Shown here in pieces: positions 1-64,000 of a stretch of 64,000 nt of DNA. The notes beneath the pieces are model-generated. The model searched no databases. It saw only the letters and a list, made by a program, of their open reading frames with translations, and was not told the origin of the DNA. Position numbers and translations under genes: made by a program. The stretch's first letter is position 1. Every line of letters starts with the position of its first letter. The DNA lies in assembly GCF_026151205.1 (NCBI RefSeq), contig NC_087073.1, positions 14,961,837-15,025,836 on the forward strand. The letters are read 5' to 3'. The stretch comes from Bolinopsis microptera. Taxonomy: Eukaryota > Ctenophora > Tentaculata > Lobata > Bolinopsidae.

Positions 1-75
1 CGTCACATTTACCTAATTAGGGCCTAATATGCAGGTATATCAAATCTCTTGCACAAAACGAGCTAATTAAGGAAG

Positions 76-1128
76 GGGGGGGGGGGGGGGGGGGGGGCGG
101 GGGAGGGGGCCAATGGGTATATTTTTGTGAAACTTGATTTCGAGATAGCAGTTGATCAACAAACTAGGACCAGTGACCGAACTTTTGAGGGGTCCCGGAC
201 CCTAACCGCCAAACGGTGCTCGCGGGGCAGCCACGCTCATATTCAAGGTCCAAATTAGGCCCAATTTAGCCAAATACCCCAAAAATGCCCAAAACCCAGG
301 TTTAAGTTTCTCTTCTTGCAGCTAGTGGTCTCCTGAACTCGTATATGAAATTTCATTAAGATTGGACAAAAAATGACTGAGTAATGAGCCAAAAACTATA
401 TGCCCATATTTGGGGCATACGCACCAAATCTGGTAGATTTCGTTCCATAAATTGGTCAAATATCAAATTTTTGAATGAGACTTATTTTATATGAAAGGTA
501 AGGCTAAACTACATATTCTTTGTGAGTTATAGCTTTATATCTGTTTAAATGTGGATACTAAGGCGAAAATACCCCAAAAAATGAACAAAATTAATGAAAT
601 CAATTCCGCGAATATCGCGAATGAAGATAATATAAGGGCAATTTTGTTCATTTTTTGAGGTATTTTCGCCTTAGTATCCACATTTAAACAGATATAAAGC
701 TATAACTCACAAAGAATATGTAGTTTAGCCTTACCTTTCATATAAAGTAAGTCTCATTCAAAAATTTGATATTTTACCAATTTATGGGACGAAATCTACC
801 AAATTTGGTGCGTATGCCCCAAATATGGGCATATAGTTTTTGGCTCATTACTCAGTCATTTTTTGTCCAATCTTAATGAAATTTCATATACGAGTTCAGG
901 AGACCACTAGCTGCAAGTAGAGCACTTTAAACCTGGGTTTTGGGCATGTTCAGGGTATTTGGCTAAATTGGGCATAATTTGGACCAAATATGGGCGTGGC
1001 TGCCCCGCCAGCACCGTTTGGCGGTTTGGGTCCGGGACCCTTCAAAAGTTCGGTCACTGGTCCTAGTTTGTTATCTCGAAATCAAGTTTCACAAAAATAT
1101 ACCCATTGGCCCCCCCGGCCCCTCCTTA
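76..1128. repeat. 1.05-kb palindromic (inverted-repeat) element
   Basis: Two arms of about 490-500 bp (roughly 97-592 and 641-1128) are near-perfect reverse complements around a 48-bp spacer that itself contains TCGCGA-type self-complementary sequence. Matched landmarks include the inner GAACAAAATT / AATTTTGTTC pair and the outer GACCAGTGACCGAAC / GTTCGGTCACTGGTC pair. The outer left end carries a poly-G run (75-97), mirrored by a C-rich stretch near 1110-1125. No coding capacity is visible. The form fits a foldback element or a MITE; no clear target duplication was found. Confidence 0.8.
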
Positions 1129-1317
1129 CCTAAAAGTTTTGGAGAAAAGAAGAGGCCCGGTATATCGATGTACCCGGAATAGAGAGGCACGGCATATCAA
1201 GGTACTCGGTATAGATAGGCACGATATACGATATACGATATAGATAGGTTTGGAGTAAGGATATGGGCCATCTAGCAGTACGTAACGTAGTTTTCCTTAT
1301 ATTATTATTGATATTTC

Positions 1318-1800
1318 ATGTTAATTGGGTTAATCAATCGATCTTGCTTATCAAATATTGAAAACTACTTACTTACTTGTACTTGTAACGGTCTCCTCAA
1401 TCATTCGAGTGGCCGGCCTCTGGTATACGTTGTCTCATATCTCAGTCTGGCTAATGTCCGCCACTTTTTCCCATCTCCTGCTGAAATGATGATGTTTCTG
1501 ATGTTGGGGCCTTCTTTAACACAGTCGAGCCAAAACTTTCGAGGTCTACCTCTGGATCTTTTTCCATGTGCTGGTTTCCACTGCAGCAATTTATTGGGCA
1601 GCTGTTCTTGAGGCATACTTGCCACTTGTCTAAACTACCACAGTCTGTTGCAAGAGATGAAGGTTTCAACATACCCTCACGCTGTAGAACTGTTTCATTG
1701 CTTGTCTTCATGAACAACTTGATGTGTAGAATCCTCCTCAGACACCGCTGATAGAACGTCTCTACAAGGTGCATATGGCTTTTGATGGTCGGCCATGTCT
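1318..1800 (-). pseudogene. LINE-type reverse transcriptase C-terminal remnant
   Basis: Two overlapping minus-strand reading frames carry the familiar tail of many invertebrate non-LTR elements: a QRCLRRILHIK-type segment (around 1690-1770) in one frame and a GKRSRGRPRKFWLDCVKEG segment (around 1490-1570) in another. Reading therefore needs a frameshift, so the copy is dead. A related C-terminal piece lies on the plus strand at 10310-10440, and the two share the closing segment GGCCACTCGAATGATTGAGG in opposite orientations. Family assignment beyond 'LINE' is not possible here. Confidence 0.6.
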
Positions 1801-2670
1801 CACTTTCACAGAACTAGGGCATTTGTTATTATTTGGATAGAAGCAAAATGCTAAAATCAAAAATATGAACAAAATTTCTTTTTGCGGCACAAATTGGACG
1901 AAAAAAATTCCCCGTAAAAATGAATGGTTTTACAGTAATATCTGACTAGATATTATTTGTTTATATATTAAATTTATATATTATATCTATAAACTGCAAA
2001 TTTTAAAATCAGATCATCAAACCAAATCATTAAACCATCAAGAATCATAATTACATTAATCTGATTAATATATCTACTCAATCTGTGCAAAATTGAAAAA
2101 CAAGACGTTGTGAGAAAGAAGCACCATTTTGAACATAATGTTAATGTCTCGAATAATTTTTAACATAAAAAAATGTATCTGGGAACCACTACCAATTTCG
2201 CCATTTGCAATTCTGGGAATGACGAAAATGACAAGGAAACTCTTTCCAGTTTGGAAACCGAAATCGGATAAGATTACGATAGTAATCAGTAACAGTGAGT
2301 CCTACATCAAGAAATACAGCATATTGGTAGATGATCTGCGAGAAAATTTTGGATTTTCTAGGAAATTTGGTGCCAAAGAGGAAATCTTTGACACACTGAC
2401 CTTTTTTTTCGTTATAAATATGTTTTAGGTCATAAGGGAATTTTTAGGGGGAAACATTGGACTGCGAGGAAATTTAAAACTTTCTAGATGTGGGCACAGA
2501 GTTTAGTAATAATTCAATTGACGTAATCGGAATACTGTATAAATATTGTATAAACATTAAACATCTCAAATTTAAGCTAAAACATTAAAAATTAATTTGT
2601 TTCATAACAATTGTCAAACAGCCTACAATAAAATTCTCACATTTTGTAGAAGCGGCTCTCATTTTTCAGT
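1801..2670. other. intergenic DNA downstream of LDHD, nothing recognised
   Basis: AT-rich sequence without a convincing reading frame. It contains the 3' flank of LDHD, whose stop codon is at 2671-2673 on the minus strand. Confidence 0.5.
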
Positions 2671-5600
2671 CTATAAAAGGTGATCCAAATCAATGACTTT
2701 CCCTGGATTCATGATCAGCAGTGGATCCAGAGACTTTTTAACAACTTTCATGGTATCGTACGCTCCAGCTCCAACCTCTTTGATTAATAATTCCCTTTTC
2801 CCAAGCCCGATCCCATGTTCCCCCGTACAGCTGCCACCATATGACTGGGCTGTAAGGGCCAGTCTGCGGCTGAAGTCCTTAATACGAGCCATCTCGGCAT
2901 CATTGTTCTGAAGTAATGAATTCTGAATAAATCTAAGATAGACAAAATGGAAATTAATGAGATCTCCGTGGTCACTTCGGCCTTTCGGCCAGGAAGTTGT
3001 AGGTTGACAGACGACTAAACCTTTTAGTAAAGAAACGGAGCTGTCTGGGTTTTCTGGAAAACTCATGGGATAATTCGTGCTCTCCAACACAGATTAAGGG
3101 CTGATAGAATTTGGAATGGCTAGATCTCTGATTGATCTCAAATATGATGTTCTACGGAACCGTTGTAATTCTGGAGGCACAATCAATCTCGATTTAATGT
3201 TTACCTTGCAAGACATATTTATGTTCGACATAATTCCGGTGATTTAAATGATTTGGGAGTTCGAAAATATGGGTTTTTTCCCGATTCATTTGGGGATTTT
3301 TTTATTTTATCTTTATTTTACAAAATCAAGGCTAAATTGTAAACAACCAACTTGAAATTTTACAAAATTAATTCAATTTAATCGAGAATGACTCGGACCG
3401 AAAATTTTCTAAGACAAAATTTTTCAAAGTTTTTCTGGAAACTAATTTTGTCATGTTTCATGCTACCCTGATCATTCTGAGCCGAAAATAATTTTTTCGG
3501 TTTTCGAAGTCCGCACCTACCCTTCGATATACGATTTTGGACTCGAGGGTTTCCCTTGTAATGCGATCTCGGAAAGCAGGCCTCCTCTTCGCAATACGAG
3601 CTCGAAAGCGGGAGCTCTGCTTTCAGAGGTACGTATCAAGAATGACTCAGACCGAAAATTTTCTAAGTCAAAATTTTTCAAAGTTTTTCTGGAAATTACT
3701 TTTGTTCATGTTTCATGCTACCCTGATCATTATGAGCCAAAAATATTTATTTCGGTTTTCGAAGTTCGATATACGATTTTGGACTCGAGGGTTCCCCTTT
3801 GTAATGCGATCTCGGAAGGCAGGCCTCCCCTTCACAATACGAGCTCGGAAGCGGGAGCTCTGCTTTCAGAGTTACGTATCGAGAATGACTCGGACCGAAA
3901 ATTTTCTAAGTCACAAATTTTCAAAGTTTTCTTGGAAACTACTTTTGGCTTTTTCCCCACTTTTGTTCATGTTTCATGCTACCCTGATCATTCTGAGCCG
4001 GACATATATTTTTCGGTGTTTTGAAGTCCATACCTACATTTGGAAGGTTGTGGATGTGATACTGATTGGTTTCATATACAGGGAAATCCGTCTGAAAAAA
4101 TCGATCTGCTGACACACTAAGCTTTCAGAGAATTTTTGACGTTTTTGAGTCCCATTAGGTGCCCTTTATGGCTGACCAACTTTTCCAAACTTTTCCACGT
4201 GTCTTAAGGCCACTTTTTGCCACTTTACCACTTTTTACCACCTTTCTTGTTTGTCGAATATATTTAGTTGTGAACATCGTAAAAGGTTGCAAATCAATCG
4301 AATGTGTTCATATTATCAGGAAGAAAAACTTTTGTTCCAACAATTTTTACGACAGATACAGATAATAAGTTAATTGGATAATTATCAATTAACCAATTAG
4401 CAAAATTCTAAAAATTTTTATTGGCTAAAAATGATCGGAATAGCTTAAAACACGGAGAAAAGTAGTTTTTAGAAAAAATTTGAAAATTTTTTACTTACAT
4501 TTTTTTTTCGAGACTTTTCGTGATAAAATTGCATGAAACGCGGAGAAAAATGATTTTCAAAAAAAATTTAGTCAATTTTTAGTTTCAAGAATACTTAAAT
4601 CACCAATATTTGTAGTTGGAGTTCAGTAAATCTCGGCAGATTTTAGTAATAATCAGGAATTACTAACTCTAAGTGGAATGGTCTGAAACTGAAAATCGTT
4701 AAGTTTAACCATACGATCGCGATATAAGAGTTTCATAACTAATTACAATACAGCCTTATCGATTTTCACAGAAACTGCATCAATGGCACAGTCAAGATCG
4801 AAACGATAGCCTGCTGTACTGTAATTTTATTGATTTCAATGATGAATCAGTGGGGTTAAGATAATCACATTTGTAATAAATAAAACCTCTCTGTACCGTC
4901 AGTTGTGCTAATCTAAACCGGCCTACCTGTATTACCAGACCTCTTCTTTTCCTCAACAATCAAACCGAGTTGTTCATAACGCATTTGGTGGGTGATGTAA
5001 ACTAAGTAGTAATACATATCGAGCTATATTCAATCACAATACGACACAGTACGTGTATATTATATGGCTCTTAATGAGGTTTATGAAACGCTTTATACCG
5101 TGGGAAACCCGGTATAGAGAGGTTTTACAGTTTATCACAAAAACGTCTACTTGGTCTCATGGCTACAGTTCGAAGAAGGGCAAGAACAGATCAGGGAAAC
5201 TGAGGAACAGCCAGGTCCAGGAAGCAAGTGTAAATACACCTTCCAACATCTACTGTGACTGTTTTGTATTGTACTGCATACCGCTTCATTTGCGGGATAC
5301 CTCAAATCACCCCCATATGTCAGGGTCGGTTAAAAGTAAAATCAACAAGAGTAAAATACGGGAAAGGGTAAGATTTAGATACGAGTACAGTGTCGGGCAA
5401 GGGGTAGTAAAGAACCGGTAATAATTAATTCAGTGAAATGTTCCACGAGAGTCAGGATATTTTGGAAATTGCTAATAGAGACAGATCCTGATCGGGAAGG
5501 ATTGTTAATGTTATTGAGGATGTTGATTTGAAATCCGGATGTCGTGAAGTAAAAATACAGGTTCTTCCCGCAGGATATTCGGGGCCCATGATGATCAGCT

Positions 5601-8600
5601 CGGGATTTATGTGGGACAGATCGAAGACTGACAACTGAACCCAATTGAACCTAGTTCCCACTAACCAATCAGCTTAATTGGTTAGGGTTAGGGTTAGGGT
5701 TAGAGTTAGGCTTAATCTAAATGTCTAAATTGGGTTCAGTTGTCCGGTAGCCCGCTCTTGCGAGTTGACATTCTAAGCTTTCTGGTCTTTTCTTGCCTTC
5801 TTTGAGCTGTCAAAGAGCCATGAGACCAAGTAGACGTTTTCGTGATAAACTGTAAAACCTCTCCATATCGGGCCTCTCACGGGAGAAACGAGAAGTGTAC
5901 GGTATAGAACGTTTCATATACCTCATCAAGGGCCATAATATAATATAAACGTGTTGCATTGTGTCGTATTGTGATTGAATATAGCTCGATATGTATTACT
6001 ACTTAGTTTACATCACCCACAAAATGCGATATGAACAACTCGGTTTGATTGTTGAGGAAAAGAAGAGGTCTGGTAATACAGGTAGGCCGGTTTAGATTAG
6101 CACAATTGACGGTACAGAGAGGTTTTATTTATTACAAATGTGATTATCTTAACCCCACTGATTCATCATTGAAATCAATAAAATGACAGTACAGCAGGCT
6201 ATCGTTTCGATCTTGACTGTGCCATTGGTGCAGTTTCTGTGAAAATCGATAAGGCTGTATTGTAATTAGTTATGAAACTCTTATATCGCGATCGTATGGT
6301 TAAACTTAACGTTTTTCAGTTTCAGACCTTTCCACTTAGAGTTAGAAATTCCTGATTATTACTAGAATCTGCCGAGATTCACTGAACTCCAACTACAAAT
6401 ATTGGTGATTTAAGTATTCTTGAAACGAAAAATTGACTAAGTTTTTTTTGAAAATCATTTTTCTCCGCGTTTCATGCAATTTTATCACTTTTGGCGGAAA
6501 AAAATATTTTGAATTTTCGAAATTTTTCGAAGTCTCGAAAAAAAAATGTAGGTGAAAAATTTTTAATTTTTTTCTAAAAACTACTTTTCTCCGTGTTTTA
6601 AGCTATTCCGATCATTTTTAGCCAATAAAAAATTTTTAGAATTTTGCTAATTGGTTAATTGATAATTATCCAATTAACTTATTATCTGTCGTAAAAATTG
6701 TTGGAACAAAAGTTTTTCTTCCTGATAATATGAACACATTCGATTGATTTGCAACCTTTTACGATGTTCACAACTAAAGATATTCGACTAACAAGAAAGG
6801 TGGTAAAAAGTGGTAAAGTGGCAAAAAGTGGCCTTAAGACACGTGGAAAAGTTTGGAAAAGTTGATAAGCCATAAAGGGCACCTAATGGAACTCAAAAAC
6901 GTCAAAAATCCTCTGAAAGCTTCGTGTGTCAGCAGATCGATTTTTTCAGACGGATATTCATTATTCATATATATATTCATGTACTAATTATAGAAAACGT
7001 GATATTTGGCCCACAGATTTGAAGGAAAATACGCAAATTTGGTCCTCAGATTTAAAGGAAAATGCGCAATTTGACGAAAAAATCGCGATACCGCACATGC
7101 TGCAATTTCCTTTTGTCCTTACCCTCGAAATTTATGCTTTGGCGCGAAGCGCCAAAAAATTTAGGCTGTGGTGGAAGCACCAACAAATATTTAGAATTTG
7201 GCCCCCCTATGAAGAAAATCATTCCTACACCTCTGTTCAATTATCATATCAAATGTTTCTTAAAATTTTTGAGTTCGTACTTCAATCAATGAAATTTTAC
7301 AAAACTTTCAGGAAATTTAAGTTTGACCCCATATCTATGTTATCTGTAATTTTGGTCGTTTGGTGTAATTCTAAGACAAATTACGTGAGTTACTAAAGGG
7401 TTGCGTGTGGGCAGTTACTTCTGGGCCACCCTGTACTATTTTAACTAGTTTATTACTCGTATGTATAACATAATTAATAATATGTCAGTATAAATATCAC
7501 CTTCCTGATGTTCTATGTAAATTTATAAAACCCAAATAGTCCAAAAAATATGGTTATTTTTTTCTCCGAAAAACCACAGACTTTCGTACCATTTAAATAT
7601 GTCTCGTAAGTTATATGAATCATGATCATCAGGTTTATGATAAAAACCAGGCCACGTACAGACGACCATATCAAGAGAATAGTACAAACCTGATCACTAA
7701 GAAGGAAGCAGTGAAAGTTGCCGTCGCCAACATGGCCAACAATAGGGCAAGGAACCTCCATTTCCTCGGCCAAACTGTGACAATAAAGTACTGTCTCAGG
7801 TAAGTGAGACACGGGTACCACCACGTCGGTACTGTACGCGTGCTTGCCGGGGTACGTCGCCTTGATGGCGTACCAGCAGTTGTGCCGTGCTTTCCACAAC
7901 CGCTCCCGCTCGGAGTGCTCTGTGGCCCAGCTAAAGTTCTCTCCTCCGTTTCCTACACACAACTCCTCTGCTAACATCGCCTGCTCTTCTACTCCTGACT
8001 GCGCCAGGATTGGTCATTAGCTGGAACTGTGAAATCTTAATGGATCAGTCAACTGTTTACAATTCTGAAATACAAAGTATAGTACAAAGTACAATCTTTT
8101 GTAATACCAGAACTGCCCGGGTAAGAATAAGATTCGCAATCACTCACCGGTGATCCAATAAACTCTAAAAACAGAGTGGGAGCTTCCTTCAAGTCGAGGT
8201 TGCTAAACTGATTACAAGCTCTGATCATGTCAACATTAAGGTATTCTATCCGAGCCATGGGCAGGCCACACTGCAGGATCTGTACCACAGTGTCCACTGC
8301 GTTCTGCACTGTGTCGAAAGAGGAAATGGCTGCAGCTGTCGCTTCAGGAATACCGTGTAGACGGACTGTAGCTTGTGTTATCACCCCTGAGATAAGGGGT
8401 GTTAACTAGGGGGATTTGACTGTGGTAGTGGTAGCGAGGTCAGTTTTAAGAAAATCATAAACTGAGATAGGGACAATTTTGTTCAATTTTAGTGGTCTTA
8501 ATTTGGCCTTAGTTTTTACAGTTTAATTGATTTTAGAATTCAAATTTACACAGGAATACATCAAAAATATTAAATAATTTAAATAACCTCTAATCTGCTG

Positions 8601-10964
8601 TGCCGGACATTCAAATCAGTTCAAAGCACTTATTATTAGAATGCCCTTTAAGGAATTAAATCGGTGTGGGATACTGAAGGGAAAGGAAGCAGTTCTAACG
8701 AGCTCTTCTCAAACACAAGGATATAACCTGTGAACTCGGCTAGTATATATGAAACATTTGTCATGGAGTTGTAGAGGGAGTTATGTGCCTCGCCGGGCTA
8801 AAGTAGTGGATGACCTTGCTGTACGGCAAGTTAAACAAGGATCTGAAACTACTAGGTTCCGTACAGACTCAACTCTGCACCCGTGTCAATATGTTCATCA
8901 TATGCAAGCCTCTTGATTTATAACCCATTTTTTATCAAATCTGGCTAAAAATAAGCTTAGAATAGGGCATATTGGGGTGATGTTGCATAATTAGGCCAAA
9001 TAAAAATAACTATTATTGATAATAATAATAATTGCTAGTTAAACTTAATTTCGAGATAACAATTTAAGTTCTACAAAATTTAGGCTGAACACTGAATAAT
9101 GTGTATTGATTGGAAGATTTGAATAATGACTGAAATTAACTGGACATCTAATCAATATGTACATGATTTGCAGATTGTACCTTTATTTACCTAAGGTTCC
9201 CTCGGAACCAACGAACAGATTAGTCAGATTATAGCCGCAGCTTGTCTTCTTCGGTCTGCGCCCCTCACCTGCCGTGTGCACAACAGTGCCTGTTAAAGGA
9301 ATTACTCATTCAGTCACCACTCACCAATCACCATTCACCTGATATTCTCCATCAGCTGATATATCAATTCCAAAAGTCCAAATCTCGTATAGTTCATCTC
9401 GTCTAGTACTTGTTATGAACGTATATAAATGCAAAACTAGACTGATACTGCAGTACTTCATGAAATGTGCCTAATTCTCCCTACCATCTGCAAGAACCAC
9501 CTCCATATTCAGCACATTCTCTCTCATGGTACCGTACCTAACTGCGTTTGTTCCACTTGCACTCGTCGAGCACATTCCACATACTGACGCTCCTGCTCCT
9601 AGAAATAATTGGGCTTTTAAGAGTGTGTCATCCTTTCATTAAAAGATTCTTTATTGATCAGCACTCTATTTATATTAGAATACATTGTATGTTGGAATAC
9701 AAACTTTTGTGTTGACCTTCCACACTCATATTTATAAAAATAAATAAAAGAAAATATAATATTTACAAAACTTTCCAAACTCCCGGCCCTAAGATATCGA
9801 TGTAAAAAGAAACCGAAAAATATCCGATAACATTTGTTTTGCAACTGACCAGGATCAATAGGGAAATGAAGGCCGTCAGCTCTTATCCAGTCGTTCAGCT
9901 GGTGACGAGTAACACCACCTCTCACAGTAGCGTCAAAATCAGACTGGTTTACCTCTACTATTTCAGTCATTTTGTGCATTGCTATACACAGACCTCCATA
10001 CACTGCACCAACCCCTCCTTCAAAACCTGAGTTCAGCGGTGTTTAACCTATTTGGCTTTGATCTATTTGTCTGGCAACCGAAAAGAAGATCGGATCATAC
10101 TCAGAGCTGTTTCCGGTTATTCAACAGTCGATTTGTAAAATAACTCATTTGGAACGACAAAATGGTAGCAAAGTGACGCACACAATAGACATGCCATATC
10201 ACACTATGAAACGTGACTAATGAACGTGACTTTCTCGGTTCTCCGGAAAATATCTGCTCCAAATAATGACGCACACATTTTTCCTGCGTTTACAGGAAAC
10301 ACTGACATAGACCTAAAAGGAGCGAGCGAGATGGCTAGTGACCGCAAATTTTGGAGGGAGATGATACGTCACAAACGGGAGTTCATTGGTGCAGGCCACT
10401 CGAATGATTGAGGAGACCTAATCAAGTACAAGTAAGTACATTTTTCTTGTGTTTTTTTTACAGACTGTGTCTTGGTTTAATCAGTGTGTCCTGTAGTTCC
10501 TCTTTACCTGTGCCGGTGCCGAATGGTATGACAGGTATTCTGTGACTGTGACAAATCTTCATGATCTCAGATACGTGAGGTGTAGTGAGGGGGGTCACGA
10601 CAGCGTCTGGTGCACGGGTAGGGTGGAATGACTCGTCTGTTCCATGCAGATTCCTGGCTGCGGTAAAGTATGTGGTGAGAGGCGAGAGAGGCTGGTTATA
10701 GGCATGGAGGTTTGAGAGAAACCCAAATGTTAGGGGTAAAAAAGCTGAAAAAACACTCAGAGTTCATAACGATACCTCCCAAGTTAAAATAATTGAGATC
10801 GTAAAACCTTATTGAAAGTTAAACACGTTACCTGATTCCGAGGTGGTAATATTTCCAGGTCCCACGATCCCGCTAATAAGTGACACTATTCTTTCATCAA
10901 CCTTTCCAAAGCTCGAAAAACTCCTCACTGTCGATTTTGCCCAAGCTGCCGGTAATCTGAACAT
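2671..10964 (-). CDS. LDHD: D-lactate dehydrogenase, FAD-dependent, mitochondrial (8 exons, 485 aa)
   Basis: Coding exons in order: 10832-10964, 10508-10657, 9850-10026, 9485-9598, 9191-9289, 8148-8386, 7690-7998, 2671-2907 (1458 nt). The enzyme oxidises D-lactate and related D-2-hydroxyacids to 2-oxoacids, in animals at the inner mitochondrial membrane. An amphipathic, Arg/Ser-rich start ([10 protein letters not shown]...) fits a mitochondrial presequence. The FAD-binding PCMH core carries PFGTGTGFEGG, FPIDPG and [12 protein letters not shown]; the C-terminal FAD-linked oxidase domain carries [18 protein letters not shown] and [11 protein letters not shown]. The length is normal for the family. 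The start at 10964 was chosen as the first ATG in the frame; the reading frame runs upstream to 11012 without another ATG. The exon 2 acceptor was chosen over an upstream CAG because it restores the family spacing. The last intron (2908-7689) is a transposon graveyard. All catalytic-region motifs look intact. Confidence 0.93.
3382..4035 (+). repeat. ~250-bp tandem repeat, 2.6 copies
   Basis: Direct copies begin with AATGACTCGGACCGAAAATT-like sequence at 3387, 3641 and 3883 (periods 254 and 242 bp). Each contains a GAGCTCG...GGGAGCTCTG segment. The repeat keeps an open plus-strand frame (3537-4112), but this reflects the repeat itself, not a recognisable protein. It lies in the last intron of LDHD, directly next to the large palindrome. 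Confidence 0.8.
4081..6955. repeat. 2.9-kb palindromic element with ~1.1-kb arms
   Basis: The left arm (about 4081-5190) and the right arm (about 5815-6955) are reverse complements with few mismatches. Outer ends match as AATCGATCTGCTGACACAC / GTGTGTCAGCAGATCGATT; inner ends match around the sequence ATGGTCTCATGGC-like near 5160 and its complement near 5820. The roughly 620-bp loop contains a second small inverted repeat enclosing TTAGGG units. No transposase is visible. It lies entirely within the last LDHD intron. A foldback transposon or an inverted duplication would both explain it. Confidence 0.85.
5630..5744. repeat. small hairpin enclosing interstitial TTAGGG repeats
   Basis: Perfect 17-bp arms, 5630-5646 and 5728-5744 (GACAACTGAACCCAATT and its complement), enclose three TTAGGG units (5682-5702) followed by TTAGAG and TTAGGC variants. 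This sits in the loop of the larger palindrome. TTAGGG is the usual metazoan telomere unit; three copies here is an interstitial trace, not a telomere. Confidence 0.75.
6960..7435 (-). mobile_element. mariner-like MITE end (TACAGGGTGGCCC family)
   Basis: Reading the minus strand from 7435 gives TACAGGGTGGCCCAGAAG and continues in near-identity with the plus strand from 49004 for well over 100 bp. The terminus resembles IS630/Tc1/mariner ends, which begin CAGGGTG after a TA target. The opposite end was not located, so the left boundary is approximate. Confidence 0.55.
10310..10440 (+). pseudogene. LINE C-terminal fragment in LDHD intron
   Basis: A short plus-strand frame encodes [18 protein letters not shown] followed by IGAGHSND and a stop, the typical extreme C terminus of an invertebrate non-LTR retrotransposon. 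It shares its closing segment with the inverted copy at 1395-1415. It lies between LDHD exons 2 and 3, antisense to the gene. Confidence 0.5.
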
Positions 10965-11012
10965 TCTATTACTGGAAGTCAATATTAAAAGCGAGAACGA
11001 TTCAAACCTCAA

Positions 11013-11364
11013 AATCGATTACTATACCCGATCATTAGGCTTAGTGGACCGTTTGGGTAGCGTAAAATTTACAGAGTCCGTGACTTTGCCAGGTGTTTTA
11101 TGGTCTAGCTGGAACTCACAACCTTCCGGTGGCTAGCCATGTGTGCTGCACTTCTGTTGCAAATAATGTTCCAAATCTCTCCGTTACGGAAAAATCCTAG
11201 TATACGATAAATACAGTATACAGTATACACTATACAAACATAGGTAATGTAACAATAAGATGCACGATGGACAATGAGAATTCAATTATGTTTCCATAAA
11301 TCAACAGAGATCATTAGAATTGTAGCAATTCCACACTTTGAGGAAATACCACCAAAACTAAATA
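11013..11364. other. LDHD 5' flank / MAD2L2 3' flank
   Basis: About 350 bp between the LDHD start and the MAD2L2 stop, both genes on the minus strand. It must hold the LDHD promoter. A run of GTATAC-like steps (11198-11240) is visible, but no named element is. Confidence 0.4.
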
Positions 11365-11946
11365 TCATATCCGATGAGTGGACTGCACTCTGACAAGCCC
11401 AACATCAGTGAACAGTAAGGGTTGCACTACCAAACTGGCAACATCGAGTTCTGCCACACTCTCATCACACCACCCACTCATCTGGCATCCAGCCAACTCA
11501 CTTGTCTTAACACTTACACTAAACGTTCTCTTCTCAGAGAGTTCACTGTCCTGCTTACTGTCACTGTTTAAAACACTAACTATATGACCTCTGAAGGAGT
11601 CTTTGCAGGAAGATAGCACTTTTTCTGGAGGCTCGTTATCAGATTGGGAGTCAATTTCATCAGGGTACGAAACAGTAAGAGCGAACGATTCCTGGATCTT
11701 CAGTTCTAGGGAGATGTTAACAGTGAGACTGTGGATGGCTTGCTGGCGGAGTTGTGGTTGAAGGGATAAAACAAGAGTTCTGATGTAATTGTTAAGAGGG
11801 GGGAAAGTGGACTGTTTAACTGAGACGTTGTATTTGTAGCGGGATCTGAATATTTGAGAGGGGTAGAGATTAGCTCTGTAGATAACGTTGTGCAGCCATA
11901 CTTCTATAAACTCGATCAGGATTTCTTGTAGAATATCACTTGACAT
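11365..11946 (-). CDS. MAD2L2: REV7 / MAD2L2 HORMA-domain protein (single exon, 193 aa)
   Basis: REV7 is the adaptor subunit of translesion DNA polymerase zeta, binding REV3 and REV1, and also acts in shieldin and as an inhibitor of the anaphase-promoting complex. The protein reads as one HORMA domain. Near its N terminus the order EFIEVWLHNVIYRANLYP, then QIFRSRYKYNVSVKQS, then NNYIRTLVLSL, is the characteristic REV7 beginning. Its end matches the family's C-terminal 'safety-belt' region (QPLLFTDVGLVRVQS). The first in-frame ATG is at 11946; the frame is open to 12000 but only with a TTG, and an in-frame stop lies just before that. The length is close to the vertebrate protein (about 211). 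There are no introns, unlike the neighbouring genes, so a retroposed origin is possible, although the frame is intact. Confidence 0.85.
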   Translation of the reverse strand: MSSDILQEILIEFIEVWLHNVIYRANLYPSQIFRSRYKYNVSVKQSTFPPLNNYIRTLVLSLQPQLRQQAIHSLTVNISLELKIQESFALTVSYPDEIDSQSDNEPPEKVLSSCKDSFRGHIVSVLNSDSKQDSELSEKRTFSVSVKTSELAGCQMSGWCDESVAELDVASLVVQPLLFTDVGLVRVQSTHRI

Positions 11947-12135
11947 CTCTATTCTAGGTAGGGATTCTTTTAATGTAATATTGAATTGAAAATTATCCAA
12001 TGATTAACATTCATGACAGAAGGGATTGTAGCGAATAGGGTCGTTAATTTTTAAATTATTTCGAAGAATTACAGTCTTTAAATCATATTTTTAAGTATTA
12101 TCGTTATGTCTGAAATAGTAATGAGGCGGCTAAAT

Positions 12136-12726
12136 CAGGCACGTAGCCAGGGGGGGAGGGGGGCCAGGGGGGGGGGGGGGGGCCGCGGCCCCTCCCGGAA
12201 AACATTGAACCCCAGTTTATGACTGCAGTCTGTAGTCTGTACTGTTTAAACGGCAGGCAATTGACTTCAGCATTTCGTAAATTATTCCCAAATCCCACTA
12301 TACATGTACTTATTCCATTCAATGTGGCAAGTACTGAGTTCGGTAGGGACTGGTAAGACATTTTGGCATTTGCTTAGTGCTTAATTTCCAGCGAAAAATT
12401 AAAGAGCAGTAGTACCACAGGGCCTAGACCGTAGGAAATGTCAAAATCTTAAGACGATGAGGCTTGAGTAAGTCGTAAATTCTGATTGGAAAATGCAGAT
12501 TGCTGTTGTGAAGTTACCAAATTTACGTGAGAACTTGATTCTTTTCAGTCCCAGTTTATTGCTGTCCTACAAATTTCTTTAATGCCAAATGTCGTCTAAA
12601 ACACCCTATAGCCCCCGCACAGGGGCTCCCCTGCGCCCCCAGACCCCTGCCTCAGCTGGGTTGGATGCGTCGACTCGCTTCGCTCGCCGAGGGCCCCCCC
12701 AAAGAAAAATCCTGGCTACGTGCCTG
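12136..12726. mobile_element. non-autonomous hAT-type element (591 bp) with 8-bp TSD
   Basis: Terminal inverted repeats CAGGCACGTAGCCAGG (12136-12151) and its complement (12711-12726) are flanked by a perfect 8-bp target duplication, GGCTAAAT, at 12128-12135 and 12727-12734. The 8-bp duplication and CAG start are diagnostic of hAT transposons. The interior has long G runs (12151-12182) and a GC-rich segment, but no transposase. It inserted about 180 bp upstream of the MAD2L2 start codon, so it may lie in or next to that promoter. Confidence 0.9.
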
Positions 12727-12847
12727 GGCTAAATATGTTTTTAAAATACTGAAGACTCAAATTAGGGACAGATTCAAGAGAATAAAAACAATTTACAGTG
12801 GAAAAAATATCAAGTTAAATTTTTGAAATGAAATGAAAATATCCCTC

Positions 12848-13237
12848 CTAACAATTGTACCCAAAGGCACTCCAATAGACGTCACAAGCCGAGCTGATCA
12901 TCTGACTGAAAGTAACATCCTCCAATGTGAGTACACTGAAATATGTCGCTACACTAGCTGATATGCGAATGGAAGGACAGTCCGGTCCTTTTAGTGAGAC
13001 AGTAACAACTGGTTTGGAAACAAACCCACACTCCGTGATGTTGAAATACTGGTAAGCTCTTCCATGATGATTCCTCCATCTGCAGTAACCAACTTGGCTG
13101 TGTCTTGAAAGACCAGCACAAGTCAATGCACATTCCTGGGGTCTAACTGAACCGTCGGGAGTGCTTAAGATCTTTAGTTCACTTACAAAAGCAGGGTTAA
13201 CTAAGATAACAGTCAACAGACAGCTGAATACCTTCAT
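12848..13237 (-). CDS. small secreted cysteine-rich protein, copy A (129 aa)
   Basis: An intact single-exon frame from an ATG at 13237 to a TAG at 12848-12850. Residues 1-18 (MKVFSCLLTVILVNPAFV) form a clear signal peptide. The mature part has seven cysteines and a beta-rich C-terminal half (FNITECGFVSKPVVTVSLKG, later CDVYWSAFGYNC). A diverged relative with the same signal peptide-SELKILS-PDG-C-C-C-GF order lies at 62867-63278, and truncated or chimeric copies lie at 15373 and 16274. The pattern 'phe...pro-val-val-thr-val-x-leu...W-x-A-F-G' is loosely reminiscent of H-type lectin domains, but this is inference. The reading frame extends upstream to 13318 only from a TTG codon, so the ATG is preferred. 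Confidence 0.6.
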   Translation of the reverse strand: MKVFSCLLTVILVNPAFVSELKILSTPDGSVRPQECALTCAGLSRHSQVGYCRWRNHHGRAYQYFNITECGFVSKPVVTVSLKGPDCPSIRISASVATYFSVLTLEDVTFSQMISSACDVYWSAFGYNC

Positions 13238-13548
13238 CTCATAAATAAGGAAGAAAACGGAACAGTCTTCGATCAATGATTGAAGCTTACAACTTTGAGC
13301 TTTTACGAATTTGTCCAACTTTTAGCCTTAATGTTCCAGAAGAAAATCAGGCGGTGACAGATGTTAAATGTTTATTTAATTTACATAGATTATATGTTTA
13401 TTTTATACTACTCGTAGAGATGTGCTGAATTTATTAACGTGGAAACTCTGACATATTATCGTGCGACAGTGTAACAGCTGTCAAAGATTCGCCTCAAAGT
13501 TACTGAGACATCAACAGCGAAATTAGATTTTATCCTTATATATATACT

Positions 13549-14166
13549 AGTGTAACCCGGCCTACGGCCGGGATTTCACTGCCGCAGTTAAAAAGGGTAG
13601 GAGTAATTACCCGCTGAGTCAAAACCCGCATTAGGTGACCCAATAGTTTCTTAAACAATAATCTCATAATCAGTTATTTCTTGTGGATAATTAAGTCATT
13701 ATTAGCCATGAGGCACCACAGTCACTCCATGATCATAAGGTCTGAACACCGAGTATTACACCTTATCACTCCCGTCTTGAACCGCTTTCTATTTTTATTT
13801 AAATCGTTATAGAAATTAACCCTTGTTAACTCCGCACCACACCCGCATATTATATTTGAAAACACGCATAACGCTGTCTTATGAAAGTATGAAATCTCCC
13901 TACAGTTGAAACAAAGCGGCCGCAAGAGTGAGCTCTGATATTACGTGGGGCTAAACTAATTACGGTACATGTTATCCTCCTCGTTCTCTCTCCCATCCAT
14001 TTATGTCACATTTCTGGAACAAAATCATCAATTAAACCACTTACCACCGGCCGATTTTTTAAACAATTTGCTTATGGGCTTCGTCAGAGTTTTGTCGACA
14101 CTATACCGAAAAAACCAGTCCCGTAACTTTTACCGTCTTTTTTGTATAACCGTTCGGAAATTTCAA

Positions 14167-14203
<37 letters not shown>

Positions 14204-14991
14204 TTTCTTGGTTTTATTAAGGTTGACTAGTGTAACCCGGCCTACGGCCGGGATTTCACTGCCGCAGTTAAAAAGGGTAGGAGTAATTACCCGCTGAGTC
14301 AGAACCCGCATTAGGTGACCCAATAGTTTCTTAAACAATAATCTCATAATCAGTTATTTCTTGTGGATAATTAAGTCATTATTAGCCATGAGGCACCACA
14401 CTCCATGATCATAAGGTCTGAACACCGAGTATTACACCTCATCACTCCCGTCTTGAACCGCTTTCTATTTGTATTTAAATCGTTATAGAAATTAACCCTT
14501 GTTAACTCCGCACCACACCCGCATATTATATTTGAAAACACGCATAACATTGTCGTATGAACTCTCTCTCTCTCTCTCTCTCTCTGCAGTCCAAACAGAC
14601 CCCAAACACTAACAGTCCCCCCTCCCCTAATAAGCTTAAGGTATAACATTACAGCGAATCTTCTGGGCTAATCCAATTATGACGCTACTTAAATGCAGCT
14701 ATAACATATTACACAGTAATGAGAGAGAGAGCAAGCCCCGTAACTCTTGCCGTTCTGCTCACGCAATTTTATGTAACATTTGTGGTACAAAACCATCAAT
14801 TAAACCACTTACCATCGGCCGATTTAAAAAAAAATTTCCTATGGGCTTTATCAGAGTTTTGTCGACACTATACCGAAAAAATCAGTCCCGTAACTCTTAC
14901 CGTTTTTTTTGTATAACCGACCGGAAATTACACACGGACAGACAGACAGACAGACACACACACACACACACACATTCTGGTGTTATTAAGG
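13549..14991 (+). repeat. tandem pair of ~0.7-kb elements ending in microsatellites
   Basis: Copy 1 (13549-14225) and copy 2 (14226-14991) both begin with TAGTGTAACCCGGCCTACGG, whose GGCCTACGGCC core can form a hairpin. Both run in near-identity for 330 bp and end with a (CA)n or (CAGA)n(CA)n tract followed by TTATTAAGGT. Copy 2 carries an additional (CT)n tract (14572-14585). A 5'-truncated third copy is at 53710-53945. The family is unknown to me. The constant 5' end and microsatellite 3' end suggest a retroposon or Helitron-like insertion. Confidence 0.7.
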
Positions 14992-16439
14992 TGATAATAA
15001 GGTTATGTATGTTTATCCAACTTGTTCTTAACAATGATTTTTGGAGCAACTGTTGTCACGTTCCCTCACAGGGACTAGGACAATTATTTAAAAAAAGTAA
15101 AGATCAAACTGTTTCTCCCCTGGTGTGTTTGCGCTGTTCAGCTATAAAGCTATAAGGGATCGCTCATTTATTATGCAAACCAGATCTTTGTCACTTTCGC
15201 TTTCGACCCTCTCTCGCTTTCGACCCACTCTCGGGCACTCTCGTGATTTAAGCCACAGTAAGCATTGAGAAACATTACGAGCGAGACTGTGCAGCAGGGA
15301 GATATATCATTGGAATTTGGATCAACATATTTGGTAAGAGGTACCCTGCGGTTACAATTTAGGATTTAGGGTTTAGATCTTTTGTAATTTGTATCTACTG
15401 AAATTGGATCGATGCCCAAATACTGATAAGTGGGGTGATAGTAAATTTCTACCGTGATTCAATCTTAGATAAAATTCTTCTGTATAACTGGAATGTTGAC
15501 TAAATTCCTTCCATCCATATCCCAGGGTCCGTTCTTTACCGCTGCTTAAGATCTTTATTTCACTCAGAAAAGCAGGGTAAACTAAGATAACAATCAACAG
15601 ACAGCTGAATACCTTCATCTCATAAATAAGGAAGAAAACGGAACAGTCTTCAATCAATGATTGAAGCTTACAACTTTGAGCTTTTACGAATTTGTCCAAC
15701 TTTTCGCCTTAATGTTCCAGAAGAAAATCTGACGGTGACAGATGTTAAATGTTTATTTAATTTACATAGACATGTTCATTTTATACTACTCCTAGAGATG
15801 CGCTGAATTTATTAACATGGAAACTCTGACATATTATCGTGCGACAGTGTAACAGCTGTCGAAGATTCGCCTCAAAGAGACATCAACAGCGAAATTAGAT
15901 TTTATCCTTATATAATAAGGTTATGTATGTTTATCCAACTTGTTCTTAACAATGATTTTTGGAGCAACTGTTGTCACGTTCCCTCACAGGGACTAGGACA
16001 ATTATTAAAAAAAGTAAAGATCAAACTGTTTCTCCCCTGGTGTGTTTGCGCTGTTCAGCCATTTAAGGGATCGCTCATTTATTATGCAAGCCAGATCTTT
16101 GACACTTTCGATTTCGACCCACTCTCGCTTTCGACCCACTCTCGTGATATAAGCCACAGTAAGCGTTGAGAAACATTACGAGCGAGACTGTGCAGCAGGG
16201 AGATATATCATTGGAATTTGGATCAACATATTTGGTAAGAGGTACCCTGCGGTTAAAATTTAGGATTTAGGGTTTAGATCTTTTGTAATTTGTATCTACT
16301 GAAATTGGATCGATGCCCAAATACTGATTGGTGGGGTGATAGTAAATTTCGACCGTGATTCAATCTTAGATAAAATTCCTCTGCATAACTGGAATGTTGA
16401 CTAAATTCCTTCCATCCCAGGGTCCGTTCTTTACCGCTG
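14992..16439. repeat. direct duplication (~540 bp) flanking a copied promoter/5' end
   Basis: Segment 14992-15539 recurs as 15912-16439 with small indels; both start ATAATAAGGTTATGTATG and end at TTCTTTACCGCTG. Between them, 15540-15915 duplicates 13155-13548, which is the signal-peptide coding part and upstream flank of the secreted gene copy A. A further inverted, diverged copy of part of the unit lies near 17690-17960. The order implies at least two rounds of local duplication. Confidence 0.75.
15373..15618 (-). pseudogene. chimeric truncated copy B of the secreted gene (81 aa)
   Basis: From the ATG at 15618 the first 26 residues repeat copy A's signal peptide and SE(L/I)KILS start. Then the sequence switches at the duplication junction (about 15540) to an unrelated, repeat-encoded tail ending in a stop at 15373-15375. 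The cysteine-rich domain is missing. It keeps about 290 bp of copy A's upstream flank, so it could be transcribed, but nothing suggests a working protein. The tail without the signal peptide recurs at 16274-16459. Confidence 0.55.
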
Positions 16440-16760
16440 GAGGTCTGCCAACTGCTCACTGTCGTGAAGTAGAAGACTCACTCTCTCAACTCAGTGCTAT
16501 ACTACCCGAATATGACAAAAGGAAGTATGTGTTTTTTATCATTTTGAGATAATCGCAAGTTTGCGAAGGCCGTTTTTTTACACCTTATATGCTCGGTGGC
16601 TTACTTGCAGAGATTTCCTGTTATACCAAAATTTGTCAAATTTGGGAAGTATAGTCGTATAGAGAAAGAGAAGAGTGTAGTTCGTCTGAAGTTCCCATCC
16701 TGTGATAGTCACTACAATCAAGATGCCGGGAGGTCTGCTGAGGTCTGGTGCATTGAGTAT
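16440..16760 (+). other. possible orphan exon pair, unrecognised
   Basis: Right after the duplication boundary the plus strand reads an open stretch containing HCREVEDSLSQLSAILPEYD, ending at a GTATGT donor-like site near 16527. A CTTGCAG acceptor-like site (about 16613) is followed by RFPVIPKFVKFGKYSRI and later VVRLKFPSC, ending near GAGTATGTG (about 16758). Codon-like composition and splice-like edges suggest remnants of a host gene. I recognise no family and see no continuation. Confidence 0.2.
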
Positions 16761-16869
16761 GTGCTTTGTTGGATCATGGTTTTAGACAAAGGGAAGATTT
16801 TAACGATTTTTAGGCTTATGTCACTGAAGATGACGTCTTGCAACATGTTTGACGATAGCCTGTAAATTG

Positions 16870-18960
16870 TTAGTTTGATCTCAGTATTTACAACAAATCA
16901 TCTAGCTTGATTGATTCTAAGGAAGAAAAAAAATTTCTCTGCTTAAAGAGGAATGTCACATACCCCCTTTAGATTTTCAATTGAGGTATGTGAAAAATCG
17001 CCAAGTTAATAACCGGATTTTCAAATCGGACTGTAACAAGAAGTTAGCAATGTCAGGACTGAATTTATCTGAATCAGAGTTACCCTGGATCACATGTATT
17101 GCAACATATATATTCCCAACGTTCCTTTGCGTTAGAGTCTAAGAAATGTACAGTTTTGGGTTTCTTGTCAGGCTCCAACTGATGGTTACCATACCAGGAC
17201 ATACCACCCCCACATATATTAGCGGCTGTCTGTCCTTTCCTAAAATTATGATGTCAAGTAACACCATTTTTATCGTTATCCAGTTCAACTACACTCCACA
17301 CTCCTCACTGATTTCAAATGTTTCGTAGTGTCCCTGTTGGCTTTATCCCTAACATTAACAACTCAGGACGTTAGCGCATCAAGCTCAACAAGTTGTGACA
17401 AGAAGAGTAGTCTCATGACATACTGCCGAGCAGTTTCTGAGAGGGATCTGAACAAAGCTAGACATGTTGCTGAGTGGGTGTAAAGTCGGTCTTGTGTAAT
17501 TTGAGGCAGTTACTGTATGTGCTCGTGGATGTTCCTGATCTTCACTTTTTCTCCGCCTCCCATCACAGCTTACTTGGATTATTAAAACTGTTAATTTGTA
17601 TTTATTTGATTTATTAATCAAAATAATCTAAGAATTTGATTGTGGGACATATTATCTAAGACAAGGATCCCGATAGAGCGATAGAGCCCTAGAATGGAAA
17701 AATTCAGTCAACATTCCAATTATGCAGAAGAATGTTATCTAAGATTGAATCACGGTCGACATTTAATATTACCTCACCTTTCAGTATTTGGGCATCGATC
17801 CAATTTCAGTAGATACAAATTACAAATGATCTAATATAAACCCTAAATCTTAAATCCTAACCTTAAGTCTACCGACAAAAGGATATATCTTTAATCTTGG
17901 CAAATATGTTGATCCTAATTCCAATGATGTAATATCTCTCTGTTTTGCTGCACAGTCGTGCATGTAATGTCATCAGTCAGTTCTTCATCGTCGAACTGGC
18001 CGGTTGACTATACTCTCAATCCATCCTTGTGCTTGCCTAGAAAACTTTATTCAATACCAAAGGAAATAACACTCACATGTCAGATCACTGGGTAAACGCT
18101 AAACATTTTTAGTGCAGTACTTTCCTAATAAATGCTCCCAAAACGTTATATCACACATTTTGATACATGCCTATCAAGACAACATAAACAATTGTTATCG
18201 AAGGTAAGGGTTACTATCGTTATTACATAATATGAATGCCATAACATGCCTAAGCCCTAAAGACTAACAAAATAAACGGCAGAAAAGCTTTGATACGAAA
18301 CTTTCTTGGCTATCATTTGAACAAAGCTTTCTCCGGATAATCAGCTTCCAGTCGAGATGATGACTTGTGTCACTCACAATTACCTCACTAATAGTGAAAT
18401 CTGAGTCAAAACTGTGAAATTTCAGTCAAGAAAATGGCAGAAAAGCTTCTGTTTATAAGTTGTTCAAAATGTCCCCATCTTTTCTAGTGATTTTCCGTTT
18501 ATCAAGGGGACGGCAGAAAAGCTGCTCTTAAAAAATCTTCCAAAATCTCTTTTTATATTCTGATGATTTTCCATTTATCAAAGCTTTCTTTAGCTTTCTT
18601 TAGGGATAGATCTTTGAGTACCTCAATCGTGTCTTGTGCCATCCTCAGTGACCTTGCAAGAAGATCATTCAAGAATAATTCAGTCAAAAAAGTGAAATTT
18701 AGGTCGTGGGAAGCTGAAATTTGAAAATGTCCTGCCAGTAGGAGATATTCAAAATGTTCATTGCATCAAAGTTATGTCTGGATATACTGCTTCCAGTGCC
18801 TTGATGGCGACTTGTGTCACTATCACTGACCTTACTGATTGGTCACTGGTCAAAATTTCAGTCAAATTTGCAAAATTACGGTCAAGGGGACAGCATAAAA
18901 AAAAGAAGAAAGAAAAGGGGGGACCCCCAACCCATGTAGCTGAGACACCTCACAGCAAGT
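16870..18960. repeat. gene-poor repeats
   Basis: There is no supported gene. At 17690-17960 lies an inverted, diverged copy of part of the 15-kb duplication. At 18300-18960 short passages recur among themselves and again at 21965-22225, such as GGCAGAAAAGCT..., CAAAATCTCTTT...TGATGATTTTCC and GAGTACCTCAATCGTGT. These mark a dispersed repeat family. Confidence 0.5.
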
Positions 18961-19789
18961 AGAACAAAGTGGCTCTTGCTTGTGAACAGCAGAGGCGGCT
19001 ATTGTGGGCGTCCAGGCGTCCGTGGACGCCCTAAAATTATTATCTGGTGGCTGGTGCTTGAAAATAGAAATAGTGATTAGTAATCGTATTCGGAAATATC
19101 TAACCGCAATATAAAGCTCTCTATTTATTCAAACATTCGATTGTAAGCGCATGCATGATGTTTGTGAAATTTTGTGTTGTAGGGTGTCCAATCCTCGTTT
19201 GGACAACTTAGACGCGCAGTTTTAACACATAGTTAATTGTAAACGGTACAAAGCACATCAAGCGCATCCACTACAGGTAATCTATATGATTTGGTTGTCC
19301 AGGACACCTTGCAATCTGAACTGTTATGATACTGCGCGGCTGAGATCGTACACGTGTGTGTCCTGTTTCACTCATGTTATAAATTTTTGTTTTTGTTTAT
19401 CTGCTGTCGCCTGTGACACATTACATGCATGAGGCACTGTGGCCTGTGTGTAACTGTAATGTACGTTGGAATAATTTAATTAATTAATTAACTCTCTGCT
19501 ATGGTAATGGTATTGTATGCAGTCATCAGTGAATAGACATTAGACATCGGCAGTTTAGGGGGGGGGGGGGGGGGAGCTTGGGGCGGCCCCCAAGCCCCCT
19601 CCCCCAGTCGGTCGGACAAAACTGCCAGCCAGCTCCCACGAGCTGCCTCTGGTGAACAGTGCATCAAGTACCTGCCGAAGCGGTGGGTTAGGAGTCGCCC
19701 CTGGGATCATTTCGTCCGTTGAATTGTATACAATATAAAATAGTACAGTAGAATATCTACAAAATTTACATATAAACAAATCTAGGAGA
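18961..19789. other. repeat-derived intergenic DNA with a poly-G tract
   Basis: No gene is seen. A short GC hairpin lies near 19006-19033 (GGGCGTCC / GGACGCCC). A run of 16 or more G sits at 19557-19574, followed by C-rich sequence, flanked by GGCAGTTT / AAACTGCC. Such runs often mark ends of hAT-like MITEs, but no paired termini with a target duplication were found here. Confidence 0.4.
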
Positions 19790-20358
19790 CCTCAAAGCTC
19801 AAAGGATAGGATGAGGTTGATAGGATAAGGTTGATAGGATGAGGTTGATAGGATGAGATTGACGGAAATGTCTTGCAGTTCAATATGCTGGGCCTTTAAT
19901 CTCCCTCTGATTCCCCTCAGTGCAATGAGCGTAATTCTTAACAGATCAAATCTGAATCGTGTTCTGATATGATATTTTACCTGACTGGCTCTTGGCTTCT
20001 TTTTTGTGGTCAGCTATCATCTCAGAGACACGATCTACAAACACAGTGCTGAGCGGTCTCATATCTCCGGAGGTTGTGAAGACTAGAGGGACAAAGGATC
20101 CTTTCTCTGACTGAAGTACTCTCTCTTCATACAAATCTTTCTTTTCTCATGATCTCTATAGATCTTATCAAGCGGCTTAAACGCATTTGTGTTGCAGTTA
20201 GGATGTGTGACCCTGATGTCAAAGAATGTTTTTTCAAAGGGTGCATACAGTCCGACAGCTGCAACATCAAAACGGGCTTCATCCGGGTGTTGGTCTTCCT
20301 TAAGAATGAGCTTGGTTGGACTGTCAGGGGTGCTGGTTCTATCCTTACGTCTTAACAC
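19790..20358 (-). pseudogene. retroelement C-terminal ORF remnant, copy 1
   Basis: Two overlapping minus-strand frames join by a frameshift near 20100 into one recognisable sequence. One reads ARFDVAAVGLYAPFEKTFFD and RVTHPN; the other reads RVLQSEKGSFVPLVFTTSGD, then FRFDLLR and ALRGIRG. The same 'FFDIRV ... EKGSF.PLVF.TSGG' arrangement occurs at 56311-56580 and 56856-57311. From general knowledge this domain ends the polyprotein of many cnidarian and fish retroelements. Which element class applies cannot be told here. Confidence 0.5.
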
Positions 20359-20837
20359 TTTGCTTCTCAGAGGAATAAAGCAGCTGTGTCTCTTATGGCA
20401 TTGTGGTGCATGGAAATGTATCCACCTAGTTTACAATAATATAAAGGGCATGGTAGACACTGTTTACATTTCTGCAAGCACCTTTACATTTCCCTAAAAA
20501 TTATTCTGCTTCTGAAATTTTGGCTCTAGTAAGAGAACAACAATTTCAAGTAATTAATAAATGTGACATGTAATTGTAAGATTACAATTGAATAGACCCA
20601 GCGCGCGGCGCTTACAGCCGCACCTAAGGATTTCTCAACAATGTGTGGCTGTGTGCGTGTAGTAAAATCTCTAAAAAAGTGTGTATCAGAGCAAAACGCG
20701 CAGTTTTGCTAGTACTTTAGTTAAGTTTTCGAAATTGTCCCAAAGTCCAACGACAATTTGGCGTCCCCCTAAGATGCCCCCCCCCCCCCCCCCCCCCGCA
20801 CAGCGGGGTCAGCGGGGCTCTTCGCTACGCCACTGGA

Positions 20838-21335
20838 TACAGTCCAGAGAACTGTTAAAACCGCTGTAGAAAATACTGTTCAAGCTGAAATTAAGTCTTA
20901 CAGTGCTACTGTGTCAAAACATTCCCACAGTGCTGCCTCCACTTTCACTGCAGAGAACTTTAAGAAAGTAGTTCAGAATCTGGTAGCTGAAGAGGATCGC
21001 AGCAGAAATGTGTTGATTTTTGGTCTCAAGGAGGATGCAGGAGAGAAACTTGGCGATAAAATTTGCGATGTGTTTGAACAAATGGCAGAGAAGCCACGCT
21101 TTGAAGCTGCTCGAATTGGGAATAAAGCTGTAAAGCTGCTGAAAAACATAGAGCTGTCAAAGCATCATTTGGAAGCTCTAGCACCGTTCATCAGATACTG
21201 ATCAAAGCTAAAGAACTCAGACTGTCTCAGTGTTTCAAAACTGTCTTTGTTTCACCGGATCGGTCGCCGGAGGAGCGTGCAGTACATAGACAGTTGGTTC
21301 TAGATTTGAAGAAGAAGGTTCACGGAAAATCCTAA
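20838..21335 (+). pseudogene. LINE ORF1 remnant (CR1/L2-like)
   Basis: The plus strand reads a coiled-coil-like start, then EEDRSRNVLIFGLKEDAGEK, CDVFEQMAEKPRFEAARIG, and after a frame change KTVFVSPDRSPEERAVHRQL and LDLKKK. This is the order of an RNA-binding-like ORF1 common in invertebrate CR1/L2-type LINEs. An internal deletion and a frameshift (near 21200) inactivate it. Upstream it is cut at 20836 by GC-rich sequence ending in a hAT-like terminus (CGCTACGCCACTG), which follows a poly-C run at 20776-20797. Confidence 0.6.
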
Positions 21336-23634
21336 TAAACGTTATTTTATCAGGACTGGTAAAATTTGTAAGATCAGAGATAGATGAGTAAGATATAATA
21401 GTTTATTTCTTATTTGATAAAATAGATATTATATATATTTTTGGCCATTTTATATGAACTCTTACACTTTACATTTACTGGGAAAATACATGCATTCTGG
21501 AGTTTAAATTATCATTTTTGTCACCACGCCAGCCGCATTTGAAGTCGGCAATTTTTATTTTTAATAATATTGGTTGTTGATAAGCGGGACATAAATGCTT
21601 ATTATTTCATTTTATTTCATTTCATATGAATATAACATTATATTACTGGGCCGCGCTCAGCCTGTCATTCCGCCAAATCTATATGTTAATGAACATAATA
21701 GCCTGGGGTCCTCAGGTAAAACATTATATTGATTGTTTTGTGGTAGACAAAAATTTTTTAAATAAATTTGTTTTTCTTTAGATTAACAATTAAATAATAT
21801 ATATATATATATAAGGCACTAATTGGATCTTCCAACCATGCCGTAGGCGTATGCTGTTTTGGAACTCCTGCATGTTTAAAACATAGTTAAGGTCCTTCAG
21901 CGGTAGTATAGTGTCGAGAGCCAATTTTTTGAGGCTTCTTTCTCTTTTGCTTGCAGTCTAGGTGGTTCTCACTCAGAAAAGCTGCTCTTCAAAATCTTCC
22001 AAAATCTCTTTATCATATTTTGATGATTTTCCGTTAATATCGTTAAGCTTTTTTTAAAAATTGACGGATGTTACTCGTCTAAATTTCTTCGAAGTAGCGC
22101 GCGCCGCTTTCTTCTCGAAATGGCCCGACGGCAAGTGCTACGAAGTAGCGCGCGCCGGGCCAGATCATTAACAATGGTCAATTTTAAAATAGAACTGCAG
22201 TGAGACGTGAGTACCTCAATCGTGTTTTGTGCTTGTAGCGCGATGCACTACTATACCACGGGCTGCGTTGCGCATTTGGCATTAACAATTAAATAATGCT
22301 TCTCGCAATCATGTAGTAGATCGGCAAAATCCACCACTGGGCCATGCAAAGGATTGACATTGACGAATGTTATTCGTCTAAATTTCTTCGAAGTAGCCCG
22401 ATGGCAAATGCTACGAAGTAGCGCGCGCCGGCCAGACCATTAACAATGGTCAAGATTGACATCGTAAATTAATTCTTAACAGGTGCTTAAGGTGATACTC
22501 GTAAAATATTTGTTACATTATAATTAGCGGACTGTCCGCTACGAGTCCAACTCGGCGCGTGTCTTGGTAGGTTATAAACGTACAAATCAATTTTGTGTCA
22601 TCATCATTCCTCAGTGTCTTTATTAGCAATTAGACATGTGACATGGACATGGTCATTCAAAAATGTAATCAAAACAGTAAAATTTAGGTCGCGGAAAGCT
22701 AAAACTTGAAACGCTTTTTCATTTTACTAAATGAATGCGACAATGCAATTAATGAATTTTATTAAGTGAATGACAATAAATGGTAGTGATACAGCTTTGT
22801 ATCACGTGGTGACCCCCACGGTCGCTTCACTTCGACGCTACAGGGGGAGCCGCGCACTTCGTGCGCGGCGGGTCATACAACGTATGACAAATACAGCTAG
22901 ATAAGTGATATCAGATATACACCTTTTAATTTTATAATTCGCCGATTTGGTTCCCTCGACGAACGCACATAATTTAATACATAATAGAGTTCTGACAGTG
23001 TCCTGATTGCATACAATAACAAATAAAAACCAGTTTTACTTTCATCTTTGCACTTTGATGTTTGATAGAAATTGGATATATGACAACTAAATTAATAATA
23101 GCCGCTATCTCAGATATCTCAGACTCTTTACCAAAATTCAAGCATTGTTTAAAAAGTAAATGAGTTTGAGACAACAATCATGTGCACTTTAATAAATTTG
23201 GCGAATTTACACATATTTTGGGGAGAGAAAAAGTTATCTTAACACTTAAGTAATCTTCATAATCTTGAGGCCGTTTCAAACCGTAAAAACATGATGAACT
23301 GCTCCCTCATCACAATATCTACCAACATTCTTTTGGTGTTTAACGTAATCAGTATCACACAACAAAACTGAAAAATCTTTTACAAACATAAAATACTTAT
23401 AATAACAATCAAAATAAGACAACAATTTGATTATTTTCTTTGTGACATGATATTAAAGAAACTATGCCATATAGTAGAAACAATTGAGAACTAATTTATT
23501 CAGAAAGCGGCTTTCAGCACAATTTGTTTTATTCCCATAGTCGTAAACACACGTGGTATACACACGTGGTATTTAAGACACGTGATAAAGACGTGGTAAA
23601 TACAAGCGGTTAAGACACGTAACATTTATAGAGT
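21336..23634. repeat. repeat-rich DNA between the LINE remnant and EEA1
   Basis: A direct repeat pair (about 22061-22195 and 22358-22455) shares GTTA(C/T)TCGTCTAAATTTCTT and GAAGTAGCGCGCGCCG. At 22800-22890 a GC-rich block contains GCCGCGCACTTCGTGCGCGG and a GTCATACAACGTATGAC hairpin; a related block in reverse orientation is at 55080-55310. Several CACGTG-like motifs lie at 23550-23620, just past the EEA1 stop. No gene is seen. Confidence 0.55.
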
Positions 23635-26600
23635 TCAAGGGTTGAGTTCTTTGTTGCATGGACCACACACTCTCAGTTCTTTCTTACTGGAAGGAGTAGA
23701 GCTGCGGAATCTCGAGCAGTGGTCACAGTAAATACCTAGTGGAAAATATGTTATGATTCGAGCAATGGTCACAGTAAATACCTAGCGAAAAATATGTTAT
23801 GATTCGAGCAGTGATCACAGTAAATACCAAGTGGAAAATACGTTATGATTCGAGCAGTGGTCACAGTAAATACCTAGCGAAAAATATGTTATGATTCGAG
23901 CAGTGGTCACAGTCAATACCTAGTGGAAAATATGTTTTACTTATGATTCGAGCAGTTATCACAGTTCAAATACCTAGTGGAAAATATGTTATGATTCGAG
24001 CAGTTATCACAGTAAATACCTAGTGGAAAATATGTTATGATTCGAGCAGTGGTCACAGTAAATACCTAGCGAAAAATATGTTATGATTCGAGCAGTGATC
24101 ACAGTAAATACCAAGTGGAAAATATGTTATGATTCGAGCAGTGGTCACAGTAAATACCTAGTGGAAAATATGTTATGATTCGAGCAGTTATCACAGTTAA
24201 AATATCTAGTGGAATAATAACTGAACTGCCATTTTGTACTCACCGTCTACAATACTCACAAAAAGTACACTAATAACTGTAATGTAATTCTTGTACTCAC
24301 AAAAAGTACAATAATAACTGGAATAAAATAGTGTTACTCACCTCCACAGTTCCTACAGTGATGTTTACGTAATGACACCCCGAACTCTTTGTAGCACGAC
24401 TTGCAGCTAGTTACCTCCTCGTCGTTCTCCCACCTGGTAGAAAAATGTATTAAACAAATAATTAACTTTTAAAAATATTATTATTGCGCTGTTAATTCAT
24501 AATTTTCGTATCATTTACGGATTTACCGGGTTGTACAAAAATGTCCGCGATTTGTTCTATAATACCAATAACATGAGTAAAGTATAGAATTTTGATTACG
24601 ATTAAATGATTTGTGCTTTTGTGTTACTTTATCTGTTCAGAATTAGATGACAATTTATGATTTTAACTTCATTAACTACAAATGGCCGAGATTGATGTGC
24701 CAGTTTTAAAATTTATTACTTTTATTTTCATTTCTATCGCTGATCAGTGATCGTTACGGTAAACTTCATTCTCCATAAAAATAAAGAGGAAAAAAAATGA
24801 CGTATTCAGTTTTGGAATACGATAAAGCTGTTGTAAAAGGGATTTACATTAATTTTTATGTTTCGTTTTGTTTTACTTGTCCAGTCGATATAATAGGCCG
24901 GGAAGAACTTGCAAAATTAATAATCGATTGCCTAATCACCATAATATCACTGATGTTGAGCTAATGAATGTGACTCCAAACTAAATCAAACCAAAAACAA
25001 AACTTGATGATCAGTAGTAATCTACTGATCAGTAGTATATATATATATAAATCAAGAGGCTTGCATATAATGAACATATTGACACATATATATCAGTAGT
25101 ATCTTACTTTCTATTTTGCTTCCTGGCTTGAGTGTAGAGAAGGTGGGAGTGTTCCTGAGCTATCTCGTTAAGAGTTGTCTGTGTTTTCTCCAGGTCGCTG
25201 ATCAGCTTCGTATTTTCTTGTGCGATCACGTGGTTTCTTTCCTCCGACTCTAGAACGCTGCAGAATTAAATTATTCATGCCAAGGAGTTCTGGGATTTTC
25301 ACGCTATTTTGTGCAATTATGGACCCTGTACAGTGTACAAACTGACGAACAGCTTCGCTCGTTTGCAAAATTTGGGCAGGAACCCAATTTGTGGTAGTAA
25401 AACTACAGATATAAACACGCAAACGTGACTAGCGCTGGTATACCCTGATACACCAGTTTTATATGTATTATCCAGAACATTATATATTTATTTTACACTG
25501 GTTTATAAGCAGTACCTCTTTTGAAGGAGCTTTCTTTCGTCCATTAGATTCTCGATTGTAACTTCAGTGATGTTAACTTTACCGTACAATCTTTCATTCT
25601 CTTTGTTCAATTCCTCGACCACTCCCTTCAATAATGTTAAGTTAAATTTTATCAAGTGGGCGTCGATAGATACCGTGTCACTGATTATGACGAACTGAAA
25701 AGGAAATTAAAAATGAACCTCACAATTTTATTTGTCATAATATTTAACATTCCCGACATTATAAACGAAACCTCAAATACGAGCTACAATTGAACCTGAG
25801 AATCTCGTAGTTTTTGTCTAAAGCTACTCAGTTCGTTATCTAGTTTCTCCATCTCAATCTCATGAGACTTGCTGGAGTGAAGGAGTTGGTCTGACAGACT
25901 GTCTATCCTGGACTCTGCCTTTTTCTAGAGGATCATGAGACCGGGATTAGTACGACCAGACTTGATAACATTATTTTAGCTCATGTAGAATGTCAACTAT
26001 TCGTGGGAAGAGTTGGCTATACCGGCAGAACGATTGGATAGCAAATAAGATTTTTTAATAAAAAGCAAAAATCTCACCAATTCCTCTCGGTGAGAATCTG
26101 ACAATGTTTCCATCTCTGTATTTGCCTCATTAAGTTGCTCTCTCAGCACTCCTAACTGCGCAGCCCTGGTACGTTATAGGTATGAACAACTATTCAGGTA
26201 TGGGGCAACTGTGCCAAGTTATTTATGTAGAATTACGGAGTTAAAAAGCTTAAGTTCTGAGGTGGGATGGGAAGTATGTGGCCGCAAAGGGGTAAATACG
26301 TATTTATTTATTTCATATGTTTGAATCAGTGCGTTGTACGCTCATACTCATCAGTAAACATTCCAACAATTTTTGTTTTCGTGCGATTAAACTTTAACAA
26401 TAAAACGTTCAGTTTCTGATCTGTCAAATTAAATTTTGCCTGATAATAATCAGTCTACTATCAAAAGAAAAATGTTGATCGACACGAAATTGGCAAATGT
26501 CCCGACCAGGAGAGACGGAGAGTGAGTTAAAATGTTCTATTGCTTCTAGAACATTCAAAGAGAAATTTGAAAACCACGTATGTAACAAAATTATTTCTCA

Positions 26601-29600
26601 TTTTAGAGTTTTAGGCTTTTATTCAAGCAATCTTTCTCACAAGTTCCTTAATTTATTTAATTAGCCACTTAATTAATTGTAGACGTTGTTAAATTTTAAT
26701 TACAAAACTAAAGGAAGGTTTAATAGAAACTAACGCGTGCTCCAAATCATCAGAAAGCTGCTGAACATCCTCGTGAAGTTTCATCTTGTGCGAAATGAGA
26801 AGAGCATTCTTACTGTTCAAATCTTCTAGCTCCTGACAGGAACATAAATAACTGTTAAATTAAGTGACCGCCTGTCAATTTATATTTCAATGATTTTTAA
26901 CCGATGTTTGAGCTGTGCCTAATTAACAAATACATATACCCTGTACATTATACAGGGTGTTTTGAAGAGAGTGTAAACTTTTTTTCACTCTCGTGATTTT
27001 TGACAAAATTAAAGTTCACGGTTCTTTTATCTGAATTTCATCAAAAATGTGATATATAATGAAATATATAGTACTCTATATATACGACAGAATATAATAT
27101 ATTATAGTACTCCGATAATCTGATGATATTACCTTGGAATGCATCTCAGAACCCTCCTTAAGAGCATGCTCCGTCTCATTTAGTTCCTGTTCAAGACGGA
27201 TTTTCATTTTTGTAAGCTCGGTGTTGGCATTTTCAGCTGATGAAGCTTTATTACTGGCTTCTTGTAGGTGACTCTCCAGCATTTTAACCTGTCAATATTA
27301 ATCCTTTTATGATTTAAAACAATAAACAAAAAATCCAGGATTTATCGGAAGGGAAATGATTTGACTTGTTCTATTTTGGAACCTGAATTGAAGTAAATTA
27401 CCTTTCCTCCAAGCAGATCATTGCTGTCCTGAAGTTGTGTCCTAGTTGCTTTTAGCATAGCCTCTGTGTTCATTGCGTTCTCCTTCTCCCTCTCCAAGTT
27501 GTACTCTAGATGTAGGAGCTTTTCAGAGTTACTCTCGACACTTTCTTGATATTCGGCCAATTCCCCTTCAAGTTCGGATATTTTAGTTTTCTGGGCTTCA
27601 GTTTCAGTTTCAAGCTCCTGAAATTTAAAACTGGTCTAGTGAGTTATTCAATCGATAAACAAACCTTAAAAGCATTTATAACTCATTTAGATATTTAAAA
27701 TCAAGCTAAGTCGTAGTTAACTGTATCTTACTTAAAAACAGTATATATTCAACCTGTATTTTAGAATGGGATTTGTTGATTCTGCTCTCATAATTCAAGC
27801 ACATTGTACAAGGTTTGGCGATGTCAGCCTCCAGTTTTTGTACTTTTTTGTTCAATGCAAGAAGCATCTCATCCTTTTTCTCAATTCGAGTGTTCAAATC
27901 TCGGACACAACTGCTGGAAACCTCAAGTTGTTCCTCGACCGATTTAATGCTTTCTTCGAGTGTAGACTTTTCAGAGGTTACGACCTCAAGACTATTCTTA
28001 ACCAAAGAATATTCGTCAAACTGAGATTTGAGAAGAACCTCCTTTTCAGAAGCACTCAGACTCAACTCTTCAATATTTGTTTCCATTTGACCCTCTTTAG
28101 CTAAAAGAGATGCCTTTTCTTCCTTAAGTTTCTCATTGCTGAGAGAAATTTCAGAAAAATCATTTCTTAAACTAGTCAGCTTAGAGTCGAGTTGATAAGT
28201 TTCATTACACTGTTTCTTGTATCGTTCAGTGGTCTCTTGCTCAGTTTCCTCAACTAATTTCTCTAGCTCAGCAACCTTCCCTTTCAACTGATTGATTGTT
28301 TGGTCCTGTTCATTTGCTTCATCAGATAGACGGTCTCGCTCTTCAGCCAAATTCTCACTTGTTTGTTGAAGTTCAGCGTTTCTCTTTTCTAAAGACGACA
28401 AATTATTGTCCCTATCTTCCAAAGTTTTGCTCAGTCCAACAATTTTACCGGATTGTTCTTGGGTCATCACGTTTTTGGTAAGATTGTCAATCTCAAGTTT
28501 GCTAATCCTCTCAGACAAAAAGTTGCTGTTTTGGTGAGCTGCAACGAGCTGTGACTCCAACTGAACATACTCTTGTTTAGTGTTTGATAGTTCTGCTCGG
28601 ATTGAGTTTAATTCAGTGGACAGTTCGGCGTTTCTGCTTTCTTTTTCCTGCAGAGAAGATTGGAATTCTGTAAAATTTGCTGCAAGCTGCTTCATTTCGC
28701 TGCTCTTTTCCTCGTCATCTTTACCGATCTGATTATTCATCCTGAAAGAGTTGATACCTCACGAAATGAAGGAAAGCAAAAGACTCCGTAAATAGTTTTA
28801 GAAGAATGGAAGTTGAACTTTCAAACAACAACAATTTTGTTAACAGAAACAGGCGAAGGGACGCATATACGCTCGTGACTTAACTACTGACTTGATTTCA
28901 AAAAGCAGTTTGGCGACCGCGCGCGCTGTCAATGTTTATAGTCCATACTTATTACTTACTGTGACAGAGTAGAATTGAATCCGTTCAGTCTTTCGAACAG
29001 TGAATTCTTTTCGTCTTCCTTCCTTCTTATATCATCAGTGTAACTGAAAAATTAACATAACCGCTCAATCCTTTGGATAATGTCTACACTTGAGCGTTTT
29101 CGGTTCGTATCGGCAAGAAAAATATCTTAGTTTTTAAAATCGGTCCGATAAGTCCAGAAATGAAAACATTCTGGAATGTATTACAATATCGGTACTTACG
29201 TAGAACAAAGAGATTCCAGCTCAGCTATCCTTGCAGTGAACTGCTTCATTTGTGTATCTTGTAGGGTTTGGGCTAGTTTCTCCTTGTCTACTGCGTTTTG
29301 TAACTGTGATATATCCGACGACAACCTGGATTTAATGAATCAGGATTGAGTGACGTATCATTAAAATAATACAATCAGTATTCCGTTAACATTAATTACC
29401 AGGGGACAATCAGAAAAACAGGAAACTAAGATACACGTACGTTTTGTTTTCGTTATGAGCGGTATCAAGGGCTGCCTCTTTCTGTGCAAGCTTATCCTCC
29501 ATCCTGGTAATTTATACATTATTTAGTTGGTACGTGTCACTTGTGTAAATTAGTAATTAGAATGTCTGAATCATGTACTAGGTATTTCATGGTATCAATG

Positions 29601-32600
29601 TATGTCCTGATGTTTAGTACATTTAGAGGAACCTACTTAGTCTTATCACTGAGATGGTCGCTGATCTTCTCTTTCAGTGTATCAGTTTCCTTTTCACCAA
29701 GAGCTAGAATAGAGTCGATCTGAACTTGGCACTTTGCCAGCTGCTGTTTTAATACGTCTACATCGTCATTTGAAGTGCTGGATGGGTTTAAAAATAACTG
29801 AATATTTCGATCTAAATGCGTTTTCTAAGATTTTAAGAGGACTGCAAAAGATAATTCCTGTGGTTTAAGTAAACAAAATTATAAAGAGAAAGACGTCCAA
29901 CTGCCACAGGTAGTCACGGCAGTGGAAAAATATGAAAACCTAATGTAAACGAATATGAAAACCTAATGTAAACGAATATGCTATAATTATAAAACAAAAT
30001 GAAATTATAAAAACAAAATAAAAAGGAAGAAAATGTAATTACTTCATTTAATCCCAAAATCTAAGGAAACCTCCAGATAAGCAGATTACCTCTGAACAAG
30101 TCTAGTTTGTAATGTCATCTGATTCTCACATAATTCCTCGTTAGTCTTCTGCAAGTTAGCTACATGGAACTCTAGTGAACTAGATTTGCTCCTCTCCTCA
30201 TCAAGCTCTGAACTTACTTGGGCCACTAAAACTGCCTGAGGGGCACTTTTTTAAATTACTTGAATGCTGTGTAACAGTGTTGGCTGTTTTTGTGCATATA
30301 GAAGCTTTAAATCGCTGCCACTGGATTACAAACATTTGCCACCTCCCAACTATTATCATATCAACTCTCCTCAGCCTTCTTACCAACAAAGTTACACTTT
30401 ACAGTAAGAATTGGATGATTTTAGTAATTCAATATCATCGTAATACATACATACTTGGGTATTTTAAAACACTACACTACTCAATAAAAGAATTCACCAG
30501 ACATGATCACAACAGGCCACCTACCAAGTCTGCAGCTTTCTTGCTGACCACATCAAACTGAGAGTTTCCACTTCTGGAGCTAATGCTTGCTTTCAGAGCC
30601 TGCAGAGTGCGGGTATTATAGATTTAATTAGCAACTAATTAAGTCATTAAGAAGAGGTTGGTACTTGACAATAGATTTAAAACCAATATATTTAATAATT
30701 ATTTAAATACATAATCTGTACCTCGTTTTCTTCCTCTACTCGTTTTAACTCTTTCTGAAGTTCAGCTGAGTACCAACTCTCTTCCTGACATGTAGTTTAC
30801 ATACATTCACACGAACATCGATCAAGATTGAAACGAGCAAATCAGTCTTATTTCAAATACCTTTTTCATTGAATTTACAGCCCTTTAAACAGCCATTTAA
30901 AATTGTCAGCATTAGCATGAGATCACTAATCAACAAATCAAAGCAATCGAATGGAAACTAATTGTTTACTTAACTAACCAATCAAACTTAACATTGAATT
31001 AGATAAACAAACAAGAACAACACACCTGTAGAGAGATACCCAAATCATCTATATCCTCCTTCAGTCTAGCTGAGGTTTTCTCTGATCCATTGAACTGAAC
31101 GCTCGCTCCTCTGTCCTCCTCAACTGAGCCGGCTCCAAAGCTCTCCTGAGTACGCATGTGATAAAGTCATTACATGAATATTGGTAAGAAACGTTTTGCT
31201 GTTTAGAAGTTTGAACTGAAAGATAAACTCCCTGCCCAACTCACTGCTAATTGCCCTCTGAAAGCACTGTGTGGCTAGTACAGTGATATTGTTCTACCTC
31301 ATTATGTAAATTACAGACCCATTGTGTCCCTAGCTATCTCATTAACAAAGCGCGGTGGGTACCTCAAAAGTCAAAACCCTCAGCGCCTCGCATGCTGCGT
31401 ATAAAGAACACAAAGAGCTGCCTTCGCCCCCAAATCCTTTAATAAAACTCCTGCTCTCGCTATATTGTATTTCACTTTATTAACAACCTCCTGCTTTATA
31501 CATTATGTATTTGTTCCTCGGGAGTCGGTTAGATGTCCACTTGTTCCCTTTAATGAGATAATCTCCATCAGAACAATGAGACTGCTACTTATCACTCAGG
31601 AAACCCAGAGACGCTCTCTTTACCTGGCTCACTTTACCTAGCTCACTTGGACTCTCTAGTTCTCTATTCGTTTGTCGAGGAGTTCTGGAAGCTTCCTATT
31701 CATCTAACTTCTAACGTTATTTCCTAACCACTGATCACTTGATAGCCGCACCGTTCTTATTAACCAACAATTCCAATACTCACACTATCTTATTAAATTA
31801 TGTCAGTTTATTGTGATCTGCGAAGTCTCTTTTCTTTAATAGTCCTTACAATCAATACCTAGCTCCTTTTCTCGACACTTACCACTTTATAGGATACTGT
31901 TTATATATAACTGTGTTTTTATGTTTAGCTGATATACAAACAAAATCAACCTAAACCTATACTAACGAAATGGTGAATGAATATTTGAAACTTTTTTCCT
32001 ATCTAGACACAATGACAAAGTCAATGTTTCGATTACTGGCACTTCTCTGTATCCCTCTACTTCACTGTGGTTAGTTTTACGTTATTCGGGAATCTGTGAT
32101 GATTTTAAAATTATATCATGCGATACTAAATATTTTATTTCTAATTATTTCCTGATATTTCAGCGTCAAGACAGAGACTATCTGGTGAGACAGTACCAGT
32201 CAGTGCTGAACAGTCCCGTACTAGCGAAGATAACGAGGAAGAGTTTGCTGCTGTGAATGCAATAGACCTAGACTTTGCTACCTAGGTACTCTAGAACAGT
32301 CGCTGGTCCTGACGGTAAGATCTGGTTAGAGTTAACTCTAATTCAGGTGCAGTGTGTTGGACACGTGATAAGGTATGGCCAGGATGGCAACACTATGCTC
32401 ACTTTCATCTGCTCTGATGCTGACTGTAGTACCTGTGGGGGTACATTCTGTTCCCAATTCACCCTCACAGTGTACGAAGAAGGAGTTTCGTCTGACAACC
32501 TCCCTTATATATCCGGCTGTAAATACGGAGACAGAGTGAAGTTAGAAATGAGTGATGTTAGTGATGGATCTACGGGGCTTAATGGGAGAGAGATCGCGGT

Positions 32601-34689
32601 TATCAGGAAAGAAGGTGATTTGCACAGATCAGTCGTTTAGGATATATTTCAATTATTATTCAACGGAGAATCCTGCCAAAAAATTTAAGTTTCTCCATGG
32701 GTTATAATAATAATAGTATGCGAAAACACTAGCGGGTCGAAACAGTGATAATGCAAAACTCACAATTTTTCTACAGATTGTGCTCCTGGGAGTTATATGG
32801 ACTCTACAACAAAGCACTGTACAGAATGCCACGCCGGAACTTTCAATGATGAAACAGGACGAAACACCGAATGTTATGAGTGTCAAGCAGGAAAATACAG
32901 TGATGCTGGATCTGCAACATGTTCTGAATGTGAAGCAGGAAAATACAGTGATACTGGATCTGCAACATGTTCTGAATGTGAAGCAGGAAAATACAGTGAT
33001 ACTGGATCTGCAACATGTTCTGAATGTGAAGCAGGAAAATACAGTGTTGCTGGATCTGCAACATGTTCTGAATGTGAAGCAGGAAAATACAGTGTTGCTG
33101 GATCTGCAACATGTTCTGAATGTGAAGCAGGAAAATACAGTGTTGCTGGATCTGCAACATGTTCTGAATGTGAAGCAGGAAAATACAGTGCTGCTGGATC
33201 TGCAACATGTTCTGAATGTGAAGCAGGAAAATACAGTGATTCTGGAACTGCAACATGTTCTGAATGTGAAGCAGGAAAATACAGTGATGCTGGATCTGCA
33301 ACATGTTCTGAATGTGAAGCAGGAAAATACAGTGATGCTGGATCTGCAACATGTTCTGAATGTGAAGCAGGAAAATTCAGTGATGCTGGATCTGCAACAT
33401 GTTCTAAATGTGAAGCAGGAAAATTCAGTGATGCTGGATCTGCAACATGTTCTGAAAATTGCCTCAATCTGGATCCTCAGTTGAAGATCGAAGTGGAATT
33501 ACCAGCGGAGCATGGTAAAGAAATGATCTACCGCTGTCCACGTAAACACATCAAGAAAGACAAGACCGCTGCAGTGATTTGTCAAGATGGAGATATAACT
33601 TTTCAAAGCAGACCCTCTTCTTGCTTCATTTTTGTTTGATTTAAATTTCTGTACAGAAAAAAACCCAAATTCAAAATTTAGATTACTAAACTCAGTTTAA
33701 TGTCAACTTAAAGTGAACTAGGTTAGGAACAAACCATATTATGTAATAATTGTTCCTTCCGATAGGGCTCGGTTGAAACAATTATTCCATTTTGGATTTT
33801 GAAAACTTTTATATATTATTCCATTACTGCAGTGTTTATGGAATGTGTTTACTGATTTAGTACGCAACTTCAGTGTTTTTAGTAGCAGTGCCGTTATTTT
33901 CACTAATCTTCAGTTTTTAGGCAGGTTTACATTGTACGATAAATAATATCACTCATTTTTAGTGCGAAATTAGGACAATAATCCGACTCACTAGTCAAAT
34001 TCGTTCTTGTGATTATTGAACTAACACCACCTCCGGTATGATATAATATTTACCTTAACACACTATTAGGTCGTCATATTACCCTGCACACTTTATCCCA
34101 AAATTATAATACATAATTAATTAATTGTAACACATAACAAAAATGTTTCATAGTTCTTACATGATAATCAGCAGGAGGGTGAGCTTTAATGTGATGGTCG
34201 CTGAGATCGTCTATAGATGAGAAGTCTCGTCTACATTCCGGACAGATAAAACCTTGTTTTTCCTCCTGAAACAAAGTGGTTTACGTGCCACACCTACATT
34301 CTGTACCAGTCGGTATGTTAGTTATTTTGAATATTATGCAGTTTTATTTTCATCCTTCCAACGAGACCGGATCTCATAATTTTCGATTATTTTTTCTGAT
34401 CAGATTCGGAGAGAATAATACTCTTTCACAAACTTTACAAAACATTACAAATTACAAAAGTTGAACTCAAAACTAAAGTCACGGCAGCAGCAAATTCCTT
34501 GAACGGGACTCCGATTTCGTAAATTGTTGTAATGTTCATGATAAAATTAAGAGATCTCTCTAAAATACGTACTTAACCAAACCCTACAGCAAACCCTTCA
34601 GAAGTACCCAGAGTTCTAGTAGAAACTGGGAACTTTTCATTACATACCTGCTGGTTGGTTCGAGATCGGTTTAGGAACTTGTTAAACAT
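23635..34689 (-). CDS. EEA1: early endosome antigen 1 (20 exons, 1053 aa)
   Basis: Exons: 34648-34689, 34161-34265, 31026-31145, 30722-30784, 30525-30599, 30090-30235, 29637-29777, 29441-29503, 29200-29325, 28960-29043, 27754-28741, 27402-27617, 27133-27288, 26735-26832, 26078-26165, 25796-25924, 25516-25694, 25108-25257, 24342-24433, 23635-23735 (3162 nt, phases consistent). EEA1 tethers early endosomes, binding Rab5 through its N-terminal C2H2 finger and PI3P through its C-terminal FYVE finger. Both are visible: a C2H2 finger at residues 22-43 (CPECRRDF...HHIKAH), then about 900 residues of heptad-rich coiled coil, then [13 protein letters not shown] and the PI3P-binding [11 protein letters not shown] at about 990-1053. 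The vertebrate protein is longer (about 1410), mainly in the coiled coil. Exon 20 is preceded by a tandem array of copies of its own acceptor. Intron 2 holds a complete opposite-strand gene. Confidence 0.93.
23712..24212 (-). repeat. 46-bp minisatellite carrying copies of the EEA1 exon-20 splice acceptor
   Basis: About ten units, most 46 bp, lie immediately upstream (in EEA1 sense) of the last exon. Each contains, on the minus strand, TTTTCCACTAG followed by the first 24 nt of exon 20 (GTATTTACTGTGACCACTGC and four more) and an AT-rich spacer. Two units have lost the AG (CTTG instead of CTAG; near 23828 and 24112), and one near 23935 has a small insertion. Because 46 is not a multiple of three, using any upstream copy shifts the frame and gives an early stop. 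Confidence 0.9.
26938..26959. repeat. paired TACAGGGT ends (palindrome)
   Basis: ACCCTGTA-5 nt-TACAGGGT lies in an EEA1 intron, followed by GTTTTGAAGAGAGTG. The half-sites match the termini of the mariner-like elements at 7435 and 49004. Either two ends abut or this is a tiny solo remnant. Confidence 0.4.
32012..33639 (+). CDS. secreted protein with 12 GCC-type 16-residue repeats and a sushi-like end, nested in EEA1 intron 2
   Basis: Proposed exons: 32012-32069 (signal peptide [15 protein letters not shown]), an optional 21-nt exon 32164-32184, 32300-32614, and 32777-33639 with a TGA stop; phases agree. Exon 3 encodes a domain with paired cysteines ([26 protein letters not shown]) that I do not recognise. 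Exon 4 has two diverged units, then twelve nearly identical 16-residue units ([16 protein letters not shown] type, 33-bp-scale identity), ending in a four-cysteine sushi/CCP-like segment (CLNLDP...YRCPRK...VICQDG...RPSSC). The repeats resemble the GCC2/GCC3 or ephrin-receptor-like family of extracellular cysteine repeats. It is on the strand opposite to EEA1. The 5' model is uncertain: read straight through from an acceptor at 32164, the frame hits a stop at 32283-32285, just where the downstream frame opens. Confidence 0.65.
32881..33456 (+). repeat. 48-bp coding tandem repeat, 12 units
   Basis: Twelve head-to-tail 48-bp units encode the 16-residue cysteine repeat. Variation is concentrated in one codon pair (GAT GCT, GAT ACT, GTT GCT, GCT GCT, GAT TCT). 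Because 48 is a multiple of three and the unit lacks stops, other frames on both strands also stay open. Those are by-products. Confidence 0.95.
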
Positions 34690-35172
34690 GATTATATCTT
34701 CTGGTACCACCAGTCACCTCCTTTCTGAGCTCCTCTAGCATACCAGGCTACTGTTGTGGAGACGTTAATACTAAGATAAATATATAGATACCCAGTAAAA
34801 TATTAGGTTACAAAGTTAGCACTGGTCGGTTTCTGGACAGCACTTTTCATAAACAGTGATTAATTGTGAGATGACATACATTTTACATTGGATCAATTCT
34901 TACATTTTTAAACCAGGTTTTATAAAATTGTTGTGATTGATTCGTTATTAAGAATACATCGTACAAGTATACAAATATGATATCATCATTATTCAAGTTT
35001 AAAATTGAATTTAAATGAGAAAAGAAATAAAAAAGTTTAAAAACCGATCAAAATAAATACCGCGGTCGATAAAATTTGATCCCTGAAAAATAAACTTGGT
35101 AGAGATCGCCAAAATAAATAATAAAAAGTTATAACTTTAAAAACAACTTGATATATGCAAGCATGACATCAA
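34690..35172. other. EEA1 5' flank and YqaJ-gene 3' flank
   Basis: About 480 bp of AT-rich sequence with no gene. It must include the EEA1 promoter and 5' UTR and the 3' end of the next minus-strand gene. Confidence 0.4.
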
Positions 35173-38100
35173 CTATCCCTCACTTCTCGGTGCCAAAGTC
35201 CTCAGATCCTTGATCACATTATCATAACCCCACTTATCACACAACCTAGGAAAGAGTTTGTCCACGTAGAACTGTCTCAAAACCACCAGATTCCTCTGCC
35301 AATCAGGATCCAGCTCCACTCTGGTCACGTGGGATAGATCCTGAGTCCAGGTTATCGTGTCACAATACGATCTCCCAGAGAAATACAGCGCACCCTGAAT
35401 CTTAGAGTAAACTCTGTGAGATTTCTTCAGAACAAGCTGCCCTGACTCTGATTCCTCCAGGTAGAAATTAGGGTCGTTAAGAGCTACAATCTCCCTGATA
35501 TTAGACACGTTCTTGTATTTGTACAAACATCTCACATCAATAATCCCTCTACCGTCAGGTAAGAGCCCCTTAACACTTGCTCCTAAAATACCACTTGGAT
35601 CTAACCACAATCCACTGGGCAACACCGTCACTGACTTCTCCCCCTCATACTTCTCGATAGCTTTAACTGTATTTACCCGGGTTAGTTTGGCTATGTTAGT
35701 GTTCACCATGTAATACTCGTCCATTATTGATTTGTAGAGGGAGGCAGCGTAAGAGTCCCTACTTACAGCTGATAACACTTTGTGAAAAGAGCTGGAAGTT
35801 AACCTGTGCTCTCTAATTGTGAACCACAGCTTAGAGTGGAAATGTTCAAACGGGGACGAGGTCAGAGCAGCCACTTTCACAATGTCATCCTGGTTCATCT
35901 CGGGTAGATCTCTTATCACAGAGGAATCATAACACCCGGGCTCTTCACTAACCACACCTTTCCTCATCCTCCTCTCCTCTCTCTTCTGCTTGGAATCCTC
36001 CATTATCTTATCAATATTAGACACCATGATAAGATACTCCTCATAAACACACTCTTCATCTGGATTACCTGTTATTCGGGGCAGGAACTGTTTGAAGTAG
36101 AAGGTAATGAGTTTGGAGAGTGACTCTTCCCAAGCAGGGTCCTTGTCTATACGCAGGATGTAGGGCTCAGACACTGGACTCCACACACAGAAGTCACAGT
36201 ACTCTCTCCCTATTATGTAAAGCATTCCTTGTATCTGGGGGTAGTGGAGTGTGGTGAGGTAATATTATGGTTTGGGATACTGCATTAGAAAGCACATTTG
36301 TTATATCAGTTGCAGCTTTTTTTGTGCGTAATATGAACAAATTCGCGCCATTATTTGACTTATAATATCAATTTGACAAATTAATTGGCAGAGCTAAACT
36401 TCTATAGTTTTATAAAAGTCTCAAACCTGGTGATAATAAGGATGTTTAGGATCCAAATAAACAGTTCCATCGTCCCTTCTCTTGATATAAAAGCGAGGAA
36501 CAGTCCCTATAGCGTCCTCTACCCTCATCTCTCTCAGAGTATAAGGACACTTGAACTCTACCAGCCCTATACCATCAGGGAGGAGCCCGTCTGGGGAGGC
36601 TCCCAGGATACCACTGGAGTGTAACCACAACCCACTTGACTCTACTTTTACTCCTGGGGAAATGGTTTTTGTACAAATTAACACCTTTATTTTATCATGA
36701 TATAATGGAAGAAAGTTTATGATTCTTTTAAACTAAAACGTAAGTTTCATAAAATAATTCAACAACTTACTATAAAATTGTAAGTCATTCGAACACATAA
36801 CACTAGCTTTGATTTGAATAACAGTGCTGAGTTACAAAAGTTACTACTTAAATGAGTAGTAATTACCTGTAAATTTTTCGTAAGCAAGCTTAGCATTATC
36901 TTCATTGTCATTACCCCACTTGATTGCAGCAACATGAGATAAATCATACTTGTTCAGCAGATTTTTAAACAGATAATCCGGATACCTCTTCCCATCAATA
37001 GCCTTGAGAACCATTCCAAACATGCTCGCAGTAATGCGTTTCTTTCTCAGCAGTTTCCAGATGTTCTCCTCCGCAGAGCTCTGCCCCTCGGTTAGTTTGG
37101 CGATGTATTCTATTGTGTCTGATGGTAGCTGCTCTAAACTTGGTAGAGTTTCACCTTTACCTTCCTCAGCTTGTACAGTCGGAGATATTGGAGATGTGGA
37201 GGACGTGGTGGTACCAGCATCGTTTGAGGGTTTGTTGATTGAAGGAATGCTAGGAATGCTAGGAGCTGTAGGAAGAGGGGACCACGCTATACCCGTAATA
37301 CCATTGAACGCTGCACTGATATCTGACTCTGTGTAGCTGTAAATAGAATAAGACAATATAATGTTGCCGGTCTGCACAGTACGAAAGCAGCACAGAATGG
37401 TATGCATTAAAAGTTTTGGTCGATTAACAAAACAACATCAAGCTAATAATAAACGACGAAAGCTACAAAACAAACCTTGCCAAACCAAGACGTGAAGCAA
37501 TATCTCCACATTTCAGAGATTCCACATGAAGCACCGCCGCTAAAGAGAACTTGTCCGAGTTTTCAAGCACACAGAACCGTAACTTCATGTCCTTTATAGA
37601 CGGGGTTGACGAGGCTGGGCGCTTCATAATCTAGGAGTACATAACATTAACATAACATGTGTTATGTGTGTTATGTGATGTTTACATATTTCTTATATTA
37701 TATGTGTTGATAAATCGTATCGCTTCACTCGGCTTTATACGTATTTGCCTTGTAAACATGGCGAATTGCCAAAAATGGGAAAAGCAGTGACAGTTGAAGC
37801 TCAGGGAAGAACTTAAAGTTATTCTTTCAACACATCAATGCAATGTATTGTATAATATATAATATATATATATATTATTATGTGTAAAGCGTATCGAGTA
37901 GGAAATAACTGAAACAGGAACTGAAGTCTGAACCACGCTTTTTCTGTCTGACCGAACTTATTTGCGGCCATAAAATGGCATGTTTTGTGAACTTAATTGA
38001 AGGTAATAAGTAAGATTGCGTGAGCATCAGCTTGGCTAAATAGTGATCGCCATTCGACTTTACGAGTATAAGTAATGATTTTGATGAATGATTTTAACGG

Positions 38101-39052
38101 AAGCGTAATATAATTTCAACAGAAACGAATCTAACCAAACTGAACCCTAATTTCGGTCGTTTCCTAGTATTAATTACGTAACACAAGGATACATGAACAG
38201 AGGATGAGATACCTACTGAAATTCGACCACCCAAAGATAAGGTAGCACCGGGTGAATTCTCCGAATATTTAGTTTCCTGTATTGGCATGTTTCTTAAACT
38301 CTTGATATCACTCCTGAAGGGAGATCTCTCTTGCAGACAGCGTGCTATGTCATACCTGAAAGATGTACAGTAAAACAAATATTTATTGTGGAGTTTGGGG
38401 AAAGCAGTACAGGCGTCCGCGCTAAATCGGGGTTTTAGTGTACAGTGTAACCGTACTTTCAAAAAATAAAATCATTAGAATACAGGTTGAAGCAAGTTTA
38501 CCATGAGATTGCGAAATGTCATTGTTTGAGTGGAGCATTTTGTATGAGTTGCAAAAAGAGAAGAAAAATAAATTGAAAGAAACATTTTATTATGATTGCG
38601 AAATGACATTGAGACAAAAGAAGATCTTGAGACTGCTAAAGATTTTACTGTTTCATAAATACTTACGGTCTGTAAAGCATAGATTCAACTTTTTCAATCC
38701 ATAGTGTACCATCGTGATCAGAGTCAGCGAAATAGTCTACTGTATTCTGGAAATAAGATTTTGTCAATACGCTAACATAAAATATGGTACTTAATTTTGG
38801 ATGAAAAGCTCGAATATCGATTTGTAATGCAGATATTGAAGAGAGAAGATAGAAATGTGTGCTGATAAAGATCACTCCCCAAAAGTTCTGAACTGTTGAC
38901 CTCAGACCTATATGTTCTAACAAGTAACAGTATTAAATAAATTAGCAGTTAATTAATACCTCAGTAACAGACACAGTTTGCGTTAAGATAAAGTGTAGTC
39001 TTGTACTGCTATCGTAAAGTAGCTGTTTTGATAGCCTCCCCACTCCCGACAT
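35173..39052 (-). CDS. double YqaJ nuclease-like protein, one domain degenerate (7 exons, 741 aa)
   Basis: Exons: 38960-39052, 38667-38746, 38217-38355, 37476-37630, 36867-37336, 36427-36653, 35173-36234 (2226 nt, consistent phases). YqaJ domains belong to the lambda-exonuclease branch of the PD-(D/E)XK nucleases and occur in many invertebrate genes. Domain 1 (about residues 245-460) has RITASMFGMVL, WGNDNEDNAKLAYE, then GILGASPDGLLPDG and VEFKC, giving the expected D334, E345 and K347. Domain 2 (about 515-741) repeats the layout (HRLTSSSFHKVL, GILGASVKGLLPDG) but reads VKG for PDG and IDVRC for VEFKC, and lacks the WGxxNE motif. It is therefore probably catalytically dead. The first about 155 residues and a Pro/Ser/Thr-rich linker match nothing I know. 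Introns and intact frames argue for a host gene, not a raw transposon. The start at 39052 is the first ATG after an upstream stop. Confidence 0.75.
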
Positions 39053-39454
39053 CCCTCCAGTCAGCTCCTTCTTTTAACACTTTTGACGTAGCCTCCTTAC
39101 TTGGTTGCTTAGGTAAACTGTTGTATTGCAGTAGAGTGGGTGCCCCACAAACAAACAAAAATAAAATACTTTTGTCTTCTGAAATCTGAATGCTTTCATT
39201 TATTTTTCGTTGATTTGAAAATTTTTCCTAATTTTGTTCCTAATTAACAAACATCGAAACTTTCAGTATGTCATTGAATAAATAATGTGAATTTCAAGTA
39301 CACAACTGCATAAATGCATAATATTAAATATTTAAAAATAGGTCATAAAAACATTGTAATATTAAACTTATATAAGATTCATAAAAATGATTAAAATATG
39401 ATTAAAATCATCGCTTAGAATGTTAGTTTCAGCGATGCGGTTACCGCAACTAAT
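39053..39454. other. spacer between the YqaJ-domain gene and ORC2
   Basis: About 400 bp, AT-rich. Both neighbours are on the minus strand, so it holds the ORC2 3' UTR and the promoter of the YqaJ-domain gene. No motif stands out. Confidence 0.4.
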
Positions 39455-40705
39455 TCAAAATTCCGACTCTAAAAACTGCTGTAAGATTTTGGGCTCTACA
39501 GGAATGTAAAGAACCTCGGACCCATCAACATGACGTGTCTTTATCAATCTGTGATCTTTAAACTCAGTTAGCTGTGTTCGCAACGTAGCATCACTGTTAA
39601 CCAGAAACTTCTCACGGCACTTTATGTAAAAATCTTGGAATGTTATACCCTGAAAATCGGGTCCGGATTCCTGCTGGAAAGTTGCCAAAAGTTTGAAAAT
39701 ACCACGTGCATTGGGAGTGAGAGAGCGCAGCACGTGCGTCATAGATGACAGAGCTATCGCGCCAGTTTGTTTTACCATCAGAGAAGTCTCAATAGAAGTC
39801 TCGTCAGAGTATTTATCAAATGTGGTACAGTCAAACCATAACCAGTTAAACAGCTTCGCTTTCTGTTCGTCCCAGAGTAGGGGTGCGTTAATGTGATCTA
39901 TAGTAGCGATCACGTGCACGTGTTCAATAGCTGATAACTCTGCTAACACTTGCTGACTTTTATCGTTTCTCAGATTAGAACCGTCTATATTATTGATAAG
40001 AAGGTACAATTGGTTGTGTCTGCTGTTTCTGATGTAATTGAGCTGATCATTAGTTGATCTGAAAGTTGAGCTGCATCCCAGCATATCATTAGAGATACTG
40101 TTGAGGATGTCTCTAACTGTAAGATTAGGAAAATACCCGTTTATAACAACATGATGATCGTACTTCAACATTTTCTTAGCAAAGTGAATGAGGAGTTTCC
40201 GTTTAGATCCCACACCGTAACACACCAAGTTGTATCCCTCAGTAAGATATATCAACCACTGTGTAAAGGACTGGGTGTGTTCAGCAAACAGAGCCGCTTG
40301 CTCCTTATCATACCCTGTCTTCATCTTAGATAACAGTTTTGTTATCTTATTGTGATCCAACTCCTCCAGTGCTAGATCATGTAGGGTTTTATTGGATGTC
40401 TTCCCAGCACGCCTCGTGTGAAAGTAAGACTCGATATTCTCCTTGTTTGAGACATGCTCATCAAGCTCCTCAACCTTGCGACGCTGCCCCACACTCAGCT
40501 CCGCGTCATCAGACTCATCACTAGAGTTGTCACTAGCAGAGTCCGAGGAGTCTCCTGAAGACTCGTCCGAGTCAAACTGCTGGAGAGGCATGGTGTGGGC
40601 GTACTTGGTTTGTTTTAACTTGCGGAGGAGATATGGTGTGGAGATGTCACGTTTTAGCTTCTCCGGACTAGGAGATTTTAAGGGGCTTTCAGCCATTTCT
40701 GCCAT
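39455..40705 (-). CDS. ORC2: origin recognition complex subunit 2 (single exon, 416 aa)
   Basis: ORC2 is a core subunit of the six-protein complex that marks replication origins and loads the MCM helicase. The N terminus is short, basic-acidic and disordered, with a long Ser/Asp/Glu stretch (SDSASDNSSDESDDAELS). From about residue 110 the conserved AAA-like and winged-helix regions follow: YNLVCYGVGSKRKLL (the ORC2 P-loop-like segment), HVVINGYFPN, NIDGSNLRNDKSQQVL, ATIDHINAPLLWD, KLFNWLW, then the highly diagnostic LTPNARGIFKLL and TFQDFYIKCREKFLVNSD. The protein is shorter than the human one (577), the difference lying in the disordered N terminus. The frame extends to 40768 only from a TTG; ATG 40705 is preferred. 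It is intronless, like MAD2L2. Confidence 0.95.
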   Translation of the reverse strand: MAEMAESPLKSPSPEKLKRDISTPYLLRKLKQTKYAHTMPLQQFDSDESSGDSSDSASDNSSDESDDAELSVGQRRKVEELDEHVSNKENIESYFHTRRAGKTSNKTLHDLALEELDHNKITKLLSKMKTGYDKEQAALFAEHTQSFTQWLIYLTEGYNLVCYGVGSKRKLLIHFAKKMLKYDHHVVINGYFPNLTVRDILNSISNDMLGCSSTFRSTNDQLNYIRNSRHNQLYLLINNIDGSNLRNDKSQQVLAELSAIEHVHVIATIDHINAPLLWDEQKAKLFNWLWFDCTTFDKYSDETSIETSLMVKQTGAIALSSMTHVLRSLTPNARGIFKLLATFQQESGPDFQGITFQDFYIKCREKFLVNSDATLRTQLTEFKDHRLIKTRHVDGSEVLYIPVEPKILQQFLESEF

Positions 40706-41328
40706 CAGTACAGAATGTAACCGTACCAACCTGATAATGTTATGAAGACAAACTACGTCAAGACTCAAGAGGCAAGCAACGGATTTAAAGTTTTGTGGTT
40801 ATACAATATAGAGTAGTAGTTAGGTAAATTATGACGTCAAACATTATCATACTGCATAAAACGGTAGTAAATTTATTCAATACTCAACAAATTTGATATA
40901 TAGCAGGTAAGGTGAGCCAATACGCAAGTAAAACGAATATTGTTTACATTAACTTACATTTGATAATCAACGTGTCATACTATAATACAAATCGAATGAA
41001 CTTTATTTGTTTAATCTAAACATCATCTACAATTCACTTAACAGTTAAGAGGGCCCGGCCACGGTGCATACAAAACGTTTCATTCAAATTCTATCTATAC
41101 AATGAAGTATAGCAGTATAAACCAATTTCACGCATTTACAGGCACTAATTGGCACTATAAACTATAGAGCTATTATATCCGGCAGGGACAAATTCACTCC
41201 GTAAAACGAAGTTACACTTATTGTGCTTGCCTAAATCTGAAAACAAAACCCTAAGCACGCATCTAACTACTTTATCGATATAAATTACAAAATCAAGAAT
41301 GCACAATCAAAAACAATCAACAATCATC
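40706..41328. other. ORC2 5' flank / ACOX 3' flank
   Basis: About 620 bp, AT-rich, without a gene. It contains the ORC2 promoter and the acyl-CoA oxidase 3' UTR. Confidence 0.4.
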
Positions 41329-44300
41329 TCAGAAAAGGTCTAATTCGCCCTTATTGTCCACTTCGTTGTAACCGACCCAGTCTCTAGCAATTGGTGCAGA
41401 CAACATCTCGTCAGATATTGCGAAACTCTCGACTAGGTTCAGAGCTTGAGGGGTCAAGATCTGGCAGAGTCTGTCAAACTCTGCTGTTACCTGATGGGAT
41501 AGAAGTTGAAGTTGCGAGTAAAACTTTAGGCAAAATATCTGGTGGTGACATTATTAACTTGACATTTTACAAGAAGTGGGTATTGAACTGCGGAGTCATT
41601 ATCGCAACCCACATTCTGGGATTTCTCTAGAAATCACCCAGCTATACGGTTCAACAACTGAAAGTATTACAGCTTTCCAAATTCCAAAGTACCTGTTTAG
41701 CCTGATCTGGTGAGATGAGTTCCTGAGTTAGGAACCAGGCTGAGTTATCTTTAACGTAGGAAGTTAAGTGGAGATCTAGTAGGTCTTGTAGTACTTCCTT
41801 AGTAGAGCCCTAAATTAGATGGGGTTACAGATAAAGGAAATTATAGATTGGAGAAGGAGGGACTTGGTTTAAAGAGTGAGTATGAGTGATTTATCACAGC
41901 ATTATGTGTAAATTGTAAAAAATATAATAATATTTTATGTTTAAATATGTTTTATGAATGTCAATAAAATGCAATATTTTATGTTGTCATGTAGCTCACC
42001 TCACTATTATCAACTACACTTTTAAATTCGTCAGCTACAATACGCTCACCATATGTTCTTCCTGCACTCTGTAAAAGGTAAGGATCAAGGTATATTCATT
42101 TCAAACATATTAAAATAACCAGCATTACGTTCTGGATTCAATTCAGAAAAAAGAATTTGTATATTCCATGAACCTACCAAGGCCAATTAAACTTTAGCAT
42201 AATAAACTGCATGATTGGTGATTACCTGCATGGCATGTTATAACATTGCACACTGCTTAATTAAACTATCATATCACATAATATTGTATTCTGTATATTG
42301 CATACCTGGATACTCTCATTCTGTTCCAACATCCACGTTTGAAACATCTTCGCTCGGCCAGCAGCTGCAAGAGCTTCACCAAGTCCTGTGAACAGAGCAT
42401 TCTCTCGTAACTTGATCAGATTTATCATCTGATCCGTTGTAGCGATGTTATCTGATACCGGGACAGTTGCTTGTGGTTTAAACATTCCCAACCGTTCTTT
42501 CGCTACCTGATCAGGGAGGGGATTATAAAGCGAGCAGTGCAGTCATAGGTTTATAAAGTAACAAATACTGGGAAAGTGAACTTTAACGTCACCAGCTATT
42601 TATCGAGTACAGAGTAAATAGCAAGTACTCAGGTACTCCTTACCTTCTGCATAAGCACGCTATTATCTCCTTCTGCAGTCATAGCAGCATGCGCTAGCCC
42701 AATGAAAGTTCCAAAGCGGTTACAAGACAAGTAGCCCTGACCACCACACCTCTCCCTGCACACAGATACAAGGTTCTCTAAATGCCAGCTACAGATGGGC
42801 TTCAGCGCACAGCACATTGCCACAACCTCCAGGTGGTCCTCGGGGATCTGTTCCGCCCACTTCCTCTTTACTCGGTCAAGTCCGATGTTTAGTGCGTATG
42901 TGCGGGCTAGCAGGGGGAGGAGGGCGTGTTGTTGTAGTTGGTAGGACAGGATTGCTGTGTCACTCTTCCCCTTACTCCCTGAACAGTTTCAAATTAGAAA
43001 ATTTGTTTGGATAGAAATGCACATCATAGAATCCGATATACGACATAATGATTCTATTCTTAATGATATGGCGACATTGAAGCTTTAACTTTAAGACAGC
43101 AACCCTACTCCGGTCTGAATCCGACCATAATACTTAAATTTATGATAATATCTGTGAGCAAATATTGTACGATATTGTACTACTACATTGATTAATAACT
43201 CACCCACAGTAAGTCTAGTAGCAGAGTATTTGACAGCTATAGCAAGACTAGCTTTAGCTCCACCAATACACATACTCGCAATACAGATCCGGCCAGCAAG
43301 CAGTTGGTCTGCTACTGCAAGAAACCTGCAAATATGTTTTGTTATCATCTGGGTCTGAACTGTGAACCAGCCGGACTGTCAAAACTGTTGGGAAAGTTCC
43401 GTCATGTCAACCACCGTTGTGTTTTATATAGTGCACCCCTAACAGAGACAACGTTTAAATGCGGTGGGTGCGGAAAAAGTTGGTATATTTTTGCCCTGGA
43501 TAGTACTGCTGCGTGCAATGACATAAGATCGATAATCGATACGATATAATTGATAATTGATAATTAATACAATACAAGAGAGGAAGAAACGTGACTGGAA
43601 GGAACAATTCATCAATGTTGAACACAATACCCAACATGAACAGATTCAAATTGTGTCACTTAAGTAACGACTGGATATTTCAGTTATAAAGAAATTTAAA
43701 TTTAAATGTATCAGACAATGTATGTTATTGCTATTTATTGTATGTTATTGTATGTTGTGTGTGTAAATCTGTTATACTTCTGAAATTTTCGGGAAACTCT
43801 GTGTAAAATATTGTCCTTGTTCACGTTCTTTGAGCTTTCTTTATTGTCTTAAATTGAACAATCACGTGATACAACGTTGTTACATAATACATATATAATA
43901 ATACAGATAGGTCTGTATTTTAATTGTAAGCCGTGATCAATTGAGATGAATTTTGGGTAATATTATGTAATATGAAGTTAGTATAGTGATTATAATAAGG
44001 TGGTCGTGGCGTCCAGTATTTTACCGTAGTATTTTGGGGCATATATTAGTATAAGATATTTAATGCAGTGAGAGGGCAGAGAGGTTAGTTTAACATATGT
44101 TTGAGTTAATATGAGGTTGGTTTGTGGAGTGTTTAGGGATTACTAGAGTTACTATGTTGTGTCTAATGTCTATCGACAGGATAGTTAGGGATTGTTTAGA
44201 GATTGCTAACAGGGAGTGGAAGATTGTTTAAATTATCTGGGGGCGAGAGGGATAGAGGGTTAGCTTTTTGGGAGAGGTCAGTGACAGTTTACCCGATCGA

Positions 44301-47300
44301 CAAGTGGGTCTATTTGATGCCGGATAGGTTCGGGAGCCAGAACCTATTAAGGTTAGGTCTTGGAGTTAGCTGGGTAGTGGTTAGTAGGTTAGTGGCGGTA
44401 GTGTTATAGTGAAGCATTACGGAGTTACTGTTATCAGGATAGAGGCATTTGTAGCGTAGAGATGGTCAACAAGGGTTGATTCAGGAGAGCTGACATAGGC
44501 AGAGATTGGCTTTGTTGTAGCCGGGGTCAACAAGGGTTGATCTGACGCGAGGGGGCGTCTTGACAACTATAGGGCTCGGGTAGAGCGAGAATCAACAATG
44601 GTTGATCTAGGACGGATATATTAGGGGTAAGGAAGTAAAGCAATGGTTGACTTCAATAGGTAATGCTAGTTTAAGGGTAAGACTCCGAGAGGAATGGTCA
44701 GCGAGGGTTGACTTCAATAGGTAAGGGTAGAATTAAGGGCTGGAATTGTGTTGTGTAGTATTTGAGGTAATATGAATCGGAGTAATTAGGAGTTTTGTTG
44801 TGTAGTATTTGAGACAATATGAGTCGGAGTATCAGTAATGAGGAGTTTTGTTATGCAATTAGTCGATTATTCGTTGTTCAGTTTGGTACCTTTGTTACCA
44901 TTATTATCCATCTTGTTTCCATTGTCCAAGCCCTTAATTAAATACGAATAAACTTCGAACGGGAAGCAAGTGTCCACTGCTTACATAATTAAAGAAGATA
45001 CTTCAAACAAAGCCGCAAATTTAAACTTATGCTGCGATCAAGCCCCAATATTTGCCAAATTTGCCGCACTCTTGCAGCTTGCTGCATATAATTTAGGCAG
45101 GTGCAGAATCGCAGTATTCACAAAATTGTACCGCATTTATTAAGTTGTCTCTGATCCCTAACATTGTTAGGGACTCTCGTGCGTTGTTAGGGCCTAACAA
45201 CGCACGAGAGTAATAATTCAGAACCCGGTCCTACTCCTCAGTGCTGGAACTTCTAGTTACGTTTGGTTCTAGTGATAGTTCCGTATAGTTGTATTAAATA
45301 TTTCGTTGTCTGAACTGTCTCAAGATGGATTGTGTTGCTCTTATCGTTCCTTATATTATTTAGAAGCAGTCAATTATTAAAAAAGAGATGAAAATATGTG
45401 ATCATGTATAATATATAAATGACAATTCTTTGTTAGCTTGATTTTCTCCGTAAAAGATTTTAGTACAATAATGAATAAAGCACATTTGTCATACAACGAG
45501 AACTCAGCCGAAAGGAGAACATGTGTAAACTGACAGTTCCACCACATCGGAGTGGACATGTCTAGAGTGAACACAATTAGTCTATCCTCAGTGCCTTGTA
45601 CTTTGGTGTGGTTTTTAGTTAATCAGTTCCGTTGCAGCCTAACAAACATTAAAATGTTAATATTTTAGGGAGTATACAGCCTGTCGGGCTGCAGTATATT
45701 TATCGTACTTTCTCGTGCTCTTTATCATTTGTGTGCAATTAGATTAGGTGCCCACCAACAACTGATATCACTCATGGCTTATATAACCGAAACACTGATA
45801 TTATTGATTAAATTATTGATTTTAAACTAATTATGTTATTATTATTGATTAAACTTATTTTAGAATAGGTTTCATAAAAGGTTATTATATATAATACGGA
45901 AAATAATAACAGTGGAATAATCTCGCTGCTAAAAGTAAAACATTGCAGTATTAACCTGGCTCTGGTTGATTTAATATCAGAAATTAAAGTTCCATCCTCA
46001 CTCAGTTTACTGAACTTATCCAGTAGGTTATCTATCGGTACTGAAATTAATAAGTTAAAGTTCCATCCTCACTCAGTTTACTGAACTTATCCAGTAGGTT
46101 ATCTATCGGTACTGAAATTAATAACCTTGTCTTAGATTTATTAAGACAAGGTTATAATAAATGATAAATTATAGTGGTATAATGTATTGTAGCGATTGTT
46201 GAAACTTCATAATATATGATATATTTACAAATCTAAGACAAGGTTACAAATCTAAGACAAACATATTGTATAATATATACAATATCTTTGTCTCAGCGGC
46301 TCTCCTCAAAAAACTTTCTCTCCTCAAAAAGACATCCAATCAGATGATGAGTGCTGCATAATGACATTATCATATTGTTATCTTGCTGAGTTTATATGCA
46401 TTACAAAAGGGTGGGAGGGGTGGGGCAGGAGGGTGGGGCAGGAGGGTGGGGCAGGAGGGTGGGGCAGGAGGGTGGGGCAAGGTAGTGGTTGCAACATTGC
46501 ACGTCTTCCTATCACTTATAACTTAATAAACTAAATAAGGGGGAGATGACTATACTTGTACTTTAATATGGTCATCCCCCGCCTCCCCCCCCTCCCCACC
46601 CGAAATAAATATTATATCTTATCAGACCAGCTAGCTTACCTCTGACATTGTCGAATGTAAGTTTAGCATTGTCGACACCATTGAGGCCCATCTTGTAGCC
46701 CATCTCCTCCACCAAGACATCGGGCAGAACGTTCAGTTCCTTATCTCTAATGGGGACCAGAACAGCGTGGATACCTGCAAATAATACACATTTTAGCTTA
46801 CTCTAAATGCCGGTGTACACTATATAGTAATCAAATTATATATTTATCGTGTCTATATTAATTATAATATAGTTATTCAATGTTTTCTACAGAACTTATG
46901 TAAGCCGTGATCAATTGAGATGAATTTTGGGTAATATTGTGTAATATGAAGTTAGTATATGATTATAATAAGGTGGTCGTGTTGTCCAGTATTCTACCGT
47001 AGTATTTTGGGGGCATATATTAGTATAAGATATTTAATGCAGTGAGAGGGCAGAGAGGTTAGTTTAACATATGTTTGAGTTTGTACGAGGTTGGTTTGTG
47101 GAGTGTTTAGAGATTACTAGAGTTACTATGTTGTGGCTATCGACAGGATAGTTGGGGATTGTTTAGAGATTGCTAACAGGGAGTGGGAGATTGTTTAAAC
47201 TATCTGGGGGCGAGATGGATAGGAGGTTGGCTTTTTGGGAGGGGGTTTTTTTTTTTTTTTTTTTTTTTAAGAGAGGCTGGGCCTGGTTGGCCCACGAGAG

Positions 47301-50300
47301 GATAGCATATGGATGCTTTGCCTACCTCTGGGGTATGGCAGTCCTGTGGGAGGATGCCAGTGGAATCAAGATGTGTAATCACGGATGATGGTAAGTGTTG
47401 TGGGGTGTGTCATAGATAAACGCTTAATTGGTGGTTGAGTGTGGAAGAGAGAGGTGAAATAAGACGGCGTTAAAATAGTCGCTATGTTACACCTGTCTGG
47501 TCCAACTCCTCCAGCACCACTAAGCGTTTAGTGTGGTTTGTAAAGTTGACAATGGTGGAGATGTGTTGGTTGTCGAATATGTCATTGACAGAGAGGTAGT
47601 AGTCCCGGAAATATTGACCTCTTATTTGGGCAATAGCCGGTCACTGTCCGAGAAAGTGTGAGACAGTCTCCTCTCCGTCGCCGCATTTAGGACAAGCACT
47701 TGCGTCTGATTTGTGAATGGTGTGTAGGTGTTTGTTGAGGCCACAATGTCCCGTGATGAGGTGCACTGCAGTTCTGTAATTTTGTCTGTTGTTACTGAGT
47801 GTAGTGTTGAGATTTTTGATGATGTTGATGTTTTTATGTCCAAGTGTCAGTTTAGTGTGTCTGGGACCATTAGTAATCCATGATTCTTGATTAAGTTTTG
47901 TGACTTTGTCGTTGATCAGGCGTTTGATGTAAGATTGTGGAATTGGGCAATTCAAAGTGGATTCACTGGTTGTGCCATTTTTGGCCAGCTCGTCTGCTTT
48001 TTCATTACCCCACAATCCGATGTGTGCTGCTATCCATCTGATCTCTAAGGTGTTAGTGGATCCGAGTGTATTGAGGGTGTCGTAGCAGTCTCTAGTAGTT
48101 CTACGTTGAAGGTGAGGATATAGCTTGAATAGAGGAGAGACTGTCTGACCATATGATGATATGTGTGTTTGTGTAAGTTGATAGATATTTACAAGCTTCG
48201 ATGATGGCAGTGAGTTCTGTTTGATAAACGGTGCAATAATCATTGGGAGGGGGTGACAGTTTACCCGATCGACAGGTGGGTCAATTTGATGCCGGACAGG
48301 TTCGGGAGCCAGAACCTGTTAAGGTTAGGTCTTGGAGTTAGTGCAATAGTTGAGGCAATATGAATCGGAGTAATTAGGAGTTTTATCGTGCAATGTTTGA
48401 GACCAGTTTTGTTGTGCAATTAGTCGATTATTCGTTGTTCAGTTTCGTACCTTTTTTACCATTATTATCCATCTCGTTTCCATTGTCCAAGCCCTTAATT
48501 AAATACTAATAAACTTCAAACCGGGAAGCAAGTGTAAACTGCTTACACTTATAATTATTGTGATGAGGAATTCGAAAACCATTGTATCGGAAAAGAAATG
48601 AAAATGAGGTCAATTGAGTATCATTTCGCCGTCCTTCTACTGATGATGTACCAGACCGGTTTTGATCTAACTAAAAAAAAACTATAGTTTCTAATCTAAT
48701 CACTAATGACTCTACAATCTTGCCTCGTGAGGCTGGAGATGTTGAAAATATTCGATATCTACATTATCTAGTGCAACTGCAGCTGTTATACACCCTCTTG
48801 GTTCAATGTCACAACATTCAAACTTCGAATTATTTATTAATAAACAAAGCTTAAATTGTTTTGCACGTAATTTAATAAGCTCGACAGCTGGAAGCTTCAT
48901 GTGATGTACTTCATCATGGAACCAGTGTCTGAGAAATGGGTCTTTTATTCTCTCTTAGTTTATTCTGCAGTCGTGTCACATAGTAAATAGTTGTGTTTGT
49001 TAATACAGGGTGGCCCAGAAGTAACTGCCCAGCGGGAACCCTTTAATAACTCACGTAATTCTTCTTAGAATTGCACAGAAATTTCAGAGATTATAGATAT
49101 GGGTCAGACTTAGATTTCCTGAAAATTTCGTCAAATTTAATTACTTACAGTGGGTGTGGCACGCAACTCCCTCTTTTTCACTATTGTCACCATAAAGTGA
49201 GAACGCTTTCAGCTAGGAACTTCAAAGTTTTTAGACACATTGGGTTTGATAATTGAAGTGCTTTCCCAAAATTTCAAGTTGGTTGTTCACAATTTAATCG
49301 AGTTATGACCCTTTTAAGATCTTGCAGATACGTGATCCAGCACTTAATCAGTGATATCTTTACTCAATCAATTCCCTGATTGGTTGGAGACTGCTTTAAA
49401 TAGAACAGCAACCGAAGCGCTATAACGAGAATTTCTTCGGTTTTAAGGAACGTCACTATCAGTATATTTTACTCAAAGTGATCATATCGTCATCCACCAA
49501 CATGCTCGTTACCGCCTAATGAGGGTCATTGTTGCTCGCTAGCGAATAGCTTCCGATGAGATTACTGATAAGGTGACGCGTAGGGAGCTATTGTCAAAGT
49601 GGTCATGTCACACACACTCATATAGAAATATATATCTAATATAATAAGAAAAGTAGAAAGATGTTAACTGTTTTAGTACTCTCTATTATAAGAAAGTTAA
49701 AGGGAAGTTATAATGCACAACTTTGCATGAGGATGTAAGAAACGGTAACAAAGAAAGGCGACGAGTCCACCTGATAATTACAATATGGGTGGTTACCTAG
49801 TATTCTATATACCTTTAGATTAAGTTTGAGAGCATTTACGTTTAGCAGTGTAAAGTAGTCGCAAATCTTTTAATTTGTACTGTGGAGCAATTAATAGCAG
49901 TTTCTACTTGCAATTGAATATTGATGTCGCCCCATTATGAACTAAAGTTTTAAGCTTCTAGAACTGCGAACTGTGAGTTCAGAGAGGCAGGTTAATCTGT
50001 CTTTCCTCTGGATGTGGATACTAGTGGGGAGCCAAACTGTGTAAGAAATGTTTCGACAGTGACAGTGATTCTGGGTTTTGATTGGTCAGTATTTTGTTAA
50101 TCACTGTCACGTGTTAGAAACAATAAACTTTCCACCAATATTCATATCTATGATAATATAACATTTTATTGTTACAAAAACTTAGTACCTACACAACTCG
50201 TCAAAATATATCGGGTATATCATAACAATCAGTATTATTATAGATTGAATTGAGGTTTTATCTGCATCTGATCACTCATCTTTCTAAGTTATCTTTTACC

Positions 50301-53300
50301 CAAGATTTAAACCCCTATTCTATATCGACAGATCTAAACATTCCACCAGATAAGTTAACATATCATTATCCCAGGTAAACAAGTATGCGATATATTCATG
50401 CCAAAGACTTCTCCTTCATAATGGTGCTTGCTTGCGCTCTGTACATGTTCACAAGTTTATTGTTTAATACCCACACAGTTACATTTGAAGAGTTGAAGCA
50501 TGAACTTGACTATTATAACCCCATCTCAGAGCTCAGCCTAGTGATATTTCCAGAACATGAAACTAGCAGTGAAACGGTTCCAGACAATCATGTAAATGTG
50601 GTACAAGAAACTGCAAGGTCTCCTGCCTCAGATGATGAAAATGGGATGTCCAAGGTAAAGCACAACTACTTCATGGTTATATTTATACCTTCCATGCCTA
50701 AATCATCAATGCAACGCCAGTATCTACGAACAAAATGGCTCAACATGTCCAACTGGAATGAAAACGAATTCAAAGGTATAGAGAAGCAATACCTGACTTT
50801 CAAACTCATGTTTGTAATAGGAAAAGTCATAAACAAGGAATACTCAGAAGAATTCTTGAAAGAAGTCTCAGAAACAGATGATATTTATCTAATAGACACA
50901 GAGGAAAGTAAGTTAATTCTATCAGTCAAACTGCTCTGGGGTATGAAGAAAAGTGTAGCGCTCTTCAACTACACCTACTTTGTCAAAGTGGACCATGATA
51001 CGCTTATTGACCTTCCCCACCTTATCAGAGGTCTTTCAGTAGAACAAAGGGAGAATTTATATACGGGGTGGTGTAATAAGAGGTTGCTAAGTACAATTTA
51101 CAAGAGAACATTTAAGTACTGTTTAGGGGGCGGGTATATCTTATCACGTGATCTGATAGAGAAGATTTCATTGTTAAAAGAGAACGTGACAGACATTGGA
51201 ATGCCCATGGAAGACGGATATGCTGGCTATTTAGTATCAAAAGTTGTCAAACAATACAATATCACTGGAACTATACCACGCCATACTCCTGATGGACTCC
51301 AAATATATGCCAAAACAAAATTTTTGTTTAACAAGTATTTCTACCACTGGCTGAAGAAATTTGGACATATGGATATGGTGTTTGAATGTCGAATAATAGC
51401 TAATAAAACTATGTGCCCCTCTATGAGGTATGAGTTTCCAGAAGGGATGGATCATTGTATGTGTATTGTGGAATCTACAATACAGGAATGAACAATATAG
51501 GGTAGCATTATTATTATAGTATGGTTTTTATGATTTACAATTTGGAAATATTTTGATGTTCTTTATAAATACAAAAATATAAAATCTGTCAGTGAAAATG
51601 TGCACTGCAAAGAAAATGGTTTTTAAATCTTGAGTGATATGAGCCAGCACGTGTATCTTTGAAATACACATTAAAGTAACCAATTACGTTCATTTTGAGA
51701 AAGGGAATTAAACGGTAAAGGAGTTGGTTGATTTTACTGCAAACAAAAATAACCAAAATAGTAAATACATACCATAATGATAAGATATCCGTCCAAAACT
51801 TACCATGGTTAACTCCATGAGTAATGAGATGTGCAAACACCACCACATGGTGAGCGTGAAGTGCTCCATTTGTGATCCAGTACTTCTGTGCAAGAGGATT
51901 TGGAGTGTGGACTATCAGCTCTCTGTTGGAGATAACAGTTTCTTAGGTGGAAAATTTTATCAAAATTGGATTCAATATAATATATATAATACTCCAATAC
52001 TTGGTAGGATGGTGCGAATAATCCCTCTTTCTAGGAGTAAGGTACTAAGGTATGGTAAATTTACAAATTCACAGACAAAGATCAAGACTTACTTGGTATC
52101 AGGATCAAATATTGCAGTGGTTTCCATTTCCACTGCATTGTTTCCATAACCAAGTTCAGTTAGTCCAAAACAACCGATATCAGCAAGTGAATCAATGCCT
52201 GTGAGATAAACATGTTATGTTCAATAGTATGAAGTAAACAATTTACACAGATAAAACCACTGGGATTTCACCACCAACACAATGCAATGAATATGCTTAT
52301 AAAAAATTAGTTGAGATACTACAATTGATTCAGATAACAACCTTCAAGAAGCTGCTTATGATGTTTCTCTGTGCCTAATTTGAAGACAGTACCACCAAAT
52401 AAGTTAAATTGAACGGTCATTTTTGTTGTCATTGCTGGGTCTGAAATTAAAAAATGTTATTAGTATTTTCGTTCCGAAAGACTAGATGGTAAACAAAAGC
52501 AAAAATACTGATAAAGAATTTATTAAGAAATCTAATATCATAATATATGATTCACACTGAAACTGTTGTTAAAACGACGAGTTAAGTTCTGAAGCTAACA
52601 TCTATCATGAAGACAAACATGTGATGATTATAACAAACCTATTATAGCAGCCAGTTCGTGAGCGGCAAAAATACGTAAAGGATTATCACGGAAATCTAAC
52701 ACAGATATGAAGTCATTATCACAAATACGCTGGAGACGGTCCAAAGCTAATTGTCGCTCTTCAGCCAAGGAAATGTTGTATCTGGGTTTCATCACAGGAT
52801 CTGACATAAATTTTCGAAACCTGGAGAGTAAAAAATCATAACCTAGTCATCAACACTGGTCTGGTGCATGTATATTGTATAGGCCTTAAATTTTTTCCAT
52901 ATGAAAATGACAGCGATGACAATAAAACATACTTTTAATGCATAGCAATACAGACCTAAACGATTTCAAACATCACTATATTTATCATTAAAAAGGATAA
53001 AGATTGATTTACCTTGCTCTCATGTCATGATTATCATGGTCAAGCAGTCGAGTTAAAGATTCTGTGCTGTAGTCTGGTTTTGGATATTGTTTCTGCAAAT
53101 CTGAAGAATTTAGTATCTTTAGACCCTAGTATCTTTAGACCTTCCATAAGTATAAAAAGTAAAGAATACAGGAACATCAATTTTGCAAAACAATAACAAT
53201 ATACAAGTGGATAAGTTTCATCAAAGGTGCATTGGAGAATCTTCTATCATCTAACCTGGTGGAGAGGTTTTGTTGGAGAGGGAAGGCATGGTTGCTGACA

Positions 53301-53330
53301 TGGAGGAAAGCAAACATCGGCTGTTTGCAT
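41329..53330 (-). CDS. acyl-CoA oxidase (14 exons, 628 aa)
   Basis: Exons: 53256-53330, 53013-53092, 52639-52820, 52342-52440, 52093-52198, 51804-51922, 46640-46774, 45956-46040, 43204-43325, 42644-42978, 42306-42506, 42000-42068, 41693-41809, 41329-41490 (1887 nt, phases consistent). The enzyme uses FAD to oxidise acyl-CoA to trans-2-enoyl-CoA with H2O2 release, the first step of peroxisomal beta-oxidation. Visible are [20 protein letters not shown], the flavin-contact [39 protein letters not shown], and [13 protein letters not shown] followed by [10 protein letters not shown] with the catalytic-base Glu. The CGG-GY-NR-FG form is closer to ACOX3-type and plant-type enzymes than to ACOX1. The C terminus is ELDLF, so no PTS1 tripeptide is present, and no obvious PTS2 lies in the first 30 residues. 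Exon 8's acceptor is tandemly duplicated. Introns host a glycosyltransferase gene and two transposon copies. Confidence 0.9.
43926..44984 (+). mobile_element. 1.06-kb non-autonomous DNA element, copy 1
   Basis: It begins GTAAGCCGTGATCAATTGAG and ends ...CCACTGCTTAC, so the termini are short inverted repeats (GTAAGC/GCTTAC). Flanks TTAATT and ATAATT resemble a 6-bp target duplication. There is no protein. The interior has a series of self-complementary TCAACAAGGGTTGA motifs (44466, 44527 and variants at 44592 and 44698). It lies in ACOX intron 8. Copy 2 is at 46900-48546. Confidence 0.65.
45173..45211. repeat. perfect 19-bp hairpin
   Basis: ACTCTCGTGCGTTGTTAGG and its exact complement flank a single G (45192). 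A smaller hairpin (CCTAAC-ATT-GTTAGG) sits just upstream at 45157-45171. It lies in ACOX intron 8, just outside the transposon copy. Function unknown. Confidence 0.85.
45984..46124 (-). repeat. 71-bp tandem duplication across the ACOX exon-8 acceptor
   Basis: Two exact 71-bp copies (45984-46054, 46055-46124/5). On the minus strand each contains the TTTCAG acceptor plus most of exon 8's coding start (TACCGATAGATAACCTACTG...). Only the copy at 45956-46040 reads through into the exon's donor. Use of the upstream copy would add 71 nt and meet a TAA almost at once. Confidence 0.85.
46411..46486 (+). repeat. G-rich 15-bp minisatellite
   Basis: Five units of GGGTGGGGCAGGAGG lie in ACOX intron 7. 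The runs of 3-4 G fit G-quadruplex formation on the plus strand (non-template for ACOX read from the minus strand). A C-rich stretch at 46575-46602 could pair with it. Confidence 0.8.
46900..48546 (+). mobile_element. 1.06-kb DNA element, copy 2, interrupted by a LINE
   Basis: Same GTAAGC...GCTTAC termini as copy 1, flanked by ACTTAT on both sides (46894-46899 and 48547-48552), a 6-bp target duplication. At 47246-48244 it is split by a LINE insertion. Part of the interior present in copy 1 (about 44401-44790) is missing here. It lies in ACOX intron 6. Confidence 0.7.
47246..48244 (-). mobile_element. 5'-truncated LINE with RNase H domain, inserted in DNA element copy 2
   Basis: The insertion has a poly-A tail (poly-T at 47246-47268 on the plus strand) and is flanked by GGGAGGGGG on both sides (47237-47245 and 48245-48253). 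The homologous site in copy 1 (around 44270) is empty, proving insertion. The minus-strand frame from 48243 reads an RNase H C-terminal half ([19 protein letters not shown]) and the [17 protein letters not shown] zinc-knuckle tail. A TGA at 47641-47643 replaces the expected Cys; the frame then continues to 47482. So it is dead but young. The RNase H domain points to an I- or Jockey-group element. Confidence 0.85.
49004..49330 (+). mobile_element. mariner-like MITE end, copy 2
   Basis: Starts TACAGGGTGGCCCAGAAG directly after AA and continues in parallel with the reverse complement of 7050-7435. Only one terminus was found; the right limit is where similarity fades to my eye. It lies in ACOX intron 6. 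Confidence 0.5.
50385..51491 (+). CDS. beta-1,3-glycosyltransferase family 31 (368 aa), nested in ACOX intron 6
   Basis: A single-exon type II membrane protein: short cytosolic N terminus, one transmembrane segment at about residues 11-28 ([17 protein letters not shown]), a stem, then a Golgi-lumen galactosyltransferase domain. Diagnostic points are RQYLRTKW (111-118), LMFVIGK (141-147), the [20 protein letters not shown] helix (171-190), the metal-binding DHD at 203-205 in [26 protein letters not shown] (245-257) and EDGYAG (276-281). Family members add galactose or N-acetylglucosamine in beta-1,3 linkage to glycoproteins, glycolipids or proteoglycan linkers; the acceptor cannot be told. Several N-x-S/T sites are present. 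It is on the strand opposite to its host gene. The absence of introns is usual for this family. Confidence 0.88.
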   Translation: MRYIHAKDFSFIMVLACALYMFTSLLFNTHTVTFEELKHELDYYNPISELSLVIFPEHETSSETVPDNHVNVVQETARSPASDDENGMSKVKHNYFMVIFIPSMPKSSMQRQYLRTKWLNMSNWNENEFKGIEKQYLTFKLMFVIGKVINKEYSEEFLKEVSETDDIYLIDTEESKLILSVKLLWGMKKSVALFNYTYFVKVDHDTLIDLPHLIRGLSVEQRENLYTGWCNKRLLSTIYKRTFKYCLGGGYILSRDLIEKISLLKENVTDIGMPMEDGYAGYLVSKVVKQYNITGTIPRHTPDGLQIYAKTKFLFNKYFYHWLKKFGHMDMVFECRIIANKTMCPSMRYEFPEGMDHCMCIVESTIQE

Positions 53331-53484
53331 GATTGAAAATTGGGCGTAGGTGGAACATGCCTAGAACAATGAGTTAGGTCATTAATCAATATTTAATCTT
53401 ACTTATAATTCAAAGAATAATGTTTGTATGTCTGTATGTACGACCGCCCACGTGCAAATTAGATAAGAAATAGGAAGTTGCATA

Positions 53485-53498
53485 GTAACCATGGTAAC
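53485..53498. promoter_or_regulatory. palindromic X-box (RFX site) upstream of ACOX
   Basis: GTAACCATGGTAAC is a perfect symmetric match to the RFX X-box. It lies about 155 bp upstream of the ACOX start codon. CACGTG E-box cores (53450, 53537) and an ATTGG/CCAAT element (about 53557) flank it. A promoter role is inferred from position only. Confidence 0.4.
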
Positions 53499-53709
53499 GG
53501 TGTTCAAAAGCGCATGTGCAATCGCCATTTTTTATCACGTGCGAGCGCCATTTTGATTGGTTACATTTTCAGCTACATTTTTATCAGCTGTATCTTTGTT
53601 TGTGAGTTGTGATGGATATTTTTTGATGCAATAAAAAATGACTACCAAAGAATAAATAATAATACTAGCTTCATCTCTGTTAAAACAGGCTTTCTAGTAT
53701 TATAGAAAT

Positions 53710-53945
53710 AGCTGCTCAAGCCATTTTATGTAACATTTGTGGTACAAAACCATCAATTAAACCACTTATCACCGGCCGATTTAAAAAATTTGCTTATGGG
53801 CTTCGTCAGAGTTTTTTTGGCACTATACCGAAAAAACCAGTCCCGTATTACCGTTTTTTAATATAACCGACCGGAAATTACACACGCACAGACAGACAGA
53901 CAGACAGACATACAGACAGACGATCAGACACACACACATTCTTAG
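53710..53945 (+). repeat. 5'-truncated copy of the 13.5-kb microsatellite-ended element
   Basis: Matches the 3' part of the tandem elements at 13549-14991 (shared CACCGGCCGATTTAAAAAA and ATAACCGACCGGAAATTACA segments). It ends in a (CAGA)n/(CA)n tract at 53886-53939. Confidence 0.7.
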
Positions 53946-54344
53946 ATTATTGTTTAAGATAATTATCAATTTTTTGAGTTGCCTGCATTTCAATGCTACT
54001 CAAAGTTTAGCCAGACAGAATTCTTTCAAGTACAGCTCCTGCCAAATTTCAGAACAATCCTATGAAAAAATATTTCCAGAAAGTAGATTTATTAGAGGCA
54101 GGCTAATAAATTACAAATCCAGTCCTCAACAGCGATTGAAATTTGTATATTTAAACAATGACGCTTAACCATCCATAGCTTTTAGTGGGATCATTATTTG
54201 GATTAAGCGGGAAATGTCATTGTTAGATCTCACTCTCATTCAGTGAATATTATTTTAGTCTATTTTGAAATTCCATTGACCACACCCTACCTTCTAAAAC
54301 AAGCAACAGATTAGTTGTGCTAATGCGTTGTACAATCATGGAGA

Positions 54345-54560
54345 GCAAGATTAGAGGCTAGGTGGCCTAAGTGGTTACTAGAGGTTCGAATCCCAGTCGC
54401 ACATAGTCTAAGGAGTTAATAAAACAAAAAATTATGTCTCCTCGATCGATTCAGCTGAATGATCTGATAGGGATCGGAAATGCGATTGGGGGTTAAATGA
54501 GGTGGGCCCTGCCAAATGATCAGAAATATTCTTATGATACCCTTTCAGTACATATACATT
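54345..54560 (+). repeat. possible tRNA-derived SINE remnant
   Basis: GGTGGCCTAAGTGGTTA followed 8 nt later by GAGGTTCGAATCCCAG resembles the A box and B box of a tRNA. The spacing is too short, however, and no cloverleaf closes. A polymerase III-derived SINE with an internal deletion is the likeliest reading. Confidence 0.35.
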
Positions 54561-54899
54561 GTACAGTGCAGAAAACATACCTTTAGTATGGACAAATATC
54601 GTTTCAAAAAGTTGGTCCTAAATTATGGAATGAGCTGCCTTTTGAATTTAGGAATTTCATGTTGTTGGAGTTTGGAATCTTTTATCTAAAACCGTTTCTT
54701 TTCAAATTTACTTTCGATTTTGTTTAAATTTATTGCATCAAATCTTTAAATTATGGTAATTGCCTATTTAACACTGAGTGCATGCATGCTGGCTTCGCAA
54801 GCTTTTTGCTTATTGAACAAAATTAATTTTTTGTTTCACAGAAATTAAACAACACATTTTAACATTTATTACTGCATTTGATTGACGATGTCAATCTTT

Positions 54900-55330
54900 C
54901 ACATAACAGTTTTTATATATTAGTAGTTTAATAATGCGTCGCTATAATTTGGCGCATGTGGTTGAAATGTGCAACCTGCATGCAATGAACATTTTTAATG
55001 CGCAGTGCGGCAATTGCTCTATCCAAAGCCCTTAAGCACTTGCAGTGAAACAAGTGCGCCTGCATTGGCGCAAAAGCACATGGTTTGTCATACGTTGTAT
55101 GACCCGCCACGCATTAACATAGCCATGTGTCTACGCGTACTACGTGACGCGCTTGTTTCACAAGTAGAATCCTTTGCCGCCTTCGGCGGTCGCGCGCTAC
55201 TGAGCTGCAAGCGAAAGGGCTCTGGTTAGAGCAACGCCGCGCACGAGTGCGCGGCTCCCCTGTATCGTCGAAACTCTATAGTGAAGCAGCAGTGGGGGTC
55301 ACCACGTGATACAACACATGGTTAGGTGAA
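54900..55330 (-). repeat. GC-rich hairpin-bearing repeat (reverse copy of the 22.8-kb block)
   Basis: Contains GTCATACGTTGTATGAC (55087-55103), GCCGCCTTCGGCGG-type and GCCGCGCACGAGTGCGCGGC hairpins. It ends GGGGGTCACCACGTGATAC, the complement of the sequence at 22802-22818. GC content is far above the surroundings. No protein is evident. A MITE or structured retroposon is possible. Confidence 0.5.
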
Positions 55331-56090
55331 GTACGGCAAAACAGTGCGCAGTGCACTACGAAAATTACTATTACAATATAATGAACAAAATGAGTTGACA
55401 CAGAATGTTTGTGAATAAATGAATGCAGATTAAACAAATCTACCGAAAACAGGAAAGGACAATTGGTATTTTGGGCTTTGTTAACAAGCTGCGCCGCGCG
55501 CCTTAGCTGCGCTAGTCATTATATAGATCTGCTACAATTTTGTAATTGTTTATTAATTGTTTTCAAATACTTGTTACAGGATTTTAATCAGCTCAGTCGT
55601 ACAAAATTATAAACGCCAATTTTATTAATTGAATAAATATGAAATAACTTTTTGAAAATGATTTCAATTCACTCAAATAAACGGCGTTCTAATCCAAAGT
55701 TTTAAAAAATTGATTAAAGCCGTAAAAATGTGCATGTGTAAAAATAAAAATATTATCAACCGTGGAATTAACAAGCGAAAACTGGAAAAATGAAAAAGTG
55801 AACAAAATTTTCAAAAAGTGCGCGTGTCGGCAAGCGCTGTGCAGCATTTAAAACATTTTCTGCTTATGGTGGAATTATAAAGCAATGAAAGGCATTAGTT
55901 TGGTCAAATAAAACAAGTTTTATGGCACAAACAAGTTTTATGGCACAAATTTATTAAAATTAGAAAATATATGCCAATTTTGGCATTCACAATTAGAATT
56001 GTTTTTAACTTGAATTATTTTAAGATTAGTACTATTGAGTAAGTATTAACCACTGTTATATTTTTGTCTCCTTAGTATAGTAGACAGAGG
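55331..56090. other. AT-rich intergenic DNA, nothing recognised
   Basis: No supported frame or named repeat, apart from a short direct repeat of ACAAGTTTTATGGCACAAA near 55912-55945. Confidence 0.4.
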
Positions 56091-56094
56091 TATA

Positions 56095-56580
56095 GAGACA
56101 GGGGTGCGAGAAACAACTTTGTTGATATGAATAGTTTAGATTTGAATTTGGAGCCACAAGGCCAAGGGTGATTTTCAAATGTTTCTCCCAATATTTGAGA
56201 TAGGGAATATATGTAATAAAATTATTCAAACAATATACACATAATATAGCAATGACCCTATATAAAATCTACCCTTTAAGAATTAAAAAAGTTTTCTAAA
56301 CAATCAAAAATTACCCTTGGCCTTGTGGCTCCAAGTTAAGATCTAGACTGTTTATATCAACAATGTTTTTTCTCGCATTTCTGTCTCCACGGAGAGAAAT
56401 CACTGTTGTTCTTAGGATTTCAAAGCGAAGGCGCTTTCTAATGTATCCTACAGCATCCGAGTACCTCTGGCCAGTGTGGTACTCCATCTTACTGGCCAGC
56501 TTCTTAACCAGTCTTTCAGCTTCACCACCCATTCCACCAGAAGTCGAGAAAACTAAAGGTGCGAAGCTTCCTTTCTCCAC
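56095..56580 (-). pseudogene. retroelement C-terminal ORF remnant, copy 2, with an inverted end
   Basis: The minus strand 56311-56580 reads EKGSFAPLVFSTSGGMGGEA, then RLRFEILRTTVISLRGDRN and a NSLDLNLEPQGQG end. The final about 75 bp recur inverted at 56095-56172, so the copy forms a small inverted repeat around 56173-56313. It is related to 19790-20358 and 56856-57311. Confidence 0.5.
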
Positions 56581-56855
56581 TTCAAGAACCCTTGCGTTGT
56601 AACATCGCTTTTTCTAATTTTCATGGGACTGGTACATCGCTGGGATTGATTTGCTTGCATTGGAGGGGGCTGGGGCATGAAATACCCTTACAAAAAAAAA
56701 AAAAAGGAAGCAACTCACGGTATCACTCTCAGAAGAGACATGTTTCATCATTTACCGGAATTGCAACCAAATATACACAATAAGGTTTGGTACTTTATCC
56801 GTACATCCCCTTTAATAGCTACAATAAATTGTCTATAAAATTTACATAAACAAAC

Positions 56856-57311
56856 TTAAGAGACCTCAAAGCTCGTCTTCTGAGGAATGAGATTGAAGGA
56901 TACGTCATCCAGTCCAAGGTGCTGGGCTTTTTGTCTTCCTCTGATTCCCCTGAGTGCTATGAGTGTGCTTCGTAGCAGATCAAACCTGAATCGTGTTCTG
57001 ATGTGATTTTTGACCTGGCTCTTAGCTTCTTTATTGTGGTCAGCTATCCTTTCAGAAATACGATCTACAAACACAGTGCAGAGTGGGCCCATACCTCCGG
57101 ATGTTGTAAAAACTAGTGGGACAAAGGACCCTTTCTCTGACTGAAATACCCTTACATCAAAAAATGCCCTCTCTGAAGCATTCCAAATCGATCTTGCAGA
57201 AATGTCCAGCCTAGCTTGGTCTCCTAGGACTGTTCCCTTTGGTAACTCTAGACCATCAACTGGAAGAAGAACTGGCTCAGTCTGCACATCCTTGCATTTC
57301 ACAGTTCTCAT
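56856..57311 (-). pseudogene. retroelement C-terminal ORF remnant, copy 3
   Basis: An open minus-strand frame of about 150 codons: GDQARLDISARSIWNASERA, FFDVRVFQSEKGSFVPLVF, TTSGGMGPL, RTRFRFDLLRSTLIALRGIR, stop at 56856. It is closest to copy 1 near 20 kb and shares the same downstream flank (GAGACCTCAAAGCTC). The segment between FFDVRV and EKGSF is deleted relative to copy 1. It is a fragment, not a host gene. Confidence 0.5.
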
Positions 57312-57399
57312 TAGTTCTGCAAAGGTTTCTCTCAGCGAAGGTGTCTCTCAGGGAATATATTGATTTTTGAAGGGTTGTTTTTATATAGGGTCATTGTGA

Positions 57400-57671
57400 C
57401 AATTATGTGTGCAGCCAAGACCAGCCAGGACAAAAGCCTCATCATGGCAAATCTTAGACGTCGTTTGCGATTTGAGCTACTTAAAACAGTTTTGATTGCA
57501 GTGAGAGGACACAGAGGACGGTATTATAAGAAAGCAATACCTGTTGACAAACTGGACCTAAATCTTGCACACACCACCAGCGATGAAGACAGGGGTGATG
57601 ATGTTGATGATGAAGATGAGGAAGTTGATGATGAGGTTGAGAATATAGATGAAGTGGTTTCAGCAGAGTGA
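57400..57671 (+). pseudogene. retroelement C-terminal ORF remnant, copy 4, with acidic tail
   Basis: The plus strand reads LRRRLRFELLKTVLIAVRGH, then DKLDLNLAHTTSDEDR and a run of Asp/Glu (GDDVDDEDEEVDDEVE) to a stop at 57669-57671. The first part matches the end of copies 2 and 3; the acidic tail is extra. It lies about 360 bp upstream of the GLD-2 start. Confidence 0.45.
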
Positions 57672-58031
57672 GCTGAAAAGAAGACAAGATTCTATTCTCA
57701 TTTATTGATTATTATATTTATTGAAATAAACATATAATATCCATTACTCCAGGAGTGATGACAGGATATATAAAAATTTAAAAAAAGTTTTTTTACAGTT
57801 TCTTGTTTCACACCTGTCTAAGGTTAAGATGCACAACTTCTCAAGTTTAAGTGTCTTTTAGCGCTGAGCGTAAGGGTTGAATCTAATTTTTATTTTAACT
57901 TTTTGGTGCTGTATATAAATAACATTAATTAATTATCGTTATTATTGAAAGTGTGAGAGGAATTTTGTTATCTTTAATTACTTTGAATGGTGTTTGTGTT
58001 AAATAAATACTGAGAATGTCCCTTAGCAGCA

Positions 58032-61011
58032 ATGAAAAGAAAACGACCATACAACAATCATGCTCAGCAACAGCGCGATGTTCAACATATTCCTCACAAC
58101 AATCCAAATGGGCAACAAGACCGCTACAATACACCTGGACCAAGCATTGGCTCCTCATCGTGAGTTCTCATGTTAAATTATATAATTGTTATACCTTGAA
58201 AATATAACCTTTGATTCCTTGGTATGATAATAAAGTGATTTAAACTACATTGTAGGAGCACACACTAACATTCATTTAATTAAGAATTTTGATTTGATCA
58301 TATTGCTTGAATTTCAGCGGATTTATACCTCTCAGCAATGGACATCGTGCACCACAATCGCATCCTCCAAGTCATGACTCAAGGATGTAAGTATCCATAT
58401 AAATAAATGTACTGTCAGGGTACATCTTTGCCAAACCAATTTTCTTAATGAGCTGCCTAATTTTATCCTTCAAAATAACCATAACATGATTGACAAGAAT
58501 GTCATTTACAATCATTTACAATCATTTACAATCATTTACAATCATTTACAATCATTAACATGTGAATTAATTCAGGAAAACTCCACGCAGAACTAACCAA
58601 CCACCCTCGCGATCGCCCTACAACAACAATAAATCTAACCACCATCACAAGTCAAAAAAACAGGTTGATAAGCCAGCTGCTGTTATAAACTCCTCAGCAC
58701 CTCTTAAAAATTCGAAAGGAGCTCCTCCTGTTCAAGTTACCAATACTACGCGGAAAAGCATTATTGATAAGAAGGATGATATTGATAAGATAGACATAAT
58801 TGATAAGAAAAGAAGTGTTGAAAAGACTGACAGTAATGAGGACAAGGATATCATTGTCTTAGATGAACTGTCCTCTACCTCTCCGGATCATGATAAATCA
58901 TGGTCAAAAAGAAGGAAAGTTATATCCATTGCGAGTGATGATGAAGAAAAAACTGATGGTGTTGAGGATCAGGCTTCTAGTTCAAATCAGCATTCTTCCG
59001 GGCCCAGTAAAGATAGTGAAAATGTTCTTCCACATAAATATATCAATCATGTAAGTATTGTTGCATTTTCAGTCACCTTTTTATTTGGGTATTTGCTAGG
59101 ACTTAAATAAACTGTAAAGAAGCCATCTAAACATGTGAATGATGGATTTAGGAACTGATTCATGATGTGGTTTATTTCTGCAGTTGACATCTGCCCTGCG
59201 AAAGTATCATACGAACCAAATGCAAGATAAAGCATTTTTGGACAGGAAACTCTTTCTTCGAGATGGAATTCAACGAATTGTTGGCCAAAATTTTGGAGGT
59301 AAACTTTGTGTGGCAGCTGCTTGTTTCATTACTTTCTTTGACTCATGATCATGTATCATTTTACTTTTGGGGTTGTTATCTGCAGCTGCTTATTTGTTAG
59401 CCTTTTCTTTACTTAATAATAATATCTGAATTTCATAAATTTTAGAGGGAGTACTTCACTTGACTGGTTCGTCCATGTCTGGTTTTGGAACAATGAAATC
59501 TGATGCAGACTTTGCATTGGTATTTGACCCACAACTCAACACAATATCCAAGAAAAAGTCTCGTAATGTCATTACACGTCTTGCATCATGTCTAAGACGG
59601 CAAGGTTAGTCTAACTATTACAAAATTGGGTCACATAATATGTTTATTGAGATATGTATAAATGCATATTGCATGTAATATTTTTTTTTGTAACGATTGT
59701 TATAGTTTGGTCTTTTTGGGAGAAGTGTTGGATTACTTTCGACGAATGTCCCCCGTAATACGAATTACACAATATTCCACACTGCAAGTACAATGCTGAA
59801 AATCATTTGAACCAATATACACATAATTTCAGCATTTTGCGCAAACGTTGAGATGATATTTGCAAAGGTTCCTATCATCAAGTTTTTCGACAAAATCAGT
59901 AGCTGTGATGTAGACATTAATATCAACAACATAGTTGGTATCAAGAATTCTTTTCTACTGCGGTCTATTTCATTAGGTAAAGAGAGTTGAATTTAAAATT
60001 TGCAATATTCTTTGAATTAAAATTACTGCAAAATTATTATCATATTTCATCAATTATATGTTTGTTAAAACTGATTCTTACTCAACCCCTGTCCCAGCTG
60101 ATGACCGTATTCCACCACTTGTGATAGCCCTAAAAGCCTGGGCCAAGTCACATGACATCAACTCTGCCTTCATGGGCTCTCTCTCCTCCTACCTCTTAGT
60201 CACAATGATGATCTACTTTCTACAGAATGGTGTCTCCCCTCCCATGTTACCGCCACTGAAACAATATGTAGACAGTCTACAGTCTGTTAATGTCAACACT
60301 CAACTTCAGCAGTTTGTGCCAAAAACTTTCCTAAAGTTCGAAGTGCGTAACAAGGAAGAAATTGGCGAGATCTTTGTGAAGTTTTTCAGGTTTTGGGTGA
60401 AAAAGTTTAGACAGAACAAGGTGTTTTCAGTGTACACAGCACAGGAAAAGATAAGAACGTACAATACTCCTTACTTGGATACCAGTGCTTATGTGCTCGT
60501 ATTAGAAGGTAGGTCAAGAGTCAATAACCAATTAAGTTTTTAAATTTTGTATTCCGTTTAGTTTATAGTTCCGATTTTCCGATTAGATGAGTTTGATGAG
60601 ATTCCAAATATTTCATTGTAAGTTGCAAACTAAGCTGACTTATTACTTCACCTGCAGAACCGTTCCAGAAGGACAACATTGCTAGAGCAGTTCGACCTCA
60701 GCAGTTGGGCGAAGTCAAGGATAAGTTTCAACAGGTATTTAGCATTTATAGATAAGGCCTTCGGATACTAGTGTTTTGATAAAGTGTCATTAACGTTGTG
60801 TCATAAAGTTCTTAATCGGGATCGAGATCATTTATATTTTAGTATTAAATTGTCCCATAAGTTACATATTTATACGCAGGCTTTAATCACAGTGCCTATT
60901 CATTGATCTATACCTTCCCTCCGTACTTCAGTATAATCATATTTGCTTCAGGCATGCGACCAGTTTAAAGATATTGCTAGGTTTGATGAGTTGTTTGGTG
61001 AACTGACTTAG
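58032..61011 (+). CDS. TENT2: GLD-2-type cytoplasmic poly(A) polymerase / terminal nucleotidyltransferase (9 exons, 545 aa)
   Basis: Exons: 58032-58159, 58318-58386, 58576-59050, 59184-59298, 59446-59604, 59833-59976, 60098-60508, 60658-60734, 60952-61011 (1638 nt, phases consistent). GLD-2 enzymes lengthen poly(A) tails of selected mRNAs (or add single nucleotides to small RNAs) with RNA-binding partners. The first about 220 residues are low-complexity, Asn/His/Lys-rich and acidic, with repeated 'IIDKK/DDIDK' units. The catalytic core follows: GSSMSGFGTMKSDADFAL with Asp282 and Asp284, the third Asp (D343) in CDVDININNIVGIKN, then the PAP-associated domain (IALKAWAKSHDIN, GSLSSYLLVTMMIYFLQ) and the nucleotide-contact EEPFQKDNIARAV region. 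No RNA-recognition domain is seen, as usual for GLD-2. AATAAA-like signals lie at about 61062 and 61198. Confidence 0.9.
58500..58560 (+). repeat. 10-bp minisatellite next to the GLD-2 exon-3 acceptor
   Basis: Six units of ATCATTTACA end 15 nt before the exon 3 acceptor (exon starts 58576). No AG dinucleotide occurs in the unit, so it adds length but no competing acceptor. Confidence 0.9.
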
Positions 61012-61784
61012 TCGTTGGAATATTCACATTGTTACCTTCAAGAGGTAATCAATTCTACAGAAATAAAGAAAGCATGAAGTAGCTCCGGAGTGTCGACTTC
61101 TACTGAGATTTAAAAGATACAAGGTTCAGACCAAGAATCTAAAGAATTTTTTTATGACGACAGGTTATTTACAGCTACTAAATTTCAGCCAGTCGAAATA
61201 AAGCAGGGCCCTTTATTGTCTGGTTCGGGGATTTTTAACGTTCTGTTTTTTAATTCTATGACAGAAATCATGAGAACGGGTTTATAAACACTACTGTGCT
61301 TATTTATTATGTTTATAGATGAAACGAGATATATTAACTTATATATTTTCATCGATCTTTATTATGGCCTATTTTTATTTATTTTAGGTACCGTATAGTT
61401 TAATTCAGTGATATTTTTCATTGTATCGTGATCTATGGGCTACAGTTAATTTATTGTAATGATTTCAACCGTTCCACGTTATCGATTAACGAGGCCAGGG
61501 CTGCAACAAACCATTTTGACCAACAAATGTTTTTGCCCTGTTAACGTTTCCTTTCTCTTCAAATATTTGGAATTTTATACATGTTATGACCCAGAAAGTA
61601 TAAACTTTTCATCTAATATTGAACTTTCATTCCAATAAACTGTACTTTGCTCTCGTCAAATTGAACACTAAATCCGATATTAATGTTTCACAATTCCCAG
61701 TTTTACAATCACCTCAAAACTCACCACACGCTCCTCAAGAACTAGCACGCTGATGTGAAGCAGCGCCCCACACCTAGCAGCGAT
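61012..61784. other. GLD-2 3' flank and DPP 5' flank
   Basis: About 770 bp between two plus-strand genes. Polyadenylation-like AATAAA motifs occur near 61062, 61198 and 61636. No further coding exon for the downstream peptidase could be supported. Confidence 0.4.
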
Positions 61785-63908
61785 ATGACGCCCAAACAAA
61801 GCATGTGGGGAGAGACCAGTGTGTTCGTGACTAAGTCGTTCAGACTCAACAAGGTCCTCTCACATCGGGTACCCAGCCGGATTACTTTTACTGAGGATGA
61901 TAAGAAGATGTACTTCCTGGCGGGGAGTGGCAGGTCTTGTCTCTACAGTGTCGACTTTGAACAAGGTTTCAGTTTATATCATGTGGCATTTTTTGTGATG
62001 ATATCAAATTCTATGTTTGCCGGTTCAGTGTCAAATTTAAATAGCTGCAAGTTTTCTTTAACTCATTGTTTTTCAGAGGTGGAAGATATTGACAAACCTC
62101 TTGAACCGACACAGTTCTTTGATAACGCCTACGTTCCAATAAGCCGCGAAGAGGAGGTTAGTTTAAAACTTGCTCCTAATTTCAGTTGAATAAGCTAATC
62201 AACAAGTCAGTTAATGAGTTAACTTAGATTCCCAAACTTACTGAGAATACATAAAACTATTAAACAATGGCCTTGTTCAGCTATTACGAGAAAGACAGAG
62301 AATCTGTAAGAATGGTATTACCACGTTTGAGTACTGTAACAAAACTCTTCTAGTCCCCCTGGGATGTAACCTCTTCTACCACGACATGACCATTGCAGAG
62401 GTAAACATTAAAAACACTAAATTAAGACCAGATTATTTAAATTTAAGTCACAGTGCATACTTCTTTCTCTACATGAGGTTACAGCATATCAGAATCACGT
62501 GACATCACGTGACAAGTGTATCCTATTTATAACCACTCCAGAATCAGCCAAGTCTAATAAAAGAGAGCGAGCAGAACATGTACTACGACACCAAGCTGTG
62601 TCCTACAGACCCGCGACTCATCAGCTTCATCAGAAACAACGACATCTACATCACCTCCAGTCTTCTCCAGGAGTACACTGCTATCAGGCTCACTGAGTCT
62701 AGTAATCCTTCAGGTTAGACACAACAGCTACCATACTCATCGTTGCAAATATATAATAATAAAATGGGTGACACAAAATTTCAGACAAATTATAGACAAA
62801 TCTTCTGAAACAAAATTAAATCTTAAAAACAAAAAATTCGAGAAAGCAATCCCCTGTTCTCATTTCTCAACAATTGTACCCGAAAGCGCTCCAATGCACG
62901 TCACAACGGCTATAAACCACATGGCACATCATCAGCTGAAATGTTCTCCACCGTTTGTACATTAAATTTAAATTTAGTAATGAAACCTCGCTCTATGAAG
63001 ATAGACGGGCATCTACCCTTATAGTAACCGCTCAAAGTGACAGTAACAACAGGATTTGAAACGAATCCACATCCCTCATAGCTGATAAGTTTATACGATT
63101 TTCCGAAACTATACCAAGCGTGCTTCCCAGTCTGGTCGTATCTTGCAACTCCAGAGCATGTCAAAGCACAGGGTTCGGGATGGGTTGCTCCGTCGGGGCT
63201 GCTCAAGATCTTCAACTCACTCGCGAGAGTGGGGTTCATTAGCAACATCACAGTTAGCATATAGCCGAGACGTTTCATCTTGGGCAGAGTTTGAACGATT
63301 GCAATATTTTGTAAAGCTAATAAAGTGACTTTCGAAGGATTATATAATGCCCGGGATTTTATGTTTGCAACAACCATATGTCACTCTAACTTTGTCACAG
63401 ATAGTTAGAGTGACATATGGTTATTTATTGTCAAGAATACATGGGAATAAATGTGATTAAAAGAAGGCGAAAATGAATTTTCACTTTTTAAAGTTGTTAG
63501 GTAGAAGGTGTAATATTTGACTTGCCATTTACAAAGATGCTGAAAATCGATCCTCCAATATTTAATCAATTATAAATATATTGATCAATTATAAATTTTC
63601 ATGATGTGTGAAATACATTCGATACGTATACAGTGAAACAAAACAAAAATGTGCAATAAAGTATAGTTAGGATAGCAATAGCTAAACCTCAAAATTAAAA
63701 ATACATTATTTCTTGGTTACTAAGTTGATAACTAAGTTGATTACTGAGTTGATAACTAAGTTGATTACTAAGTTGGTTACTAAGTTGAAAACTAAGTTGA
63801 TTAGTAACTTAATTTACTAACCGTTCAGAGCTGTATAATGGAGTACCGTCCTTTGTGGTCCAGGAAGAGTTTGACAGATACACTGGATACTACTGGAGAC
63901 CTATACAG
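61785..63908 (+). CDS. dipeptidyl peptidase 8/9-like, N-terminal part (5 exons, continues past window)
   Basis: Exons: 61785-61965, 62077-62156, 62281-62400, 62575-62713, 63829-63908; the last donor is at 63909, so the gene runs off the right edge. DPP8 and DPP9 are cytosolic serine peptidases that remove Xaa-Pro dipeptides. Only the beta-propeller start is present here; the catalytic alpha/beta-hydrolase domain lies beyond the window. Family markers in order: KKMYFLAGSGRSCLYSV, LLRERQRICKNGITTFEY, LCPTDPRLISFIRNNDIYIT, VVQEEFDRYTGYYWRPIQ. The last is nearly diagnostic of the DPP8/9 subfamily. The ATG at 61785 gives a shorter N terminus than the human enzymes, so a small upstream exon may be missing. 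The exon 4 acceptor has a purine-rich lead and is the weakest in the model. Intron 4 holds an opposite-strand gene copy. Confidence 0.88.
62867..63278 (-). pseudogene. small secreted cysteine-rich protein, copy D, frameshifted, nested in DPP intron 4
   Basis: The ATG at 63278 opens a signal peptide (MKRLGYMLTVMLLMNPTLAS) and a mature part parallel to copy A: ELKILSSPDG, CALTCSGV, YEGCGFVSNPVVTVTLSG. The frame meets TAG at 62910-62912, but the next frame carries on with the expected ending (CDVHWSAFGYNC, stop at 62867-62869). A single-base indel near 62912-62920 therefore separates the two, by mutation or sequencing error. The deduced ending is nearly identical to copy A although the rest is only moderately similar. 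Confidence 0.6.
63372..63422. repeat. perfect 20-bp hairpin upstream of copy D
   Basis: AACCATATGTCACTCTAACT (63372-63391) pairs exactly with 63403-63422 across an 11-nt loop. It is about 95 bp upstream of the copy D start codon. Confidence 0.85.
63711..63815 (+). repeat. 12-bp minisatellite before the DPP exon-5 acceptor
   Basis: Eight or so diverged units of ACTAAGTTGATT/ACTAAGTTGGTT end about 15 nt before the exon 5 acceptor at 63828. Each unit contains an AG in AAGTTG, but without a pyrimidine tract. Confidence 0.85.
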
Positions 63909-64000
63909 GTAGTTTAGAATCATCATTGTAATTCAAATTGTAATCAAGGCGCCGAAGATAGAGCGCTTTTTGTTGTTTGTTTCCGCCTGTTTGACCTCTA

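Follow-up and report, generated by a model that had tools for sequence, protein, structure and literature searches.

The window analysed here is the whole 64,000-nt stretch of DNA from the comb jelly Bolinopsis microptera, and positions are given within it unless stated otherwise. On its minus strand lies a gene that, judged by similarity and domain content, is EEA1. The two last coding exons, when joined, encode a FYVE domain whose best matches are the EEA1 FYVE domain (1hyi, 4.3e-18; 1joc, 2.4e-17), with the FYVE domain of RUFY1 nearly as close (7e-17). A C2H2 exon of the gene was identified at 34244 by means of a regular expression, and the exons between it and the FYVE exons were judged by eye to be coiled-coil-like. 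The EEA1 layout of an N-terminal C2H2 finger, a long coiled coil (by eye) and a C-terminal FYVE domain is hence present, in agreement with the identity given in an earlier note on this DNA. In the exon list the starts of exons 12 and 14 are approximate. The genome yielded no second EEA1 in a search that returned 12 other matches at most 56% identical and in which a miss does not prove absence, and a search for a processed copy of the spliced EEA1 junction gave 0 matches in the genome with three mismatches allowed. A FYVE exon 246 kb away (C2:14740017) was considered as a paralogue yardstick and set aside, since it looks like part of a different FYVE protein and is of no help for the ancestral acceptor. 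Elsewhere in the window, plus-strand open frames at 32272-33639 carry a 12-copy, 48-bp cysteine-rich coding repeat and apparently represent a gene nested on the opposite strand within an EEA1 intron; YqaJ-like, recombinase-looking frames occupy the minus strand at 35173-37437, with a weak match for 35173-36264 (0.0016, below the cut-off); and a minus-strand ORC2 gene at 39455-40798 holds both ORC2 domains (2e-79 and 1.6e-21) within a single open frame. The features of the EEA1 terminus, together with a comparable duplication in an acyl-CoA oxidase (ACOX) gene, are collected in Table 1.

Table 1. Terminal exons, last intron and repeat units of the EEA1 gene, and the boundary duplication in ACOX.
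Feature	Position in window	Strand	Basis
Penultimate EEA1 coding exon (exon 16), first half of FYVE, end ...TGTGGAG	24342..24433	-	exon reading, FYVE match
Last EEA1 intron, 606 nt, GTGAGT ... CCACTAG	23736..24341	-	sequence read
Donor-side tandem repeat, 41-bp period x 2.2, begins exactly at donor	24253..24341	-	Tandem Repeats Finder, sequence read
Copy 1, 48 bp, AG then ATATTT (no GT), weak acceptor score 1.57	24158..24205	-	alignment, score
Copy 2, 46 bp, AG|GTATTT, exon-like 24 nt as in real exon	24112..24157	-	alignment, score
Copy 3, 46 bp, AG lost (CTTG)	24066..24111	-	alignment, score
Copy 4, 46 bp, AG|GTATTT, exon-like 24 nt as in real exon	24020..24065	-	alignment, score
Copy 5, 46 bp, AG|GTATTT	23974..24019	-	alignment, score
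Copy 6, 54 bp owing to insertions, AG|GTATTT, exon-like part reaches a stop codon after two residues	23920..23973	-	alignment, translation
Copy 7, 46 bp, AG|GTATTG	23874..23919	-	alignment, score
Copy 8, 46 bp, AG|GTATTT, exon-like 24 nt as in real exon	23828..23873	-	alignment, score
Copy 9, 46 bp, same sequence as copy 3, AG lost (CTTG)	23782..23827	-	alignment
Copy 10, 46 bp, AG|GTATTT, ends in real acceptor	23736..23781	-	alignment, score
Last EEA1 coding exon, second half of FYVE, end KELNP stop	23635..23735	-	exon reading, FYVE match
ACOX boundary duplication (71 bp x 2.0, copies 100% identical) of acceptor TTATTAATTTCAG together with 58 nt of exon; decoy exon start 46111, real start 46040	45984..46124	-	Tandem Repeats Finder, family match

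Inside the last EEA1 intron, ahead of the real acceptor at 23735, lie ten tandem copies of the 3' boundary, where the earlier note had counted about ten duplicated acceptors in front of the last exon; Tandem Repeats Finder reports the array at 23712-24219, with a period of 46, 10.8 copies and 88% matches. The unit consists of 24 nt of exon start followed by ATCATAACATATTTTCCACTAG. When the copies are cut at the boundary, each is seen to combine a 22-nt intron tail carrying the acceptor with the first 24 nt of the last exon, which is the composition that had been proposed. The exon-like first bases fall at 24205, 24157, 24111, 24065, 24019, 23973, 23919, 23873, 23827 and 23781, and that of the real exon at 23735. 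A uniform length of 46 bp, also proposed, holds for eight of the ten copies and fails for copies 1 (48 bp) and 6 (54 bp). The AG is kept in eight of the ten, the two units noted as having lost it being copies 3 and 9, which read CTTG. The 46 bp after the AG loss are the same in both and, because these copies are identical, the loss would most simply represent one event that was later copied. The exon-like 24 nt of copies 2, 4 and 8 are unchanged from the real exon. The first unit of the array is diverged and the last is not; the latter leads into the authentic exon, which completes the FYVE domain and matches EEA1. Allowing up to three mismatches, a 23-nt degenerate motif of the unit has nine occurrences in the window, eight of them inside the array and the ninth at the real acceptor, against a mean of 0.01 in 100 shuffles. 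Genome-wide, a 26-nt motif gave nine matches, all at the EEA1 array and its real acceptor, with 0 for the reversed control. The array itself has one match in the assembly, by a genome DNA search of a kind that can miss repeats.

The same intron is also repetitive at its donor end, in a repeat that is absent from the earlier note. GTGAGT occurs at 24341, 24300, 24259 and 24243, the last of these beyond the range reported by Tandem Repeats Finder. The donor-side units are made of intron sequence only, the exon end not being copied, and on translation splicing from a later GTGAGT leads to an immediate stop. Taken together, the two repeats (23736-24205 and 24253-24341) make up about 559 of the 606 nt of the intron.

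The consequence of each acceptor choice was assessed by translation. Joining exon 16 to each upstream copy produced an early stop in all ten cases, two of which are hypothetical for want of an AG. The earlier note had placed the stop after about 19 residues for any upstream copy; the early stop is indeed general, and it lies 19 residues past the cysteine-glycine that ends exon 16 for seven of the ten choices, the distance being 35, 27 and 2 residues for copies 1, 5 and 6, respectively, with the product of copy 1 out of frame at first. All ten products are without the last FYVE zinc pair, a loss that had been correctly anticipated. A FYVE domain without its last zinc pair would be expected to lose PI3P binding, and truncated EEA1 made from an upstream acceptor should therefore not bind PI3P.

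Splice-site strength was evaluated with a weight matrix built from a small set of 17 acceptors and 18 donors (16 and 17 from EEA1, one each from ACOX), hand-picked by homology and frame; the 23735 acceptor was left out of the matrix and donor ranks were computed leave-one-out. The real acceptor at 23735 scores 5.83, and seven of the ten upstream copies score between 5.83 and 5.86, above 10 of the 17 real acceptors. Copy 1 reaches 1.57, and the two copies without AG reach 1.03 and 0.32. Three more AGs in the donor-side part, at 24317, 24276 and 24225, score 7.46, 5.30 and 5.00, the first of them only 24 nt from the donor. With seven decoys scoring as well as the real acceptor, local sequence gives the last copy no preference over them. 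Concealment of the decoys by RNA structure was considered and rejected, the region folding less well than its shuffles (z = +2.16; of 20 shuffles, 19 were as stable or more so). The intact exon behind the last copy would favour that copy, and protein homology points to 23735 as the acceptor used. The array is a natural test of splice-site competition, in which seven decoys of equal score face the real acceptor on one transcript and each wrong choice shows as an early stop, and it poses the question of how the spliceosome picks among equal acceptors.

Boundary duplication recurs in this genome. In the ACOX gene, the exon with the duplication and the exon preceding it match acyl-CoA oxidases (1.7e-7), a later exon matches ACOX_C_alpha1 (3.1e-26), and translation from the decoy acceptor runs into a stop. 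Repeats were further surveyed in a genome sample of 20 stretches of 10 kb (200 kb), taken at preset rather than random places, which contained 11 distinct arrays (14 rows) with a period of at least 20 and at least five copies, and 23 repeats with a period of at least 30, compared to nine of the latter in the window. The sequence was read around three of the sampled repeats, one in L010 and two in L011, and the count of mirages, as such boundary arrays are called below, is accordingly a lower bound. The first of these (L010 8986-9281, 48 bp x 6.1) holds six units, each composed of a donor and the 11 nt with which an open frame ends, the first unit being presumed real, and is probably a donor-side mirage; it is graded as probable because no family match was obtained for its exon, the open frame with the array lacking a Pfam match and the downstream frame showing a weak one to DUF4139 (5e-5; 23.5 bits against a curated cut-off of 31.8). 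A candidate is provided by L011 413-609 (108 bp x 1.8), which copies TTTTCAG along with what may be the beginning of the HIRA start exon. A second HIRA repeat (L011 3307-3546, 127 bp x 1.9) was rejected as a boundary copy, as it begins just downstream of a likely donor and the donor is not copied. Over 264 kb the survey thus comprises two clear cases (EEA1 and ACOX), a probable one and a candidate. Ras genes were considered as a wider test of acceptor duplication and offer few introns for it, because 17 of the 20 listed loci hold the whole domain in one frame; a cluster of Ras-like genes at C1 12.43-12.46 Mb likewise includes many whose entire domain lies in a single frame. The sample also contains a 52-bp repeat of 41.5 copies and 99% identity (L016 1-2157), which is truncated by the end of the sampled stretch.

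Arrays of this type have been described from lancelets as mirages (PMC3087553, PMC3902484), and the accounts given there share several traits with the EEA1 array. The amphioxus mirages in BflGb6, BflGb9, Adh3, TnC and PGBD5 are, like it, minisatellite-like tandem copies of an intron-exon boundary, and in BflGb6 the intron 3' end and the 5' part of the exon are copied, as in EEA1. Both 5' and 3' boundaries can be affected in amphioxus, with AG or GT present in many, not all, copies, and the clusters there are described as undergoing concerted evolution with diverged edge units, whereas in EEA1 only the first unit is diverged. Unit lengths reported for amphioxus are 150-160 bp in the globins, 10-72 bp in Adh3, and 60 and 108 bp in PGBD5, against 46 bp in EEA1. 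Regular splicing is reported or suggested to be undisturbed by the lancelet mirages in globin, Adh3, TnC and PGBD5 (PMC3087553, PMC3902484), and in particular globin RT-PCR and the Adh3 data suggest normal splicing although many copies keep AG or GT (PMC3087553). Length variation is to be expected of a minisatellite, and two BflGb6 haplotypes have six and three units (PMC3087553, PMC3902484). The amphioxus cases concern another phylum and other genes. In its sequence features the EEA1 array is nonetheless what a mirage is expected to be, with an intron end and an exon start in each unit, a last unit that enters the authentic exon and most of its AGs retained.

We consider it probable that the EEA1 array is such a mirage, a boundary minisatellite whose decoys are mostly ignored and whose last acceptor is mostly used. 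It would have started with the tandem duplication of a short stretch across the boundary (the 22-nt intron tail with the acceptor plus the 24-nt exon start) and grown by slippage or unequal exchange, its copies sitting in the intron as decoy acceptors. The spliceosome would mostly pair the donor at 24341 with the last acceptor at 23735, removing the array together with the intron, and some use of upstream copies, as noise, would give an early-ending EEA1 expected not to bind PI3P. The substitution pattern among units is consistent with neutrality. Eight distinct substitution events were counted, four in the 24 exon-like sites and four in the 22 intron-like sites (p = 1.0), and the chance of at least one of the eight hitting the two AG sites is 0.30; events were counted by eye with indels and copy 1 set aside, so that this is a weak test on few events, and within it selection is apparent neither to keep nor to remove the array acceptors. 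The identity of copies 3 and 9 and the unchanged exon-like starts of copies 2, 4 and 8 are as would be expected from array turnover. The position of the array on an acceptor was examined as a possibly remarkable coincidence and rejected as such, because a random 508-bp stretch in the EEA1 gene covers at least one acceptor with probability 0.79 (one of the 18 acceptors being approximate). The neutral minisatellite born from an acceptor duplication, one of two origins offered in the earlier note, thus finds support in the array-rich genome, the expected chance coverage, the even substitution counts and the recurrence in ACOX and, probably, L010.

What the EEA1 case contributes is a boundary minisatellite in which an unusually large number of decoy acceptors are intact, of value as a competition test and as a sign of recurrence in the genome. 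New here are the recurrence of boundary arrays in this genome, the repetitive 5' intron end that starts at the donor, and the presence of AG|GT in seven of the ten copies. The clear, probable and candidate cases together suggest that duplication of boundaries is found at a great distance from lancelets too and makes introns longer. Among the literature matches listed, no report of a boundary minisatellite in a ctenophore was found, and those on splice-site competition and on VNTRs at acceptors held nothing decisive; the available portions of work on exon skipping in animals, Mnemiopsis included, contain no mention of boundary repeats. Tandem duplication carrying splice signals is known to alter intron structure in the potato RdRp intron gain (PMC4974935) and in Rogers' model (cited in PMC3087553); as described, both concern the gain of an intron, whereas in EEA1 an existing intron is lengthened and no new intron is seen. 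The mouse Daf1 tandem repeat was discarded as a parallel, being a pentanucleotide repeat in intron 2 described, in the text available, with no mention of splice sites.

The mirage explanation might be refined, without being excluded, by a dual-specific (recursive) ladder, in which splicing to a decoy rebuilds a donor that is re-spliced to later copies until the last is reached, leaving the mRNA unchanged and the array tolerated. We regard this as unlikely, and the evidence is mixed. AGGT spans the unit boundary in seven of the ten upstream copies (2, 4, 5, 6, 7, 8 and 10), supplying the AG|GT sites of such a ladder, and at the real acceptor; yet AG|GT arises wherever an exon begins with GT, which in this exon is part of a glycine codon. 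The rebuilt donor GAG|GTATTT in six copies scores 6.42, above 12 of the 18 real donors, and the in-place TAG|GTATTT scores 5.76, above 11 of the 18, whereas copy 7 rebuilds GAG|GTATTG at only 4.99, above five of the 18; the set of 18 hand-chosen donors is small, and 4.2% of the 526 other GTs in 24350-34000 also reach 6.42. Copy 1, which alone keeps the AG but lacks the GT, is in addition the weakest acceptor among the copies with AG. The ACOX duplication reads AG|TA and rebuilds no donor (score -5.25), yet exists. Comparable systems are known in other animals. In human UBC, tandem AGGT sites, each a potential acceptor or donor as in EEA1, are usable both ways, such dual-specific arrays are spliced, and removable repeats have been proposed to be less harmful (PMC10809524); as described there, the UBC units are 228 nt long, in frame and coding, whereas those of EEA1 are 46 nt long, out of frame and would always lead to a stop, their dual use being predicted from sequence score. 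Drosophila ratchet points likewise place an acceptor and a donor side by side around a zero-length exon, and are described as abundant in long introns (PMC8605326), whereas the EEA1 intron measures 606 nt and its sites are tandem copies. That a decoy splice could be re-spliced without trace is a testable idea. A broader version, in which boundary minisatellites are a common route of intron growth in this comb jelly and those with AG|GT form a self-correcting recursive ladder that is harmless at any length, appears equally doubtful.

The other origin offered in the earlier note was a length-variable switch, in which the balance between EEA1 that binds PI3P and EEA1 that does not is set by the ladder and tuned by copy number. 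All ten upstream choices give proteins without the last zinc pair, as such a switch would need, and with the stop located in the last exon junction-dependent decay would probably spare the mRNA. No feature in the sequence, however, favours regulation: the units bear no sign of selection (in the weak test above), a like duplication occurs in the unrelated ACOX gene and probably in a second, that of L010, and a literature search on EEA1 isoforms without FYVE yielded nothing to the point among the matches listed. A regulated switch is therefore considered very unlikely.

Still less probable is an assembly artefact, in which the array would have been made or stretched by long-read gap closing. Tandem arrays are error-prone, and a Bolinopsis microptera assembly, presumably the one used here, is described as gap-closed and polished (PMC10232365); but the units differ from one another and share variants among them, exons of one gene lie on both sides of the array, and many other arrays are present in the genome. 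The same assembly had its haplotigs purged (PMC10232365), which, if it is indeed the present one, would explain why only one allele of the EEA1 array is seen. That the decoys have won, leaving EEA1 as a gene without a working FYVE domain, would fit the seven upstream acceptors whose scores reach that of the real one, and is just as improbable given that the last exon retains a full conserved FYVE half and stop and that the genome search described above revealed no other EEA1.

A separate observation was made with photoproteins, the genes for which, to our knowledge, are without introns in ctenophores. An aequorin query against the genome returned 55 matches of 24-32% identity, nearly all of them one open frame each and many clustered in tandem, as suits a luminous ctenophore; a cox1 search, by comparison, gave no match in the assembly. 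Photoprotein-like tandem clusters are located at C1 22.0 Mb, C3 3.4 Mb, C5 17.01 Mb and C13 11.08 Mb, where single frames lie about 0.94-1.03 kb apart.
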